NCBI RefSeq assembly: GCF_000759535.1
Contig: NZ_CP009455.1
Coordinates: 1,116,001-1,180,000 of the forward strand
Length of the DNA: 64,000 bases
Origin: Pseudomonas cremoricolorata
GTDB lineage: Bacteria > Pseudomonadota > Gammaproteobacteria > Pseudomonadales > Pseudomonadaceae
Reading direction: 5' to 3'
Made by a program: the position numbers and the translations under genes. Below the pieces are notes generated by a model, which saw only the letters and a program-made list of their open reading frames with translations, was not told where the DNA came from and ran no database searches. Shown piece by piece: positions 1-64,000 of the stretch; positions within the stretch are counted from its first letter, which is position 1, and every line of letters starts with the position of its first letter.

Positions 1-100
1 CGTGTCGATCAACAGCTTCACCGAAACCGTGCTGCGCACCACCGAGCGCGGCGAGATCATGCGATGGACAGCCAAACCCGGACGCAGGCCGACCCTGTGA
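1..100 (+). CDS. tssF: Type VI secretion baseplate subunit TssF (C-terminal end only)
   Basis: An open frame enters from the left edge (codons in phase from base 2) and stops at TGA 98-100. The visible 32 residues contain ETVLRTTERGEIMRW followed by a short Arg/Pro tail, which resembles the end of TssF. TssF is the baseplate wedge protein that pairs with TssG. The next gene, tssG, starts inside this frame at base 64, giving a 37-base overlap typical of co-translated tssF-tssG. Only the tail is seen, so the call rests on this motif and on the tssG-clpV context. Confidence 0.75.
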   Translation, partial: VSINSFTETVLRTTERGEIMRWTAKPGRRPTL

Positions 101-1110
101 ACATCCTCGAGGCGATGCAGGCCGAGCCCTGGCAGTACGATTTCTTCCAGGCCCTGCGCCGGCTCGAAGCCGAACACCCAGAACTGCCACGCTTCGGCCA
201 TTCGCTGCGCCTGAGCGATGAACCGGTGCGCCTCGGCCAGCGCCTGGACAGCGCCTTCGCCCCGGCCACCCTGGCCTCGGTGACGCCGGCCGATGAGCAC
301 ACGCCGGCGCGCCTGGAGCAGTTCTTCTTCGGCCTTGGCGGGCCCAACGGGCCGCTACCGCTGCACCTGACCGAATACGCCCGCGAGCGCCAGCGCAACC
401 ACGCCGACGCCACCAGCAAGCGTTTCCTCGATGTCTTCCACCATCGCCTGCTGAGTCTGTTCTACCGGGCCTGGGCCGAAGCGCGGCCAACGGTCAGCCA
501 CGACCGCCCCGGTGACGACTACTGGGCCGGGCGCCTGGCCGCCCTCAGTGGCCGCGGCCAACCGGCCTTGCAAGGCCAGGGGCCGCTGCCCGACACCGCC
601 AAGCTGCACTACTCCGGCCACCTCGCTGCGCAAACCCGCTACCCCGATGGCCTGTGCGGCATTCTCGGCAGTTATTTCGGCGTGCCGGTGAGCCTGGAGG
701 AATACGTCGGGCAATGGCTCGAGCTGCCCGAACGCAGCCAGCTCGGCGTGCGCGCCAACCGCCTGGGCGTGGATACGTGCCTGGGCCGGCATGTATGGGA
801 TCGCCAGCACACGTTCCGCCTGCGCCTGGGCCCGCTCAGTCTCGACCAGTACCACGCACTGCTGCCCGGAGGACAAGCCTTCAGCGAACTGGCCGCCTGG
901 GTCGCCGAGTACCTGGGCCACGAGTTGGACTGGGAGGTGCAACTGATTCTGCGCCGCGAACAGGTGCCGGCCCTGCAACCCGGTGCCGGCCGGCGCCTGG
1001 GCTTCGACACCTGGCTCGGCAGCCCCGAGCACGATGCCAGCGACCTCAAGCTGGCCCACCACTACGCCACGCTGTCCCGCACAGCCTCCAGGAGCCCGGA
1101 CCATGGGTGA
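64..1110 (+). CDS. tssG: Type VI secretion baseplate subunit TssG
   Basis: A protein of 348 aa, the usual TssG length. TssG forms the wedge complex of the T6SS baseplate with TssF and TssK in the cytoplasm. The N-terminus (PWQYDFFQALRRLEA, then HSLRLSDEPVRLGQ) and the FFGLGGPNGPLPLHLTEYA stretch near residue 85-105 are family hallmarks. The ATG lies within the tssF end, and the stop TGA (1108-1110) overlaps the clpV ATG by 8 bases. Tight coupling to both neighbours supports a single operon. Nothing looks damaged. Confidence 0.93.
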   Translation: MDSQTRTQADPVNILEAMQAEPWQYDFFQALRRLEAEHPELPRFGHSLRLSDEPVRLGQRLDSAFAPATLASVTPADEHTPARLEQFFFGLGGPNGPLPLHLTEYARERQRNHADATSKRFLDVFHHRLLSLFYRAWAEARPTVSHDRPGDDYWAGRLAALSGRGQPALQGQGPLPDTAKLHYSGHLAAQTRYPDGLCGILGSYFGVPVSLEEYVGQWLELPERSQLGVRANRLGVDTCLGRHVWDRQHTFRLRLGPLSLDQYHALLPGGQAFSELAAWVAEYLGHELDWEVQLILRREQVPALQPGAGRRLGFDTWLGSPEHDASDLKLAHHYATLSRTASRSPDHG

Positions 1111-3763
1111 AATCAGCCGCGCCGCACTGTTCGGCAAACTCAACAGCCTGGCCTATCAGGCCATCGAAGCCGCCACGGTGTTCTGCAAGCTGCGCGGCAA
1201 TCCCTATGTCGAACTGGCGCACTGGCTGCACCAGCTGCTGCAACTGCCCGACAGCGACCTGCAGCGCATCCTGCGCCAGTTCAACGTCGAGCCGGCGCGC
1301 CTGGCGGCCGACCTCACCGCCGCGCTGGACCGCCTGCCACGCGGCTCGACCTCGATCACCGACCTGTCCTCGCAGGTCGAGGATGCCGTGGAGCGTGGCT
1401 GGGTCTACGGCAGCCTGATGTTCGGCGCAAGCCAGGTGCGCAGCGGCTACCTGCTGGTCGGCATCCTCAAGACCCCGAGCCTGCGCAACGCGCTGCTGGG
1501 GCTGTCGGGCGAGTTCGCCAAGCTGCGCATCGAGGCCTTGAGCGAGCGCTTCGACGAGTACGTCGGTGACTCGCCGGAAAACGCCCTCGGTGCCAGCGAC
1601 GGCTCCAGCGCCGGCGTGCCCGGTGAAGCCAGTGGCGCGGTGGCGCCGGCAGCGCTGGGCAAGCAGGAGGCATTGCAGCGCTTTACCGTCGACCTCACCG
1701 AGCAGGCCCGCAACGGCCAGCTCGACCCCATCGTTGGCCGCGATGACGAGATTCGCCAACTGGTCGACATCCTCATGCGCCGGCGCCAGAACAACCCGAT
1801 CCTCACCGGCGAGGCCGGGGTGGGCAAGACCGCCGTGGTCGAAGGTTTCGCCCTGCGCATCGTCGCCGGTGACGTGCCGCCGGCGCTCAAGGACGTCGAA
1901 CTGCGCAGCCTCGATGTCGGCCTGCTGCAGGCCGGGGCGAGCATGAAAGGCGAATTCGAACAGCGCCTGCGCCAGGTCATCGAAGACGTCCAGGCCTCAC
2001 CGCGGCCGATCATCCTGTTCATCGATGAAGCTCACACCCTGGTCGGTGCCGGCGGCGCCGCGGGCACCGGCGATGCCGCCAACCTGCTCAAGCCCGCCCT
2101 GGCCCGTGGCAGCCTGCGCACAGTAGCCGCCACCACCTGGGCCGAGTACAAGAAGCACATCGAGAAAGACCCGGCCCTGACCCGGCGCTTCCAGGTGGTG
2201 CAGGTGGCCGAGCCCAGCGAAGCCAAGGCCCTGCTGATGATGCGCGGTGTGGCCTCGACCATGGAGCAGCACCACCAGGTACAGATTCTCGATGAAGCGC
2301 TGGAGGCGGCGGTGAAGCTGTCGCACCGCTACATTCCGGCGCGGCAGTTGCCCGACAAGTCGGTGAGCCTGCTCGACACCGCCTGCGCCCGCGTGGCGAT
2401 CAGCCTGCACGCGGTGCCGGCGGAGGTTGACGACAGCCGCCGGCGGATCGAGGCGTTGCAGGTCGAGTTGCAGATCATCGCCCGCGAAGCGGCCATTGGC
2501 GTGGCCATCGGTCAACGTCAGGTGCAGGCCGAGCAGGCCCTGGCCGCCGAGCAGACGCGCCTGGAAACTCTGGAAGCGCGCTGGGCCGAAGAAAAGGCAC
2601 TGGTCAACGAACTGCTCGCTACCCGCGCGCAACTGCGTGAAGGCGGCGCCAGCGTCGATCAGGGCGACAATCCGCTGCGCGCCACCTTGGTCGACCTGCA
2701 AGCGCGCCTGGCCACCGTGCAGGGTGAGACGCCGTTGATCCTGCCCACGGTCGACTACCAGGCGGTGGCCGCAGTGGTGGCCGACTGGACCGGCATCCCG
2801 GTCGGGCGCATGGCACGCAATGAAATCGAAACCGTGCTCAACCTCGACCAGCACCTGGGCAAACGCATCATCGGCCAGGACCATGCCTTGCAGATGATCG
2901 CCAAACGCATCCAGACCTCGCGCGCCGGCCTCGACAACCCGAACAAGCCGGTTGGCGTGTTCATGCTCGCCGGCACCTCCGGGGTGGGCAAGACCGAAAC
3001 CGCCCTGGCCCTGGCCGAGGCGCTGTATGGCGGTGAGCAGAACCTCATCACCATCAACATGAGCGAGTTCCAGGAAGCCCACACCGTGTCGACCCTCAAG
3101 GGCGCGCCGCCGGGCTATGTCGGCTATGGCGAAGGCGGTGTCCTGACCGAAGCCGTGCGCCGCCGCCCCTACAGCGTGGTGCTGCTCGACGAGGTGGAAA
3201 AGGCCCACCCGGACGTACACGAAATCTTCTTCCAGGTGTTCGACAAAGGGGTGATGGAAGACGGCGAAGGGCGCCAGATCGATTTTCGCAACACGCTGAT
3301 TTTGCTGACCACCAACGCCGGCACCGACCTGCTTGCAGGCCTGTGCCAAGACGCCAGCGCGCTGCCGTCACCCGAAGCGGTCGCCACGCAGTTGCGCGGT
3401 CCGCTGCTGGAGATTTTCCCCCCGGCCCTGCTCGGACGCCTGGTGACCATCCCCTACTACCCGCTCAGTGACGCCATGCTCAAGGCCATCACGCGCTTGC
3501 AGCTCGAACGCATCCGCCGCCGCGTCGAGCACACGCACAGGGTCGGCTTCAGCTATGACGATGCGGTGGTGGACCTGATCGTCTCGCGCTGCACGCAAAG
3601 CGAAAGCGGCGGGCGCATGATCGACGCCATTCTCACCAATGGCCTGCTGCCGGACATGAGCCGCGAGTTCCTCACCCGCCTGCTCGAAGGTCGGCCGCTG
3701 GCGAGCGTACACATCAGTCGCCAGCACAACGACCTGCACTACGCCTTCGCCACTGCCGACTGA
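1103..3763 (+). CDS. tssH: Type VI secretion ATPase TssH/ClpV
   Basis: An AAA+ disaggregase of 886 aa that extracts and recycles contracted TssB-TssC sheath tubules in the cytoplasm. The N-domain (about residues 1-165) carries the Clp repeats that contact the sheath. The first AAA+ module has Walker A GEAGVGKT at 236-243 and Walker [10 protein letters not shown] near 304. A coiled middle domain follows (about 415-535). The second module has Walker A GTSGVGKT at 624-631 and [13 protein letters not shown]. The frame is open to 983, but ATG 1103 is chosen because AGGAG lies 9 bases upstream (1090-1094) and the protein then begins [14 protein letters not shown] like other ClpV proteins. It differs from ClpB by the short middle domain and its T6SS neighbours. 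Confidence 0.95.
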
Positions 3764-3774
3764 CAGGACCTGCC

Positions 3775-5712
3775 ATGCTGTTCTCGCAACTCACCCGCCT
3801 GGCGCAGATCACCAGCCCGCTGCCACCCAATAGCCTGCTGCTCAGTGAAATGAGCGGCAGTGACGAGCTGGGGCGGCTGTTCGAATACGAGCTGCAGCTG
3901 ACCAGCCAGGATTCGGCCATCGACCTCAACCAACTGCTGGGCAAGCCGATGTGCCTGAGCCTGCAGATGAGCCTGGGCGCGCAGCGCCATTTCCACGGTA
4001 TCGTCGCCCGTTGCAGCCAGTCGGTGGATCGCGGCCAGTTCGCCAGCTACCGGGTAACGCTGCGTCCCTGGCTGTGGCTGCTGACCCGCACCAGCGACTG
4101 CCGGATCTTCCAGAACCAGAGCGCCCCGCAGATCGTCAAGCAGGTGTTTCGCGACCTCGGCTTTTCGGACTTCGAGGAACAGCTCAGCCGCAGTTACCGC
4201 GAGCGCGAATACTGCGTGCAGTACCGCGAGACCAGCTTCGAATTCATCAGCCGGCTGCTCGAAGAAGAAGGCATCTACTACTACTTCCGCCACGAGCAGG
4301 AGCGCCACGTGCTGGTGCTGGCCGACGCCTATGGCGCGCACCAGAGCGTGGCCGGCTATGAGAGCGTGCCGTTCTACCCACCCGACGGCCAGCACCGCGA
4401 GCGCGACCACATCAACGACTGGTACCTGGCGCAAGAGGTGCAGCCCGGCTCGCTGGAACTCAACGATTACGACTTCCAGCGCCCCGGCGCGCGCATCAAC
4501 GTGCGTTCGGCCATGCCGCGTCCGCACCAGGCTGGCGACTACCCGCTGTTCGACTACCCCGGCGAATACCAGCACAGCGAGCACGGCGAGCACTACGCCC
4601 GCACCCGCCTGGAAGCGCTGCAAACCCAGCACGAACGGGTCGAACTCAGTGGCAACGCCCGTGGCCTTGGCAGCGGTCATCTGTTCAGCCTGAGCGGCTT
4701 CACCCGCGCCGACCAGAACCGCGAATACCTGATCGTCGCCGCCCGCTATCACGTGGTGCAGGAGCGTCTGGAAAGCGGCGGCGGCAATACCAGCGCACAG
4801 TTTCACGGCAACCTCAGTTGCATCGACGCGCAGCAGAGCTTCCGTCCGCTGGCCAGCACCCAGCGACCCCTGGTCAAGGGGCCGCAGACCGCCGTGGTAG
4901 TGGGCCCCGCCGGCGAAGAGATCTGGACCGACCAATACGGCCGGGTCAAGGTGCATTTCCACTGGGACCGCCACGACCAGTCCAACGAAAACAGCTCGTG
5001 CTGGATTCGCGTGTCGCAGGCCTGGGCCGGCAAGAACTGGGGTTCGATGCAGGTGCCGCGCATTGGTCAGGAAGTCATCGTCAGCTTCCTCGAAGGCGAC
5101 CCGGACCAGCCGATCATTACCGGTCGGGTGTACAACGCCGAACAGACCGTGCCCTACGACCTGCCCGCCAGCGCCACCCAGAGCGGCATCAAGAGCCGCT
5201 CCAGCAAGGGCGGTTCGCCGGCCAACTTCAACGAAATCCGCATGGAAGACAAAAAGGGCGAAGAGCAGCTCTACGTGCACGCCGAGCGCAACCTCGACAC
5301 CGTGGTCGAGCAGAACGAAACCCTTTCGGTTGGCGCCAACCGCACTCAGTCGGTCGGCCAGATGGAGCAGATCACCATCGGCGCCAGTCGCCTGCGGGCG
5401 GTGCGTTTCGACGATGTGGTGATGGTCGGTGCCAGCAAGTCCGACAGCATCGGCGCCAGCTACCTGCTGGAAGTGGGCAACGTGCTACGCCTGGTGTGCG
5501 GCAAGAGCGTCATCGAGCTCAACGCCAGCGGGCAGATCAACATCAGCTGCGAGCAGTTCAGCTTCCACGCCAGACAGGATGCCGAAATCAACACCGGCGG
5601 TACCCTCGACCTCAACCTGGGCGGCGGCGCGCAGACCTCGGCCGATGGCCAGGGCATTCAGAAAGACATTCAGGACGCGGTCGAGGGCCTGTTCCCCGAC
5701 GCGAACACGTGA
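3775..5712 (+). CDS. vgrG: Type VI secretion spike protein VgrG/TssI
   Basis: A protein of 645 aa that trimerises as the needle tip of the T6SS, carries the PAAR-Rhs effector encoded downstream and is itself exported. The N-terminal gp27-like region (about 1-370) includes FEYELQLTS and FISRLLEEEGIYYYF. The gp5 OB-fold follows (about 385-460), with RVKVHFHWDRH, SCWIRVSQAWAG and GDPDQPIITGRVYN. A beta-helical gp5-like tail (about 485-600) reads VGANRTQSVG and similar repeats. There is no C-terminal effector extension, so toxicity must come from the PAAR-Rhs cargo. It starts 11 bases after clpV with AGGA upstream. Confidence 0.95.
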   Translation: MLFSQLTRLAQITSPLPPNSLLLSEMSGSDELGRLFEYELQLTSQDSAIDLNQLLGKPMCLSLQMSLGAQRHFHGIVARCSQSVDRGQFASYRVTLRPWLWLLTRTSDCRIFQNQSAPQIVKQVFRDLGFSDFEEQLSRSYREREYCVQYRETSFEFISRLLEEEGIYYYFRHEQERHVLVLADAYGAHQSVAGYESVPFYPPDGQHRERDHINDWYLAQEVQPGSLELNDYDFQRPGARINVRSAMPRPHQAGDYPLFDYPGEYQHSEHGEHYARTRLEALQTQHERVELSGNARGLGSGHLFSLSGFTRADQNREYLIVAARYHVVQERLESGGGNTSAQFHGNLSCIDAQQSFRPLASTQRPLVKGPQTAVVVGPAGEEIWTDQYGRVKVHFHWDRHDQSNENSSCWIRVSQAWAGKNWGSMQVPRIGQEVIVSFLEGDPDQPIITGRVYNAEQTVPYDLPASATQSGIKSRSSKGGSPANFNEIRMEDKKGEEQLYVHAERNLDTVVEQNETLSVGANRTQSVGQMEQITIGASRLRAVRFDDVVMVGASKSDSIGASYLLEVGNVLRLVCGKSVIELNASGQINISCEQFSFHARQDAEINTGGTLDLNLGGGAQTSADGQGIQKDIQDAVEGLFPDANT

Positions 5713-5722
5713 CGAGACCTTC

Positions 5723-6157
5723 ATGACCTACCGCCTCAACGAATTTCGTTTCGCCCTGCCGGATGCGCGGGTCACCGACACCAGCATCAACATCTTGCGC
5801 TTCGACGCGCTGGGCACCTCGCTGATCGTCAGCCGCAGCCTGCTGGCCGAAGGCGAAACCCTGCAGAGCAACTTCGACGGCCAATTGCAGCGCTTGCAGC
5901 AGCAGGTCAAGGACCTGCACTTCGTGCCGGCCAGCGCAGTCAAGGTCGGTGCCGCGCAGGACATCGACGCCATCGAGCTGAGCAGCCAGTTCAGCAAGGG
6001 CCAGGACAAGGTCTACCAGTACCAGCTGGCGTTGCTGCTGCCGGGCACACGCAAGATGTTCGCGCTCAGCTATGTCAAGCCGCAGCCCTTGGGCGCGGCC
6101 GAGGCTGCGCACTGGGCCCAGCTCAAGCAATCGCTCGACTTCGACAACCTCGGCTGA
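5723..6157 (+). CDS. DUF1795/DcrB-like T6SS effector chaperone (Eag type)
   Basis: A small protein of 144 aa starting MTYRLNEFRFALPD, with a DcrB/DUF1795 pattern (TDTSINILRF, SLIVSRSLL, QLQRLQQQVKDL). In T6SS loci, DUF1795 proteins are Eag chaperones that bind the prePAAR transmembrane helices of PAAR-Rhs effectors and deliver them to VgrG. The position fits exactly: 10 bases after vgrG and 12 bases before a prePAAR-Rhs gene. The frame is open upstream to 5429, but ATG 5723 follows the vgrG stop and gives the family length. No signal peptide is visible, consistent with a cytoplasmic chaperone. Family assignment is by eye; the Eag role is inferred from context. Confidence 0.85.
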   Translation: MTYRLNEFRFALPDARVTDTSINILRFDALGTSLIVSRSLLAEGETLQSNFDGQLQRLQQQVKDLHFVPASAVKVGAAQDIDAIELSSQFSKGQDKVYQYQLALLLPGTRKMFALSYVKPQPLGAAEAAHWAQLKQSLDFDNLG

Positions 6158-6169
6158 CCGGACCCGGCG

Positions 6170-9100
6170 ATGTCTGACGCATTCTGGGCCGCCCGCGAAG
6201 GCGATGCGCTGCTGCACACCTCGATGCTGGCCGACATCGTCGGCGGCGTGCTGGAGGTGGCTGCCACCGTGGCCATCGGCGCGCTGGCCACCGCCGCGGT
6301 GGCGGCGGCCTTCGGCATCACCGTGGCCACGGGCGGGCTGGGCTGCTTCGTGCTCGGCGCCGCGGTCGGCCTGGTGGTCGGCGTGGCGATGGCCAAGACC
6401 GGCGCCGACACCGGGCTCAGTCGATTATGCGAGGGCATCGGCAATGCCCTCTCGCCGCCCACCGTGCAGGCCACCATCGCCAGCGGCTCCAGCGACACCC
6501 ACATCAACGGCAAGCCCGCCGCCCGCGCCGCCGGTATCGTGCTGGCGCCCCTGACGCCGCTGGAGGCAGAACAGGCCGCCGCCGACGCCCAGGCCGAGGA
6601 ACAAACCTTCCTCGACATGGCCAAGGGCTTCTTCTCGCAGATGTGGCGCCCGACCGTCGCCAGCCCCGCGCCGAATACCCAGGAAGCCAACGACGACAAG
6701 GTTCTGTGCAGCAAGCACCCGGCCATGCCGCCGCAGTACCTGGCCGAAGGCTCGAGCAAGGTCATGATCAACGGCCACCCCGCCGTGCGCAGCGGCGACC
6801 GCAGCACCTGCGAGGCGGTGGTGGTCGATGGTGGCGAGGTGTCGAGCGACGTACGCATCGGCGGCGAGCCGATCGTGGTACGTGAGATTCGCAGCGGCAA
6901 GACGCCGGGCATCGGTTTGGCGATTTCGGCGTTGATGCTGCTGCGCGGGCGTGGTGGCAAGTTCTACAGCAAGCTGGGCTGCATGCTGCTGGGCGGCGCC
7001 ACCAGCTACGCCACCAGTGCCGTGACCGGCGCGCTGGTTCGCGCCACCAGCGCCTCACCGAACCCGGTGCATGCCGCCACCGGGGCCAAGGTGCTGTGCG
7101 GCGAGGACGACCTCGACTTCAGCGTGCAGGCAATGCTGGCCATCGACTGGCAGCGTTTCTACAGCAGCCGAGACGAGCGCCGACACACGTTGTTCGGGCC
7201 GGGCTGGAGCACGGCTTTCGAGGTCAGTGTGAGTCTCGTTGCAGACGCCGACGGCAGCGAACGGCTGTGGCTCTACGACGAACAGGCGCGGGCCGTGGAC
7301 ATGGGCAACATCGCCCCGGGCGAGGCAGTGTTCAGCGTCGGCGAAGGCCTGAGCATTCGCCGCGCAGCCAACGGCGAACTGCTCAGCGAGAGCCGTGAGG
7401 GCCAGTACCGGCTGTTCCAGCCCACGCCAGGACGTCCCGAGCACCTGCGCCTGAGCCAGCTGGGCGATCGCAACGACAACCGCATCTACCTGGACTACGA
7501 CGCCCAAGGCCGCCTCAGCCAATTGCGCGACACCTTCGACAGCGTCTGCCTGCACCTGCACTACAACGAGCACTGGCCGCAGCGCGTCAGCCATATCGAG
7601 CAGCGCGATGCCGAGGGCCACAACGCAGTGCGCGCGCACTATCACTACGATGCCCGCGGCCTGCTGGTCGAGGTTCGTGACGGCCAGCAGCGCTTGCTGC
7701 GCAGCTTTGCCTACGACGCCGCCGAACGCCTGTGCCAGCACCAGACCCGCAGCGGCCTGCGCTGCTTCTACGAGTGGGCCGAGATCGGCGACGCTGCGCG
7801 GGTGATACGGCACTGGACCGATGCCGGCGACAGCTACCAGTTCGACTACGACCTCGAAGCCGGCATCACCCGCGTCACCGACAGCCTGCAACGGGTCAAC
7901 CTGCATGCCTGGAACGCGCAGTTGCAGATCACCCGGCACAGCAATCCGCTGGGCCAGACATGGCAGTTCGAGTGGGATGACGAACGCCAACTGCTCGGCG
8001 CCACCGACCCTGCCGGTGGCCAGTGGCGCTTTCTCTACGATGCCTCGGGCAACCTGGTGGAAACGCTCGACCCGCTGGGCCGACGGGAATCCACCACCTG
8101 GCTCGAACACTGGTCGCTACCGACGGTGCAGACCGATGCCGCCGGGCAGCGCTGGCAGTACCGCTACGACCCACGCGGCAACTGCATCAGCGAGACCGAT
8201 CCGCTGGGCGGCATCACCCGCTACCGCTACGACGCTCACGGTTGTCCGTGCGAGATCATCGATGCCGCCGGCACCCGCCGCACCCTGCACTGGAGCCTGC
8301 GCGGCGTGCTGCTGCGCCAGACCGATTGCACCGACGCCGTCACCCGGTTGAGCTACGACGCCCACGGCCACCTGCGCAGCCTGAGCAACGCTCTGGGCGA
8401 GGTCACCGACTACCAGCACGACGTCGATGGCCGTTTGCTGCAAGTGACCCAGCCCGACGGGCGCATCGAGCAGTACCGCTACGACGAGCGCGGCTTGCTG
8501 GTGGGCTACCTCGACCCGGCCGGGCATGTCACCGAGCTGGGCTACAACAGTCGCGGTCAGCTGACCACCCGGCGCGACGCCTTTGGCCGCAGCGTCAACT
8601 ACCTGCACGACCGCTACGGGCGGCTGACCGGCATGCGCAATGCCAACGGTGAACTGCACAGTTTCACCTGGGACGCGGCCGACCGGCTGGTGGCCGAGTG
8701 CAACCTCGACGGCAGCACCCGCCACTATCGCTACGATGCCGGCGATCACCTCTGCGAGGTGCAGTTCGTGCCCACCGCAGGCAGTGACGAAGCGCCGATC
8801 GTGCATCGGATGCAGCACGATGCCGTCGGCCGCCTGCTGACCCGCACCACCCGCGATGGATGCACCCGCTACCGCTACGACGCGGTCGATCAGTTGCTGG
8901 ACATGACCTTCGAGGGGGTCGACGGCAGTAGTCAGTCGTTGGGCTTCGCCTACGACGCCCTCGGCCAATTGCTCGAAGAACGCAGCGCCAGCGGCAGCCT
9001 GCGCCATGAATACGACCCGCTCGGCAACCTGACCCGCACCCGTGTGGCCGATGGCCGTTGGATCAATCGCCTGTACTACGGCAGTGGCCACCTGCACCAG

Positions 9101-10543
9101 GTCAACGTCGACGGCCGGCTGGTCAGCGACTTCGAGCGCGACCGCCTGCATCGCGAAGTGCAGCGCAGCCAAGGGCAGTTGCTGACCCGCAGCGAATACG
9201 ACCGTGCCGGGCACCTGCGTGCGCGACTGAGGCGCCCGGCGAGCCAGGCGCAACACGTGCCCGCCAGCGATCAACTGCGCTTTGCCTACGACCTGCTCGA
9301 CCACCTCGCCAGCCGCTATGTGCAGCGCCCCGACCTGCAGGGCTGGCAGAGCTTCAACCACGACGCCAGCGGACGTATCGCCGCCGTCGATGCGCCCAGC
9401 CAGGGCCTGCATGAGCAGTTCCACTACGACCCGGCCGGCAACTTGCTCGATCCACACCCGCCTGGCGCCGGGCCGGTCAAGCATGACCGGCTGCTGACCT
9501 TCGAAGACAAGCGCTATGCCTACGACGGATTTGGGCGGCTCAAGGAAAAGCGCAGCCGCCGCCATGGCACGCAACGCTTCGTGTATGACGCCGAACACCG
9601 CCTGATCGAAGTGCACACCCTGCAGCCCGGACGCGAGCGGGTCCTGCACATGCATTACGACCCGATGGGACGGCGCATTGGCAAACGCGAGACCACCCTC
9701 GGCGGTGTGCCGCTGGGGCAGACCGAGTTCACCTGGGATGGCCTGCGCCTGAGCGGCGAGCGCCGCGATGGCCGGCAGACGTTGTACCTGTACCTGGATG
9801 ACGGCCACGAGCCACTGGCGCGCATCGACGGTGAAGGCGACTACCAGCACCTGCGCCACTACCACAACGACCTCAACGGCCTGCCTGAACAACTCAGCGA
9901 CGACAACGGTGAGCTGTGCTGGAGTGCGCGTTACTCGACCTGGGGCCAGACCCGCCAGGAATACGCCAGCAGCGACTTCGCCGAACAGCAGAACCTGCGC
10001 TTCCAGGGCCAGTACCTGGACCGCGAGAGCGGCCTGCACTACAACCTGTTCCGCTTCTACGACCCGGACATCGGACGCTTCACCCAGCCTGATCCGATCG
10101 GTATATCGGGCGGTCTGAATCACTATGCGTATGCGCCGAATCCCTTTACCTGGATCGATCCGTGGGGGTTATTGAATGAAGGTGAGGTCGCAGGCTACGG
10201 CGCCGAGGTGCACAAGAACGATGGCCGCGAGGCCCACGAAGTGGTGCGCAACAAATTCCTCCAGGACAAAGGCATCGCCAGCAATGGCCAGCGCCTGCGT
10301 GGCAACCCGTCCATCGCCCTGAGCCCAACCAACCACCGCGCCGTGCACCGCGAGGAACGGCGGCTGCGTAAACAGCTAGGTCTGAAAGGCAATCAGATGC
10401 TGCGCAGCGGCCGCCTGGAGATCAAGCTGATGTCCAAGGCAATCTACAACTCCATGGTGGTGAAGGGCGAGATGACCATTCAACAACTGCGAACCGCACG
10501 GCGCTATGCCAAGTCGTTCGCCAAGAGCAAGGGATGTTACTGA
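6170..10543 (+). CDS. rhs: PrePAAR-PAAR-Rhs type VI effector with C-terminal toxin
   Basis: A polymorphic toxin of 1457 aa. The N-terminus has the prePAAR motif AAREGDALLH (residues 7-16) and hydrophobic helices at about 22-85. PAAR-type sequence follows (about 95-245; THINGKPAARAAG, KVMINGHPAVRSGD), then a second hydrophobic stretch (about 247-290). PVHAATGAKV near 302 opens the Rhs shell, which has dozens of YD repeats (YRYDA, YDPLG). The shell ends with GRFTQPDPIGISGGLNHYAY and DPWGLL, with the final Asp at about residue 1330. The last ~120 residues are the variable toxin, containing GREAHEVVRN and ALSPTNHRAVH, which resembles His-metal (HNH/EndoVII-like) nucleases. Neighbours are the chaperone (12 bases upstream) and the candidate immunity gene immediately downstream. 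The enzymatic activity is inferred. Confidence 0.92.
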   Translation: MSDAFWAAREGDALLHTSMLADIVGGVLEVAATVAIGALATAAVAAAFGITVATGGLGCFVLGAAVGLVVGVAMAKTGADTGLSRLCEGIGNALSPPTVQATIASGSSDTHINGKPAARAAGIVLAPLTPLEAEQAAADAQAEEQTFLDMAKGFFSQMWRPTVASPAPNTQEANDDKVLCSKHPAMPPQYLAEGSSKVMINGHPAVRSGDRSTCEAVVVDGGEVSSDVRIGGEPIVVREIRSGKTPGIGLAISALMLLRGRGGKFYSKLGCMLLGGATSYATSAVTGALVRATSASPNPVHAATGAKVLCGEDDLDFSVQAMLAIDWQRFYSSRDERRHTLFGPGWSTAFEVSVSLVADADGSERLWLYDEQARAVDMGNIAPGEAVFSVGEGLSIRRAANGELLSESREGQYRLFQPTPGRPEHLRLSQLGDRNDNRIYLDYDAQGRLSQLRDTFDSVCLHLHYNEHWPQRVSHIEQRDAEGHNAVRAHYHYDARGLLVEVRDGQQRLLRSFAYDAAERLCQHQTRSGLRCFYEWAEIGDAARVIRHWTDAGDSYQFDYDLEAGITRVTDSLQRVNLHAWNAQLQITRHSNPLGQTWQFEWDDERQLLGATDPAGGQWRFLYDASGNLVETLDPLGRRESTTWLEHWSLPTVQTDAAGQRWQYRYDPRGNCISETDPLGGITRYRYDAHGCPCEIIDAAGTRRTLHWSLRGVLLRQTDCTDAVTRLSYDAHGHLRSLSNALGEVTDYQHDVDGRLLQVTQPDGRIEQYRYDERGLLVGYLDPAGHVTELGYNSRGQLTTRRDAFGRSVNYLHDRYGRLTGMRNANGELHSFTWDAADRLVAECNLDGSTRHYRYDAGDHLCEVQFVPTAGSDEAPIVHRMQHDAVGRLLTRTTRDGCTRYRYDAVDQLLDMTFEGVDGSSQSLGFAYDALGQLLEERSASGSLRHEYDPLGNLTRTRVADGRWINRLYYGSGHLHQVNVDGRLVSDFERDRLHREVQRSQGQLLTRSEYDRAGHLRARLRRPASQAQHVPASDQLRFAYDLLDHLASRYVQRPDLQGWQSFNHDASGRIAAVDAPSQGLHEQFHYDPAGNLLDPHPPGAGPVKHDRLLTFEDKRYAYDGFGRLKEKRSRRHGTQRFVYDAEHRLIEVHTLQPGRERVLHMHYDPMGRRIGKRETTLGGVPLGQTEFTWDGLRLSGERRDGRQTLYLYLDDGHEPLARIDGEGDYQHLRHYHNDLNGLPEQLSDDNGELCWSARYSTWGQTRQEYASSDFAEQQNLRFQGQYLDRESGLHYNLFRFYDPDIGRFTQPDPIGISGGLNHYAYAPNPFTWIDPWGLLNEGEVAGYGAEVHKNDGREAHEVVRNKFLQDKGIASNGQRLRGNPSIALSPTNHRAVHREERRLRKQLGLKGNQMLRSGRLEIKLMSKAIYNSMVVKGEMTIQQLRTARRYAKSFAKSKGCY

Positions 10544-10545
10544 CC

Positions 10546-11211
10546 ATGAGCTCGAACAAGATCGTGTTTTCCGACCAGGACGCAGGGCTCGGCCAGGTCG
10601 GCGGCGGGGCTTTTTTGCCCGATATGGCGCTGTGGCCACGGGCCCCGGATTCCGGCGAACTGCTAACCCCATTGATGACCCTTACCGAGCGTTTCCTGCC
10701 GGTGACCTTCATCCCCGAGGGCATGGCGCTGACCGTGTTCATCGCAGTCAAGCAACGCGACGGTGAGTTCAACGAAGCGACCCAACGCCGCTACACCGTC
10801 AATCAGCAAAGCGAGCTGGAAACCGTGCGCAACGCAGGTTACGCCCGGGTCCTGCTGCACCGCCTGAGCGACCAGCCCCTGTCGCCGACGCCGGGCACGC
10901 TGCTGCTGCCAAGCGCGTTCATCCACTTTCAGGCGATGAGCGACGAAGAGCTCGAGCAGGAGCTGGAAGATGACGACAACGGGCTGGAAGTGAGCAAACC
11001 GGTCGGTCGGCCGTCGTGGCTGCAAGACCCGATCTACGAGCCGAACCGTTATCTGTTTCTGCTGCAATTGAGGGACTACGACATCGCCCAATGGAGCCCC
11101 GAGCATGAGGGCCTGCTCGCAGAAGGGATCGGCTACGTCTACGTCGACCGACAGGCGCGGCGCGGCAAGGAGGGGGATGAAGGGGGATACTTCTTCCTTC
11201 AGTCCACCTGA
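10546..11211 (+). CDS. Putative immunity protein for the Rhs toxin (DUF1963/YwqG-like)
   Basis: A predicted cytoplasmic, acidic protein of 221 aa with no signal peptide or membrane segment. The FLPDMALWP start region, GRPSWLQDPIY, RYLFLLQL and a C-terminal GGYFFLQ resemble DUF1963/YwqG-type proteins, a fold that recurs among polymorphic-toxin immunity proteins. An Asp/Glu-rich run sits near residues 135-150 and could mimic nucleic acid to block a nuclease active site; that is speculative. ATG 10546 lies just past the rhs stop. An alternative in-frame ATG at 10534 would overlap rhs by 10 bases but has poorer ribosome-binding spacing. Position directly after a variable Rhs tip is the main reason for the immunity call. 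Confidence 0.7.
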   Translation: MSSNKIVFSDQDAGLGQVGGGAFLPDMALWPRAPDSGELLTPLMTLTERFLPVTFIPEGMALTVFIAVKQRDGEFNEATQRRYTVNQQSELETVRNAGYARVLLHRLSDQPLSPTPGTLLLPSAFIHFQAMSDEELEQELEDDDNGLEVSKPVGRPSWLQDPIYEPNRYLFLLQLRDYDIAQWSPEHEGLLAEGIGYVYVDRQARRGKEGDEGGYFFLQST

Positions 11212-11229
11212 ACATCGAAGCGGCGTTGA

Positions 11230-11262
11230 AACGAAACAGCCCCGGCATTCACCGAGGCTGTT
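11230..11262 (-). terminator. Rho-independent terminator of the OprD-family gene
   Basis: On the minus strand, AACAGCC (11262-11256) and GGCTGTT (11241-11235) form a 7-bp stem followed by a T-rich tail (11234-11230). It lies 22 bases after the porin stop and would also separate it from the convergent T6SS operon. Confidence 0.65.
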
Positions 11263-11283
11263 GGGGTACCGCTGAGCGACAAA

Positions 11284-12573
11284 TCAGAAGATGCTGATCG
11301 GGTACTCGACGAATACGCGCACTTCGTTGCCGTCGTCGTTGTAGCCGTTCTGGCGCACGCTCTCCGAAGTGCGCAGGAACGAGCTGCGCAGCTTGACCGA
11401 GAGGTCCTTGGCCGGGCCTTCCTGCACGACGTAGCGCACCTGGTTGAAGATCTCGCGCTCTTTGCCTTCGCCGAAGCCGTGGGTGTTGATGTTGTCGCCG
11501 CGCACATAGGCGACCTTGTAGGTCAGGCCCGGCACGCCGAAGCCAGCGAAGTCGAGGTCGTAGGCGATCTGCCAGGAACGTTCGTCTTCGGCGTTGAAGT
11601 CGGACCAGTAGGAGTTGGCCAGGAAGATGCTCGAGCCGCCGTCGCCGACGCCGCCACGGTTCTGGTACCAGCCGTAGTTGTAACCGGTGCTGCCGGTGCT
11701 GCGCTGGTGCGCCAGGGTCAGCGCGTGCGGGCCGAAGGCGTAGGTCGCCGCCAGGCTCCAGATGGTGTTGCGATCGCCGGTCAGGTCAGCGGCCTTGACG
11801 TACTTGTTGTTGATTTCGGTCTTGTAGCCATTGAAGTCCAGGGTCAGCGACTGATCGTCGGCGATGGCATGGACGTAGTTCAGGCCCAGGTAGTGCTTTT
11901 GCAGCACGTCCTCGACCTGCGAGGTGTACAGCGAGCCGCTGAAGCTGTCGGTGAAGTGGTAGCTGCCGCCGAGCACGTTGATCGACTTCAGACCACCACT
12001 GTCGCGGCCTTCGGCGCTCTTGCGCGCTTCCTGGGTGAAGCGGCCGGCGTTCAGCTCCAGGCCCTTGATCTCCTTGGAGGTGATCAGCGTGCCGGTGAAG
12101 CTCTCGGGCAGCAGGCGGGCGTCGTCGTGTTGCAGCACGGGCAACGACGGCATCTGGTCGCCGTACTTGAGCACGGTGTTGGAGATACGGAACTTCACCG
12201 CTGCACCGGCGCGGGCGAGGTTGTGCGGGGAATTGGCTGGCGCGGTATCGCTAGGCTTGAAGAAATCGATGCCGGCACCACCGTTGCGGCCCTTGCCGCC
12301 ATCCAGGCGCAGCGCATACAGGCCGAAGGCATCGACACCAACGCCGACCGTGCCTTGGGTGAAGCCTGAGCTGAACTTGCCGATGAACGCCTGGCCCCAC
12401 TCGGCCTGGTCGGAATTACCGTGCTTCTTGTCACGGTTGATGTAGGCGTTGCGCAGCAGCACGTTGGCGTGGCTGTCTTCGACGAAGCCTTTGCTTTGGG
12501 CCTGGTCATTGGCCTGGGCCTGGCTCGCGGCAATCAATGCCAGTGCGACGAGGCTGATCCTGGTGTTCAACAT
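11284..12573 (-). CDS. OprD-family outer-membrane porin
   Basis: A protein of 429 aa with a signal peptide (cleavage after ASQAQA, about residue 21) and alternating aromatic beta-strand sequence ending in Phe, the outer-membrane barrel signature. OprD-family features include GFVEDSHANVLLRNAYINRD after the signal, IDFFKPSDTAP, NVLGGSYHF, YNYGWYQNR and the terminal VEYPISIF. These 18-strand channels take up amino acids, peptides or aromatic acids; the substrate of this one cannot be read from sequence. It is transcribed alone, with its own terminator and a plausible promoter. It is probably in the OccK/OpdP/OprQ range, but I do not assign a symbol. Confidence 0.92.
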   Translation of the reverse strand: MLNTRISLVALALIAASQAQANDQAQSKGFVEDSHANVLLRNAYINRDKKHGNSDQAEWGQAFIGKFSSGFTQGTVGVGVDAFGLYALRLDGGKGRNGGAGIDFFKPSDTAPANSPHNLARAGAAVKFRISNTVLKYGDQMPSLPVLQHDDARLLPESFTGTLITSKEIKGLELNAGRFTQEARKSAEGRDSGGLKSINVLGGSYHFTDSFSGSLYTSQVEDVLQKHYLGLNYVHAIADDQSLTLDFNGYKTEINNKYVKAADLTGDRNTIWSLAATYAFGPHALTLAHQRSTGSTGYNYGWYQNRGGVGDGGSSIFLANSYWSDFNAEDERSWQIAYDLDFAGFGVPGLTYKVAYVRGDNINTHGFGEGKEREIFNQVRYVVQEGPAKDLSVKLRSSFLRTSESVRQNGYNDDGNEVRVFVEYPISIF

Positions 12574-12671
12574 TGCGGCGTTTTCCTTATCACGACATCA
12601 ACAAGCGCTGTGAGCGATCCACGGCACCTGGCAGCAGACTGACCCAAGCCGGGCCAGCAAAGAGGGGTCGA

Positions 12672-12701
12672 ATCCTAGCTGCGACTTGACGAAAATGTCA
12701 A
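12672..12701 (-). promoter_or_regulatory. Candidate promoter of the OprD-family gene, with overlapping dyad
   Basis: On the minus strand, TTGACA (12701-12696) and TAGGAT (12677-12672) are separated by 18 bases and lie about 100 bases before the porin ATG. The -35 overlaps a short inverted repeat, TTGAC-6-GTCAA (12686-12701), a possible operator. The rest of the 280-base gap to aguA is AT-rich with a palindrome GGTTATAACC at 12721-12730. No ORF is seen there. Confidence 0.45.
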
Positions 12702-12853
12702 AAAATCGTGAAAAGAATAAGGTTATAACCAGAATCTGCCGTTTCAACAGCACATTTGAAGGGTCATATCGAGCAGAACTGGTGAATTATTCTGTAGGAA
12801 AAGTCGCAATGTGTGAGCGCTTTTGCCGCGCCCACACTACAACGCAGCGCCAA

Positions 12854-13960
12854 TCAGGCGTGCACAGGCGCCGGCTGCTGCTGGGTCAGGCAGTGGATGT
12901 TGCCGCCGCCGAGCAGCAGTTCGCGGCCCGGAATCATCACCACTTCGTGGTCCGGGAACAGCGCCGCCAGAATGTCGCGGGCCTGGGCGTCCATTGGGTC
13001 ATCGAAGCTCGGCGCGATGATGCCGCCGTTGACGATGAGGAAGTTGACGTAGGAGCCGGCCAGACGCACCGACGGATCGCGCGGTTGGCTGCCGGCTACT
13101 TGATCGACGCCTGCGCACTCCTCTTCGGTGGCGAACAAGGGCCCGGGGATCGGCATCTTGTGCACAGTCAGCGCACGGCCCTTGGCGTCACGGCTGCTTT
13201 CTAGCACCTGCATCGCCGCCTGGCAGCGTGGGTAGTTGGGGTTTTGCGGATCGTCGGTCCAGGCCAGCAGCACCTCGCCCGGGCGCACGTAGCAGCAGAA
13301 GTTATCCACATGGCCGTCGGTTTCATCGTTGAACAGGCCATCCGGCAGCCAGATGACCTTCTCTACCGCCAACTGCTCGGCCAACACCTGCTCGATCTGC
13401 TCGCGGTTCAGGTGCGGGTTGCGATTGCGGTTGAGCAAGCATTCTTCGGTGGTGATCAGGGTGCCTTCACCATCGACATGAATCGAGCCGCCTTCGAGCA
13501 CGAAGCCCTCGGTGTGGTAACGCTGGCAGCGCTCCATTTCCAGCACCTTGGCCGCCAGTTCGGCGTCGCGGTTCCACGGCGAGTACAGGCCGCCGTCGAA
13601 GCCGCCCCAGGCGTTGAAGGCCCAGTCGACGCCGCGCACTTCGCCGCTAGCGTCGATCACGAACGTCGGCCCGGTGTCACGCACCCAGGCGTCGTCGCTG
13701 CTGATTTCCACAACCCGGATGTTGGGCAGGTCGAGCTGGCGGCGAGCGTTTTCGTACTGGCCGGCCGAGGCGGCCACGGTGACCGGTTCGAAGCGGGCAA
13801 TGGCCTTGGCCAGAGTAACGTGGGCAGCCTGCGCCGGCTTGCCGCCCAGCCGCCAGTTGTCCGAGCGCTCTGGCCAGACCATCCAGACCTGGGTCTGCGG
13901 CGCCCATTCGGCGGGCATGTGGAAACCATCGGCGCGCGGAGTCGAAGTGAGGGTTTTCAT
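12854..13960 (-). CDS. aguA: Agmatine deiminase AguA
   Basis: An enzyme of 368 aa of the guanidino-group-modifying superfamily. It hydrolyses agmatine to N-carbamoylputrescine and ammonia in the arginine decarboxylase route to putrescine. Seen in the sequence: [18 protein letters not shown] at the start, the substrate/catalytic stretches [13 protein letters not shown] and [17 protein letters not shown], and the nucleophilic Cys in GGGNIHCLT near the C-terminus (about residue 356). The start ATG has AGAGG upstream. The usual partner aguB (carbamoylputrescine amidohydrolase) is not adjacent, so the second step must be encoded elsewhere. Full length and intact. Confidence 0.96.
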
Positions 13961-14030
13961 GAATGACCTCTGTGGCGGCCAGACGCGCGGGGCGCCATGG
14001 CGTGGTGAGAATTGTGGATAACTTATAGCC

Positions 14031-14040
14031 GATAATTATC
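14031..14040. promoter_or_regulatory. Palindrome upstream of aguA, candidate operator
   Basis: GATAATTATC is a perfect 10-base palindrome in the AT-rich gap 71-80 bases upstream of the aguA start. It lies in the right place for a regulator of agmatine use, but no regulator gene is adjacent. Confidence 0.3.
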
Positions 14041-14067
14041 TGACTTTAAAGCCTGTGTATAGTAAGA

Positions 14068-14149
14068 GCTTCGCGGCTGAAGCCGCTCCTAAACGGTTAA
14101 GTTATCCGTGTAGGATTGGCTTCAGCCGCGATCCAAGGCAAAGCCTTGG
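14068..14149. repeat. REP-like inverted pair plus hairpin
   Basis: GCGGCTGAAGCC (14073-14084) faces its exact reverse complement GGCTTCAGCCGC (14118-14129) about 33 bases away. The flanks AGCCGCTCCT and TGTAGGATTGGC match the style of the common Pseudomonas extragenic palindromes. A further perfect hairpin, CCAAGGC-AAA-GCCTTGG, occupies 14133-14149. A pair in this arrangement resembles a REPIN/BIME. No other copy was noticed in the window outside a related hairpin at 20460-20485. Confidence 0.65.
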
Positions 14150-14165
14150 CAAATCTAATGACGCC

Positions 14166-14191
14166 TCAAAAAAGCCGATCATTATCGGCTT
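14166..14191 (-). terminator. Rho-independent terminator after the fused aminotransferase gene
   Basis: On the minus strand, AAGCCGAT-AATG-ATCGGCTT (14191-14172) is a perfect 8-bp stem followed by a T tract (14173-14168). It lies about 20 bases past the stop of the 966-aa gene. Confidence 0.8.
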
Positions 14192-14211
14192 AACTCCAAC
14201 GCACACCTCCT

Positions 14212-17112
14212 CTAGAGCCCCTCCCCCAAAATTCGATCCACACAATCCACGAAGTAATCGACACTGGCGCGGGTGGTGACCATCGGCGGTTTGATCTTGA
14301 GAATGTTCAGGTAATCGCCGGTTGGCTGCATGAAAATACCCAGCTCACGCAGGCGTTCACACAACTGGTGGGTTTCGCCGCTGGCCGGTTCCTGGGTGAT
14401 GCGATCACGCACCAGTTCCAGCCCCAGGTAGAACCCCGAGCCATGCACGGCACCGGCCAGCGGATGTTTATCCACAAGGCCTTGCAGACGCGCCTTGAAG
14501 TAGCCGCCCACCTCGCGAGCGTTCTGCACCAGTTGCTCGTCTTCCATCACCTCCAGCACCGCCAGGCCGATACGGCAACTCACCGGGCTGCCGCCTGCGG
14601 AGGAGAAGAAGTAACCCTCGGCCTCCAGCGCTTCGGCGATTTCGCGGCGGGTGATCACCGCGCCCAGCGGCTGGCCGTTGCCCATGCCCTTGGCCATGGT
14701 GATGATGTCCGGCACCACGCCCTGCTCTTCGAAGCCCCAGAAGTACTCACCCAAACGGCCATAGCCGACCTGCACTTCGTCGGCGATGCACACCCCGCCG
14801 CGTTCGCGCACCTTGGCATAGGCCTGTTGCAGATAGCCGCGCGGCAGGGCGATACCGCCGGCATTGCCATACACCGGCTCGCAGATGAACCCCGCCAGTT
14901 GCCGCCCCTGGGCGTCGAGCATGGCGAGCTTGGCGTCGACGTCGCGCAGGTAGTGCGCCGCACTGTCGGCGCCGCGATAGCGCCCGCGGAAGGTATTCGG
15001 CGCCTCCACTGCATGCACCCAGTTCGGGCGCGTCTGCAGGGCTTGCGGGTTGTCGGCGATGGAGGTGGAAATGGCATCGGTCGCCACCGACCAGCCGTGA
15101 TAGGCCTCCAGCACGCTGAGCAGGTCACGCCCGCCGCTGTAGGCCCAGGCCAGGCGAATCGCCAGGTCGTTCGCCTCGGTGCCGCTGTTGACCAGAAACA
15201 CCCGGTCGAAGCCTGGCGGCGCCAGGGCCAACAGACGCTCGGAAAACTCAGCGATGGCGGCATAGTGGAAACGTGAGTTGGTGTTGAGCAACGACCACTG
15301 CCGGGCCGATTCAGCGGCCATGCGCGGATGGCCGTGGCCGAGCACCGCGACATTGTTGAGCATGTCCAGGTACGAGCGACCGTGCATGTCGATCAGGTAG
15401 TTGCGCCAACCCCGCTCGATGTGTGGCGGCTGCTGGTAGTAGTGTTTCTGCGAGCGGGCGAAGCTGGCATCGCGGCGCGCCAGCAGCGCCTGGGCATCGA
15501 CCAGCGGCGGCGCTTCGCAGGCAATACCGAGCAGCGCGCCCGGTGACGGGCACAGCGCCAGCCACGCAGGCGCCTCGGAGGGCTTGGCGAAAAACGGCGG
15601 ACGCAGTTCGGCCGCCCGGCACAGTTGCACGGTCAACCAGCCACTGCTGCTGCCCAGTGCATCACCCTGGGCCAGCCGCTGCCCCTCGGCCGGCGCCTGC
15701 TGCAAGCCAATTATCCACAGGGTGCAGGACGCCATGCGCAGGCAGCCCTGGCCCTCGTCATGGCGCTGCCAGATACCTTCGAGCGGTGCGACCAGTGCGC
15801 TGCCCGGCGCCAGCTTGAGCTGCACGCCGAGGGCGCAGGTGGCCGGCTCGTCGGCGCGGTCGATGTGGGTTTGCGACAGGCGGTATTGCCCATGCAGGGT
15901 GCAGGCTGCGCCCGGTTGGGCCTCGAGCACTTGGCGGTCGAAATCAGCCTGCTGCCAGTTGCCGGCCTCGCAGTGCGGGCTGAGCACGCCGAGGTCGACA
16001 CCCCTAGGCGGCTGGGCGGCCAGTGCCGGCAACAGCGGCGTGCAGCCATCCAGCGGCAGGGCAAGGGGTGAGCAATCGCCGGCCTCGAGGAACGCGGCCT
16101 CCATCAGCGCGGCAGGCGCTGCCGCCGCGACATCGAAGATGCCCCATTCACAGTCGAGGTTGGCGCGGATGTACGCGTTGTGCGGGTCGTGTTGCAGGTG
16201 GTGGGCGCTGCTCAGCACCAAGACCCCGGCGCGCAGCACGATCAGCGGCCACAGCGCGCGCAGCTCGGCTTCATGCAGCGGGTTGACGGCATGGTAGGCG
16301 CGCACCGCTGAAGCGATGCGCAGCGGGTCGTCGGGCAGTTGATGCAACAGGCCGGCGCAGGTGATCGACAGCTCGGCGATGCGCCAGGTGTGCAGCAGAT
16401 CGCTGAAATCGATCACCCCCTGCAACTGCCACTGGCGCTGTTCATCGCGGGCCCAGACAGTGTTGTCGTCGGTGATGTCAAGGTGCACGGCTTGCAGCGG
16501 CAGGTGCTCGGCCAGCGCTTGCAGGCGCTCGGCCGCAGCGGCGCAAACCTGCCGCACCTGGGCCTGGCGCTCGGCATCCGGGAGTGCCGGCAGCAGGTGT
16601 TCGATCAACGCGACGGCGTGGCGCGGGTCCCATTGCAAGGTGCGTTGCAGGCCGGGGTGATGAAACTCGGCCAGGGCCAGGTCGACCCGCCCGCATAGCG
16701 CACCCAGCTCGGCGATCAGCCGCGTGGGCAGGTGCTGCAGTTCGCCCAGCGGCTGGCCTTCGATGTAGTCGAGCAGGCGCGCGCGCAGGGGCTGCCCGTC
16801 GGCCTCGATGCTCAGCAGCGTGCTGCCATCGACAGCGGGCAACACGGCCGGCACCGGCAGGCCGTGGGCACGCAGATGCGCCAGGGCCGCGTGCTGCGCG
16901 TGCAGTTCCTGCTCGGCATAACTGGCGTGGCAGACCTTGAGCACATAGCGCGCCTGGCCGGTGTCCAGACGCAGGTTGAGGTCCTGCTGGCTGCCCAGCG
17001 ACTTCAATGTGCCGTGTAGTCCGTAGTGACGGCGCAGCAAGGATTCGGCCTGAAGCGGGTCAAGTACGGGGTTGGGCAGGCTGGAGCGCTGCAACAAAGT
17101 GCTCAGGGGCAT
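14212..17112 (-). CDS. Fused kinase-like (APH) / M23-like / class III aminotransferase protein
   Basis: A three-part protein of 966 aa. Residues about 20-330 look like an aminoglycoside/choline/homoserine-kinase-type fold: YVLKVCH with the ATP Lys, then HLDITDDNTVW in the catalytic-loop position and GVIDFSDL in the metal-binding position. Residues about 370-530 resemble an M23/lipoyl-type beta domain without an obvious HxH zinc site. Residues about 560-966 are a PLP class III aminotransferase, with GSPV/NSGTEANDLAIRLA, IADEVQVGYGR and the Schiff-base Lys in MAKGMGNGQPLG (about Lys808). The two catalytic parts parallel the eukaryotic hydroxylysine kinase and phospholyase, so phosphorylation then elimination of an amino alcohol is a possible role. 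The substrate is unknown. GAGG precedes the ATG. Confidence 0.85.
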   Translation of the reverse strand: MPLSTLLQRSSLPNPVLDPLQAESLLRRHYGLHGTLKSLGSQQDLNLRLDTGQARYVLKVCHASYAEQELHAQHAALAHLRAHGLPVPAVLPAVDGSTLLSIEADGQPLRARLLDYIEGQPLGELQHLPTRLIAELGALCGRVDLALAEFHHPGLQRTLQWDPRHAVALIEHLLPALPDAERQAQVRQVCAAAAERLQALAEHLPLQAVHLDITDDNTVWARDEQRQWQLQGVIDFSDLLHTWRIAELSITCAGLLHQLPDDPLRIASAVRAYHAVNPLHEAELRALWPLIVLRAGVLVLSSAHHLQHDPHNAYIRANLDCEWGIFDVAAAAPAALMEAAFLEAGDCSPLALPLDGCTPLLPALAAQPPRGVDLGVLSPHCEAGNWQQADFDRQVLEAQPGAACTLHGQYRLSQTHIDRADEPATCALGVQLKLAPGSALVAPLEGIWQRHDEGQGCLRMASCTLWIIGLQQAPAEGQRLAQGDALGSSSGWLTVQLCRAAELRPPFFAKPSEAPAWLALCPSPGALLGIACEAPPLVDAQALLARRDASFARSQKHYYQQPPHIERGWRNYLIDMHGRSYLDMLNNVAVLGHGHPRMAAESARQWSLLNTNSRFHYAAIAEFSERLLALAPPGFDRVFLVNSGTEANDLAIRLAWAYSGGRDLLSVLEAYHGWSVATDAISTSIADNPQALQTRPNWVHAVEAPNTFRGRYRGADSAAHYLRDVDAKLAMLDAQGRQLAGFICEPVYGNAGGIALPRGYLQQAYAKVRERGGVCIADEVQVGYGRLGEYFWGFEEQGVVPDIITMAKGMGNGQPLGAVITRREIAEALEAEGYFFSSAGGSPVSCRIGLAVLEVMEDEQLVQNAREVGGYFKARLQGLVDKHPLAGAVHGSGFYLGLELVRDRITQEPASGETHQLCERLRELGIFMQPTGDYLNILKIKPPMVTTRASVDYFVDCVDRILGEGL

Positions 17113-17221
17113 GGTAAAGCCTCGATTTTTTGCCGCCTATATCGCCATCGTGCCCAGCGATATTCAAGGGGCAAGGCGAAGTAGCGCATAATTACCGCCT
17201 CTTTGACTGGCGCGACAGGCG

Positions 17222-19036
17222 ATGACCCCGACCCCCACTCCACCCCGACGCCCCCGCTGGCGCAGCCTGGCCCTGTTGGCGCTGTGCCTGGCGCCGCTGT
17301 TGTGGCCGCTGCATCACCTGGCCGAGCGCTACTATCAGGACCAACTGGCTTCGCAGAATCGCCAGACCCTCGACCTGTACGTCGCCAACCTGCTCGGCAC
17401 CCTGCACCGCTACGAAACCCTGCCGCAGATTCTCGGCGAACTGCCAGCGCTGCGCGGCGTGCTGAAAGATCCGTTCCGCCTGGAAGCGGTCACCAACGCC
17501 AACCGTCTGCTCAAGGACATTTCCCAGCAGACCGGCGCCGAGGTGATGTACCTGATGGACGTCAGCGGCAACACCCTGGCCGGCTCCAACTGGGACAAGC
17601 ACGATTCTTTCGTCGGTCGTAACTTCGCCTTCCGCCCGTATTTCATCGAAGCCATGCAGGGCAATCTGGGCCGCTTCTTCGGCCAGGGCACCACCTCGGC
17701 CAAGCGCGGCTACTTCTTCGCCGCCGCCGTGCGCGATGCCGGCAAGGTGATCGGCGTGCTGGTGGTCAAGGTCGACCTCGACCACACCGAAACGCTGTGG
17801 GGGCGCACCCCGGAACAACTGCTGCTGACCGACCAGAATGGCGTGGTGGTGCTCACCTCGCGGCCCGACTGGCGCTTCCGCGCGACCCGCCCGCTGAGCG
17901 CCGCCGAGCGTCAGGCGATCATCGCCATCCAGCCCTACCCGACCCAGGCGCCACAGCCGCTGACCCTCAACCCCGATGCCTGGATCACCCAGACCCGCGA
18001 CATCCGTGAAACCGGCTGGCAGGTGAGCATTCTCGCCCCACGCATCCTTCTCGACCGCTCGGTGCAAACGGTCACCGCCATTGGCGCCGGTGCGCTGCTG
18101 GTGGTCATGCTGCTGGCCGGGCTGGTGATGCAACGCCGGCGCCATTACATCGACCGCATTCGCTTCGAGGCACGTGGCCGGCAAGACCTGGAAAAACGCG
18201 TGGTCGAGCGCACTGCGGCGCTGGAAGGCCTCAACACGCGTCTCAAGAGCGCCGTGCTGGAGCGGGAAAACGCCCAGCAGGAACTGGTGCGCGCCCAGGA
18301 CGAACTGGTGCAGGCCGGCAAGTTGTCGGTGCTCGGCACCATGTCGGCAAGCATCAGCCATGAGCTCAACCAGCCGCTGGCGGCGATCCGCAGCTATGCC
18401 GAGAACGCCGAGGTGCTGCTCGACCACCAGCGCACCGACGATGCCCGCGGCAACCTCAAGCAGATCGGCGAGCTGACCGGGCGCATGGCCTCGATCATCG
18501 CCCACCTGCGCGCCTTCGCCCGGCGCGACCGCCACGCCCCGGAAAGCGTGGCCCTGCAACCAGCGCTGGAAGACGCCCTGGCCTTGCTGGCCAAGCGCCG
18601 CCGCGCCATGGCCGTAGAGTTGGTGCGCGACATCCCCGATGCCACGTTGTGGGTGCAGGCCGGCGAAACCCGCCTGCGCCAGGTGCTCGGCAACCTGCTG
18701 GCCAATGCCCTCGATGCCCTCACCGAGAAAGCCAATCCGCGCACCCTGTGGCTGAGCGCGGAAAAACGCGACGACCATGTGTATCTGCTGATTCGCGACA
18801 ACGGCCCAGGCTTCAGCAGCCAGGCCCTGGCCCACGCCCGCGAGCCGTTCTTCACCACCAAGACCCGCACCCAGGGGCTGGGCCTGGGCCTGGCCATCTG
18901 CGACAGCCTGATGCGCACCCTGGGCGGCGAATTGCTGCTGGGCAACCACCCCGAAGGCGGCGCCTTGCTGACCTTGCGCCTGCGCGTGGCCAGCGGCGGC
19001 GCCAACCTGAAACCCTCTGAGGACCCTTCGGCATGA
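17222..19036 (+). CDS. dctB: DctB-type sensor histidine kinase (C4-dicarboxylate/2-oxoacid sensing)
   Basis: A membrane sensor kinase of 604 aa. A TM helix lies at about 14-33. A periplasmic double-PAS/dCache region (about 34-280; YLMDVSGNTLAGSNW, GRNFAFRPYF) resembles DctB ligand domains. A second TM helix spans about 281-303, followed by a coiled linker (about 318-360). The HisKA domain reads SISHELNQPLAAIRSYAEN with phospho-His380. The ATPase has NLLANALDAL, DNGPGF and LGLGLAICDSL. The stop overlaps the start of the partner response regulator (ATGA at 19033-19036). The ligand could be succinate-like or 2-oxoglutarate (as for MifS); sequence alone does not decide, and no dicarboxylate transporter gene is adjacent. 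Confidence 0.85.
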   Translation: MTPTPTPPRRPRWRSLALLALCLAPLLWPLHHLAERYYQDQLASQNRQTLDLYVANLLGTLHRYETLPQILGELPALRGVLKDPFRLEAVTNANRLLKDISQQTGAEVMYLMDVSGNTLAGSNWDKHDSFVGRNFAFRPYFIEAMQGNLGRFFGQGTTSAKRGYFFAAAVRDAGKVIGVLVVKVDLDHTETLWGRTPEQLLLTDQNGVVVLTSRPDWRFRATRPLSAAERQAIIAIQPYPTQAPQPLTLNPDAWITQTRDIRETGWQVSILAPRILLDRSVQTVTAIGAGALLVVMLLAGLVMQRRRHYIDRIRFEARGRQDLEKRVVERTAALEGLNTRLKSAVLERENAQQELVRAQDELVQAGKLSVLGTMSASISHELNQPLAAIRSYAENAEVLLDHQRTDDARGNLKQIGELTGRMASIIAHLRAFARRDRHAPESVALQPALEDALALLAKRRRAMAVELVRDIPDATLWVQAGETRLRQVLGNLLANALDALTEKANPRTLWLSAEKRDDHVYLLIRDNGPGFSSQALAHAREPFFTTKTRTQGLGLGLAICDSLMRTLGGELLLGNHPEGGALLTLRLRVASGGANLKPSEDPSA

Positions 19037-20433
19037 CCTTTCTGATCGACAGCCCGACCCAGGTCATCCTGGTCGACGACGACCCGCACCTGCGCCAGGC
19101 CCTGAGCCAGACCCTGGACCTGGCCGGGCTCAAGGTCACGGCGCTGAGCGATGCCCAGGGCCTGGCCGAACGCATTGGCGAAGACTGGCCAGGGGTGGTG
19201 GTCAGTGACATCCGCATGCCCGGCATCGACGGCCTGCAACTGCTCGAGCAACTGCATGGCCGCGACCCGGAGCTGCCGGTGCTGTTGATCACCGGCCACG
19301 GCGATGTGCCGCTGGCGGTACAGGCGATGCGCGCCGGCGCCTACGATTTTCTGGAAAAGCCGTTCGCCAGTGATGCGCTGCTCGACAGTGTGCGTCGCGC
19401 CCTCGCCCTGCGCCGCCTGGTGCTTGATAACCGCAGCCTGCGCCTGGCCCTGAGCGACCGCCAGCAACTGGCCACCCGCCTGGTCGGGCAAGCACCGTCG
19501 ATGCTGCGCCTGCACGAGCAGATCGGCGCCCTGGCCGGCACCCGCGCCGACGTGCTGATCCTGGGCGAGACCGGTGCCGGCAAGGAGGTGGTGGCGCGCG
19601 CCCTGCACGATCTGTCGAGCCGCCGCGACGGGCCATTCGTGGCGATCAACGCCGGGGCGCTGGCCGAGTCGGTGGTCGAGAGCGAACTGTTCGGCCACGA
19701 ACCGGGGGCCTTCACCGGGGCGCAGAAGCGGCGCATCGGCAAGTTCGAATTCGCCAACGGCGGCACGCTGTTCCTCGATGAAATCGAAAGCATGAGCCTG
19801 GATGTGCAGGTCAAGCTGCTGCGCCTGTTGCAGGAGCGGGTGGTGGAACGCCTGGGCGGCAACCAGCTGATTCCGCTGGATATCCGCATAGTCGCCGCCA
19901 CCAAGGAAGACCTGCGCCAGGCCGCCGACCAGGGCCGCTTCCGCGCCGACCTGTACTACCGGCTGAACGTGGCTTCACTGCGTATACCGGCGCTGCGCGA
20001 GCGTGGCGATGACATTCTGGTGCTGTTCCAGCATTTTGCCGATGCCGCCAGCCAGCGCCATGGCTTGCCCCCGCACAGCCTGCAACCGGCGCAGCGCGCG
20101 TTACTGCTGCGCCACGACTGGCCGGGTAACGTGCGTGAACTGCAAAACGCCGCCGAACGCTTCGCCCTGGGCCTGGAACTGGCCCTGGACACACCGCAAC
20201 CCGCCGCCGCCACCGCCACCCCGGTAGCGCGCGGTGGCAGCCTCAGCGAACAGGTCGAGCAGTTCGAACGCTCGCTGATCGCCGCCGAACTGAGCCAGCC
20301 GCATAGCTCGATGCGCAGCCTCGCCGAAGCGCTGGGCATGCCGCGCAAGACCCTGCACGACAAACTGCGCAAGCATGGCCTGAGTTTCGAGGGCAGCAGC
20401 GGGCATGATGAGCATGAGGACGGGCGGGGGTAG
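19033..20433 (+). CDS. dctD: DctD-type sigma-54 response regulator
   Basis: An NtrC-family activator of 466 aa. The receiver domain (about 10-125) has acidic pocket LVDDDPHL and phospho-acceptor Asp59 in VVSDIRMPG. The AAA+ domain (about 150-380) has Walker A GETGAGKE, a canonical GAFTGA (225-230) for sigma-54 contact, and Walker B GGTLFLDEIE. The C-terminal Fis-type HTH is SLAEALGMPRKTLHDKLRKHGL. It should activate sigma-54 promoters for organic-acid uptake once phosphorylated by the kinase upstream. The 4-base overlap makes co-translation likely. A MifR-type role is an alternative. Confidence 0.88.
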   Translation: MTFLIDSPTQVILVDDDPHLRQALSQTLDLAGLKVTALSDAQGLAERIGEDWPGVVVSDIRMPGIDGLQLLEQLHGRDPELPVLLITGHGDVPLAVQAMRAGAYDFLEKPFASDALLDSVRRALALRRLVLDNRSLRLALSDRQQLATRLVGQAPSMLRLHEQIGALAGTRADVLILGETGAGKEVVARALHDLSSRRDGPFVAINAGALAESVVESELFGHEPGAFTGAQKRRIGKFEFANGGTLFLDEIESMSLDVQVKLLRLLQERVVERLGGNQLIPLDIRIVAATKEDLRQAADQGRFRADLYYRLNVASLRIPALRERGDDILVLFQHFADAASQRHGLPPHSLQPAQRALLLRHDWPGNVRELQNAAERFALGLELALDTPQPAAATATPVARGGSLSEQVEQFERSLIAAELSQPHSSMRSLAEALGMPRKTLHDKLRKHGLSFEGSSGHDEHEDGRG

Positions 20434-20443
20434 GTGTTGGGGC

Positions 20444-20485
20444 AGGCCGGCTTTGCCGGCCTTTCGCGTCTTCAGCCGCGAAAGG
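20444..20485. terminator. Double hairpin between dctD and cysQ (terminator and REP-like stem)
   Basis: AGGCCGGC-TTT-GCCGGCCT (20444-20462) is an 8-bp stem followed by TTTCG, a plausible terminator for dctD on the plus strand. A second stem, CCTTTCGCG...CGCGAAAGG (20460-20485), overlaps it and could serve the convergent cysQ; it also resembles Pseudomonas REP sequences. Confidence 0.55.
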
Positions 20486-20506
20486 CTCAAGATCAACCGC
20501 AGCGCG

Positions 20507-21334
20507 TCAGACCGCCGAAGCCAACCGCACCAAGGCATCCCGCCAACTGGCAGTGGCCGGCAACGCAAGGAAGAACGGGTTGAGCAGCGATTCGCGGGGC
20601 GGGTACTGCAATGCCTGGCCGTCGAGGCCAAGTACCGCGCCGCCGGCGCCTTCCAGCACGCCTTGCGCGGCGGCGGTGTCCCATTGCGAGGTCGGGGCCA
20701 GGCGCGGATAGCAATCGGCACTGCCTTCGGCCAGCAGGCAGAATTTCAGCGAGCTGCCGATGTTCGCCAGGGTCAGCTCGCCGACCGCCGCCGACAGCCC
20801 TTCGAGCAACAGCTCCTGGGCCGGGCTGCTGTGCCGGCGACTGGCGACCACGGTGAAGCGCTCACCGGCGCCAGGCTGGCTGCGCACCGCGATCGCCTCG
20901 GGCGCAGCGCCAGCTTCGGCACGCCAGGCACCCAATGCGCGCCCACCGAAGTAGCAGCGGCCATTGGTGGGCATCGATACCACGCCGAACACCACCTCAC
21001 CGCGCTCGATCAGGGCGATGTTGACGGTGAATTCTTCACTGCCGGCGATGAATTCCTTGGTGCCGTCCAGCGGATCGACCAGCCACCAGCGCTGCCAGCG
21101 CTGACGCTGCTCCAGGGCGATGCCGCAGTCTTCTTCCGACAGCACCGGAATGTCCGGGGTCAGAGCCTGTAGCCCGGCGACGATCACATGATGCGCAGCC
21201 AGATCAGCGGCCGTTACCGGGGAATCATCGGCCTTGGCGGTGACGGCGACATCGGCACGCCAGAACGGCAAAATCGCCTCGCCGGCACGTTGCGCGAGGG
21301 TCACCACCTCGGCGAGCAGTCGTTGCTGATTCAT
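20507..21334 (-). CDS. cysQ: 3'(2'),5'-bisphosphate nucleotidase CysQ
   Basis: An inositol-monophosphatase-superfamily enzyme of 275 aa that removes the 3'-phosphate from PAP (and PAPS), clearing a by-product of sulfate assimilation in the cytoplasm. Metal-binding motifs are visible: SEEDCG (first Glu ligand) and WWLVDPLDGTKEF (Asp-Pro-Leu-Asp-Gly-Thr), plus the C-terminal QWDTAAAQGVLEGAGG motif. The start overlaps the nudE stop by 4 bases (ATGA), so cysQ is translationally coupled behind nudE. The length is slightly above E. coli CysQ (246 aa). The nudE-cysQ pair is a normal Pseudomonas arrangement. Confidence 0.93.
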   Translation of the reverse strand: MNQQRLLAEVVTLAQRAGEAILPFWRADVAVTAKADDSPVTAADLAAHHVIVAGLQALTPDIPVLSEEDCGIALEQRQRWQRWWLVDPLDGTKEFIAGSEEFTVNIALIERGEVVFGVVSMPTNGRCYFGGRALGAWRAEAGAAPEAIAVRSQPGAGERFTVVASRRHSSPAQELLLEGLSAAVGELTLANIGSSLKFCLLAEGSADCYPRLAPTSQWDTAAAQGVLEGAGGAVLGLDGQALQYPPRESLLNPFFLALPATASWRDALVRLASAV

Positions 21335-21897
21335 GCGCTGAGCAGGCCTCGTTGAGTGAGCAGGTCACGCACCAGGTACAGCGCCGCCAGGGCGCGGCCT
21401 TCGGAGAACTGCGGGTGGGTGGCGAGGGCGGACAGCTCGCGCAGATTGACCGTGTCGACGCGCATCGGCTCGGGCTCGTCGCCCTCCAGGCGTTCTTCGT
21501 ACAGGTCGGTGGCCAGCACCACCTGGATTTTCTGGCTCATGTAGCCCGGCGACAACGACAGCTCGGTCAGGTGTTCCAGCTCGCGGGCACCATAACCGGC
21601 TTCCTCCTTGAGCTCACGGTTGGCGGCGGCCAGCACGTCCTCACCCGGCTCGATCAGGCCCTTGGGCAGCGACAGCTCGTAGGCATCGGTGCCCCCGCAG
21701 TATTCCTCGACCAGCAACGCGCGCTCGCCGTCGAGCATCGCCACGATCATCACGGCGCCGTGCCCGGTGCCGCGCCCGACCAGACGTTCGTAAGTGCGCT
21801 CGGTGCCGTTGCTGAAACGCAACTGCACCGCTTCGACGCGAAACAGGTGGCTGCTGGCGACGATCTCGCGGCTCAGGACGGTGGGTTTCTCGCGCAT
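21331..21897 (-). CDS. nudE: ADP compounds hydrolase NudE (Nudix)
   Basis: A Nudix hydrolase of 188 aa acting on ADP-ribose, Ap3A and NADH-type compounds as a house-cleaning enzyme. The Nudix box reads GLIEPGEDVLAAANRELKEE followed by AGYGA, matching GX5EX7REUXEEXGU with all catalytic Glu residues. The N-terminal LFRVEAVQLRFSNG and the length fit NudE. It shares a 63-base divergent promoter gap with yrfG and overlaps cysQ downstream, so nudE-cysQ should be one transcript. Confidence 0.92.
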   Translation of the reverse strand: MREKPTVLSREIVASSHLFRVEAVQLRFSNGTERTYERLVGRGTGHGAVMIVAMLDGERALLVEEYCGGTDAYELSLPKGLIEPGEDVLAAANRELKEEAGYGARELEHLTELSLSPGYMSQKIQVVLATDLYEERLEGDEPEPMRVDTVNLRELSALATHPQFSEGRALAALYLVRDLLTQRGLLSA

Positions 21898-21960
21898 GGC
21901 AGGCTCCTAGACGTGAACGGGTTACTATACCGTGGCTTGCTGACTGAACGAGAGTTTCCC

Positions 21961-22623
21961 ATGGCACTTCTTCCCTGGTCCGAGATCGATACCGTCCTGC
22001 TCGACATGGACGGCACCCTGCTCGACCTGCACTACGACAACCAGTTCTGGATGCAGCACCTGCCCCAGCGCTACGCCGAACTGCATGGCGTCAGCCGGGC
22101 GATGGCCGAGCTGGAGCTGCAGCCATTGTTCGAGCGCAACGCCGGCACGCTGAACTGGTACTGCCTAGATTTCTGGAGCCGAGAACTGCGCCTGCCGATT
22201 CGCGAACTCAAACAGGAACTGGCCGAGCTGATCGCCCTGCGCCCGGATGCCGGGCCGTTCCTGACGGCGATCCGCGACGCCGGCAAGCGCGTGGTGCTGA
22301 TCACCAACGCGCACCGCGACTCGCTGTCGCTGAAGCTGGAGCGGGTGGAGCTGGCGCCGTACTTCGAGCGGCTGATCAGCTCACACGATTACGGCTTCCC
22401 CAAGGAAAGCCCGCAGTTCTGGGATGCGCTGCACGCCGACATCGGCTTCGAGCCTTCGCGCAGCCTGTTCATCGACGACACCCTGGCGATTCTGCGCAGC
22501 GCCCGGCGCTTCGGTGTCGCGCACCTGCTGGCGGTTCTTCAACCGGACAGCAAGGCGGCGATCAGAGATACCCAGGAGTTCGATGCAGTGGACGACTACC
22601 GCACGCTTCTGGATGGACTTTAA
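21961..22623 (+). CDS. yrfG: HAD-family hydrolase YrfG (GMP/IMP-type 5'-nucleotidase)
   Basis: A haloacid dehalogenase phosphatase of 220 aa. Motif I is LLDMDGTLLDL (nucleophile and acid Asp), motif II is VVLITNAHRDS, the motif III Lys is in YGFPKESPQFW, and motif IV is LFIDDTLAILRSA. E. coli YrfG hydrolyses purine mononucleotides; the same neighbourhood (nudE, cysQ) supports orthology. The frame is open far upstream, but ATG 21961 is chosen because GAGAG lies just before it and it gives the family N-terminus. It converges on cadA with only 6 bases between the stops. Confidence 0.88.
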   Translation: MALLPWSEIDTVLLDMDGTLLDLHYDNQFWMQHLPQRYAELHGVSRAMAELELQPLFERNAGTLNWYCLDFWSRELRLPIRELKQELAELIALRPDAGPFLTAIRDAGKRVVLITNAHRDSLSLKLERVELAPYFERLISSHDYGFPKESPQFWDALHADIGFEPSRSLFIDDTLAILRSARRFGVAHLLAVLQPDSKAAIRDTQEFDAVDDYRTLLDGL

Positions 22624-22629
22624 GCGGCG

Positions 22630-24921
22630 CTACTTGCGCAGCAGACGCAACCCGTTGAACACCACCAGCAAGCTCACGCCCATGTCGGCGAACACCGCCA
22701 TCCACATGGTGGCCAGGCCGGCGAAGGTGATGGCGAGGAAGATCGCCTTGATGCCCAGAGCCAGCACGATGTTCTGGGTGAGAATCGCCGCGGTCTGGCG
22801 TGACAGGCGCACGAATGCCGGAATCTTGCGCAGGTCGTCGTCCATCAGCGCCACGTCGGCGGTCTCGATGGCGGTGTCGGTGCCGGCGGCGGCCATGGCG
22901 AAGCCGATCTCGGCCCGCGCCAGCGCCGGGGCATCGTTGATGCCGTCGCCGACCATCCCGGCGCGGTGGCCTTGTGCGTACAGCGCCTCGATGGCGGCGA
23001 GCTTGTCGGCCGGCAGCAGATTGCCTTCGGCGCAGTCGATGCCCACTTGGGCGGCGATGGCCTGGGCTGTGTGTGGGTTGTCGCCGGTGAGCATGAGGGT
23101 CTTGATGCCCAATTCGTGCAACTCGGCAATCGCCTGACGGCTGCTTTCCTTGACCGTATCGGCCACGGCGAACAGCGCCAGGGGGCCGCTGTCATCGAGC
23201 AGCAGCACCACGGTCTTGCCCTGACGCTCAAGGCCATCGAGCCGGGCTTCCAGCTCCGGTGAGCACAGCCCCAGCTCTTCCACCAGGCGGTGGTTGCCCA
23301 AGTGATAACGCACGCCGTCGATCTCGCCACGCACGCCCCGCCCGGCCAGCGCGGCGAAGTCCTGCACCTCACTCAGTGGCTGATTCGGCTGGCGGGCGAA
23401 CTGGGCGATGGCGCGAGATACCGGATGGTCGGAGCGCTCGCCCAGGCTTGCGCCCAGCGCCTGGGCGCGGCCTTCGAAACGCGGGTCGAGCAGGTGGAAG
23501 TCGGTCTGTACCGGCTTGCCGTGGGTGATGGTGCCCGTCTTGTCCAGCGCCAGGAAATCGAGCTTGCGCCCGCCTTCCAGGTACACCCCGCCCTTGACCA
23601 GAATGCCCTTGCGCGCCGCCGCTGCCAGACCACTGACGATGGTCACCGGGGTAGAAATCACCAGCGCGCAGGGGCACGCCACCACCAGCAGCACCAGAGC
23701 GCGGTAGATCCAGTCGAACCAGGCGCCGGCGCCGAACAGCGGCGGCAGCACGGCAATCGCCAGGGCCACGGCGAACACCGCCGGGGTATAGATGCGCGAG
23801 AAACGGTCGACGAAGCGCTGGGTCGGCGCGCGGCTGCCCTGGGCTTCTTCCACCGCCTTGATGATTCGCGCCAAGGTCGACTGCCCGGCCGCCGCAGTGA
23901 CCCGATACTCCAGCGCCCCGGCCTGGTTGATGGTACCGGCGAACAATTTGTCGCCCACGGTCTTTTCCACCGGCAGGCTTTCGCCGGTGATCGGCGCCTG
24001 ATCGACACTTGATTGCCCGCTGAGCACCTCGCCGTCCAGGCCGATGCGCTCGCCTGGCTTGACCCGCACCACTGCGCCGACGGCGACTTCACGCACGTCC
24101 ACTTCGCGCCACTGGCCGTCGGCCTCACGCACGGTGGCAAGGTCGGGACTGAGCTGCATCAGCCCACCGATGGCGTTGCGCGCGCGGTCCAGCGAGCGCG
24201 CTTCGATGAGCTCGGCAACGCTGAACAGCACCATGACCATGGCCGCTTCCGGCCACTGGCCGATCAGCACCGCGCCGGTCACGGCAATGCTCATCAGCGC
24301 GTTGATGTTGAGGTTGCGGTTCTTCAGGGCGATCCAGCCCTTCTTGTAGGTGCCTAGGCCGCAGCCGAGAATCGCCGCCAGCGCCAGGGCGGCCACCAAC
24401 CACTCGGGGGCCAGCCCGGTGAAATGCACCACTTCGGCAGCCAGCGCCGCCAGGCCAGACAACGCCAGTGGCCACCAGCGCGTCGGTGCCGCCGCCGCAG
24501 CGCCGACCTCGGCATCGCCCTCCAGCGGCTCGGCGTGCATGCCCAGGCTGGCGATGGCCTGCTCGATCGGCTCGGTGCCGGTCAGCGTGTGACGCACGCC
24601 AAGCACCCGGTTGATCAGGTTGAATTCCAGCTGCTCGATGCCCGGCTGCTTGCTGAGTTTGTCCTGAATCAGCGTCTGCTCGGTCGGGCAATCCATGGCC
24701 TCGATGCGAAAACGGCTGAGCCGGGCGTCAGCGCTGCTGTGCGCGGTGAGTTGCACCTGCGCAGGCGCGGCGCTGCTGCAGCAACTGCCGGCGGCATGGG
24801 CGTGGGCATGTCCGTTCTGCGCCTGCTCGGGCGCATGGGCATGATCGTGATCGTGATCGTGATCGTGATCGTGATCGTGATCGTGATCGTGGTGGGTCGG
24901 CGGGCTGACAGGCTGGTTCAT
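22630..24921 (-). CDS. cadA: Cd2+/Zn2+/Pb2+-exporting P-type ATPase CadA
   Basis: A P1B-2 ATPase of 763 aa that exports cadmium, zinc and lead across the inner membrane. It begins MNQPVSPPTHH and then a His-Asp repeat followed by HAHAPEQ, HAHAHA and CC-containing sequence, a metal-binding tail. A divergent HMA-like domain has MDCPTEQ (about residue 80). The membrane Cys-Pro-Cys motif is VVACPCALV, the phosphorylation site LALDKTGTITHGKP, and the hinge MVGDGINDAPAL. TGES occurs as ITGESLPVEK. ATG 24921 is preferred over the longer frame because AAGGA lies 8 bases upstream. It is transcribed divergently from cadR through a shared operator. Confidence 0.95.
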   Translation of the reverse strand: MNQPVSPPTHHDHDHDHDHDHDHDHDHAHAPEQAQNGHAHAHAAGSCCSSAAPAQVQLTAHSSADARLSRFRIEAMDCPTEQTLIQDKLSKQPGIEQLEFNLINRVLGVRHTLTGTEPIEQAIASLGMHAEPLEGDAEVGAAAAAPTRWWPLALSGLAALAAEVVHFTGLAPEWLVAALALAAILGCGLGTYKKGWIALKNRNLNINALMSIAVTGAVLIGQWPEAAMVMVLFSVAELIEARSLDRARNAIGGLMQLSPDLATVREADGQWREVDVREVAVGAVVRVKPGERIGLDGEVLSGQSSVDQAPITGESLPVEKTVGDKLFAGTINQAGALEYRVTAAAGQSTLARIIKAVEEAQGSRAPTQRFVDRFSRIYTPAVFAVALAIAVLPPLFGAGAWFDWIYRALVLLVVACPCALVISTPVTIVSGLAAAARKGILVKGGVYLEGGRKLDFLALDKTGTITHGKPVQTDFHLLDPRFEGRAQALGASLGERSDHPVSRAIAQFARQPNQPLSEVQDFAALAGRGVRGEIDGVRYHLGNHRLVEELGLCSPELEARLDGLERQGKTVVLLLDDSGPLALFAVADTVKESSRQAIAELHELGIKTLMLTGDNPHTAQAIAAQVGIDCAEGNLLPADKLAAIEALYAQGHRAGMVGDGINDAPALARAEIGFAMAAAGTDTAIETADVALMDDDLRKIPAFVRLSRQTAAILTQNIVLALGIKAIFLAITFAGLATMWMAVFADMGVSLLVVFNGLRLLRK
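24843..24890. repeat. Eight perfect tandem copies of a hexamer encoding the CadA His-Asp tail
   Basis: GATCGT is repeated eight times without a mismatch on the plus strand, which on the minus strand encodes alternating Asp-His near the CadA N-terminus. Because the unit is six bases, slippage would change tail length by two residues and keep the frame. The identity of every copy points to recent expansion. Confidence 0.95.
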
Positions 24922-24951
24922 GGACGCGTCCTTAATGTGCACCTGTTGCCA

Positions 24952-24982
24952 AGTGAACACCCTGTAGCCACTATAGGGTCAA
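24952..24982 (-). promoter_or_regulatory. CadR operator and cadA promoter
   Basis: An imperfect dyad, ACCCTGTAG-CCA-CTATAGGGT (24959-24979, 8 of 9 positions symmetric), lies between cadA and cadR. On the minus strand it fills the spacer between -35 TTGACC (24982-24977) and a weak -10 TTCACT (24957-24952). The 19-base spacer is the MerR-family hallmark in which the bound regulator untwists an over-long promoter. Confidence 0.85.
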
Positions 24983-25003
24983 GCTTTCCTGTGGAGATCA
25001 GTG

Positions 25004-25447
25004 ATGAAGATTGGCGAACTGGCCAGGGCCACCGACTGCGCCGTCGAGACCATCCGGTACTACGAGCGTGAACGCCTGCTGCCGGAACCGGCGCGCACCG
25101 ACGGCAACTACCGGCTCTACACCCAGGCCCATGTCGAGCGGCTGACCTTCATCCGCAACTGCCGCACCCTGGACATGACCCTCGATGAAATCCGCAGCCT
25201 GCTCAACCTGCGCGACCGCCCTGAAGGCCAGTGCGGCAGCGTCAACGCGCTGATCGACGAGCATATCGAGCATGTCCAGGCACGCATCGACGGCCTGGTG
25301 GCGCTGCAACGGCAATTGGTCGAGCTGCGCCAGCGCTGCAGCCAGCAAGGCGCCGAATGCGCCATCCTCCAGCAGTTGGAGGTCAACGGTGCCGTCACCG
25401 CGACCGACACCGAGCACTCCCACGTTGGGCGCAGCCACGGACACTGA
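25004..25447 (+). CDS. cadR: Cd(II)-responsive MerR-family regulator CadR
   Basis: A regulator of 147 aa. The winged HTH reads MKIGELARATDCAVETIRYY. A dimerisation helix and metal-sensing cysteines follow at positions 77, 112 and 119, exactly the CadR set. The tail is His-rich (HSHVGRSHGH). It activates cadA and usually its own gene when cadmium binds. The frame also has GTG at 25001, but ATG 25004 after GGAG gives the canonical CadR N-terminus. It is divergent from cadA across the operator dyad and followed after 39 bases by a VOC gene. Confidence 0.96.
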   Translation: MKIGELARATDCAVETIRYYERERLLPEPARTDGNYRLYTQAHVERLTFIRNCRTLDMTLDEIRSLLNLRDRPEGQCGSVNALIDEHIEHVQARIDGLVALQRQLVELRQRCSQQGAECAILQQLEVNGAVTATDTEHSHVGRSHGH

Positions 25448-25486
25448 GCCCGTACCCACCCTCACTTCAGCGACAAGGAGCGAGCG

Positions 25487-25906
25487 ATGTTCAGCCATAT
25501 CCAACTCGGCGCGAAAGACCTCGCCGGCATGACGGCCTTCTACGATGCCGTGCTGGCACCGCTCGGGCTCGAGCGCATCGAAGAACCCCACGATGGCGGC
25601 CCGACCGGCGCCGGCTGGCATGACAAGGCCGTGGCCTGGCGCAGGTTCTATATCCAGTTGCCGATCAACGGCCTGCCCGCGACCTGGGGCAATGGCACCC
25701 AAGTCAGCTTTCTGGCGCGTTCCAGCGAAGCGGTCGATCAGGCGTGGGCCACCGCCCTCGCCCAGGGCGGCATCGACGAAGGCGCGCCCGGACTCAGGCC
25801 GCACTACGCCGAGGACTACTACGGCGCCTACTGCCGCGACCCGGAGGGCAACAAGCTGTGCTTCGTCTGCTACACCGCGCACCCCGAGATCACCGCGCAG
25901 GGCTGA
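25487..25906 (+). CDS. VOC-family (glyoxalase/dioxygenase-like) protein
   Basis: A protein of 139 aa with one vicinal-oxygen-chelate unit: FSHIQLGAKDLAGMTAFYDAVL at the start (His ligand position) and YGAYCRDPEGNKLCFVCY at the end (DPEGN and acidic-ligand region). Members range from lactoylglutathione lyases to fosfomycin and bleomycin resistance proteins; the reaction here cannot be read. A strong ribosome site (AAGGAG) precedes ATG. It follows cadR by 39 bases and is probably co-transcribed, which suggests, but does not show, a link to metal stress. Confidence 0.85.
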   Translation: MFSHIQLGAKDLAGMTAFYDAVLAPLGLERIEEPHDGGPTGAGWHDKAVAWRRFYIQLPINGLPATWGNGTQVSFLARSSEAVDQAWATALAQGGIDEGAPGLRPHYAEDYYGAYCRDPEGNKLCFVCYTAHPEITAQG

Positions 25907-25931
25907 CGCACCTGCGCGCTGCCGCGCGACC

Positions 25932-26903
25932 TCACACCGCCATCGGCGCCGTCAGCGGCGGGTGATGCTCGTAGCCTTCCAGGGTGAAATCGCCAGGTTC
26001 GATCAGCTCCAGCCATTCGGGCTGGTACTGGCCGGTCTTGGCGAACTCAGGCACGCGCTCACTGATCACCAGCTTCGGCGCCGCCATGGGCGCGCGGCTG
26101 AACTGCTCGTTGAGCATGTCGAGATGGTTTTCATAGACGTGCGCATCACCGATGAAATAGGTGAACCAGCGCGGCGTGTAGCCGGTGAGGCGGGCGAACA
26201 GCGACAGCAGCGCGGCGCCCTCGGTGAGGTTGAACGGGGTGCCGAGGCCCAGGTCGTTGGAGCGGATGTACAAGGTCAGCGACAGCTCGCGTTTGCTTGC
26301 GTCGGCGTGGAACTGGTACAGCAAGTGGCACGGCGGCAGAGCCATTTCATCGAGCTGCGCGCAGTTCCAGCCGTGGAACAGGATGCGGCGGCTGCCGGGG
26401 TCGTTGACGATGGTGTCCAGGCACTGGCGCACCTGGTCGATGGCCTTGTACAGAATGACGAAGCCCTGGCCGTCTTCTTCATCGCGGGCGATCGTGCGAA
26501 AGCCTTGCTGCTCGGCCATGGCGATGGCGGCCGGGTTGCTCAGCGGGATGCGCTTGTAGCCCGGCCATTTGCGCCATTGCACGCCGTAGATTTCGCCGAG
26601 GTCGTCTTCGCCCTGACGGAACGGGTTGGCCAGCCACTGGGCATTTTCGTTGGCGTTCTGATCCCACACCTTGCAGCCCAGCTCGCGGAAGCGCGCGGCG
26701 TTGTTCACCCCGCGCAGGAAGCCGACCATCTCGCCGATGGCCGACTTGAACGCCAGCCGGCGCGTGGTGATGGCCGGAAAACCTTGCTGCAGGTCGAAGC
26801 GCAGCATGGCGCCGGGCCGGCTGATGGTGCGGATGCCGGTGCGGTTTTCCTGAAGCGTGCCGTTGTCGATCACGTCACGGACCAGGTCTAGATACTGTTT
26901 CAT
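25932..26903 (-). CDS. thyA: Thymidylate synthase ThyA
   Basis: An enzyme of 323 aa that methylates dUMP to dTMP using methylene-tetrahydrofolate. The catalytic Cys sits in [11 protein letters not shown], the phosphate-binding Arg pattern in [12 protein letters not shown], and [12 protein letters not shown] and [16 protein letters not shown] are also present. The protein is longer than E. coli ThyA (264 aa) owing to an insertion in the first half, as in several Pseudomonas and Lactobacillus enzymes. It lies 47 bases after lgt on the same strand; lgt-thyA is a conserved pair. Confidence 0.97.
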
Positions 26904-26950
26904 GGCCTACCTGTAGCGAAGCGGCAGAGGGATCACCCCTGCCGTGTGGA

Positions 26951-27760
26951 TCAATGGGCGGATGTCGCCGTGGGCTTGCGATTATAGGCCCACCAGATCA
27001 TGGCAAGGCCGGCGACGATCATTGGCACGCAGAGCAACTGACCCATGGTCAGCCAGCCGAACGCCAGATAGCCGAGCTGTGCATCCGGCACCCGGTAGAA
27101 CTCGACGATGAAGCGGAAGATGCCGTAGAACAGCGCGAACATGCCGGACACCGCCATGGTCGGGCGCGGTTTGCGCGAGTAGAACCACAGCACCAGGAAC
27201 AGCGCCACGCCTTCGAGGGCGAACTGGTACAGCTGCGACGGGTGGCGCGGCAACTGCGCCGGGTCGCTGAACGGCGGGAAGATCATCGCCCACGGCACAT
27301 CGGTCGGCTTGCCCCACAGCTCGGCATTGATGAAGTTGCCGATGCGTCCGGCGCCCAGACCGATCGGCACCATCGGTGCGACGAAGTCCATCAGTTCGAA
27401 GAACGACTTGTTGTTGCGCTTGCCGAACCACAGCGCCGCCAGCATCACCCCGATGAACCCGCCGTGGAACGACATGCCGCCTTTCCACACTTCGAAGATC
27501 AACGTCGGATTGCTCAGGTAGGCGTGCAGGTCGTAGAACAGCACGTAACCCAGGCGCCCGCCGACGATCACCCCCATCGACAGCCAGAACACCAGGTCGG
27601 AGAGTTTCTCGCGGCTCCAGGTTGGGTCGAAGCGGTTGAGCCGGCGCGAGGCGAGCAGCCAGGCACCGCCGATGCCGACCAGGTACATCAGGCCGTACCA
27701 GTGAATTTTCAGCGGCCCGATGGCCAGGGCCACGGGGTCGATCTGCGGGTAAGGCAGCAT
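26951..27760 (-). CDS. lgt: Prolipoprotein diacylglyceryl transferase Lgt
   Basis: An inner-membrane enzyme of 269 aa that attaches diacylglycerol to the lipobox Cys of prolipoproteins, the first step of lipoprotein maturation. Several TM helices are visible, with [11 protein letters not shown] at the start, the essential-His region [11 protein letters not shown], and the signature [22 protein letters not shown] precedes the ATG. It is upstream of thyA on the same strand and divergent from the TANGO2-like gene. Confidence 0.96.
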
Positions 27761-27962
27761 GGTGATTCCTTATGGTTCACATCACAGAACTGAAACCGAC
27801 GCCAAACCACGGCGCGGTGAACGTATGCGTGGGCGGACATGGCGACAAACACTGCGCCATCCCCGAGAAAATCAGTTGGGCATGGTAACGGAAGCCAAGG
27901 TCGGGGCTCTAGTGAAGTCTTTGGGCAACGCCGCTACAGTGGTAGCAATCGGAGACCTTCGA

Positions 27963-28721
27963 ATGTGCCTGATCGTTTTTGCCTGGCAGCCGGGCCAGGC
28001 CCTGCCGCTGATCGTCGCGGCCAACCGTGACGAGTTCTACGCCCGCCCTACCCAGCCCCTGGCGGCGTGGCACGATGCCCCCGGCGTGCATGCCGGGCGC
28101 GACCTGCAAGCTGGCGGCAGCTGGCTCGGCGTCGCTGCCGGGGGGCGCTTTGCCGCCCTCACCAATATCCGCAACCCGGACCTTACCACCGGCCTTCGCT
28201 CGCGTGGCGAGCTGGTGGCGGGCTTCCTGCGCGGGCAGCTCAGCGCAGCACAGTATCTGGACGCGCTGGCGCCGCGCGTTGGGGAGTATGCGGGGTTCAA
28301 CCTACTGGTCGGCGACGGCCTGCACCTGGGCTACCTCAACGCGCTCCAGGCACAGCCGCGCCTGCTCGAACCGGGTGTGTATGGGTTGAGCAACGCAGCG
28401 CTCGACACGCCGTGGCCGAAATTGCACAAGGCGCGTGAAGGGTTGCGCGCCGAGTTGTCGGCGCCGCACGCGGATCGCTTGCTGGCACTGCTGGGCGATG
28501 ACCAACGCCCCGCCGACAGCGCACTGCCTGACACCGGCGTAGGCCGCGAAACCGAGCGCTTGCTGTCGAGTGTGTTTATCGCCAGCCCGCACTACGGCAC
28601 CCGTGCCAGCACCGTGCTGCTGTGCGATGCGCAAGGCAATCGCCAACTGATCGAGCGCAGTTTCGGCCCGCATGGCGGGCACTTAGGGGAGGTGGCGCTG
28701 GCCCTTGGGCCGGGCGCTTAA
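27963..28721 (+). CDS. NRDE/TANGO2-family protein
   Basis: A protein of 252 aa beginning MCLIVFAWQPG, with AANRDEFYARPT giving the Asn-Arg-Asp-Glu signature of the TANGO2/NRDE family, then GGSWLGVAAGGRFAALTN, YGLSNAALDTPWPK and FIASPHYGTRAST. The second-residue Cys after Met is conserved in Ntn-hydrolase-like proteins, and this family has been compared to that fold. A haem-handling role has been proposed for relatives. The frame is open upstream to 27759, but ATG 27963 gives the family start. Its stop overlaps the convergent ptsP stop by 4 bases. Confidence 0.85.
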   Translation: MCLIVFAWQPGQALPLIVAANRDEFYARPTQPLAAWHDAPGVHAGRDLQAGGSWLGVAAGGRFAALTNIRNPDLTTGLRSRGELVAGFLRGQLSAAQYLDALAPRVGEYAGFNLLVGDGLHLGYLNALQAQPRLLEPGVYGLSNAALDTPWPKLHKAREGLRAELSAPHADRLLALLGDDQRPADSALPDTGVGRETERLLSSVFIASPHYGTRASTVLLCDAQGNRQLIERSFGPHGGHLGEVALALGPGA

Positions 28722-30997
28722 AGCGACTTGTTGGCGCCGGGGGCGATCATCCGCGCCAGGCCGAGGTTCTTCAACGCCAGTTGCAGCGCACTGTGGATAA
28801 GTTGCGGGCTGTCATGGCTCATGGCGTCGGCGAGCAGCTCGTGGGCTTTGCTCATGTTGACCTGGCGCAGCATCCACTTGACCTTGGGCAGGTTGGTAGC
28901 GTTCATCGACAGACTGTCGAAGCCCATGGCCATGAGCAATATCGCCGCCGCCGGATCACCGGCCATTTCTCCGCAAATGCTCACCGGCTTACCTTCGCCG
29001 TGGGCGTCGCGCACCACCGTCTGCAAAGCTTGCAACACCGCCGGATGCAGGTAGTCATACAGATCGGCGACCCGCGGGTTGTTGCGATCGACCGCCAGCA
29101 AATACTGGGTCAGGTCGTTGGAGCCCACCGAGAGGAAATCGACCTGACGCGCCAGCTCGCGGGTCTGATACACCGCTGCAGGAATTTCCACCATCACCCC
29201 AACCGGCGGCATCGGCACGTCGGTGCCTTCATCGCGCACCTCGCCCCAGGCGCGGTGGATCAGGTGCAAGGCTTCTTCGAGTTCGTGGATGCCGGAAATC
29301 ATTGGCAGCAGGATGCGCAGGTTGTTCAGGCCCTCGCTGGCCTTGAGCATGGCGCGAGTCTGCACCAGGAAGATTTCCGGGTGATCGAGGGTGACGCGAA
29401 TGCCGCGCCAGCCGAGGAAGGGGTTTTCTTCCTTGATCGGGAAATACGACAGTGCCTTGTCACCGCCGATATCCAGCGTACGCATGGTCACCGGCAGCGG
29501 ATGGAAGGCTTGCAACTGCTCGCGGTAGATCGCCAGCTGTTCCTTCTCGCTGGGGAAGCGCTGGTTGATCATGAACGGTACTTCGGTGCGGTACAGCCCG
29601 ACGCCCTCGGCCCCGCGCTGCTGGGCGCGGGCGACATCGGCGAGCAGCCCGGTGTTGACCCACAGCGGCATGCGATGGCCGTCAGGGGTCACGCAGGGCA
29701 ATTCGCGCAGGGCATCGAGGCCCTGGGCCAGCTGGCGCTCCTCTTCCACCACATCGCCGTACTGTTTGCGCAGCACTTCGCTGGGGTTGGTGAAGACTTC
29801 GCCCTTGTAGCCGTCGACGATCAGCTCGATGCCATCGACCTTGGAATACGGCAGATCGACCAGGCCCATGACCGTGGGAATGCCCATGGCGCGGGCCAGG
29901 ATGGCCACGTGGGAGTTGCCCGAGCCCAGCACCGACACCAGCCCGACCAGCTTGCCCTCGGGCACTTCACCGAGCATGGCAGGGGTCAGCTCTTCGCTGA
30001 CCAGAATGGTGTTTTCCGCGTACACCAGCGCCATCGAGCGCGCTTCCTGCAAATAGGCGAGCAGGCGGCGGCCGAGGTCCTTGACGTCGGAGGCGCGCTC
30101 GCGCAGGTAGTCATCGTCCATCAGCTCGAAACGGTTGACGTGCTCGCTGACCACCTGGCGCAAGGCGCCCTGGGCCCACTGGCCGGTCTTGATCACCGCC
30201 ACCACTTCACCGCCGAGGGCGGCGTCTTCGAGCATCATCAGGTAAACGTCGAACAGTGCACGCTCTTCGGGGCGCAACTGAGTCGCCAGCTTGGCCGAGA
30301 GCTTGCGCATGTCGGCGCGTACGCCTTCCAGGGCCGCGCTGAACAGCAGCAGCTCGGCGTCGATATCCTCGACGGTCTTGTCGGGCACCACATCCAGATC
30401 GGCAGGCGGCAGCATCACCACGGCGCGGCCGACGGCGGCACCGGGCGAGCCCGGCACACCGACGAAGCGCGCTTCCTGAATGCCCTTGCCCTGGCGGTTC
30501 AGGCCGCGAATCGAGCCTGTAGCCTCGGCATGGGCGATGACCCCGGCCAGTTGCGCGCTCATGGTGACCAGGAAGGCCTCTTCGCCTTCGTCGAACTGAC
30601 GACGTTCCTTCTGCTGGATGACCAGCACGCCGACCACACGGCGGTGGTGGATGATCGGCGCGCCGAGGAAGGAGGCGTAACGTTCTTCACCGGTTTCGGC
30701 GAAGTAGCGATAACGCGGGTGGGCGGCGGCGTCTTCCAGGTTGAGCGGCTCCTCGCGGGTGCCGACCAGACCGACCAGGCCCTCGTTGGGGGCCATGCTG
30801 ACCTTGCCGATGGAGCGTTTGTTGAGACCCTCGGAGGCCATCAGCACGAAGCGATTGGTTTCCGGGTCGAGCAGATAGACCGAGCAGACCTGGCTGGCCA
30901 TGGCCTCTTTGACGCGCAAGACGATGATACCCAGCGCCGTCTTGAGATCTTTGGCGGAGTTCACTTCCTGGACGATCTTGCGCAGCGTATTGAGCAT
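28718..30997 (-). CDS. ptsP: Phosphoenolpyruvate-protein phosphotransferase PtsP (enzyme I-Ntr)
   Basis: The first enzyme of the nitrogen-related PTS, 759 aa. It passes phosphate from PEP to NPr (PtsO) and then PtsN, a regulatory chain in the cytoplasm. An N-terminal GAF domain (about 15-165) is followed by enzyme I sequence. The phospho-His is in GSGNSHVAILARAMGIPT, the PEP-binding Arg region in GLYRTEVPFM, and the active Cys in PVSICGEMAGDP. The C-terminal SVGSNDLTQYLLAVDRNN is classical. The gene lies 22 bases after rppH on the same strand, the usual rppH-ptsP operon. Confidence 0.96.
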   Translation of the reverse strand: MLNTLRKIVQEVNSAKDLKTALGIIVLRVKEAMASQVCSVYLLDPETNRFVLMASEGLNKRSIGKVSMAPNEGLVGLVGTREEPLNLEDAAAHPRYRYFAETGEERYASFLGAPIIHHRRVVGVLVIQQKERRQFDEGEEAFLVTMSAQLAGVIAHAEATGSIRGLNRQGKGIQEARFVGVPGSPGAAVGRAVVMLPPADLDVVPDKTVEDIDAELLLFSAALEGVRADMRKLSAKLATQLRPEERALFDVYLMMLEDAALGGEVVAVIKTGQWAQGALRQVVSEHVNRFELMDDDYLRERASDVKDLGRRLLAYLQEARSMALVYAENTILVSEELTPAMLGEVPEGKLVGLVSVLGSGNSHVAILARAMGIPTVMGLVDLPYSKVDGIELIVDGYKGEVFTNPSEVLRKQYGDVVEEERQLAQGLDALRELPCVTPDGHRMPLWVNTGLLADVARAQQRGAEGVGLYRTEVPFMINQRFPSEKEQLAIYREQLQAFHPLPVTMRTLDIGGDKALSYFPIKEENPFLGWRGIRVTLDHPEIFLVQTRAMLKASEGLNNLRILLPMISGIHELEEALHLIHRAWGEVRDEGTDVPMPPVGVMVEIPAAVYQTRELARQVDFLSVGSNDLTQYLLAVDRNNPRVADLYDYLHPAVLQALQTVVRDAHGEGKPVSICGEMAGDPAAAILLMAMGFDSLSMNATNLPKVKWMLRQVNMSKAHELLADAMSHDSPQLIHSALQLALKNLGLARMIAPGANKSL

Positions 30998-31019
30998 GGC
31001 TCGGGGTCGGACTCCGTGG

Positions 31020-31499
31020 TCAGTCGCGCATCAGCAAGCGCGGGGCAAGCTCTTTGAGCGCGCGGCGATAGACCTCGCGCTTGAATGTCACCACCTGGCC
31101 CAACGGATACCAGTAGCTGACCCAGCGCCAGCCGTCGAACTCCGGTTTTCCGGTCAGGTCCATACGTACTCGCTGCTCATTGGTGACCAAACGCAGCAGA
31201 AACCATTTTTGCTTCTGGCCGATACACAGCGGCTGGCTGTGTGTGCGGACCAGACGTTGGGGTAGACGATAACGCAACCAGCCGCGGGTGCAGGCAAGAA
31301 TTTCCACGTCATCGCGCTCGAGCCCCACTTCTTCATTCAGCTCGCGGTACAGGGCATCTTCCGGCGTTTCATCAGGGTTGATGCCGCCCTGGGGAAACTG
31401 CCAGGCATCCTGGTTGATCCGCCGAGCCCATAACACCTGTCCGACATCATTCGTAAGAATGATCCCGACATTGGGGCGAAAACCATCCGGGTCGATCAC
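31020..31499 (-). CDS. rppH: RNA pyrophosphohydrolase RppH
   Basis: A Nudix enzyme of 159 aa that removes pyrophosphate from 5'-triphosphate RNAs, starting mRNA decay. The Nudix box is [20 protein letters not shown] followed by VGL. The N-terminus [17 protein letters not shown] and the WRWVSYWYP stretch are diagnostic. The start is taken as GTG at 31499 because it gives the standard length; the frame stays open to 32051 without family sequence. It is followed by ptsP after 20 bases. The 206 bases upstream (31500-31705) hold no gene, only a GGTATATACC palindrome at 31664-31673. Confidence 0.94.
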
Positions 31500-31705
31500 G
31501 GCCGCAACCTCGAAAACGCATGTCGCCGCATTGTTCCACAAAGCTTGCAAGCGCAGCAACGCGCCCGCAGCGCATATCCGCTGCGAGTCTGGCAGGGTGT
31601 GAGCGCGCGGTATTGACCGGCGTCGTGGAACCGGTGACGCCTCGGGCGTGATGGGCCGTGTCAGGTATATACCGCCAAGGCATGACCGGGGGATGACGGC
31701 GTGAG

Positions 31706-32131
31706 TCAGACCGGCTTGGCGCCCATCAACGCAGCGATCAGCACGAAGCACAGCGCGCTGAACAGCGCCAGGGCCAAGGTCAGACGCGGCCGTGCCGAAG
31801 CGCCGCGGCGCTGGCGGTAGAGCCGCAGCAGCAGCCAGGCGGTGCTTGCCGCCGCGACGCCATAGAGCGTGCTGGAAGCCAGAAGCCAGGCCTGGCCGAG
31901 CGGCCAGCCGACCAGATGCACCAGCCACCAGCCGCTGAACGGCATGCTCAACAGGCTGAGTACGAGCAACAGCCACGCCGCCAGCAGCGGACCGCGCAGT
32001 AGGCCGGCAGCCATGGCCGCCCCCGCCTGCTGCCGCGCCCGCCAGGCCCATACGCCCAGGCCCAGGGCGCTGCCTACCGCCAGCAGGTTTGCCGCGATAT
32101 GCACGGTCTTGAGCGTTGTCAGCAGGTCCAT
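31706..32131 (-). CDS. Integral membrane protein, DUF2269-like
   Basis: A protein of 141 aa with four hydrophobic helices (about 10-28, 45-66, 79-100 and 117-137) and short Arg-rich loops on the inside. [20 protein letters not shown] and [20 protein letters not shown] fit the DUF2269 family, whose His residues could bind haem. Function unknown. It lies 28 bases after ilvA on the same strand and 206 bases before rppH, so it may be the tail of the ilvA transcript. Confidence 0.75.
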
Positions 32132-32159
32132 GGGTCAGCTCCGTAGAATCAGACCAAGC

Positions 32160-33674
32160 CTAGCCGAGGAACATCTGGTAGGCCGGGTTATCGGTTTCAT
32201 CCCAGTACGGGTAGCCGATCCTGGCCAGCGCCGCCGGCACCAGGTGACGCTCGTCCTCCGGTACCTGCAACCCGGCGACCACCCGGCCATCGGCTGCGCC
32301 GTGGTTACGGTAGTGGAACATCGAGATGTTCCAGCGCCCGCCGAGCTTGTCGAGGAAGTTGAACAGTGCGCCCGGACGCTCGGGGAACTCGAAACGCAGC
32401 ACGATCTCGTCATGGGCCTTGGCTGAATGGCCGCCGACCATGTGGCGGATGTGCAACTTGGCCAGTTCGTTGTCGGTCAGGTCGATGACCGGGAAGCCCT
32501 GGTCAGTCAACTGCTGGACCAAGGCTGCACGCGGATCGCTGTCGGGGTGGGTCTGCACGCCGACGAAGATGTGCGCTTCATCGGCGGTGTGCTTGCGGTA
32601 GTTGAATTCGGTGATCTGGCGCTTGCCCACCGCTTCGCAGAACGCCTTGAAGCTGCCGGGGTGCTCGGGGATGGTCACGGCGATGATCGCTTCGCGCTTT
32701 TCGCCAAGCTCGGCGCGCTCGGCCACATGGCGCAGGCGGTCGAAGTTGACGTTGGCCCCCGAATCGATGGCAACGAAGGTGTGCCCGGTGAGACCTGTGC
32801 GCTCGACGTACTTCTTGATCCCGGCCACGCCCAGGGCGCCGGCCGGTTCGGTGATCGAGCGGGTGTCGTCGTAGATGTCCTTGATCGCCGCGCAGATTTC
32901 ATCGGTGCTGACCGTGATCACTTCATCGACATGCAAACGGCAGATGTCGAAGGTGTGCTGGCCGATCTGCGCCACCGCAACACCGTCGGCGAACAGCCCG
33001 ACTTGCGGCAACACCACGCGCTCGCCCGCAGCCATGGCCGCTTGCAGGCAGTTGGAGTCGTCCGGTTCGACACCGATGACCTTGATGTCCGGGCGCAGGT
33101 ACTTCACATAGGCGGCGATGCCGGCGATCAACCCGCCGCCGCCGACCGGCACGAAGATGGCGTCCAGCCGGCCCTGGTGCTGGCGCAGGATTTCCATGGC
33201 CACGGTGCCCTGGCCGGCGATGGTGTGCGGGTCATCGTAGGGATGGATGTAGACCAGCCCGCGCTCATCGACCAGCTTCAGCGAGTAGGCCAGCGCTTCG
33301 GGGAACGAGTCGCCGTGCAACACCACCTTGCCGCCACGCGAGCGCACACCTTCGATCTTGATCTCGGGGGTGGTCTTGGGCATGACGATGGTCGCCTTGA
33401 TACCCATCTCGCGCGCCGCCAGGGCCAGGCCCTGGGCGTGGTTGCCGGCCGAGGCGGTGACCACGCCACGGGCCAGTTCCTCGGCGCTCAGTTGCGCCAG
33501 CTTGTTGTAGGCCCCGCGAATCTTGAACGAGAACACCGGCTGCAAGTCTTCGCGCTTGAGCAGAATCTGATTGCCCAGGCGCCGGCTCAGTTGCCCGGCA
33601 CTGTGCAGTGGGGTTTCGACGGCGACGTCGTAGACGCGCGAGGTGAGGATCTTCTTGACGTACTGTTCAAGCAT
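32160..33674 (-). CDS. ilvA: Threonine ammonia-lyase IlvA (biosynthetic)
   Basis: A PLP enzyme of 504 aa that deaminates threonine to 2-oxobutyrate, the committed step of isoleucine synthesis. The PLP Lys is in [12 protein letters not shown] and the glycine loop is [10 protein letters not shown]. The C-terminal third (about 325-504) holds two ACT-like regulatory domains ([29 protein letters not shown]), which mark the feedback-inhibited biosynthetic form rather than the short catabolic one. It is divergent from rpiA across 131 bases, a conserved Pseudomonas arrangement. Confidence 0.96.
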
Positions 33675-33805
33675 CGGGGAAGCACACTGGGCCGCGGGAC
33701 AAGGCCTGGAAGTCTACCCCAGCGTCCCGTCGGGCGACCACAGCAATGCCGCGCGAGTCGCTATACTGGCCGCTTTTGAATCTCCCGCCCCTTTTTGGAG
33801 CCCGC

Positions 33806-34480
33806 ATGACCCAGGACCAACTCAAACAGGCCGTCGCCCAGGCCGCCGTCGACCTCATCCTGCCGAAACTCGACAAGGACAGCGTGGTTGGCGTCGGCAC
33901 AGGCTCCACGGCCAACTTCTTCATCGATGCCCTGGCTCAGCACAAGACCGCCTTCGACGGCGCCGTCGCCAGTTCCGAAGCCACGGCGGCGCGGCTCAAG
34001 GGCCACGGCATTGCCGTGTACGAACTCAACAGCGTCAACCAGCTGGAGTTCTATGTCGACGGCGCCGACGAAAGCGACGAGCACCTGAACCTGATCAAGG
34101 GTGGTGGTGCCGCACTGACCCGCGAGAAGATCGTCGCGGCCGTGGCGCAGACCTTCATCTGCATTGCCGACGCCAGCAAGCTGGTGCCGGTGCTGGGGGC
34201 CTTCCCGCTGCCGGTGGAAGTGATTCCCATGGCCCGCAGTCATGTAGCCCGCGAGCTGGTCAAGCTCGGCGGCGACCCGGTCTACCGTGAAGGCGTGGTG
34301 ACCGACAACGGCAACATCATCCTCGATGTGTACAACCTGCAGATCGCCGACCCGCGCCTGCTGGAAAGCCAGATCAACGCCATCGTCGGCGTGGTCACCA
34401 ATGGTCTGTTCGCTGCGCGTCCAGCCGACGTGCTGCTGCTGGGCACCGCTGAAGGTGTACAGACCCTCAAGGCCCGCTAA
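33806..34480 (+). CDS. rpiA: Ribose-5-phosphate isomerase A
   Basis: A protein of 224 aa that interconverts ribose-5-phosphate and ribulose-5-phosphate in the pentose phosphate pathway. Visible motifs are [15 protein letters not shown] (phosphate loop), [20 protein letters not shown] (catalytic Asp and Glu) and REKIVA. ATG 33806 with GGAG upstream gives the standard start; the open frame reaches back to 33746 without family sequence. It converges on a beta-propeller gene with 6 bases between the stops. Confidence 0.97.
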
Positions 34481-34486
34481 GCCGCC

Positions 34487-35395
34487 TCAGGGCTGCTGCG
34501 GCTTGAATACGTAGAACAGGTTCGGCTCGCTGACCAGGTACAGCGTGCCGGCCTCGTCCATCGCCAGGCCCTCGGCCTGCGGCACGGTACGCTGCAGGCC
34601 TTGGTAGCCCTTGCGCAGCGACAGGGTACTGAGCGGCTTGCCCTCCACGCTCAGTTCCACGATCAGCCGCGACTCATCGGACAACGCCAGCAAATGCCCG
34701 CTGCGCTCATCGAACTGCAGGCTCGACAGGTCGCGCACGAACAACCGTGAGTCACGCTCGCGGTCCTGCACCACGTGCACGGCGAAGGGTTTGTCGGGCT
34801 GTTCGTTGGGGAAGCCGCGCACTTCGTAGATCATCATCGGGTCGCGCTCCTTGGCGACGAACAGGCGCTTGCCCAGCGAGTCGTAGGCCAGCCCCTCGAA
34901 GCCCTTGTTGCCATTGAAGCCGATACCCAGGGTCAACTGCTGCGCGTCACTGGCGTCCAGGGCGGTGGTGTTGTCATCGAGTTGCACCTTGATCAGCCGC
35001 TGCTGGCGCTCGTCGGTAATGACGAAGCTGCCAGGGCCGACGTACTCGACCGCCTCCGGATCGCCGAAGCCGGTCAGCGCCACCCGGCGTAGGATACGCC
35101 CATCCAGCGACAGTTCGATCAGTTCAGGGCGGGCGTTGGTGACGGTGAACAGGGTCTTGCGCTCGGGATCGTAGGTCAGCGCCGATACGTCGTCGTCCAG
35201 GCCGTCGATCACCTTGGCCTCGATGCTCACCTGGTAGCCCTGCAAGGCGATGCCCTCCTGGGCCGGTTGCCACCAGGCCTTGACGTTGAACCAGGCGCGC
35301 TCGAACAGGCGAAACTCCTGCGCCGCGGCGGCGAGCAACAGCAGACACAGACCCAGCATCGACAGCAGCAGCGGCAAGCGGAAAACACGGCGCAT
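34487..35395 (-). CDS. SdiA-regulated-like beta-propeller protein, copy 1
   Basis: A protein of about 302 aa with an N-terminal hydrophobic anchor or signal (about 5-23) and then repeating blades: DDVSALTYDPERKTLFTVTN, GDPEAVEYVGPGSFVITDER, KGFEGLAYDS, LSSLQFDERSGHLLALSDES and AEGLAMDEAGTLYLVSEPN. This matches the SdiA-regulated family (YjiK-like), predicted periplasmic propellers of unknown role. ATG 35395 is chosen; an in-frame TTG at 35413 is an alternative. A paralogue follows 59 bases upstream on the same strand. Confidence 0.82.
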   Translation of the reverse strand: MRRVFRLPLLLSMLGLCLLLLAAAAQEFRLFERAWFNVKAWWQPAQEGIALQGYQVSIEAKVIDGLDDDVSALTYDPERKTLFTVTNARPELIELSLDGRILRRVALTGFGDPEAVEYVGPGSFVITDERQQRLIKVQLDDNTTALDASDAQQLTLGIGFNGNKGFEGLAYDSLGKRLFVAKERDPMMIYEVRGFPNEQPDKPFAVHVVQDRERDSRLFVRDLSSLQFDERSGHLLALSDESRLIVELSVEGKPLSTLSLRKGYQGLQRTVPQAEGLAMDEAGTLYLVSEPNLFYVFKPQQP

Positions 35396-35454
35396 GGAAA
35401 AACGACTCGGCAATCAAAGGTGGCGCATCTAAGCACGAATAGCTGAAGCGGCGC

Positions 35455-36399
35455 TTAATGATCCGGCGCTGTCGACGGGTTTTTCTTGAAGCGGTAGAAC
35501 AGGTCTGGCTCGCTGACCATGTACAGCGTGCCCTGGTCATCCAGCGCCACGCCCTCGGCCCGGGGAATGTGCGCCGCGAGGCCGTTGAAACCGCCGAGCA
35601 AGGCCATGAAGCTGACCTGCCGACCCTCTTCGTCCAGTTCCAGCAGCAGGTGTGAGTCGGCCGACAGTGCCAGCAGGTGACCGCTGCGCGGGTCGACGGT
35701 CAGCGCCGACAAATTGCGCAGGTCGAGCTGGTCGCTGGGCAGGTGGCGCTTGTCGCCGGTGAGCGGGCCATGGCCGTTGGTGGCCCAGGTGTAGAGCTTC
35801 GGTGGACGCTCCTGGCCGATCAGCAGCCGCTGGCGGTGGGCGTCCCAGGCGATGGCTTCGAAGCCTTTGTTCTCTTCAGGCGAGGTGCCCAGGTCATAAG
35901 AGGTGAAGTCCGCGCGGTTGAGGGTCGTGGTGGTGGCGTCGAGTTTGACCAGCACCAGATCGTGCTTGCGCTCGTCGGTGATCGCGATCTGCCCGTCAGC
36001 CATGACGGCCACACCTTCAGGGTTGTCCCAGCCAAGCAGGGGAATCTTGCGCAACACCTCGCCATCGAGGCTCAGCTCGACCAGAAATGGGTGCTTGCCC
36101 ATCACCGAAAACAACGTGCGGGTCTGCGGGCTGAAGGCCAGGTCGGAGGCTTCATCATCGCCGATACCGGCCATCTGCTTGGCGTCGATGTCGACGCTGT
36201 AGTCGGGCAGCCAGACGCTTTCCAGGCGCGTGCCGGGGCTTTGCTGGCTTTCCTTGAGCCACAGCAGGCCGCGGTCGTCCCAGTGCATGAGCACGGCAAC
36301 GCCATAGAAAACCACCGCCAGCAGCGCCAGCCACACTGGCCAGCGGCGCAGGGCAGAACGTTTGGGCGGCAAGGCCAATGAAGAGGAGGAACGGGGCAT
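35455..36399 (-). CDS. SdiA-regulated-like beta-propeller protein, copy 2
   Basis: A paralogue of the preceding gene, 314 aa. It has a basic N-terminus, one TM helix (about 21-39) and blades matching copy 1 one for one: DDEASDLAFSPQTRTLFSVM, DNPEGVAVMADGQIAITDER, KGFEAIAWDAHRQRLLIGQE, LSALTVDPRSGHLLALSADS and AEGVALDDQGTLYMVSEPD. It is anchored with the propeller outside. ATG 36399 follows AGGTGA at good spacing and is preferred to two upstream in-frame ATGs. The pair looks like an old tandem duplication. Function not known; sdiA itself is not in the window. Confidence 0.82.
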   Translation of the reverse strand: MPRSSSSLALPPKRSALRRWPVWLALLAVVFYGVAVLMHWDDRGLLWLKESQQSPGTRLESVWLPDYSVDIDAKQMAGIGDDEASDLAFSPQTRTLFSVMGKHPFLVELSLDGEVLRKIPLLGWDNPEGVAVMADGQIAITDERKHDLVLVKLDATTTTLNRADFTSYDLGTSPEENKGFEAIAWDAHRQRLLIGQERPPKLYTWATNGHGPLTGDKRHLPSDQLDLRNLSALTVDPRSGHLLALSADSHLLLELDEEGRQVSFMALLGGFNGLAAHIPRAEGVALDDQGTLYMVSEPDLFYRFKKNPSTAPDH

Positions 36400-36512
36400 C
36401 GTGCGGGTCACCTGAATCATGGGCAGCCAGCGCGATGCCTGGGGCCGACCTGCAGCCCCGGTCATGCGCCTGCGCCCGGGAAAAAGACCCGGCGATTATC
36501 CACATGGGTTGT

Positions 36513-36549
36513 GAAAAAAGGGTAAAGCCCGCGCCGCTGGCGGCTGCGG
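36513..36549 (-). terminator. Candidate terminator after the FAH-family gene
   Basis: On the minus strand, CCGCAGCCGC (36548-36539) and GCGGCGCGG (36536-36528) can pair into a GC-rich stem a few bases after the stop, with a T6 run (36519-36514) some ten bases further on. The distance to the T run makes it moderate. Confidence 0.4.
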
Positions 36550-36553
36550 TGAT

Positions 36554-37219
36554 TTACAGCACCCGGCTGTCGAAACGGCTGACGCCCGGCAGTTCCAGCA
36601 CCAACTCGTCGCCGGAGTGGAACGGGCCAACGCCGGCCGGGGTGCCGGTGAGAATGACGTCACCGGCCTGCAGCGAGAACTGCGCGGCCATGTGCTGGAT
36701 GATCGGCACGATGGGGTTGAGCATCATTGCGCTGTTGCCATCCTGGCGTACTTCACCATTGATGGTCAGGCGAATCGGAATGTCATTGACGTCGGCGAAG
36801 GCGTCGGCAGACACGAACGGCGGCAGCACGCAGGCACCGTCGAAGCACTTGGCGATTTCCCATGGCAGGCCCTTGTCGCGCAGTTTGCTCTGCACATCGC
36901 GCAGGGTCAGGTCGAGCGCCGGGGCGAAGCCGGAAATGGCATCGCGCACGTCTTCTTCGCTGGCCCGGGCCGACAGCGGCTTGCCCAGCAGCACCGCGAT
37001 TTCCGCCTCGAAGTGCACCGAACCGCGATCGCTTGGGATGTTGAACCCACCTTCGGCAGGCACCACGCAACTGCCCGGCTTGATGAACAGCAGCGGCTCG
37101 GTCGGAATGGGGTTGTTCAGCTCTTTGGCATGTTCGGCGTAGTTACGCCCCACGCACACCACCTTGCCCAGTGGAAAGTGGATGCGCGTGCCGTCTACGT
37201 ATTGGTGCTGGTAATTCAT
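36554..37219 (-). CDS. Fumarylacetoacetate hydrolase-family enzyme (YcgM/FAHD1-like)
   Basis: A protein of 221 aa with the FAH fold: VVCVGRNYAEHAKELNN at the N-terminus, the metal ligands in VHFEAEIAVLLGK and the later DLTLRDVQ, and VILTGTPAGVG near the end. Small members of this size act as acylpyruvate hydrolases or oxaloacetate decarboxylases/tautomerases. The gene lies 14 bases after D-2-hydroxyglutarate dehydrogenase and is very probably co-transcribed, which hints at handling of 2-oxo acid side products. Exact substrate not readable. Confidence 0.88.
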   Translation of the reverse strand: MNYQHQYVDGTRIHFPLGKVVCVGRNYAEHAKELNNPIPTEPLLFIKPGSCVVPAEGGFNIPSDRGSVHFEAEIAVLLGKPLSARASEEDVRDAISGFAPALDLTLRDVQSKLRDKGLPWEIAKCFDGACVLPPFVSADAFADVNDIPIRLTINGEVRQDGNSAMMLNPIVPIIQHMAAQFSLQAGDVILTGTPAGVGPFHSGDELVLELPGVSRFDSRVL

Positions 37220-37233
37220 GGCCGATTCCTTTG

Positions 37234-38637
37234 CTACTGGTGGTCAGGAGCGAAGATCTTACCCGGATTGAGAATGCCATTCGGGTCGAACACCGCCTTG
37301 ATCGCTTTCATGCAGGCGATTTCCGCCGGCGAGCGACTGTAATGCAGATAGTCGCGCTTGATCATGCCAACGCCATGTTCGGCAGAGATCGAGCCCTGGT
37401 AGCGCTCGACGATCTCGAACACCCACTGGTTGACCGTGGCGCAGCGGGCGAAGAACGCCGCCTTGTCGAGATGGGCCGGCTTGAGGATGTTCAGGTGCAG
37501 GTTGCCGTCACCGATATGGCCGTACCAGACCACCTCGAAGTCCGGGTAATGCTGGCTGACCACCGCATCGATCTCGCGCAGGAACGCCGGCACCTTGGCC
37601 ACGGTGACCGAGATGTCGTTCTTGTATGGGGTGAAATGGGAAATGGTTTCCGACAGGTATTCGCGCAGTTTCCACAGGTTCCTGAGCTGGGTTTCGCTCT
37701 GGCTCATCACCCCATCGAGTACCCAGCCCTGTTCCACGCAGCGCTCGAAGGTGGCCAGGGCCTGCTCGGCGACCTCGTCATTGAGCGCTTCGAATTCGAG
37801 CAGGGCGTAGAACGGGCATGGCGTCTCGAACGGTGCTGGGACATCGCCGCGAGCCAGGATGTGCGCCAGCCCCTTGTCGGAAAAGAATTCGAAAGCGGTG
37901 AGGTCGAGCTGTCCCTGGAAGGCATGCAGCACCGGCATGATCGAATCGAAATCAGGCGTACCGAGCACCATCGCCGTGAGGTTGCGCGGGGCGCGCTCCA
38001 GCCGCAGGGTGGCCTCGACCACGAAGCCCAGGGTGCCCTCGGCACCGATGAACAACTGGCGCAGGTCGTAGCCGGTGGCGTTCTTCACCAGGCCTTTGTT
38101 CAGTTCGAGCAACTCGCCCGTGCCGGTGACCACCTTCAGCCCGGCGACCCAGTTGCGCGTCATGCCGTAGCGGATCACTTTGATCCCGCCGGCGTTGGTG
38201 CCGATATTGCCGCCCACCTGGCTGGAGCCGGACGAAGCGAAGTCGACCGGGTAATACAGGCCGTTCTCTTCGGCGAAGGCCTGCAACTGCCGGGTAATGA
38301 CCCCAGGCTGACAGACCACGCTGCGATCGACCGCATCGAAGCCGATGATCTGGTTCATCAGGTCGAACGCCACCACCACTTCGCCATGGGCCGCCACCGC
38401 CGCCCCCGACAGCCCGGTACGCCCGCCCGACGGCACCAGCGCAACCTGGTGACGGTTGGCCCAACGGACGATGGCCTGGACCTGTTCGAGGGTTCTGGGC
38501 AGCACCACGGCACTGGGTGCAGGCGGGTAATGCCGGGTCCAGTCGGTGCCGTAGGCCTGCAGCGAGGCGGGGTCGGTCAGCACCTTGGCGGGTGCGACCA
38601 GCGTCATGAGTTCAGCGAGTACCGCGGTGTCGGTCAT
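37234..38637 (-). CDS. FAD-linked D-2-hydroxyglutarate dehydrogenase
   Basis: A protein of 467 aa of the GlcD/DLD flavin family. The FAD domain has VPSGGRTGLSGAAVA and GSSQVGGNIGTNAGG. The C-terminal metal/substrate segment has GHIGDGNLHLNI and AEHGVGMIKRDYL. In Pseudomonas the enzyme beside serA oxidises the D-2-hydroxyglutarate that SerA makes, pulling serine synthesis forward and feeding electrons to the respiratory chain through ETF. The gene is divergent from serA by 169 bases, supporting this assignment over glycolate or lactate oxidase. ATG 38637 (MTDTAVLAEL) is preferred to ATG 38661, which would add eight residues. Confidence 0.88.
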   Translation of the reverse strand: MTDTAVLAELMTLVAPAKVLTDPASLQAYGTDWTRHYPPAPSAVVLPRTLEQVQAIVRWANRHQVALVPSGGRTGLSGAAVAAHGEVVVAFDLMNQIIGFDAVDRSVVCQPGVITRQLQAFAEENGLYYPVDFASSGSSQVGGNIGTNAGGIKVIRYGMTRNWVAGLKVVTGTGELLELNKGLVKNATGYDLRQLFIGAEGTLGFVVEATLRLERAPRNLTAMVLGTPDFDSIMPVLHAFQGQLDLTAFEFFSDKGLAHILARGDVPAPFETPCPFYALLEFEALNDEVAEQALATFERCVEQGWVLDGVMSQSETQLRNLWKLREYLSETISHFTPYKNDISVTVAKVPAFLREIDAVVSQHYPDFEVVWYGHIGDGNLHLNILKPAHLDKAAFFARCATVNQWVFEIVERYQGSISAEHGVGMIKRDYLHYSRSPAEIACMKAIKAVFDPNGILNPGKIFAPDHQ

Positions 38638-38806
38638 GGCAGGAACACTCGGACTATTCATGGTCAGCCTGAACAGGCTTCATGTGGCGGAATCAGCGCA
38701 GATTGCGTCGCGCATGGTAGCATATCGCCCCCGTTGTTCGTGCTAGGCCCCTCGCCGTGCCGCTGCAACTTCTCGCCATTTTTCTCCGGGATACAGGTTT
38801 ACGCAG

Positions 38807-40036
38807 ATGAGCAAGACTTCTCTCGAAAAGAGCAAGATCAGGTTCCTTCTCCTTGAAGGTGTGCACCAGAACGCTGTCGATACCCTCACGTCAGCCGGTT
38901 ACACCAATATCGAGTACCTCACTGGTTCGTTGCCCGAAGCCGAGCTGAAAGAAAAGATCGCCGATGCCCACTTCATCGGTATCCGCTCACGCACCCAGTT
39001 GACCGAAGAGATCTTCGACTGTGCGAAGAAACTGGTCGCGGTCGGTTGCTTCTGCATCGGCACCAACCAGGTCGACCTCAATGCCGCCCGCCAGCGCGGC
39101 ATCGCCGTATTCAACGCACCCTACTCCAATACCCGTTCGGTCGCCGAGCTGGTGCTGGCCGAAGCCATCCTGCTGCTGCGCGGCATCCCCGAGAAAAACG
39201 CTTCGTGCCATCGCGGCGGCTGGATCAAGAGCGCTGCCAACTCCTTCGAGATTCGTGGCAAGAAGCTCGGCATCGTCGGCTATGGCTCGATCGGTACTCA
39301 GCTGTCGGTACTGGCCGAGAGCCTGGGCATGCAAGTCTACTTCTATGATCCGCTGACCAAACTGCCGCTGGGCAACGCCACCCAGGTCGCCAACCTGCAC
39401 GAACTGCTGGGCCTGGCCGACATCGTGTCGCTGCACGTGCCTGAGTTGCCGTCCACCCAGTGGATGATCGGCGAGAAAGAAATCCGCGCCATGAAGAAAG
39501 GCTCGATCCTGATCAACGCCGCCCGCGGCACCGTGGTCGAGCTCGATCACCTGGCCGCCGCGATCAAGGACAAGCACCTGATCGGCGCCGCTATCGACGT
39601 CTTCCCGGTCGAGCCGCGCTCCAACGATGAAGAGTTCGAAAGCCCGCTGCGCGGCCTGGACAACGTCATCCTCACCCCGCACATCGGTGGTTCCACCGCC
39701 GAGGCACAGGCCAACATCGGCCTGGAAGTGGCCGAGAAGCTGGTCAAGTACAGCGACAACGGCACCACCGTTTCCTCGGTCAACTTCCCTGAAGTGGCCC
39801 TGCCGGCGCACCCGGGCAAGCACCGTCTGCTGCACATCCACGAGAACATCCCGGGCGTGCTCAGCGAAATCAACAACGTGTTCGCGGAAAACGGCATCAA
39901 CATCTCCGGCCAGTTCCTGCAGACCGACGACAAGGTCGGCTACGTGGTCATCGACGTCGATGCCGAGTACTCCGACCTGGCTCAGGAAAAACTCCAGCAC
40001 GTCAAAGGCACCATCCGCTCGCGCGTCTTGTTCTGA
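38807..40036 (+). CDS. serA: D-3-phosphoglycerate dehydrogenase SerA
   Basis: A protein of 409 aa, the E. coli-like ACT-containing form. It oxidises 3-phosphoglycerate to phosphohydroxypyruvate, first step of serine synthesis, and can reduce 2-oxoglutarate to D-2-hydroxyglutarate. The nucleotide loop is LGIVGYGSIGTQ, the catalytic Arg lies in LINAARGTVVELD, Glu in the following EPRSNDEEF region, and His in LTPHIGGSTAEAQ. The C-terminal ACT domain (about 335-409; HENIPGVLSEINN) mediates serine feedback. A 243-base gap without a gene follows. Confidence 0.97.
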   Translation: MSKTSLEKSKIRFLLLEGVHQNAVDTLTSAGYTNIEYLTGSLPEAELKEKIADAHFIGIRSRTQLTEEIFDCAKKLVAVGCFCIGTNQVDLNAARQRGIAVFNAPYSNTRSVAELVLAEAILLLRGIPEKNASCHRGGWIKSAANSFEIRGKKLGIVGYGSIGTQLSVLAESLGMQVYFYDPLTKLPLGNATQVANLHELLGLADIVSLHVPELPSTQWMIGEKEIRAMKKGSILINAARGTVVELDHLAAAIKDKHLIGAAIDVFPVEPRSNDEEFESPLRGLDNVILTPHIGGSTAEAQANIGLEVAEKLVKYSDNGTTVSSVNFPEVALPAHPGKHRLLHIHENIPGVLSEINNVFAENGINISGQFLQTDDKVGYVVIDVDAEYSDLAQEKLQHVKGTIRSRVLF

Positions 40037-40096
40037 TACGCCGCGCTCGCCCGGCCAAGGTCTGCTTCGGCAGGCCGAAACCGGGCACGCAGTGCC

Positions 40097-40120
40097 GGCC
40101 CGGATCATCATGACCGGGCC
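40097..40120. other. Hairpin in the serA downstream gap
   Basis: GGCCCGG (40097-40103) and CCGGGCC (40114-40120) form a stem that extends by three pairs past a single-base bulge. No T run follows, so it may be a Rho-dependent or processing signal. The rest of the gap 40037-40279 shows no gene; AAAAGGG just before 40280 is the ribosome site of the next gene. Confidence 0.45.
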
Positions 40121-40279
40121 AATCAGCCCCTTCTGCACTACCCCGCCCCTCTGGCGCGGGAAAAAATCCCTCCGCTGGCAAACATTCCCCGCCTCGCACG
40201 GTCATAGCCTGCGCTTCACCGGCCTGGAGCAGCGCCGGCGAACGCCATACACCTGCCAGACACAAGAAAAGGGACACCC

Positions 40280-40762
40280 ATGCGTTTAACCATTGGCGTA
40301 CTGCTTGCAGTACTGATCAATCCATTGGCCCAGGCCGAGCTGCTGGATGAAGTCAACGACCGGGGCGAACTGCGCATTGCCGTGCTGGCCGATACCCCGC
40401 CCTACACCTTCAAGGAAGATGAGCGCCTGACAGGCTTCGAGGTGGAGTTGGGTCAGGCCCTGGCCGATGAACTGGATGTACGCGCGACTTTCGTCGAGGC
40501 ACCGGAGTCGGAACTGGTAGCGGGCCTGGAAAGCGGGCGCTACGACATCGCCCTGAATGACCTCAAGCCGCCCACCCAGGCCGAAATCGACACCAGCCAA
40601 CCGTTCAGCAGCGAAACGCGGGTGATCCCATTTCAGAAAGACAATCCAGCCTTCCAGAGCGCAGTCAACAATGCCTTGCAGCGCCTGAGCGAAGCGGGAC
40701 GCCTGGCCGAGCTGGAAGCCAAGTGGCTCAAGCCTGCCGAGCAACCTACCGCGGCGCGTTAG
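40280..40762 (+). CDS. Shortened periplasmic solute-binding protein (SBP_bac_3-like)
   Basis: A protein of 160 aa with a signal peptide (cleavage after NPLAQA, about residue 19). Then comes a good family-3 binding-protein start (DRGELRIAVLADTPPYTFKE, TGFEVELGQALADEL) and a good C-terminal end (NNALQRLSEAGRLAELEAKW). Normal family members are about 250 aa; the segment forming most of lobe 2 is absent between about residues 95 and 125. It may be a one-lobe sensor or binding remnant. No transporter genes are adjacent. Its end overlaps the convergent DUF523 gene by 17 bases. Expression is suggested by an intact frame and a good ribosome site. Confidence 0.8.
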   Translation: MRLTIGVLLAVLINPLAQAELLDEVNDRGELRIAVLADTPPYTFKEDERLTGFEVELGQALADELDVRATFVEAPESELVAGLESGRYDIALNDLKPPTQAEIDTSQPFSSETRVIPFQKDNPAFQSAVNNALQRLSEAGRLAELEAKWLKPAEQPTAAR

Positions 40763-41264
40763 GCGCTGTCATTCGCCCGAGGGCCTGGCTGGCCTGCTCC
40801 AGTTCAAGCTCGCTGAATACCTGCACGCCTTCGCGGCGCAACAGTGCCGCTGTGACGCCCTCGCCGCTTACCTTGACCCCGCTGAAGCTGCCGTCATAGG
40901 TCAGGCGATTGCCGCACGAAGGGCTGCCTGATTTGAGCACCGCCACACCGATGCCGTGCCGCCGCACCAGCATCAGCGCCCGCTGCGCGCCGTGCAGGAA
41001 GGCCTGGGAGACATCCTCGCCCTCGACGGTCAGCACCTGAACCTGGTCATCGAGCACCTGCCCGCCCTGCCCGCCGAGAATCTCTGCCGGCGGGCGGGGT
41101 GTCGACAGTCCCCCCGCCACCTCGGGACATAGCGCCACCACCCGACCTTGGGCCTGCCAGGCGCGCAACACATCAGGATGGCCACTGTCGCGACCGTCAT
41201 AGCGCACCGCCTGACCGAGCAGGCAGGCACTGACCAGCACCTTGGGCAGCTCAGAACGGGTCAT
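40746..41264 (-). CDS. DUF523 protein
   Basis: A protein of 172 aa starting MTRSELPKVLVSACLLGQAV, then VRYDGRDS, ALCPEVAGGLSTPRPPAEI and VLKSGSPSCGN. The Cys residues in SACLLG, LCPE and SPSCG are conserved in DUF523 and may bind metal or an iron-sulfur cluster. Biochemical role is unknown. Its ATG overlaps the end of the 2OG-oxygenase gene by 14 bases, so the two are translationally coupled. Confidence 0.85.
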   Translation of the reverse strand: MTRSELPKVLVSACLLGQAVRYDGRDSGHPDVLRAWQAQGRVVALCPEVAGGLSTPRPPAEILGGQGGQVLDDQVQVLTVEGEDVSQAFLHGAQRALMLVRRHGIGVAVLKSGSPSCGNRLTYDGSFSGVKVSGEGVTAALLRREGVQVFSELELEQASQALGRMTAPNAPR

Positions 41265-41871
41265 TGCCGCGGCGCCTGAACCAGCCGGTGAGCGACAGCC
41301 GATCACGGCTGGCCGGCAGTACCTCATGGGGCACATCGCCGGACAGAAACACCACCAGCGAAGCTGCCTCAGGGGGAACGTCGTGCTCACGTCCATCCAG
41401 GTACATGCGCAGTTCCCCACCCTGGCCGGCCTGCCAGTCATCGTTGAGGTACAACACCGCCGAGACCATGCGCCGGTCGTCATCCTGGAAACGGTCGAGG
41501 TGGCGCCGGTAGAACGCACCGGGCGGGTACAGGGCGAAGTGGCATTCGAAGTCTTCGAGGCCCAGGAACAGCTCGCGGTTGATGGTCTGACGCAGACAGT
41601 CCATCACCTCCAGGTAGCGGTCGCAGCAGTCGGCGTCACCGGGCTCGATCCACTGGATACGGTCGCCGCGAATCGCCTCGCGGATGGTCTGTGCATCGCC
41701 TCGGCCAATCGCCGCCGGCTCCAGCTCGCCTTGCGCCGCGCGGCGGCGACACTCGGCCGCCAGCGCGCGGATCAGCTCGCCGGGCAAGAACAGGGCCTGC
41801 TGCGACCAGCCACGGGCGGCTAGATCGTCGACGATGGCCGACAACATCGGGTGTTCGGAAGGTAGGGTCAT
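41251..41871 (-). CDS. 2-oxoglutarate/Fe(II)-dependent oxygenase (PKHD/prolyl hydroxylase-like)
   Basis: A protein of about 206 aa. The Fe(II) triad is seen as HLDRFQDD (His-x-Asp) and GDVPHEVLPASRDR (distal His), with the 2OG-binding Arg in RLSLTGWFRRR. YLNDDWQAGQGGELRMY is typical of the prolyl-4-hydroxylase-like fold. It probably hydroxylates a protein or small-molecule substrate; which is unknown. Start is ATG 41871; in-frame ATGs at 41880 and 41883 are possible. It is the first gene of a pair with DUF523 and divergent from the DUF2059 gene. Confidence 0.88.
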   Translation of the reverse strand: MTLPSEHPMLSAIVDDLAARGWSQQALFLPGELIRALAAECRRRAAQGELEPAAIGRGDAQTIREAIRGDRIQWIEPGDADCCDRYLEVMDCLRQTINRELFLGLEDFECHFALYPPGAFYRRHLDRFQDDDRRMVSAVLYLNDDWQAGQGGELRMYLDGREHDVPPEAASLVVFLSGDVPHEVLPASRDRLSLTGWFRRRGNDPF

Positions 41872-42018
41872 GGCCGGCATCATAGCGGTAACCCAAGCGC
41901 ACAAACAGTAGGCTTCGCTGGCGGTACGCGCGTACCACCTGACGGCCAGCCGTCTCGGGGTTCTCGACAAATCAGGCCGGTGCCTAGGACAATGGCGCCC
42001 TGCCGACAGGAGTCCTGA

Positions 42019-42771
42019 ATGCGCCGTCCGTTTTCCCTGCTTGTGCTGATGATCTGCGCCATGCCTGTCTGGGCAGACAGTCTCGACCAACTGTACAAAG
42101 CCGCTGGCTGGGCCGACCAACGCGCCCACTTCACCGATGCCGTTGGCGCCGCCCAGCAGCGCTACCGCAACAGCTTGCCACCTGCGGTGTTCCAGGCCCT
42201 GGTCAACAACAGCAACCAGCGCTTCCAGGCCCAGGCCATGGACCGCCGTGCCCAGGCCCAGTTGCGCGCCACCCTGCCTGATCCCACCGCGGCGCTGACC
42301 TTCTTCCAGTCGCCGCTGGGGCGCAAGGTGGTCGCCGCCGAGTTGCTGGCCACGCGCAAGGATCAGTTGGCGAAAAACGCCGAGGGGCTGCCGAAGATTC
42401 AGGCCAGCGATAATCGCCTGCTGCTCATCGACCACCTGGCGCGGGCGTTGCCGGCGCGTGAAGCCGGGGCGGAGGTCAGCCTGGCCATCGCCGGTGTTGC
42501 CGCCGACAGCTTGAGCTCGATGCTGCCCGGCCTGTTCGGCGGCGGGCAGGCGCAGGGCATGCTCGACGGCCAGCGGCAACGGCTGATGCAGCAGATTGGC
42601 AGCGACCTGAACAACACCTTGCTGTATGTCTATCGCGACCTGTCCGACAACGAACTGGAAGAATTCGCCACCTTCGCCGAGTCCGCCGAAGGCAAGGCCT
42701 ACTACCAGGCCGCCCTGGCTGCCGTGCGCGCCGGGCTGGCCGTGGGCCAGAGCGGCGCCGACCTGAACTGA
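42019..42771 (+). CDS. DUF2059-type secreted protein
   Basis: A protein of 250 aa with a clear signal peptide (MRRPFSLLVLMICAMPVWA) and a mostly helical periplasmic part. The C-terminal half (LLYVYRDLSDNELEEFATF, AESAEGKAYY) matches the DUF2059 pattern. Related sequence near residue 80-110 (FFQSPLGRKVVAAE) suggests an internal duplication of the same unit. No catalytic residues are recognisable. It abuts the next, convergent gene with no bases between the stops. Confidence 0.78.
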   Translation: MRRPFSLLVLMICAMPVWADSLDQLYKAAGWADQRAHFTDAVGAAQQRYRNSLPPAVFQALVNNSNQRFQAQAMDRRAQAQLRATLPDPTAALTFFQSPLGRKVVAAELLATRKDQLAKNAEGLPKIQASDNRLLLIDHLARALPAREAGAEVSLAIAGVAADSLSSMLPGLFGGGQAQGMLDGQRQRLMQQIGSDLNNTLLYVYRDLSDNELEEFATFAESAEGKAYYQAALAAVRAGLAVGQSGADLN

Positions 42772-43698
42772 TCAGCCCAGGTGCTGGCCGAGGAAGGTGA
42801 AGTACTGCTGGCGCACATCAGGCAGCTCGTTGGCAAGGTGATGGCGCGCCTGGGGCAACATGAGAATCTGCGGCTTGGCGAACTTGTCTTGCAGCACGCG
42901 CAGGTTGTGTTGCCAATCCACCGTGCCGTCAGCCTCGCCCTGCACGATGAGCAAGGGCCGGTTGCTGCGCGGCGCCGCTTCGATGTGCTTGACCCACTGC
43001 ACCAGCGCACCGACCCAGGCGGTCGGTAGCCGCCGTGGCTGTAAAGGGTCTGCCTGCAGAAACGGCAGGAAGGCCGGGTCGCTGCTGTTGTCGGTGAAGC
43101 GCCGCTCGATACCACTGACGAAGTGCCGCAGCACGCTGTAGCTGAGCTTCGAGCGGCCCCAGGCGCGCGGTCGCACCAGCGGTGCCAGCAACACCACCTG
43201 GCCTTGCGCAGGGCTCTGTTCGGCGCAGTGCAACAGGTGATCGACGACGATGGCGCCACCGGTGCTCTGCCCGCACAGGTGCCAGGGTTGCGGCAGGTCG
43301 AGGGCCTGGGCCTGGAGGAACAGTGCGTCGAGCACCTGCTGATACACCGCGAAGTCATCGATGCTGGCCCGCGCGCCGCTGGACAGCCCATGCCCCGGCA
43401 GGTCACAGCTGAGCACGGCATAGCCCTTGCCCAACGCCCATTCGATGACGTGGCGGAACAACCCCATGTGGTCATAGAAGCCATGCAGCAGGAACAGCGT
43501 CGCCACCGGCTGAGGTGGCAGCCATGCCTGTCCGACCACCTCGAATCCGGCCACCTCGAACGTGCCCAGGGTGCTCGACGTGGGCAGGTCGAGGCCGTAG
43601 TAACGCTGGTAGATCAGGCCTTGCTCACTCAGCGCGGATCGCGCGGTCAGCGGCGCTAGGCTGGCGCGCAGTTGGTCGGGATGAAAACTGGCAGGCAT
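42772..43698 (-). CDS. Alpha/beta hydrolase (lysophospholipase/monoacylglycerol-lipase-like)
   Basis: A protein of 308 aa with no signal peptide. LFLLHGFYDHMGLF carries the oxyanion HG, CDLPGHGLSSG follows, the nucleophile elbow is GQSTGG (Ser about residue 145), VQGEADGTVDW has the acid and the His is in QARHHLANE. The Gly-His-Gly and Ser pattern is that of PldB-like serine hydrolases. The likely substrate is a lyso- or mono-acyl lipid, by family only. It is divergent from the DUF6436 gene by 117 bases. Confidence 0.85.
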   Translation of the reverse strand: MPASFHPDQLRASLAPLTARSALSEQGLIYQRYYGLDLPTSSTLGTFEVAGFEVVGQAWLPPQPVATLFLLHGFYDHMGLFRHVIEWALGKGYAVLSCDLPGHGLSSGARASIDDFAVYQQVLDALFLQAQALDLPQPWHLCGQSTGGAIVVDHLLHCAEQSPAQGQVVLLAPLVRPRAWGRSKLSYSVLRHFVSGIERRFTDNSSDPAFLPFLQADPLQPRRLPTAWVGALVQWVKHIEAAPRSNRPLLIVQGEADGTVDWQHNLRVLQDKFAKPQILMLPQARHHLANELPDVRQQYFTFLGQHLG

Positions 43699-43815
43699 GG
43701 GACAGGTCCGAATCGAGCAAGCATTGACCTGCGATATTCAGCTCTGGTTCACGCCATGGCAAGCTGTGCGAATCGTTCATCGCCAGCGCCGCGGCGCGGC
43801 ATCCGTGGATCGCCC

Positions 43816-44400
43816 ATGTCCAGCCCTTCTCGCTCTACCCTGATGCTTGTCCTGCTGGTGCTATTCGGCGCCGCCGTGGCGTGGTTCGCTTATGAGCGTT
43901 TCCAGGCCCGCTACCTGCGCCCGTTCGATCATCAGGCCACCCTGTTCGATGGCAGGCAATTGCAACTGCCAGCGGAAATCGCCGGCCCCGGTGCGATTCG
44001 CGTGGTGCATTTCTGGGACCCAAGCTGCCCTTGCAATGTCGGCAATCAGCAGCACCTGAGCGAGCTGGTGCAACGCTTCGCCGGGCCCGAGGTGCAGTTC
44101 CATACCGTGCGCAAGCCCGGCAGCCACGGCCAATTGCCGCAGCCGTTGGCAGACTTGCCGGAGCTGCCAGCGTTGCCGGGCAGCGCGCAACTACCCGCAA
44201 GCCCCGCCGTGGCGATCTGGGATCGGCAAGGAACGCTGGTGTACTTCGGGCCATGGAGCGAAGGCGCGGTCTGCAATGCCAGCAACAGCTTCGTCGAACC
44301 GATCATCCAAGCCCTGCGCGCCGGGCGCACGGTGACGGCGACCAACACCCTGGCGGTGGGCTGCTACTGTCCATGGTCTGCCGCTGAGGAACCTCGATGA
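43816..44400 (+). CDS. Membrane-anchored thioredoxin-like protein (DUF6436-like)
   Basis: A protein of 194 aa with an N-terminal TM anchor (about 8-26) and a periplasmic thioredoxin-like part. RVVHFWDPSCPCNVGNQQHL places a Cys-Pro-Cys in the active-site position in place of CxxC. A second Cys pair, VGCYCPW, lies at the end. Cys-Pro-Cys is rare in thioredoxin folds and would give a strained disulfide. ATG 43816 is chosen; upstream open frame to 43672 overlaps the divergent promoter. The stop overlaps the acylase start (ATGA 44397-44400), so the two are coupled. Confidence 0.78.
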   Translation: MSSPSRSTLMLVLLVLFGAAVAWFAYERFQARYLRPFDHQATLFDGRQLQLPAEIAGPGAIRVVHFWDPSCPCNVGNQQHLSELVQRFAGPEVQFHTVRKPGSHGQLPQPLADLPELPALPGSAQLPASPAVAIWDRQGTLVYFGPWSEGAVCNASNSFVEPIIQALRAGRTVTATNTLAVGCYCPWSAAEEPR

Positions 44401-46775
44401 AAACTCGCCTGAGCCTGCTGGCGCTGAGCGTCGTGCTGACCCTGGCCGCCTGTGTCGGCGTCTACCTCTATCAGAAACAACCACAACGCCAAGGCGACAT
44501 ACGCCTGGCCGGCTTGCAGGCGCCGGTGCAGGTCGACTACGACGCCCGCGGCGTGCCGCATCTCCAGGCGCAGAACGAGGCTGACCTGTACCGAGCGCTG
44601 GGCTATGTGCACGCCCAGGATCGCCTGTTCCAGATGGAGCTGATGCGCCGCCTCGCCCGTGGCGAACTGGCCGAAGTACTCGGCAAGGCCCTGGTGCCCA
44701 CCGATGCGCTGTTTCGCAGCCTGCGCATCGCCGAACGCGCCACGCGCATGGCGCAACGTCAGGACCGCCAGGGCGCCACCTGGCAGGCGCTGCAGGCCTA
44801 CCTCCAGGGCGTCAACGCCTGGCAGGCCGAACACCGGCCGATGGAATTCGACCTGCTCGGCATCACTCCGCGCCCATTCACCGCCGAGGACACCTTCAGC
44901 ATTGCCGGCTACCTGGCCTACAGCTTCGCGGCGGCGTTTCGCACCGAACCTGCGCTGACCTACATTCGTGACCAACTGGGCAGCGACTATCTGCGGGTGT
45001 TCGATCTCGACTGGCAGCCCACCGGTAGCGTCGCCGCCCCCTTGGCCACTGCCGACTGGCGCGGCCTCGAACACTTGGCGCGGACCAGCCATGAGGCCCT
45101 GCAGCTCACCGGCATCGCCCAGTTCGAAGGCAGCAACGCCTGGGCGGTGTCTGGCAGCCATACCCGCAGCGGCAAGCCGCTGCTGGCCGGCGACCCGCAC
45201 ATCAGCTTCGCCGTGCCGTCGGTGTGGTACGAGGCCGAGCTGAGCGCGCCAGGCTTCAACCTCTATGGCCATCACCTGGCGCTGACGCCGTTCGCCCTGC
45301 TCGGGCACAACGCCGAGTTCGCCTGGAGCCTGACCATGTTCCAGAACGATGACGTCGACCTTGTCCGCGAGCAGGTCAATCCAGCCAACAGCGAGCAGGT
45401 GCTGATCGACGGGCGCTGGCAACTCCTCGAACGCCGCGCCGAATCGATTGCCGTCAAAGGTGAGCCAGCGCAGGTGATCGAACTGCGCCGTTCGGCCCAC
45501 GGCCCGATCGTCAATCGCGTGCTGGGCGACAGCGCAGGCGATGCGCCGATTGCCCTATGGTGGGCGTTTCTGGAAACCGAAAACCCTATTCTCGACGGCT
45601 TCTACCAGATCAACCGCGCCGCCTCGCTGACGCAGATGCGCGAAGCGGCGAGCAAAATCCACGCTCCGGGGTTGAATCTGGTGTGGGCCAACGCCGCTGG
45701 CGACATCGGCTGGTGGGCCGCGGCGCAGTTGCCGATTCGCCCCGACGGGGTCAATCCGGCGTTCCTTCTCGACGGCAGCAGCCACGCCGCCGACAAGCTG
45801 GGCTTTCGCCCCTTCAGCGACAACCCGCAGGAGGAAAACCCGGCGCGCGGCTATGTGGTTTCGGCCAACGCACAGCCGCCTGGCGAGGTCGCCATCCCCG
45901 GCTACTACAACCTGGCCGACCGCGGCCGCCGCCTCGACCAGCGTCTGCGCGAAGGCGGCACGCAGTGGGACACCGCGCGCAGCCAGGCGCTGCAACGCGA
46001 GGTCGGCAGCGACTACGGCCCGCGCACCCTGGCACCGCTGCTGCCGACCTTGCGCCGGGTGGCCGAGGGTGATCGGCAACAGGCACTGGTTCAGGCCTTG
46101 GCAGACTGGCAAGGCGACTACCCGCTGGAGTCCACGGCGGCCACGCTGTTCAACCAGTTCCTCTATGAGCTGGCCTTCGCCGCCCTGCATGACGAGCTGG
46201 GCGACACCTGGTTCGAGGTGCTGCTGGGCACCCGCGCCATCGATGCCGCGCTGCCGCGCCTGGCAGCCGATGCCAGCTCACCCTGGTGGCAGAACCGCCA
46301 TGAGCCATCGGCAAGTGGGCGCGAGGCGGTGGTGCGCCTGGCCTGGCAACGCAGCCTGAGCCACCTGCAAGCGCTCTATGGGGAGGATCCGGCAGGCTGG
46401 CACTGGGGCCAGGCACACACCCTCACCCACCACCACCCGCTGGGGGCGAAAAAACCGCTGAACCTGCTGCTGGACATCGGCCCGTTCGAAGCACCGGGCA
46501 GCCACGAAGTGCCGAACAATCTATCGGCAAAAATCGGCCCGGCGCCCTGGCCCGTCACTTATGGCCCCTCGACGCGGCGGGTGATCGACTTCGCCCACCC
46601 GCAGCTGGCACGCACCCTCAACCCGGTCGGCCAGAGCGGTGTGCCCTTCGACCGCCACTACGCCGACCAGGCCCAGGCATACATAACTGGACAAGATTTC
46701 CCGGCGCGCCAACCCACGGAGGATGGCCAGAGCACGCTACGCTTGCTCCCCGCCAACCCTAGCCAACAGGAATAG
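44397..46775 (+). CDS. Penicillin-acylase-family (acyl-homoserine-lactone acylase-like) enzyme
   Basis: An Ntn-hydrolase precursor of 792 aa. The N-terminus is hydrophobic and contains LAAC near residue 16-19, a possible lipobox. VDYDARGVPHLQAQNEADLY and YVHAQDRLFQMELMRRLARG are family hallmarks. The autoprocessing site is EGSNAWAVSG, with Ser246 becoming the N-terminal nucleophile of the beta subunit. GHNAEFAWSLT and HGPIVNR follow. Relatives PvdQ, QuiP and HacB cleave acyl-homoserine lactones or siderophore precursors. Position near serA recalls HacB of P. aeruginosa, but that link is from memory. It is coupled to the thioredoxin-like gene and followed after 6 bases by a hydrolase. Confidence 0.9.
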   Translation: MKTRLSLLALSVVLTLAACVGVYLYQKQPQRQGDIRLAGLQAPVQVDYDARGVPHLQAQNEADLYRALGYVHAQDRLFQMELMRRLARGELAEVLGKALVPTDALFRSLRIAERATRMAQRQDRQGATWQALQAYLQGVNAWQAEHRPMEFDLLGITPRPFTAEDTFSIAGYLAYSFAAAFRTEPALTYIRDQLGSDYLRVFDLDWQPTGSVAAPLATADWRGLEHLARTSHEALQLTGIAQFEGSNAWAVSGSHTRSGKPLLAGDPHISFAVPSVWYEAELSAPGFNLYGHHLALTPFALLGHNAEFAWSLTMFQNDDVDLVREQVNPANSEQVLIDGRWQLLERRAESIAVKGEPAQVIELRRSAHGPIVNRVLGDSAGDAPIALWWAFLETENPILDGFYQINRAASLTQMREAASKIHAPGLNLVWANAAGDIGWWAAAQLPIRPDGVNPAFLLDGSSHAADKLGFRPFSDNPQEENPARGYVVSANAQPPGEVAIPGYYNLADRGRRLDQRLREGGTQWDTARSQALQREVGSDYGPRTLAPLLPTLRRVAEGDRQQALVQALADWQGDYPLESTAATLFNQFLYELAFAALHDELGDTWFEVLLGTRAIDAALPRLAADASSPWWQNRHEPSASGREAVVRLAWQRSLSHLQALYGEDPAGWHWGQAHTLTHHHPLGAKKPLNLLLDIGPFEAPGSHEVPNNLSAKIGPAPWPVTYGPSTRRVIDFAHPQLARTLNPVGQSGVPFDRHYADQAQAYITGQDFPARQPTEDGQSTLRLLPANPSQQE

Positions 46776-46781
46776 CCCGCC

Positions 46782-47603
46782 ATGGACAAACACTTCATCG
46801 ACATCGAAGGCGCACGCCTGAGCTACGTCGACCAAGGCCAGGGGCCGGTCGTGCTGATGGGGCACAGCTACCTGTGGTCTGCCGAAATGTGGGCACCGCA
46901 GGTCGAAGCCCTGTCTACCCGCTATCGAGTGATCGTCCCGGAGCTCTGGGGCCATGGTGATTCGGCACCGCCACCGCCCGGCACCACCGACATGGCCGCC
47001 CTGGCGCGCCAGTACCTGCAACTGCTCGACGCCCTGAGCATCAGCCGCTGCCATGTCGTCGGGCTGTCGGTGGGCGGGATGTGGGGCGTGCACCTGGCCC
47101 TTGCGCACCCGTCGCGAGTCGATCGTCTGGTGCTGATGGACACCTACCTGGGCGCTGAACCCGACCCCACCCGCGAGCGCTATTTCGCCCTGCTCGACGC
47201 CGCTTCCCAAGCCGGTGAGTTCACCGACCCGTTGCTGGACATCATCGTGCCGATCTTCTTCCACGCCGGTGGCGCAACGGTACCTGAAGTGCGCGAGCGC
47301 TTTCGCAGCGATTTGAAAGCCTTCAGCGCCGAGACCATCCGCAATAGCATCGACCCCTTGGGCCGGCTGATCTTCGGTCGGGAAAACCTGCTTGAACAGC
47401 TCAGCCAACTGCCTGCCGAGCGCAGCATCGTTCTGGGTGGCGATCAGGACATCCCGCGTCCACCCGCCGAAGCCAATGAAATGTCCCGTCTGATCGGCTG
47501 TCTGGCGGCGCAGATACCCGATGCCGGGCACATCTCCAGCCTCGAGAACCCCAGGGTGATCAATGATTTTCTGCTGAACTGGCTGCCGCGCGCGGCGGGC
47601 TGA
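46782..47603 (+). CDS. Alpha/beta hydrolase (esterase/haloperoxidase-like)
   Basis: A cytoplasmic serine hydrolase of 273 aa with MGHSYLWSAEMW (oxyanion region), PELWGHGDSAPP, nucleophile elbow GLSVGG (Ser about residue 93), acid in LGGDQDIPRP and catalytic His in PDAGHISSLENP. This is the common fold-family pattern of esterases and AHL lactonase-like hydrolases; the substrate is not determined. It begins 6 bases after the acylase stop, completing a three-gene operon. Confidence 0.85.
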   Translation: MDKHFIDIEGARLSYVDQGQGPVVLMGHSYLWSAEMWAPQVEALSTRYRVIVPELWGHGDSAPPPPGTTDMAALARQYLQLLDALSISRCHVVGLSVGGMWGVHLALAHPSRVDRLVLMDTYLGAEPDPTRERYFALLDAASQAGEFTDPLLDIIVPIFFHAGGATVPEVRERFRSDLKAFSAETIRNSIDPLGRLIFGRENLLEQLSQLPAERSIVLGGDQDIPRPPAEANEMSRLIGCLAAQIPDAGHISSLENPRVINDFLLNWLPRAAG

Positions 47604-47617
47604 GTGGCGGCAGGCGC

Positions 47618-47677
47618 CCCACAGGTGCCGTGCACACACTGTGGGGGGCCGCTTGCGTTCGCTGCGGGGGCAGCGAA
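47618..47677. terminator. Two adjacent hairpins between convergent genes
   Basis: CCCCACA...TGTGGGG (47619-47646 region) and the perfect stem TTCGCTGC-GGGG-GCAGCGAA (47658-47677) fill the short gap between the hydrolase and the convergent metQ. No T run follows either stem. They probably slow or end transcription from both sides. Confidence 0.45.
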
Positions 47678-47686
47678 GCGGTGGGA

Positions 47687-48472
47687 TCAGAACGCGGGCA
47701 GTACCGCGCCCTGGTATTTCTTCTCGATGAAGGTTTTCACTTCAGGGCTGGTCAGGGCCTTGGCCAGTTTCTGCATGGCATCGCTGTCCTTGTTGTCCGG
47801 GCGAGCCACCAGGAAGTTGACGTACGGCGAGTCGCTGCCTTCGATGACCAGCGCATCCTTGGCCGGGTTCAAGCCCGCTTCCAGGGCATAGTTGGTGTTG
47901 ATCATGTCCAGGTCGACCTGGTCGAGAACCCGCGGCAGCATGGCCGATTCCAGCTCACGGAATTTCAGCTGCTTGTCGTTCTTGACGATGTCCTTGGGGG
48001 TCGCCAGGGCATTGTTCGGGTCTTTCAGGGTGATCAACCCGGCTTTTTGCAGCAGCAGCAAGGCGCGGCCGCTGTTGCTGCCCTCGTTGGGAATGGCGAC
48101 GGTGGCGCCTTGCTTGAGCTCGTCAAGGCTCTTGACCTTCTTGGAGTAGCCACCGAAGGGTTCGACGTGCACGCCGACCACGGTCACCAAGTTGGTGCCT
48201 TTGCCTTCGTTGAAGTTCTTCAGGTACGGCAAGGTCTGGAAGTAGTTGGCATCCAAACGCTTCTGGTCGACCTGTACGTTGGGCTGCACGTAGTCGGTGA
48301 AGACCTTGATTTCCAGGTCCACGCCTTCTTTGGCCAGGGTTGGCTTGATCAGCTCGAGGATCTCGGCATGCGGCACCGGGGTGGCAGCCACCACCAGTTT
48401 TTCAGCCGCCGAGGCCAGGCCAGTGAATGCGAGGGCAGCGGCCAGGGCCGTGGTCAGCAACGTCTTCTTCAT
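47687..48472 (-). CDS. MetQ/NlpA-family methionine-type substrate-binding protein
   Basis: A protein of 261 aa with a signal peptide ending ASA (about residue 23) and no lipobox Cys at the cleavage site. The mature part begins EKLVVAATPVPHAEILE, then QVDQKRLDANYFQTLPYL, ATVAIPNEGSNSGRALLLLQ and NTNYALEAGLNP, all MetQ/NlpA signatures. It would bind methionine or another sulfur compound in the periplasm. The ATPase and permease genes (metN, metI) are not adjacent, so this is an orphan binding protein. AAGGA precedes the ATG. A conserved 12-mer upstream is shared with the hydrolase gene at 50.2 kb. Confidence 0.88.
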   Translation of the reverse strand: MKKTLLTTALAAALAFTGLASAAEKLVVAATPVPHAEILELIKPTLAKEGVDLEIKVFTDYVQPNVQVDQKRLDANYFQTLPYLKNFNEGKGTNLVTVVGVHVEPFGGYSKKVKSLDELKQGATVAIPNEGSNSGRALLLLQKAGLITLKDPNNALATPKDIVKNDKQLKFRELESAMLPRVLDQVDLDMINTNYALEAGLNPAKDALVIEGSDSPYVNFLVARPDNKDSDAMQKLAKALTSPEVKTFIEKKYQGAVLPAF

Positions 48473-48590
48473 GATGTTCCTTGAAAGTGTGCGAGTACGG
48501 GGTCGACAACGTGGGCCGGGCGCCGCTAAGGGGCCGGCATGAAGCGGACGATACCGGTAATACTTATGCCTTAACAATATATTTTGATTT

Positions 48591-48602
48591 GCTTCTTATT
48601 CC
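48591..48602 (-). promoter_or_regulatory. Shared 12-mer upstream of the metQ-like gene
   Basis: GGAATAAGAAGC lies on the minus strand in an AT-rich stretch about 120 bases upstream of the metQ-like ATG and just after the stop of the sigma-54-type regulator. The identical 12-mer occurs on the plus strand at 50312-50323. Two copies in the upstream regions of neighbouring genes suggest a regulator site; a CysB-type sulfur-starvation activator is the obvious guess. Confidence 0.5.
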
Positions 48603-48609
48603 AAATTAA

Positions 48610-49599
48610 TCAGTCGTTATTCCTGTTGCTCCTGCTGCCCGCAACGCCCTGCCCCGACTCGCCGAATTCAAGCTGCGCCAGTGCCTGACGCAGGGTGTCG
48701 CGCAGGCGTTCCAGGGTCTGCGGCTCGCGGCTGGCGCCGAGTTGCGCCGCTTTGGCTGCCAGCTGTTCGATGGGGTCGGCAGGGGGCAACCCGAGGTGTT
48801 CAGGCAGCACTTCAGGTCCGTGGCTGACCAACAGGGCAAAGTGGATGACGTTTTCCAGCTCGCGGGTATTACCGGGCCAGTCATACCCTTCCAGCACCAA
48901 CTGTGCCGCTTCGCTCAGCAAAGGAACAGGCCGGTCGAGTCGCGCGCTGTAGATGCCTACGAAGTATTCGGCAAGCGGCAGGATGTCACCGACCCGCGCG
49001 CGCAGCGCTGGCAGTTGCAGCTCGCCCTCATGCAAATAGTGATACAGCCGCTCGTTGAACAGGCCAGCGCGCACCGCATCGGCAAGGTCGATGCTCGACG
49101 CCGCCACCAGCCGCACATCCACCGCCTGCGGGCGCTGCGCGCCAACGCGGGTGACCTCGCGGTTTTCCAGGGCGGCGAGCAACTTGCCCTGAATCGCCAG
49201 CGGCAGGTCGGCGATTTCATCCAGATACAACGTGCCGCCGTTGGCCGAGCCGAACCAGCCGGCGCGGCCACTGGCCGTGCCGCCATGGCTGCCGGCGCTG
49301 TAGCCGAACAGCTCGGCATCGGCATAGGTCGGGCTGATCGCCGCGCAGTTGACTGAAACGAACAGCCCTGCCCGGTCGCTGGCCCGGTGGATCTGCCGCG
49401 CCAACAGCTCCTTGCCACTGCCGGTCTCACCGCGAATCAGCACCGGCAAAGGCTGCGGCGCCAGGCGTTCGAGCTGGTAACGCAGTTGCTGCGAGCGCGG
49501 GTCGACGAACACCAGCGCCTTGGCGCGAATGCTCAGCGGGCTTTTGTCCAGTTCGGGAAAGGTCAGCAGTGGCTGGCCGAAGGTGTTGTGGAACGGCAT
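48610..49599 (-). CDS. Sigma-54-activator-like AAA+ protein lacking GAFTGA and HTH (SfnR-like)
   Basis: A protein of 329 aa consisting mainly of an AAA+ domain. Walker A is IRGETGSGKELL and Walker B GGTLYLDEIADLP; GYDWPGNTRELENVIHFA is also typical. The GAFTGA loop that contacts sigma-54 is replaced by GYSAGSHGGTASG. After the helical region (residue about 300) the usual Fis-type HTH is missing and the chain ends in a Gln/Ser/Arg/Asn-rich tail. There is no receiver domain. Family resemblance is to SfnR-like regulators of sulfur-compound use. ATG 49599 has GGGAG upstream; GTG 49614 is less likely. It may be a co-regulator or a decaying activator. Confidence 0.8.
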   Translation of the reverse strand: MPFHNTFGQPLLTFPELDKSPLSIRAKALVFVDPRSQQLRYQLERLAPQPLPVLIRGETGSGKELLARQIHRASDRAGLFVSVNCAAISPTYADAELFGYSAGSHGGTASGRAGWFGSANGGTLYLDEIADLPLAIQGKLLAALENREVTRVGAQRPQAVDVRLVAASSIDLADAVRAGLFNERLYHYLHEGELQLPALRARVGDILPLAEYFVGIYSARLDRPVPLLSEAAQLVLEGYDWPGNTRELENVIHFALLVSHGPEVLPEHLGLPPADPIEQLAAKAAQLGASREPQTLERLRDTLRQALAQLEFGESGQGVAGSRSNRNND

Positions 49600-49665
49600 G
49601 TGAACTCCCACCACGGCGTCGGTGGCCCTGGCGTGTACGGGGAAAACGGTGATGGCAGAGGCGCG

Positions 49666-50247
49666 TCAGGCGCGGCGCAGGCTGCGCTGTTCGGCCCGGC
49701 CCTGCAATCGATAGAGGTAGGCGAAGCCCTGTTCCCAGCACTCGTGCCCGGACTTGACGTTGATGTGCCCGGCGCTGGCCAACAAGCCCACCTCGGCACC
49801 CCAGTCCTGGGCCAGGCACATCGCCCGTGGCACGCTGACGGCTGGGTCGTTATCGGAACTCACCACATGGGTGGCGAACGGCAGGCGCTGCCTTGGAATC
49901 GGTGCGAAGTTGCGCAGCGCAGCGGCGCAGCCAGGGCGCTCGACGTCGGCAGGCGCCACCAGCAATGCCGCGCGCACCCGGCGCAGCAGGGTCGGGCTGG
50001 CCTGTGCGGCCCAGTGCGCCACGGTGACGCAACCCAGGCTATGGGCTACCAGAATCACCGGCGAGCGCTCGGCGGAGATCGCCTGCTCCAGCGCCGACAC
50101 CCAGTCCTCGCGCTGCGGGGTGAACCAGTCGAGTTGCTCGACCCGCGCGCTGTTAGGCAGGGTACGCTGCCAGTGACTCTGCCAATGGTTGTCTGGCGAT
50201 CCTTGCCAGCCCGGCACGATCAGATAGCGGATCGACTCATTGCGCAT
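49666..50247 (-). CDS. RBBP9/YdeN-family serine hydrolase
   Basis: A small protein of 193 aa. Family signatures are LIVPGWQGSPDNHWQSHW at the start, VAHSLGCVTVAHW with the nucleophilic Ser (about residue 71), and SAGHINVKSGHE with the catalytic His. Bacterial members are esterases of unknown physiological substrate. A very good ribosome site (GGGAGG) precedes ATG. It lies 66 bases upstream of the AAA+ regulator on the same strand, so the two may be co-transcribed from the promoter region at 50.25-50.33 kb. Confidence 0.87.
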   Translation of the reverse strand: MRNESIRYLIVPGWQGSPDNHWQSHWQRTLPNSARVEQLDWFTPQREDWVSALEQAISAERSPVILVAHSLGCVTVAHWAAQASPTLLRRVRAALLVAPADVERPGCAAALRNFAPIPRQRLPFATHVVSSDNDPAVSVPRAMCLAQDWGAEVGLLASAGHINVKSGHECWEQGFAYLYRLQGRAEQRSLRRA

Positions 50248-50311
50248 GGGTACGCCTCCCTAACGTATGCATTGATGTGGCCGATTATAAAGGTGGTGAT
50301 ATATGCGTAAA

Positions 50312-50323
50312 GGAATAAGAAGC
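50312..50323 (+). promoter_or_regulatory. Second copy of the shared 12-mer, upstream of the RBBP9-like gene
   Basis: GGAATAAGAAGC sits 65 bases upstream of the RBBP9-like start, in AT-rich sequence, in the opposite orientation relative to its gene compared with the copy at 48591-48602. A LysR-type dyad site can work in either orientation. Confidence 0.5.
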
Positions 50324-50351
50324 TATTTGTTAATAACCATAAATCCAGATC

Positions 50352-50386
50352 AAAAAAGGGCCGACCTCTGCCAAGAGACCGACCCT
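50352..50386 (-). terminator. Rho-independent terminator of tonB-exbB-exbD
   Basis: On the minus strand a 12-pair stem (50386-50375 with 50368-50357, three G-U pairs) with a 6-base loop is followed directly by six T (50357-50352). It lies 22 bases past the exbD stop. Confidence 0.8.
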
Positions 50387-50407
50387 CCAAGCCCTGCCTG
50401 ATTCCAC

Positions 50408-50809
50408 TCAACGCGCAGTGATCACTGCCAGCTTGCTGATTCCCGCCCGCTCGATCGCCGCCATCGCCCGCGCCACTTCGCCGTAATTCACGCCATCATC
50501 GGCCTGCAGTTGCACGCGCACCTCCGGGTCGTCGAGCTTGGCGCGCTTGAGCCGTGCTTCCAGGCCGTCGGCGGGCAGTTCATCCTTGTTGATGAACAGC
50601 GCGCCCGAGCCATCGATGCTGACCACCAGCGGGTCTTTCTGCTCGACCGGCGCCACCGCCTCGGTCTTGGGCAGGTTGATGGGAATGGCGTTGGTCAGCA
50701 GCGGCGCGGTGACGATGAACACCACCAGTAGCACCAGCATGACGTCCACCAGCGGGGTGACGTTGATTTCACTGAGGACTTCGTCACTGTCCTGGGTCGA
50801 AAAAGCCAT
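50408..50809 (-). CDS. exbD: Biopolymer transport protein ExbD
   Basis: A protein of 133 aa with one TM helix (about 15-36; PLVDVMLVLLVVFIVTAP). The conserved proton-path Asp lies in VTPLVDVM. The periplasmic part contains VVSIDGSGALFINKD. ExbD with ExbB forms the proton channel that energises TonB. It starts one base after the exbB stop and GGAGG lies upstream, so translation is coupled. Confidence 0.94.
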   Translation of the reverse strand: MAFSTQDSDEVLSEINVTPLVDVMLVLLVVFIVTAPLLTNAIPINLPKTEAVAPVEQKDPLVVSIDGSGALFINKDELPADGLEARLKRAKLDDPEVRVQLQADDGVNYGEVARAMAAIERAGISKLAVITAR

Positions 50810-50810
50810 G

Positions 50811-51533
50811 TCAGGACGCCTCCTTCACGGCTACGGCTGGGCCGGCCTGGTGCTTGTGCAAGGCTGGGTGCAGCAGCACGCGGAACGCACTCTTCTGCGC
50901 CAGGCTGTAGAAGTCGTGGGCGAAATCATCGAGGTCGGCGGTGGTCAGCTTGAGCCGGCGCAGGAAATAGTTGTAGACCAGCACTGCCGGCACGGCGACG
51001 GCGATGCCGACCCCGGTGGCCACCAGCGCAGCGCCGATTGGTCCTGCCACGGTTTCAAGGCTGGCCGAGCCTGCCGCGCTGATACCCTTGAGCGCCTCCA
51101 TGATGCCCCACACGGTGCCGAACAGGCCGATGAACGGCGACGTGGTACCGATACTGGCAACCACCGCCAGGCCGCTTTCCAGTGAGCGTCGTTCCCGCAC
51201 AATCTGTTGGCGCAAGGCGCGCTCAAGGCGGTCCTGGTGATTGATGGCGTGGCTCAGGTCGCTGGCCTGGCCGGGCTCGGCCACGGCGATGGCTGCGTAA
51301 CCTGCCTGGGCAACCCGTGCGGCGGGGCCTGGCTGTGTCTGGCTGAACTCAGCCGCAGAATCGAGGCTGGAGGCGGCCCAGAAATGGCTGTGGAAACGTT
51401 TGTCCTGACGTTTCAGGCGTATGAACTGCGTGATCTTGATCAGCGCCAGCGCCCAGGTGGCAACAGAGAAACCAACCAGCAGCCAGATGACTGCACTTTC
51501 AACGGATTCGAGGGGGGATGCCAACACGCTCAT
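50811..51533 (-). CDS. exbB: Biopolymer transport protein ExbB
   Basis: A MotA/TolQ/ExbB-family inner-membrane protein of 240 aa with three TM helices (about 14-34, 133-155, 165-190) and a large cytoplasmic loop. Signatures are VASIGTTSPFIGLFGTVWGI, KGISAAGSASLETVAGPIG and AVPAVLVYNYFLR. It houses the proton pathway with ExbD and drives TonB. It lies 36 bases after tonB with AGGAAG ahead of the ATG. The order tonB-exbB-exbD matches the tonB2-exbB1-exbD1 type of P. aeruginosa. Confidence 0.94.
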   Translation of the reverse strand: MSVLASPLESVESAVIWLLVGFSVATWALALIKITQFIRLKRQDKRFHSHFWAASSLDSAAEFSQTQPGPAARVAQAGYAAIAVAEPGQASDLSHAINHQDRLERALRQQIVRERRSLESGLAVVASIGTTSPFIGLFGTVWGIMEALKGISAAGSASLETVAGPIGAALVATGVGIAVAVPAVLVYNYFLRRLKLTTADLDDFAHDFYSLAQKSAFRVLLHPALHKHQAGPAVAVKEAS

Positions 51534-51569
51534 GATGGGGTCTTCCTATGTTCGGTCGATGGACGCCGG

Positions 51570-52370
51570 TTAACGAAGTTTGAAATCGATCGGGACGCTG
51601 ACCCAGCCCGCCTGAGCCACGTCGCCCTGCTTGGCCGGCACGAAGCTCCAGCGCTTGACCGCGGCGATGGCGGCAGCGTCCAGGGCATCGCGGCCACTGC
51701 TTTTCTGCAGCTGAATCTGTCCGGGTTTGCCGCTGGGCAACACCTCCACGCGAAGCAGCACGGTGCCTTCCCAGCCCCGACGCTGGGCCAGCTGCGGATA
51801 TTCGGGTGCCGGATTCTTCAGGTAGGCGGCATTGGCCGAAGGCGGAGTGACCGGTGCCGGTTTCGGCGCCGGCTGTGCGGGAGCAGCCGCAGGTGCTGGC
51901 GGCGGTGCCTGCACCGGCTCTGGCTGCGGCTTGGGCACGGGCTTGGCGACTGGCTTGGGCAACGGTTTGGGCTTGGGTACCGGCTTGGGCGCAGGCTTGG
52001 CAGCCAGTTCATCCACCACCGGCGGTGGCGGTGGCTCGACCACTGGCGGAGCAGGCGCGGGCGGCGGCGGTTCGACCACCGGTGGCGCCGGGGCGGCGAA
52101 CTCGATGGTCATCGGCGGAATCTGCGGGGGCACCACCGGCAGCGCCGGCGTCGGCGCCTGGCTGATCCAGTAGGCAGCCGCGCCATGCAGTGCCACTACC
52201 AGCAAACCCAGCAGCAGCTTGTCGCGGCCCTTGAGGCCGCTGAACGGCGTGCGTTGTAGACGTAGTTGAGCCAGCGGCACGCGTAGCGTGCGTCCAAGCT
52301 CGACCAGATCACCCGGCGCCGGGCGCCATGGCAGGTCGTAAGCCTTGACGGCCGTCTGGACATTACCCAT
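51570..52370 (-). CDS. tonB: TonB energy-transducing protein
   Basis: A protein of 266 aa. Unusually for TonB, about 50 residues precede the single TM anchor (about 51-70; LLLGLLVVALHGAAAYW), as in TonB2 proteins. A long Pro/Lys/Glu periplasmic spacer (about 80-180) has repeated VVEPPPPAPAPP and KPVPKP units. The C-terminal domain (about 185-266) has YPQLAQRRGWEGTVLLRV and AVKRWSFVPA. It links proton motive force to outer-membrane receptors for siderophores and vitamin B12. AGGAG is well placed. The pckA side of its upstream gap holds an AGTTATAACT palindrome but no clear Fur box. Confidence 0.92.
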   Translation of the reverse strand: MGNVQTAVKAYDLPWRPAPGDLVELGRTLRVPLAQLRLQRTPFSGLKGRDKLLLGLLVVALHGAAAYWISQAPTPALPVVPPQIPPMTIEFAAPAPPVVEPPPPAPAPPVVEPPPPPVVDELAAKPAPKPVPKPKPLPKPVAKPVPKPQPEPVQAPPPAPAAAPAQPAPKPAPVTPPSANAAYLKNPAPEYPQLAQRRGWEGTVLLRVEVLPSGKPGQIQLQKSSGRDALDAAAIAAVKRWSFVPAKQGDVAQAGWVSVPIDFKLR

Positions 52371-52476
52371 TGATCGAGCTCCTGGGGGCGTTGATTCGAA
52401 ACAGCGTGCCTTGGGGCATGCTGTGAACGAATCATCGTCAGCAGGGCTTATCGCATAAAGTAATGTTTAAAATTAA

Positions 52477-52486
52477 AGTTATAACT
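52477..52486. promoter_or_regulatory. Palindrome in the tonB upstream region
   Basis: AGTTATAACT is a perfect 10-base palindrome about 110 bases upstream of tonB in an AT-rich island (52450-52500). It could be a Zur-, Fur- or other operator; it does not match the Fur consensus well. The 307-base gap 52371-52677 contains no gene, just this AT-rich promoter-like tract and the pckA terminator. Confidence 0.3.
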
Positions 52487-52630
52487 AAAGCTGATATTTA
52501 GCGTGATCGCAGCGCCCGAAGTCGCGGATTTTCAGGGCTGGAAAGCAAAGCCATTGCATGGCATGCCTGAGCGGCATTGAAAATATACCTGACAGGCATC
52601 GTTCGGCCGCCAGCCGCTTGCCCCCTTGGA

Positions 52631-52660
52631 AACGAAAAAGCCGCCCATGGGGGCGGCTTT
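52631..52660 (-). terminator. Rho-independent terminator of pckA
   Basis: On the minus strand AAAGCCGCC (52660-52652) pairs with GGCGGCTTT (52645-52637), 9 pairs with a 6-base loop, followed by T-rich sequence (52639-52631). It lies 17 bases after the pckA stop. Confidence 0.88.
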
Positions 52661-52677
52661 CGGTCAGCGGTAATGGC

Positions 52678-54219
<1,542 letters not shown>

Positions 54220-54324
54220 GAGAGATCCTCATCCGGCCCGAGGCCGAGTGCTCCAAACGATTTGTAGTGGTCGGAATAAAACTACTACAGCGAAAAAAGT
54301 GGCCGGATTATGCCAGAAAAGCCC

Positions 54325-54378
54325 AAAAAAAGTAGGCCCCTCCTGTCAGAACTGCGGATTTGCGCAATTCGGCAGGAG
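54325..54378 (-). terminator. Terminator after hslO
   Basis: On the minus strand CTCCTG (54378-54373) pairs with CAGGAG (54345-54340), and inside it an 8-base arm pairs with one mismatch. Seven T (54331-54325) follow about nine bases later. The spacing is longer than ideal. The remaining 54220-54324 is the pckA promoter region, without a gene. Confidence 0.55.
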
Positions 54379-54399
54379 AATATCTTGGGCTTAAACGTT

Positions 54400-55299
54400 T
54401 CAGTGGCGAGTTTCTGAAGGCGCGTCCGTTCCACCGCCGTTGAACAGTTGTTCAACATCGCTGGCATCGAATAAGTACCGCTCGTTACAGAACTGGCAAT
54501 CGATCTCGATCTGCCCATCACACTCGTCCACCAGGGCCTTGGCATCGGCTTCGCCAAGACTGACAAGCGCATTGCCGGATCGTTCGCGAGAGCAACTGCA
54601 ATGGAATCGCAGCGGGTTGCCGTCGAACAGGCGCACGGCATCTTCGTGGTAGAGGCGGTGCAACAGCGTTTCGTTGTCCTGCGCCCATTCTTCTGCCTTG
54701 AGTGTGCTGGCCAGAGCCAGGACGTGCTGCCAACTTTCCTCGCGCTCATCCGCGTCGGTCTCGCGATCGGCCGGCAGTTGCTGCAACAGCAGGCCCCGGG
54801 CCTTGCCATCGGTGGCATCGAGCCAGAACCGCGTGTTGAGCTGCTGCGACTGAAGGAAGTAGTTGGTGAAGCATTGCGCCAGGTCGGCGCCATCGAGATC
54901 GACCGTACCCTGATAACGCTGGCCCTTGACCGGGTCGATGGTCAGGGTCAGATGGCCATCAGGCATCAGCTCGGCCAAGGTCGCATCGGCAGCGATCTGC
55001 TCGGCCTCGTAACGGGCCATGCCACGGATCTCGCGATCACCCGAGCATTCCACCATCAGTAGAGGAATCGGCCCCTGGGAGCGTGCCTGCAGAATCAGAA
55101 GGCCGTCGAACTTGAGAGCGCCGACCAGCAAAGCAGTGGCCGCCATCAGTTCACCGAGCAATGTCGCTACCGGGGCCGGATAGGGATGCCGGGCCAGGAC
55201 CTCGGCATAGCTGTGTTCAAGCGACACCCACTCGCCGCGGACATCGCGGTCGTCGAAGATGAAGCGTTGAGTGAAATCTGTATCAGGCAAGTCGCTCAT
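54400..55299 (-). CDS. hslO: Redox-regulated chaperone Hsp33
   Basis: A holdase chaperone of 299 aa activated by oxidation in the cytoplasm. The zinc-binding switch is intact as FHCSCSRER (Cys-x-Cys) and [12 protein letters not shown] (Cys-x-x-Cys) in the C-terminal part. The N-terminal core ([34 protein letters not shown]) is typical. It neighbours hslR across a PAP2 gene, a conserved Pseudomonas cluster of heat-shock proteins. Confidence 0.95.
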
Positions 55300-55406
55300 A
55301 GGTTCTGGCTATCTGAAAATAATGACAAAATGATATTCGGGAAATGAAAGCCCGCTGCCGAGTGCGGTCTGACGCACTCAAATTTCGCTGGTGATAAAGG
55401 TATCTT

Positions 55407-56207
55407 ATGGACAATCAACCCTTGTTCCAAGCCAGGTGGGCTTGGGGACCGCTGGCGGTGTGCACCTTGCTGCCCATCGGCCTGCTGTGTTTCTGGTTAT
55501 GGCCTATTGGCCATCAACTGTGTCTGACTTTCGACGAGTGGTTGTTCCACACCCTCAACGCGCCCCTGTCCGAAAGCACCACATGGCGCTATATCTGGAC
55601 TGTCGGCAGCCTGCGGCCATTCGACATTGTCGTCGGCCTGATCATGCTCGGGTTGCTAATTCGCGGGAACTGGGTGTTCAGCGCATTCCAGGTGCGCGCC
55701 GCATTCTTCGGCTTTCTGGTCACGCTGCTGCTGTTAGTGGTGATTCGCGCGGTGTTTTCCAAGTGGGTGGACGCCATGGGCTGGCAACACTCCAGTCCAT
55801 CGATGAACTTCGCCAGCGCCATTCACCTCAGCGACTACTACCCCCATCTCGAGCAATCGTGGGAACTGAAGGACCGCTCCAGCAAGAGTTTCCCAGGCGA
55901 CCACGCCTCGGTACTGCTGATCTGGGCGTTGTTCATGAGCCTGTTCAGCCGCCGGACCTGGCAGCACGTGGTGATCTGGAGCCTGGCAGTGATCTTCATG
56001 CTGCCACGCCTGGTGGCCGGCGCCCACTGGGGCCAGGACGACTACATCGGCGGGTTGCTGATGGCGATTCTGGCGCTGGGCTGGAGCTGCTACACGCCCA
56101 TGGCGGCAAAGGCCAGCGACGCCCTGGTACGCTGGACCACGCCGCTATTCACCCTGTTGCAGAAACTGCCGCTGATCAACCGCATGAGCATCGTGCGCCG
56201 CGCCTGA
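55407..56207 (+). CDS. PAP2-family membrane phosphatase
   Basis: An integral membrane protein of 266 aa with about six TM helices. The PAP2 motifs are visible: KDRSSKSFPGDHAS (motif 2, PGDH replaces the usual SGH, acid-base His retained) and PRLVAGAHWGQDDYIGG (motif 3, Arg, nucleophilic His and Asp). Such enzymes dephosphorylate lipid phosphates such as undecaprenyl pyrophosphate, or transfer phosphate as LpxT does. The choice is not possible from sequence. It is divergent from hslO and convergent with hslR. Confidence 0.85.
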   Translation: MDNQPLFQARWAWGPLAVCTLLPIGLLCFWLWPIGHQLCLTFDEWLFHTLNAPLSESTTWRYIWTVGSLRPFDIVVGLIMLGLLIRGNWVFSAFQVRAAFFGFLVTLLLLVVIRAVFSKWVDAMGWQHSSPSMNFASAIHLSDYYPHLEQSWELKDRSSKSFPGDHASVLLIWALFMSLFSRRTWQHVVIWSLAVIFMLPRLVAGAHWGQDDYIGGLLMAILALGWSCYTPMAAKASDALVRWTTPLFTLLQKLPLINRMSIVRRA

Positions 56208-56228
56208 TCGTTCCGGGGCCTGTTTCGC

Positions 56229-56630
56229 TCAGCCGAAGTGGCCATGCAGTTGATGGATCTGCCGTCGCTGCTTCTTGTTCGGTCGGCCATCGGTGGTGAC
56301 ACCGGTGGCACCGGCCTTGCGCAACTGGGCAGCCTGCTCGCGGCGACGGATGCTGTCTTCGGTTTCCTCATACAGCAGTTGTGCCTCGGGCGCCCCGCGG
56401 CGCACGGCGGACAGCGCCTTGACCACCACGGTCTTTTCATCGAAGCCCATGCGCAGCACGAAGCTGTCGCCCACGCGCGGCTCCTTGCCCGGTTTGCAGC
56501 GTTCGCCGCGGCAATGCACCTTGCCGCTCTCGATCGCTGCCTTGGCCAGCGCCCGGGTTTTATAGAAACGTGCTGCCCATAGCCATTTATCCAGGCGGAC
56601 CTTGTCGTCATCTTCGCCTTTGGCGGTCAT
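56229..56630 (-). CDS. hslR: Ribosome-associated heat-shock protein Hsp15
   Basis: A protein of 133 aa with an S4 RNA-binding domain at the start (VRLDKWLWAARFYKTRALAK, then IESGKVHCRGERCKPGKE). Hsp15 binds free 50S subunits carrying nascent chains and helps rescue them after heat shock. The C-terminal tail is basic (RPNKKQRRQIHQLHGHFG). AGGA precedes the ATG. It is divergent from rimB by 109 bases. Confidence 0.94.
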   Translation of the reverse strand: MTAKGEDDDKVRLDKWLWAARFYKTRALAKAAIESGKVHCRGERCKPGKEPRVGDSFVLRMGFDEKTVVVKALSAVRRGAPEAQLLYEETEDSIRRREQAAQLRKAGATGVTTDGRPNKKQRRQIHQLHGHFG

Positions 56631-56739
56631 CCCGATTCCTCGAATTCAGTCGTTCACGGAACTGTACTACCTTCACTGGCGGATGCAAAAAGTCCGCGTG
56701 GTGCTTACAGTTCACCCCCTTATCCACAAGGCGCGTTAT

Positions 56740-57222
56740 GTGAAGACATTTGACCATCTGAGTGTGATCGGCCTGCGCGAATGGGTCGCCCTGCCCGGCC
56801 TGGGCGTTGCCAACCTGCGCGCCAAGATCGACACCGGCGCCAGCACCTCCAGCCTGCACGCCACCGAGATCGAACCGTTCGAGCGCGACGGCGAGCCCTG
56901 GGTACGGTTCATCGCGCATCTAGGCAGCCTCAAGCAGTTGCGCGATCACCCGTGCGAAGCACCGCTGGTAAGCATGCGCCTGATCAGAAGCTCCAACGGC
57001 CACGAGCAGATGCGTTACGTCATTCGCACGTCCCTGGCATTGGGCGACCGGCTTTGGGAGGTGGAATTCACCCTCGCCTGCCGCAAGCGCATGCGATATC
57101 GCCTTTTGATTGGCTCGAAAGCGTTGGTTCACGGTCAACTGGTAGTGAACCCAGGTTTGAAATACGTTCAGGACAAGCCGGCCTACCCGGCAACTACCTT
57201 TCCTGCCACAGGTGCCGCATGA
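56740..57222 (+). CDS. rimB: RimB-type ATP-dependent zinc protease family protein
   Basis: A protein of 160 aa of the DUF/Zn_protease (PF05618) family with a retropepsin-like fold. The catalytic-type loop is [13 protein letters not shown], and [15 protein letters not shown] sequence ([15 protein letters not shown]) ends the core. In P. fluorescens RimB and RimA act with RimK to control modification of ribosomal protein S6. GTG 56740, with AAGG upstream, is taken as the start; no ATG suits. The stop overlaps the rimK ATG (57219-57222). No rimA gene is adjacent. Confidence 0.88.
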
Positions 57223-58124
57223 AGATCGCCGTGCTGTCGCGCAATCCGCGTCTGTATTCAACCCGCCGTCTGGTCGAGGCCGGTACCCAACGTGGTCATG
57301 AAGTCGTCGTCATCGATACCCTTCGGGCCTACATGAACATCGCCAGCCACAAGCCGCAGATCCACTACCGCGGCAAACCGTTGCAAGGGTTCGATGCGGT
57401 GATTCCACGGATCGGCGCCTCGGTGACCTTCTACGGCTGCGCCGTGTTGCGCCAGTTCGAAATGATGGGTGTCTACCCGCTCAACGAATCGGTGGCCATC
57501 GCCCGCTCGCGCGACAAGCTGCGCTCGCTGCAGTTGCTGTCGCGGCGTGGCATCGGTCTGCCGGTCACAGGTTTCGCCCACTCCCCAGACGACATCCCCG
57601 ACCTGATCCAGATGGTCAACGGCGCGCCCCTGGTGATCAAGGTACTGGAGGGCACCCAAGGCATCGGCGTGGTGCTGTGCGAGACCACCAAGGCGGCCGA
57701 GTCGGTGATCGAGGCGTTCATGGGCCTGAAACAGAACATCATGGTCCAGGAATACATCAAGGAAGCCGGCGGGGCGGACATCCGTTGTTTCGTGGTCGGC
57801 GACAAGGTCATCGCCTCGATGAAGCGTCAGGCCAAGCCCGGCGAGTTTCGCTCCAACCTGCACCGCGGCGGCGTGGCCAGCCTGATCAAGATCACCCCGG
57901 AAGAACGCATGACGGCCATTCGCGCGGCCAAGGTCATGGGCCTGAGCGTGGCCGGGGTCGACATTCTGCGCTCCAATCACGGCCCGCTGGTGATGGAGGT
58001 GAATTCCTCGCCGGGCCTTGAGGGCATCGAGGTGACCACCGGCAAGGACGTGGCCGGAATGATCATCGAGCATCTGGAAAAGAACGGCGGCCCGAACCAG
58101 ACCCGCACCAAGGGCAAAGGCTGA
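57219..58124 (+). CDS. rimK: Ribosomal protein S6-L-glutamate ligase RimK
   Basis: An ATP-grasp ligase of 301 aa that adds Glu residues to the C-terminus of ribosomal protein S6, altering the ribosome and proteome, and in Pseudomonas responding to cyclic-di-GMP. Motifs are [33 protein letters not shown], the ATP-binding [16 protein letters not shown], and the metal site [15 protein letters not shown]. It is coupled to rimB by an ATGA overlap. Full length and intact. Confidence 0.96.
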
Positions 58125-58139
58125 CGACCCGTCAGGCAC

Positions 58140-58160
58140 GCTGCGCCGCCCAGGCGCAGC
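58140..58160. terminator. Bidirectional hairpin between rimK and envZ
   Basis: GCTGCGCC-GCCCA-GGCGCAGC is a perfect 8-bp stem in the 49-base gap between the convergent rimK and envZ stops. No T run follows on either strand. Confidence 0.5.
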
Positions 58161-58173
58161 AACTGCCCTGCAC

Positions 58174-59487
58174 TCAGACCGCGTTGCGCGGCAACAGCAG
58201 CCCCAGCGGCAACCGCACCCGGGCTTCGATCCCGCCACCTGAACGATTGCGCAGCTCGACGTTGCCGCCGTGCTGGGCTGCGATGCGCTTGACGATCGCC
58301 AGGCCCAGGCCGGTGCCCTTGCCGCCACGGGCGCGGTCGCCACGAATGAACGGGTTGAAGATGCTTTGCAGCTCCGACTCGTCGATGCCGGCGCCACGGT
58401 CGAGCACACTGAGCACCACGTAGGGCGCGCTGTGGTCGCCCGACACATAGGCCGCCACTTCCACCGCCTGTCCGCCATGATGCAAGGCGTTACCGATCAG
58501 GTTGCCGAGCATGCGCTTGAGCGACACCCGCCGCAGCGGGAAGGGCGGGATCGGCTCGAGGCACAGGCGCACCTGTTCCTCGGGCTGGTTGTACGGGGCC
58601 ACCACTTCACGAATCAGGTGATTGAGGTCGACCTCCTCCACAGGCTCGTCACGCCCATCGCGAATGAAGGCGAGGAACTGGTCGAGAATGGCGTCCATGT
58701 CTTCGATGTCGCGGACCATGTCGTCGGTGAGGTCGTGTTCCGCGTCCATCAACGACAACGACAGCCGCAGGCGCGTGAGCGGTGTGCGCAAGTCGTGGGA
58801 AACTCCGGCGAGCATCAGTTCCCGCTCGCGCCCGGCTTGCTCGACGTCTTCGGCCATCTGGTTGAACGAGCGATACACCTCGGTCATCTCGCTCGGGGTA
58901 TCGCTGATCGGCAGGCGCACACTGCGGCCCTGGCCCAATTGCCGTGCGGCGAATACCAGGCGCTTGAGCGGTTGGTTCAGCTGACGCACGAAAATCCACG
59001 CCGAGGCCGTGGACAGCAGGCCGATGGCGAGGAACCAGCCCAAGACGTTCCAGATCTTCTGACCGCGCAACGGGTGCGGATAGAGCGGCACTTTCAGCCA
59101 GCCCGGCCCCAGGCTTGGCGCGTTGACCCACAGCGCCGGTGGCGCATGGATACGCAGACGCACTTCGGTGTCTTCGCCCAGCTCGGCCTGCATCTGGCGT
59201 TGATAGATTTCGCTGTAGGGCCAGTGCTGCTCGCCTTCCGGCACGCCGGCGCCGGTGACGCGGATCAGCCCGGCTGCCTCGGCGATCTGATCACGGTTTT
59301 CTTCATCGGCGGCCCAGTACGCGCGTAGCGTCAGGGCCACACCGTGGCTGTACTGACGGTCGACCAGCACATCCTCGTTCATCAGCAGGTAGACCAGGGT
59401 CAACGCCTTGGAGAACAGCACGACGATCAGCACCAGCCAGAGGGTGCGAGAGAAGAAGCTTTGCGGGAACCAGAGAGGCGTTTTCAT
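58174..59487 (-). CDS. envZ: EnvZ/AmgS-type membrane sensor histidine kinase
   Basis: A protein of 437 aa. TM helices lie at about 16-36 and 152-171, enclosing a periplasmic domain of about 115 aa. A HAMP linker is followed by HisKA AGVSHDLRTPLTRLRLSL (phospho-His231) and ATPase motifs NLIGNALHHGG, DRGAGIDESEL and GGKGTGLGLAIVKR. It phosphorylates OmpR in response to envelope stress or osmolarity; the P. aeruginosa homologue AmgS governs aminoglycoside tolerance. Unlike the classic arrangement, it is 115 bases from ompR, with a hairpin between. Confidence 0.93.
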   Translation of the reverse strand: MKTPLWFPQSFFSRTLWLVLIVVLFSKALTLVYLLMNEDVLVDRQYSHGVALTLRAYWAADEENRDQIAEAAGLIRVTGAGVPEGEQHWPYSEIYQRQMQAELGEDTEVRLRIHAPPALWVNAPSLGPGWLKVPLYPHPLRGQKIWNVLGWFLAIGLLSTASAWIFVRQLNQPLKRLVFAARQLGQGRSVRLPISDTPSEMTEVYRSFNQMAEDVEQAGRERELMLAGVSHDLRTPLTRLRLSLSLMDAEHDLTDDMVRDIEDMDAILDQFLAFIRDGRDEPVEEVDLNHLIREVVAPYNQPEEQVRLCLEPIPPFPLRRVSLKRMLGNLIGNALHHGGQAVEVAAYVSGDHSAPYVVLSVLDRGAGIDESELQSIFNPFIRGDRARGGKGTGLGLAIVKRIAAQHGGNVELRNRSGGGIEARVRLPLGLLLPRNAV

Positions 59488-59546
59488 CGGACCAACTGCT
59501 GAATGACAGGGGCGCAGCGATGCCGCTGGCCCAACGCGAACGCAAA

Positions 59547-59572
59547 CAGGGCGATCACCGAGGATCGCCCTG
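59547..59572 (-). terminator. Hairpin in the ompR-envZ gap, candidate attenuator
   Basis: CAGGGCGATC (59547-59556) and GATCGCCCTG (59563-59572) form a perfect 10-bp stem with a 6-base loop. On the ompR-envZ strand it is followed by TTTGCG, a weak tail. It would reduce readthrough from ompR into envZ. Confidence 0.6.
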
Positions 59573-59602
59573 CTGCATCAGGGAGCGCCCGCGAACGGGG
59601 CT

Positions 59603-60343
59603 TCATTTACTGGCGTTGCCGTCCGGTACGAACACGTAGCCGACGCCCCACACCGTCTGGATGTAGCGCGGCTTGGAAGGGTCGGGCTCGATCATGCGCC
59701 GCAGGCGGGAAATCTGGACGTCGATGGAGCGCTCCAAGGCATCCCACTCGCGACCCCGGGCCAGGTTCATCAGCTTGTCGCGGGTCATCGGCTCGCGGGC
59801 ATGCATGACCAGTGCCTTGAGCACGGCGAACTCGCCGGTGGTGAGCATGTGCACCTCGTTGCCGCGCTTGAGCTCACGGGTCGCCAGCGACAACTCGTAG
59901 TCGCCAAAGGTGACGGTTTCGTCTTCGCTGCCCGGGGCGCCGGGAACGCTCGGCGATTGCCGGCGCAGCACGGCCTTGACCCGCGCCACCAGTTCGTCGG
60001 GGTTGAAGGGCTTGGCCAGGTAATCGTCCGCGCCCAGCTCCAGGCCCTTGATGCGGCTGAGCTCATCGCCCTTGGCGGTGAGCATGATGATAGGGATCTG
60101 GTTGTTCGCGGCGCGCAGCCGACGGCAGGCCGACAGTCCATCTTCGCCAGGGAGCATGAGATCGAGCACGACCAGGTTGAACACCTCGCGCGCCAGCAGG
60201 CGATCCATCTGTTCGACATTGGGCACGGCGCGGGCACGGTAGCCCTTGCTGGTGAAGAAACGCTCAAGCAGGTTGCTCAGCCCCGGATCGTCATCGACGA
60301 TGAGAATCTTTTCGCCTTCAGCGTTGTTTGCAGTGCCACTCAT
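59603..60343 (-). CDS. ompR: OmpR/AmgR-type response regulator
   Basis: A protein of 246 aa. The receiver domain has acidic residues in ILIVDDDPGL, phospho-Asp61 in VVLDLMLPGEDG, then MLTAKG and GADDYLAKPFNPDEL. The winged HTH (about 140-240) has ALERSIDVQISRLRR and IQTVWGVGYVFVP. It controls envelope-stress genes; in P. aeruginosa AmgR. The first gene of ompR-envZ, divergent from tex across 228 bases. Confidence 0.95.
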   Translation of the reverse strand: MSGTANNAEGEKILIVDDDPGLSNLLERFFTSKGYRARAVPNVEQMDRLLAREVFNLVVLDLMLPGEDGLSACRRLRAANNQIPIIMLTAKGDELSRIKGLELGADDYLAKPFNPDELVARVKAVLRRQSPSVPGAPGSEDETVTFGDYELSLATRELKRGNEVHMLTTGEFAVLKALVMHAREPMTRDKLMNLARGREWDALERSIDVQISRLRRMIEPDPSKPRYIQTVWGVGYVFVPDGNASK

Positions 60344-60571
60344 GAATAGCTCCTCTGATGTCGGCCGGCATTATGGCGTAGCCGCTGTAGCCCGTGCCGT
60401 GTGCATTGTTAGCAGATTTTTCCCGGGGCGCCACTTCCCACCTGCGCAGGTGGCCGGGGGCCATCACCGCAAGCCGGATGCGATGCGTATAATCCCCGGC
60501 CTTGACCGAGCAGCGCCGGGCTTGCCGCCCGCCCGCGGCCTCACGCATTCACCCATTGTCAGGTAGTTCTC

Positions 60572-62896
60572 ATGGACAGCATCAACAGCCGTATCGCCGA
60601 GGAACTGGGCGTTCGCCCGCAGCAGGTCGCGGCGGCCGTAGCCTTGTTGGACGAAGGCTCGACGGTGCCCTTCATCGCCCGTTACCGCAAAGAGGTCACC
60701 GGCAGCTTGGACGACACCCAACTGCGCCACCTCGACGAGCGCCTGCGCTACCTGCGCGAACTCGACGAGCGCCGCGCGAGCATCCTCGCCAGCATCCAGG
60801 AACAGGGCAAGCTGACCCCGGAGCTGACCCGCGACATCCAGCTCGCCGACACCAAGACCCGCCTCGAAGACCTCTACCTGCCGTACAAACAAAAGCGCCG
60901 CACCAAGGGTCAGATCGCCCTGGAAGCCGGCCTCGGCGAGTTGGCCGATGCCCTGTTCGGCGATCCGCAGTTGGCGCCGGAAACCGAGGCCGCACGCTTC
61001 GTCGATGCCGACAAGGGCGTGGCCGACGTCAAGGCTGCGCTGGAAGGTGCCAAGTACATCCTCATGGAGCGCTTCGCCGAAGACGCCAGCCTGCTCGAGA
61101 AACTGCGCACCTTCCTCAAGCACGAAGCGGTGCTCAGTGCCCGACTGGTGCCGGGCAAGGAAGAGGAAGGCGCCAAGTTCCGCGACTACTTCGCCCATGA
61201 CGAACTGCTGCGCAGCGTGCCGTCGCACCGCGCCCTGGCGATCTTCCGCGGCCGCAACGAAGGCATGCTCAGCGCGTCCTTGAAGGTCGGCGAAGAGCTG
61301 CCCGGCACTCTGCACCCGTGCGAGCAGATGATCGGCGAACACGTCGGCATCGAGAACCGTGGCCGCGCCGCCGACAAGTGGCTGGGCGAGGTGGTGCGCT
61401 GGACCTGGAAGGTCAAGCTCTACACCCACCTGGAAACCGACCTGCTCGGCGAACTGCGTGACAGCGCCGAGAGCGAGGCGATCAACGTCTTCGCGCACAA
61501 CCTGCACGACCTGCTGCTGGCCGCCCCCGCCGGCCCGCGCACCACCCTGGGCCTGGACCCGGGCCTGCGCACCGGCTGCAAGGTGGCGGTGGTCGATGCC
61601 ACCGGCAAGCTGCTCGACACCGCCACCGTATACCCGCACGCGCCGCGCAACGACTGGGATCGCACCCTGGCCGTGCTGGCCGCGCTGTGCGCCAAGCACT
61701 CGGTGGAACTGATCGCCATCGGCAACGGCACCGCCAGCCGCGAGACCGACAAGCTGGCCGCCGACCTGATCAAGCAGTACCCCGCGCTGAAGATGACCAA
61801 GGTCATGGTCTCGGAAGCCGGCGCCTCGGTGTACTCGGCCTCCGAGCTGGCCGCCCGCGAATTCCCTGATCTGGACGTGTCGATTCGTGGCGCGGTGTCG
61901 ATCGCCCGCCGCCTGCAGGATCCGTTGGCCGAACTGGTGAAGATCGAGCCAAAATCCATTGGCGTTGGCCAGTACCAGCACGACGTGTCGCAGGTGAAGC
62001 TGGCGCGCGGCCTGGACGCAGTAGTGGAAGACTGCGTGAACGCCGTCGGTGTCGACGTCAACACCGCGTCGGTGGCGCTGCTCACGCGCATCTCCGGCCT
62101 AAACGCCACCCTGGCGCAGAACATTGTCGCCCACCGCGACGCCAACGGCCCGTTCGCCACCCGTGCGGCGCTGAAGAAAGTCAGCCGCCTGGGCGAAAAA
62201 ACCTTCGAGCAAGCCGCAGGCTTCCTGCGCGTGATGAACGGCGACAACCCGCTGGACGCTTCGGCCGTACACCCGGAAGCCTACCCGCTGGTGCAGCGCA
62301 TCGCGGCCGGCACCGAGCGCGACATCCGCTCGCTGATCGGCGACAGCGGCTTCCTCAAGCGCCTCGACCCCAAGCGCTTCACCGACGAAACCTTCGGCCT
62401 GCCAACGGTCACCGACATCCTCCAGGAGCTGGACAAACCCGGTCGCGACCCGCGTCCCGAGTTCAAGACCGCGACCTTCCAGGATGGCGTCGAAGACCTC
62501 AAGGACCTGGAACCTGGCATGATCCTCGAAGGCGTGGTGACCAACGTCACCAACTTCGGTGCGTTCGTCGACATCGGTGTCCATCAGGATGGTCTGGTGC
62601 ACATCTCGGCGCTGTCGGAGAAGTTCGTCAAGGATCCGCGTGAAGCGGTCAAGGCCGGTGACGTGGTGAAGGTCAAGGTGATGGAGGTGGATATCCCGCG
62701 CAAACGGGTCGGCCTGTCCATGCGCATGAGCGATACCCCAGGCGAGAAGGTCGACGGCCAGCGTGGCGGCGGCCGTGGCGCCGGGGGCAATCGTCCGGCG
62801 CAGGCACCGCGCCCGCGCGAAACTGCCGCGCCAGCGCCGGCCAACAATGCCATGGCGGCACTGTTCGCCAATGCTCGCCAGTTGAAGAAGAAGTGA
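60572..62896 (+). CDS. tex: Tex-family RNA-binding transcription accessory protein
   Basis: A protein of 774 aa. Tex has an N-terminal helical region, a YqgF-like nuclease-fold core ([19 protein letters not shown]), helix-hairpin-helix domains ([17 protein letters not shown]) and a C-terminal S1 domain (about 645-720; [20 protein letters not shown]). The last 40 residues are Gly/Ala/Pro-rich and likely disordered. It binds nucleic acid and affects transcription and virulence gene expression in several bacteria. ATG has AGG upstream. It lies between ompR and gshA as in P. aeruginosa. Confidence 0.96.
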
Positions 62897-62932
62897 GCGT
62901 GATGCCCTGATACCGTTCGTTCAGGCAATACC

Positions 62933-62961
62933 CAGTGGGGCTGCTTCGCAGCCCGACACTG
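62933..62961 (+). terminator. Hairpin after tex
   Basis: CAGTG and GGGCTGC pair with GCAGCCC and CACTG across a 3-base loop, 12 pairs with a 2-base bulge, about 36 bases past the tex stop. No T run follows, so termination strength is uncertain. The rest of 62962-63175 is the gshA upstream region; a short CCCCA/TGGGG stem lies at 63137-63149. Confidence 0.5.
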
Positions 62962-63175
62962 GCACGCTCGAGGGCGACATGGCAGTCCAGCAATGTCCAA
63001 GGAACCTTCTCCCCGGTCTAGCTCACCAATTGGTATCTGCGGTATTTTCCATACTGCTGTGGCACTGCTGGAACCGCGTAAACCAGGCGACCACGCCAGT
63101 TCCTTTTTTCCTACCCTTGTAGACCGTCACTTCCACCCCCATATTGGGGCGACTGACGCGTGAAGGAATACATCT

Positions 63176-64000
63176 TGAGCGACCTCCTCAACAGCCGCCT
63201 GAGCCTGCTCAGCGCCAATCTTCCCCTGCTCGCGCAGTGTCTGCATGGCATTGAACGTGAATGCCTTCGTGTGACCGCCGAAGGTCGCCTGGCCCAGACC
63301 CCGCATCCGCACACGCTGGGCTCGGCACTGACCAACGAGCAGATCACCACTGACTATTCCGAATCGCTGCTGGAGTTCATCACTCCGGCGCTGACCGACC
63401 CGGCCCAGGTGCTGGAAAACCTCGAAGACATCCATCGTTTCGTCTACACCGGTCTTGGCGACGAGTACCTGTGGAGCCCGTCGATGCCGTGCGCATTGCC
63501 GGCCGAGGAAGACATTCCCATCGCCGAGTACGGCACCTCGAACATCGGCAAGCTCAAGCACGTGTACCGCAAGGGCCTGGCCCTGCGTTACGGACGCACC
63601 ATGCAATGCATCGCCGGCATTCACTACAATTTTTCCCTGCCTGAAGCCCTGTGGCCGCTGCTGCGTGCCGCCGAGGGCAGCCAGGAAAGCGACCGCGACT
63701 TTCAGTCCCGAACCTACATCGGACTGATCCGCAACTTCCGCCGCTACAGCTGGTTGCTGATGTACCTGTTCGGCGCCTCGCCAGCACTGGATGCGGGCTT
63801 CCTGCGCGGCCGTGCGCACCAGCTCGAACAGCTCGATGCCACCACCCTGTACCTGCCCTACGCCACCAGCCTGCGCATGAGCGACCTGGGTTACCAGAGC
63901 AATGCCCAGGCCGGCCTGACGCCCTGCTACAACGACCTGCAGAGCTACACCGACAGTTTGCGCAAAGCGGTGGCAACGCCCTACCCGGCCTATGTCGAAG
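63176..64000 (+). CDS. gshA: Glutamate-cysteine ligase GshA (5' part; runs off the edge)
   Basis: The first 275 codons of GshA, which joins glutamate and cysteine in the first step of glutathione synthesis. [20 protein letters not shown] opens with the conserved Glu-rich region; [35 protein letters not shown] and [19 protein letters not shown] are diagnostic of the E. coli-type enzyme. The start is TTG at 63176, matching the usual Ser-Asp-Leu-Leu N-terminus, with AAGGA nine bases upstream; GTG 63161 in frame would add five residues. Truncated by the window end, not by mutation. Confidence 0.93.

Follow-up and report, generated by a model that had tools for sequence, protein, structure and literature searches.

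A putative T6SS Rhs nuclease tip with a conserved His-Glu pair and a DUF1963-type partner gene in Pseudomonas cremoricolorata

INTRODUCTION

An Rhs effector gene of Pseudomonas cremoricolorata raises two questions: what its variable C-terminal tip does, and whether the acidic protein encoded directly downstream protects the producer against it. A sequence-only reading of the locus had proposed an HNH/EndoVII-like nuclease in which His-Glu takes the place of the usual His-His, with the adjacent gene as the natural immunity partner. We followed up both proposals by profile searches, structure prediction and comparison of related loci. The reading that we favor, with good though incomplete confidence, is that of a T6SS-delivered Rhs effector that acts as a DNase, has a His-Me-like core and is paired with a DUF1963-type immunity protein.

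RESULTS AND DISCUSSION

Gene order at the T6SS locus

The window, i.e., the whole stretch of 64,000 nucleotides that was analyzed, is part of a 4.78-Mb single-contig Pseudomonas genome. VipB of a T6SS cluster (G000:C1:1111792-1112700) ends approximately 3.3 kb ahead of the window's first base, and the genes that follow are as listed.

64..1110, + strand: tssG (T6SS baseplate; PF06996, 1.4e-110), the end of the main T6SS cluster, adjoining the effector module
983..3763, + strand: ORF for an AAA+ ATPase of the ClpV type (tssH), with AAA, AAA_lid_9, AAA_2 and ClpB_D2-small domains
3775..5712, + strand: vgrG spike protein gene (Phage_GPD, 3.3e-107; Gp5_trimer_C; Phage_base_V)
5723..6157, + strand: gene for a DcrB/DUF1795-type adaptor (PF08786, 3.1e-20)
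6170..10543, + strand: PAAR-Rhs effector gene, 1457 amino acids (PAAR, residues 176-219; DUF6531, 298-376; YD repeats; Rhs_assc_core, 1255-1334)
10172..10540, + strand: toxin tip (residues 1335-1457), a predicted beta-beta-alpha nuclease domain
10546..11211, + strand: putative DUF1963/TYPP-type immunity gene, 221 amino acids, with a homologue downstream at 38/38 tip loci

The true start of tssH lies downstream of 983, and the gene context suggests that this ATPase is ClpV. We take the adaptor to be an Eag chaperone. A prePAAR model matched the effector ORF weakly (E 0.39). All the features of a PAAR-Rhs T6SS effector were found, namely, vgrG and adaptor genes upstream, a PAAR domain, an Rhs/YD shell, Rhs_assc_core, a variable tip and an immunity gene downstream. 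Since an OprD porin and a PF04371 protein are encoded on the opposite strand 3' of the immunity gene, the module ends at that gene.

Boundary, modularity and spread of the tip

The DPWGLL motif begins at residue 1330 and the Rhs_assc_core match ends at residue 1334; the ORF, the core end at approximately residue 1330 and the motif position were thus as the sequence-only reading had given them. That reading could name no family for the last ~120 residues, and a profile search of the last ~123 residues returned nothing over any cut-off in Pfam, NCBIfam or PADLOC and no PDB sequence at E<=10. With a pI of 10.5, the tip is strongly basic, against a pI of 4.5 for the neighboring protein, which is acidic, as had been noticed earlier.

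The last part of the Rhs core was searched in 38 relatives and matched in 15 genomes, and 27 of 30 loci were parsed (L116, L127 and L137 were left out, and L117 was judged by eye). After the DPxGL boundary, the parsed relatives carry other tips, and the window's tip occurs at its own locus only (tip profile E 2.9e-42, versus 0.00098 at the next best of those loci). This tip is an exchangeable module.

Eight further Rhs proteins have the tip at 46-80% identity. A scan of GTDB contigs gave 15 tip loci, of which 13 belong to Pseudomonas and two, in Aquimarina and Zobellia, to Bacteroidota; on a type-strain contig of P. cremoricolorata (L009) the tip is 100% identical to that of the window. Among 398 Pseudomonas genomes, 23 gave a match at E<=0.01, comprising 14 close and 7 distant matches, a weak, split one (G226) and a spurious one (G096). 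From this search, the match at L046 was dropped as spurious; it lies in a cysteine-desulfurase-like frame (name recognized by eye). When near and distant tips were combined in one profile, 80 proteins were found, with source names including Photorhabdus, Dickeya, Proteus, Vibrio, Zoogloea, Paracidovorax, Neisseria, Roseburia and Cellulophaga; in a class-wide sample, the tip was present in 1 of 369 genomes, the window's own. The family is broad but patchy and, outside Pseudomonas, sparse in that class-wide sample. Some distant copies are broken, with one in-frame stop each in L038 and L043 and a split in L045/L047.

Candidate active site

Two motifs with the spacing of His-metal toxins had been proposed, and both were located: GREAHEVVRN, with H1356-E1357, and NPSIALSPTNHRAVH, with N1379, H1389 and H1393. 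Their positions and conservation are as follows.

10235..10240, + strand: H1356-E1357, end of strand 1 (strand E22-25 of the model), 63/63 each
10304..10306, + strand: N1379, just ahead of strand 2 (PSIAL), 67/67
10334..10357, + strand: H1389, H1393 and E1396, candidate active-site helix (helix 54-70 of the model), 67/67, 65/67 and 66/67

A1383 (67/67), R1375 (64/66) and R1360 (61/63) are conserved as well, and the position preceding H1356 is Ala in 58/63. These counts come from a 67-row alignment that took 55 of the 80 profile-found proteins (without P0032 and most fragments) and 11 of the 15 GTDB-scan loci, and they are biased toward conserved stretches because the sequences were gathered partly via shared words. 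The pattern H[HED]-x(15-30)-N-x(8-10)-H-x3-H, devised post hoc and hence a rough guide, appeared in 5 of 20000 shuffles of the tip; conservation across relatives is far stronger support than this count. Because HE is invariant across the alignment, the His-Glu pair is a signature of the family rather than a quirk of the window's genome.

Predicted fold and comparison with TseN

The first tip model, made from 15 close homologues, was poor and strandless and was set aside for a model from 67 sequences, which predicted a beta-beta-alpha fold with a pLDDT of 94.5, in line with the HNH/EndoVII-like reading. The modeled order, strand(HE)-N-strand-helix(HxxxH), corresponds to the His-Me arrangement. 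Foldseek's own ranking gave no usable match for the tip model. The best structural match of the model, at 14% identity by VIA-align, was PDB 9J9W, a complex with TseN; this match was drawn from Foldseek's lower-ranked list, and absence from the VIA list does not exclude a family. TseN is a proven DNase effector of Acidovorax citrulli (PDB 9J9W, PMC12574953); its authors assign it to a new DNase class, report that nothing similar is present in the PDB and found one essential His among the residues changed (PMC12574953). The catalytic His of TseN is H254. Between the tip and TseN, no sequence-profile link was found at E<=10. In place of an Rhs shell like that of the window's effector, TseN carries a FIX motif and nucleolar signals. 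TsiN, the partner of TseN, is described as an alpha/beta protein with a seven-stranded sheet (PMC12574953) and, judging from that description, is probably not a DUF1963 protein. The predicted fold, the invariant HE/N/HxxxH residues and the 9J9W/TseN match speak for the nuclease with His-Glu that had been proposed; the tip domain has the look of a DNase whose active-site pair is unusual.

Relation to named HNH families

The HNH/EndoVII toxin clades include AHH, SHH, LHH, WHH, GHH, GHH2, HHH, EHHH, GH-E, DHNNK and others, and the HE/N/HxxxH set is none of those in the available part of that survey (Zhang et al. 2012, PMC3482391). Among curated toxin families, Tox-SHH (PF15652) came closest, at sub-threshold level (10/67 members at E<=1, best 0.0053; 16 bits versus a cut-off of 22.7 in one member inspected). 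Tox-SHH has the SHH motif, whereas the tip family does not; membership was rejected, as the [SG]HH motif is absent and the score is below the gathering cut-off. None of the 150 genomes that were sampled within the phylum carries PF15652. The residue pattern of Tox-AHH (PF14412) is given as [AG]HH, N, H, H in table 2 of the accessible text of PMC3482391. Tox-AHH was found in 24 of 149 Pseudomonas genomes, in several as Rhs tips, and hhalign against 23 Pseudomonas AHH domains laid AHE on AHH with a score of 21.4, compared to a maximum of 16.1 in 60 shuffles; with longer segments, 1 of 60 shuffles attained the score, a borderline outcome. AHH was not among the 25 families listed, out of 26, for the 67 tip members, and assignment to Tox-AHH was rejected, since that family has HH in the motif where the tip family has HE in 63/63 and the window's tip has no Pfam match. 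Tox-GH-E (PF14410) comprises HNH/EndoVII toxins with Glu as a signature residue and the pattern GH, E, N, E, according to the same portion of PMC3482391; this family, too, was set aside, with no Pfam match and with 3 of 60 shuffles attaining the hhalign score against 4 sequences. No hhalign signal above shuffles was obtained for the tip against GH-E (the same 4 sequences), Colicin-DNase or EHHH. An Ntox47 signal in 4/67 members was discarded; in one member inspected it precedes the tip. On these comparisons, the tip is not placed in the AHH, SHH, GH-E, Colicin-DNase or EHHH families, and the nuclease reading would carry no assigned descent, the Tox-SHH and AHH signals being sub-threshold.

According to the available text of PMC10902643, His-Me nucleases have a sole invariant residue, the catalytic His that closes strand 1; in the AHH and SHH effectors described there, this is the second His. 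In the tip, strand 1 ends with H1356-E1357, the last strand residue being Glu in 63/63. If AHE aligns with AHH, the tip family has Glu at the place of the catalytic His. Either Glu would then be the base, or H1356 may take that role from one position earlier; in the latter case the metal ligand one place before it would be lost, since mostly Ala stands there. The Asn between the strands and the helix His residues are present in the family, the latter as putative metal ligands.

The downstream partner gene

The downstream gene has two possible starts, 10546 and an alternative at 10534 that overlaps the toxin stop (10541-10543). The window's protein gave no Pfam match and has 19 homologues at 52-72% identity. 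It had been called DUF1963-like, and the searches support this description: PF09234 (DUF1963) matched 3/3 distant homologues encoded beside tip relatives (33.6, 20.5 and 14.8 bits; E 6.6e-8, 7e-4 and 0.038), one over the cut-off of 23 and two below it, and the near and distant groups were joined by hhalign (99% probability, E 6.7e-18). Among 15 aligned partners, GG near the N terminus is kept in most and P is not, such that GGxP is not strict, and Q174 is nearly invariant and the final Q219 invariant. The partner profile gave no PDB sequence at E<=10.

The downstream ORF matched both partner profiles at 38/38 tip loci (weakest E, 0.0016 for the near-group and 0.00067 for the distant-group profile). 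These loci come from Pseudomonas, Bacteroidota and one IMG/VR contig, and the pairing holds for tips down to ~30% identity in two phyla. The 38 loci include the same genomes reached twice, with 30 distinct tip strings among the 37 loci with a recognizable motif. Six of the 38 ORFs had themselves been used to build the distant profile, and several of the near ORFs the near profile, so the cross matches are the telling cases. Beside the broken tips L043 and L045, the downstream ORF starts 386 and 205 bases on.

Partner homologues were present in 32 of 398 Pseudomonas genomes at E<=0.001. The 24 close partner genes (E<1e-60) fall in 21 genomes; the tip is directly upstream in 14 of these and absent in 7. 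Weak homologues account for 11 further genomes, with the tip at 1 of 9 loci examined (G226). Tandem copies occur in three genomes; one orphan (L062) stands behind a different tip, separated from it by another gene, and the orphan loci L056, L058, L059 and L060 have common flanking genes. Orphans and tandem copies are what one usually sees where immunity genes have been retained or collected. The sequence-only reading had allowed that conservation of the gene without a toxin partner would count against the pairing. Such conservation was found in part, in 7 of 21 genomes with a close homologue, yet orphan immunity genes commonly behave in this way and the pairing stands. The downstream gene, proposed earlier as the immunity partner, very probably encodes the antidote of the tip.

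DUF1963 belongs to the TYPP superfamily (YwqG, TSR4 and PDCD2), for which the available part of PMC4275035 proposes a chaperone-like rather than an immunity role. DUF1963 does not occur in the first 300,000 of the 357,715 characters of Zhang et al. 2012 (PMC3482391). In the open-licence literature, a scope that leaves most subscription papers outside, no paper linked DUF1963 to Rhs or YwqG to "immunity protein," which suggests that the fold is unreported as an antidote in that literature; seven papers there name DUF1963, two of which also contain the word immunity.

Proposed mechanism

In other Rhs effectors, the tip is released at the core end, at a DPxGL-type boundary. VgrG, the DcrB-type adaptor and the PAAR/Rhs shell would export the effector, which is probably injected into rival bacteria, and the tip would be freed at DPWGLL. 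The basic tip would be a metal nuclease with a beta-beta-alpha, His-Me-finger-like fold, in all likelihood a DNase with an architecture like that of TseN, with H1389 and H1393 of the helix holding the metal, N1379 bracing the loop, and H1356-E1357 on strand 1 supplying a further metal ligand and the general base. In the cytoplasm, the acidic DUF1963/TYPP-type protein would bind and block the tip, such that producers and their kin survive. Elsewhere, the DUF1963/TYPP fold is found in proteins of ribosome biogenesis, TSR4 among them. In a more specific version, which we put forward tentatively and rate somewhat below even, Glu takes the place of the general-base His that closes strand 1, DNA cleavage proceeds by a Glu-based or shifted-His-based variant of the mechanism, the widespread family includes or borders TseN, and the partner represents a new DUF1963/TYPP-fold class of immunity proteins.

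A toxin family unrecognized by the curated libraries used here thus gains boundaries, active-site candidates and a partner, with sources that are, by name, Pseudomonas, other Proteobacteria, Bacteroidota and at least one Firmicute. Two questions become testable with it: can a His-Glu pair stand in for the textbook His of the His-Me nucleases, and is TseN, which was published as a new DNase class, in fact related to them? The pairing also suggests toxin immunity as a role for the DUF1963/TYPP fold.

Alternative explanations

The tip might instead have the TseN fold and belong to a DNase class outside the His-Me nucleases, in which one catalytic His works and HE/N/HxxxH is partly structural. The best structural match is indeed the complex with TseN, with one essential His among the residues changed and its authors' claim of a new class (PMC12574953), no HNH family reached its cut-off, and the tip family has Glu where the catalytic His ends beta-1 in the His-Me nucleases covered by the available text of PMC10902643. 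However, the strand(HE)-N-strand-helix(HxxxH) order is that of His-Me nucleases, with near-invariant positions, and the weak links of toxin families matching inside the tip go to HNH families; we regard this alternative as unlikely, although it deserves weight. That a His-Me-like nuclease acts here on RNA or a special DNA structure, and not on bulk DNA, seems improbable: the T6SS His-Me effectors in the parts of PMC10902643 and PMC13392607 that were available are DNases, and so is TseN. It would also fit the apparent replacement of the usual general-base His, and the stops and splits in some distant copies, if the tip were degenerate, with HE marking a lost general base in a noncatalytic decoy or a cassette remnant. 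A dead domain would not be expected to keep both HE, invariant in sources that include Proteobacteria, Bacteroidota and a Firmicute, and an immunity-like gene at all 38 loci, and we hold degeneracy to be very improbable indeed.

The neighbor, for its part, could be a DUF1963/TYPP chaperone of ordinary physiology that is there by chance, an explanation that can be combined with any of the others. TYPP proteins are proposed to be chaperone-like (PMC4275035, available part), and the tip-less genomes, 7 of the 21 with a close homologue and those behind all but one of the nine weaker loci examined, are what it would lead one to expect. The pairing at 38/38 loci, with tips as divergent as ~30% identity in two phyla, the opposite charges of tip and neighbor, and tandem copies and orphans that look like poly-immunity argue against this explanation, which we consider quite improbable. 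Under the favored reading of a Rhs DNase with its own immunity protein, the nearest recent T6SS beta-beta-alpha DNase that we found is Tde5 of Pseudomonas aeruginosa, likened here by description and not by sequence. As described in the available part of PMC13392607, Tde5 is a beta-beta-alpha-metal DNase with three essential His residues and a FIX effector, not an Rhs effector, and its immunity proteins are Tdi5a, which is all-helical and HEAT-like, and Tdi5b; one Tde5 immunity protein occludes the active site.

Start of the immunity gene and its occurrence apart from the toxin

Two candidate starts for the DUF1963/TYPP-type immunity gene were found within positions 10534-10548 of the window, and the upstream candidate overlapped the toxin stop codon. 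The most upstream start, at an offset of -10, recurred in 16 of the 29 close loci (L009 to L037), suggesting that the toxin and its immunity gene are translationally coupled.

The immunity gene was also observed as an orphan, lacking its tip, at loci in four Pseudomonas genomes (L056, L058, L059, and L060), with tandem copies present in L056 and L059. These orphans appear to occupy a common chromosomal site, flanked by the same two neighbor genes. At L079 and L098, a Tox-AHH Rhs tip was followed by another open reading frame and then by a distant DUF1963-like gene; this gene order suggests that DUF1963-type proteins are also included in the immunity arrays of toxins other than the HE tip.

Related tips and other Rhs loci

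A distant tip and a DUF1963-like partner were recovered together from an IMG/VR contig.

L048, 3509-5015: distant tip with DUF1963-like partner, on a contig labelled viral

GHH motifs were present in two further uncatalogued tips located C-terminal to related Rhs cores (L111 and L112), neither of which matched a Pfam or NCBIfam family above its cut-off. The AHE profile weakly matched the L112 tip (GDNLTGHH...SIAM; E 0.00098, 10.2 bits), which may represent an HH-bearing bridge to the HE tip family.

The genome holding the window (G000; contig C1) also encodes another Rhs protein.

G000:C1:4106272-4108944 (L136): another Rhs protein, with a tip unrelated to the HE tip

Since a second VipB is encoded at C1:3391790, this genome probably possesses a second T6SS.
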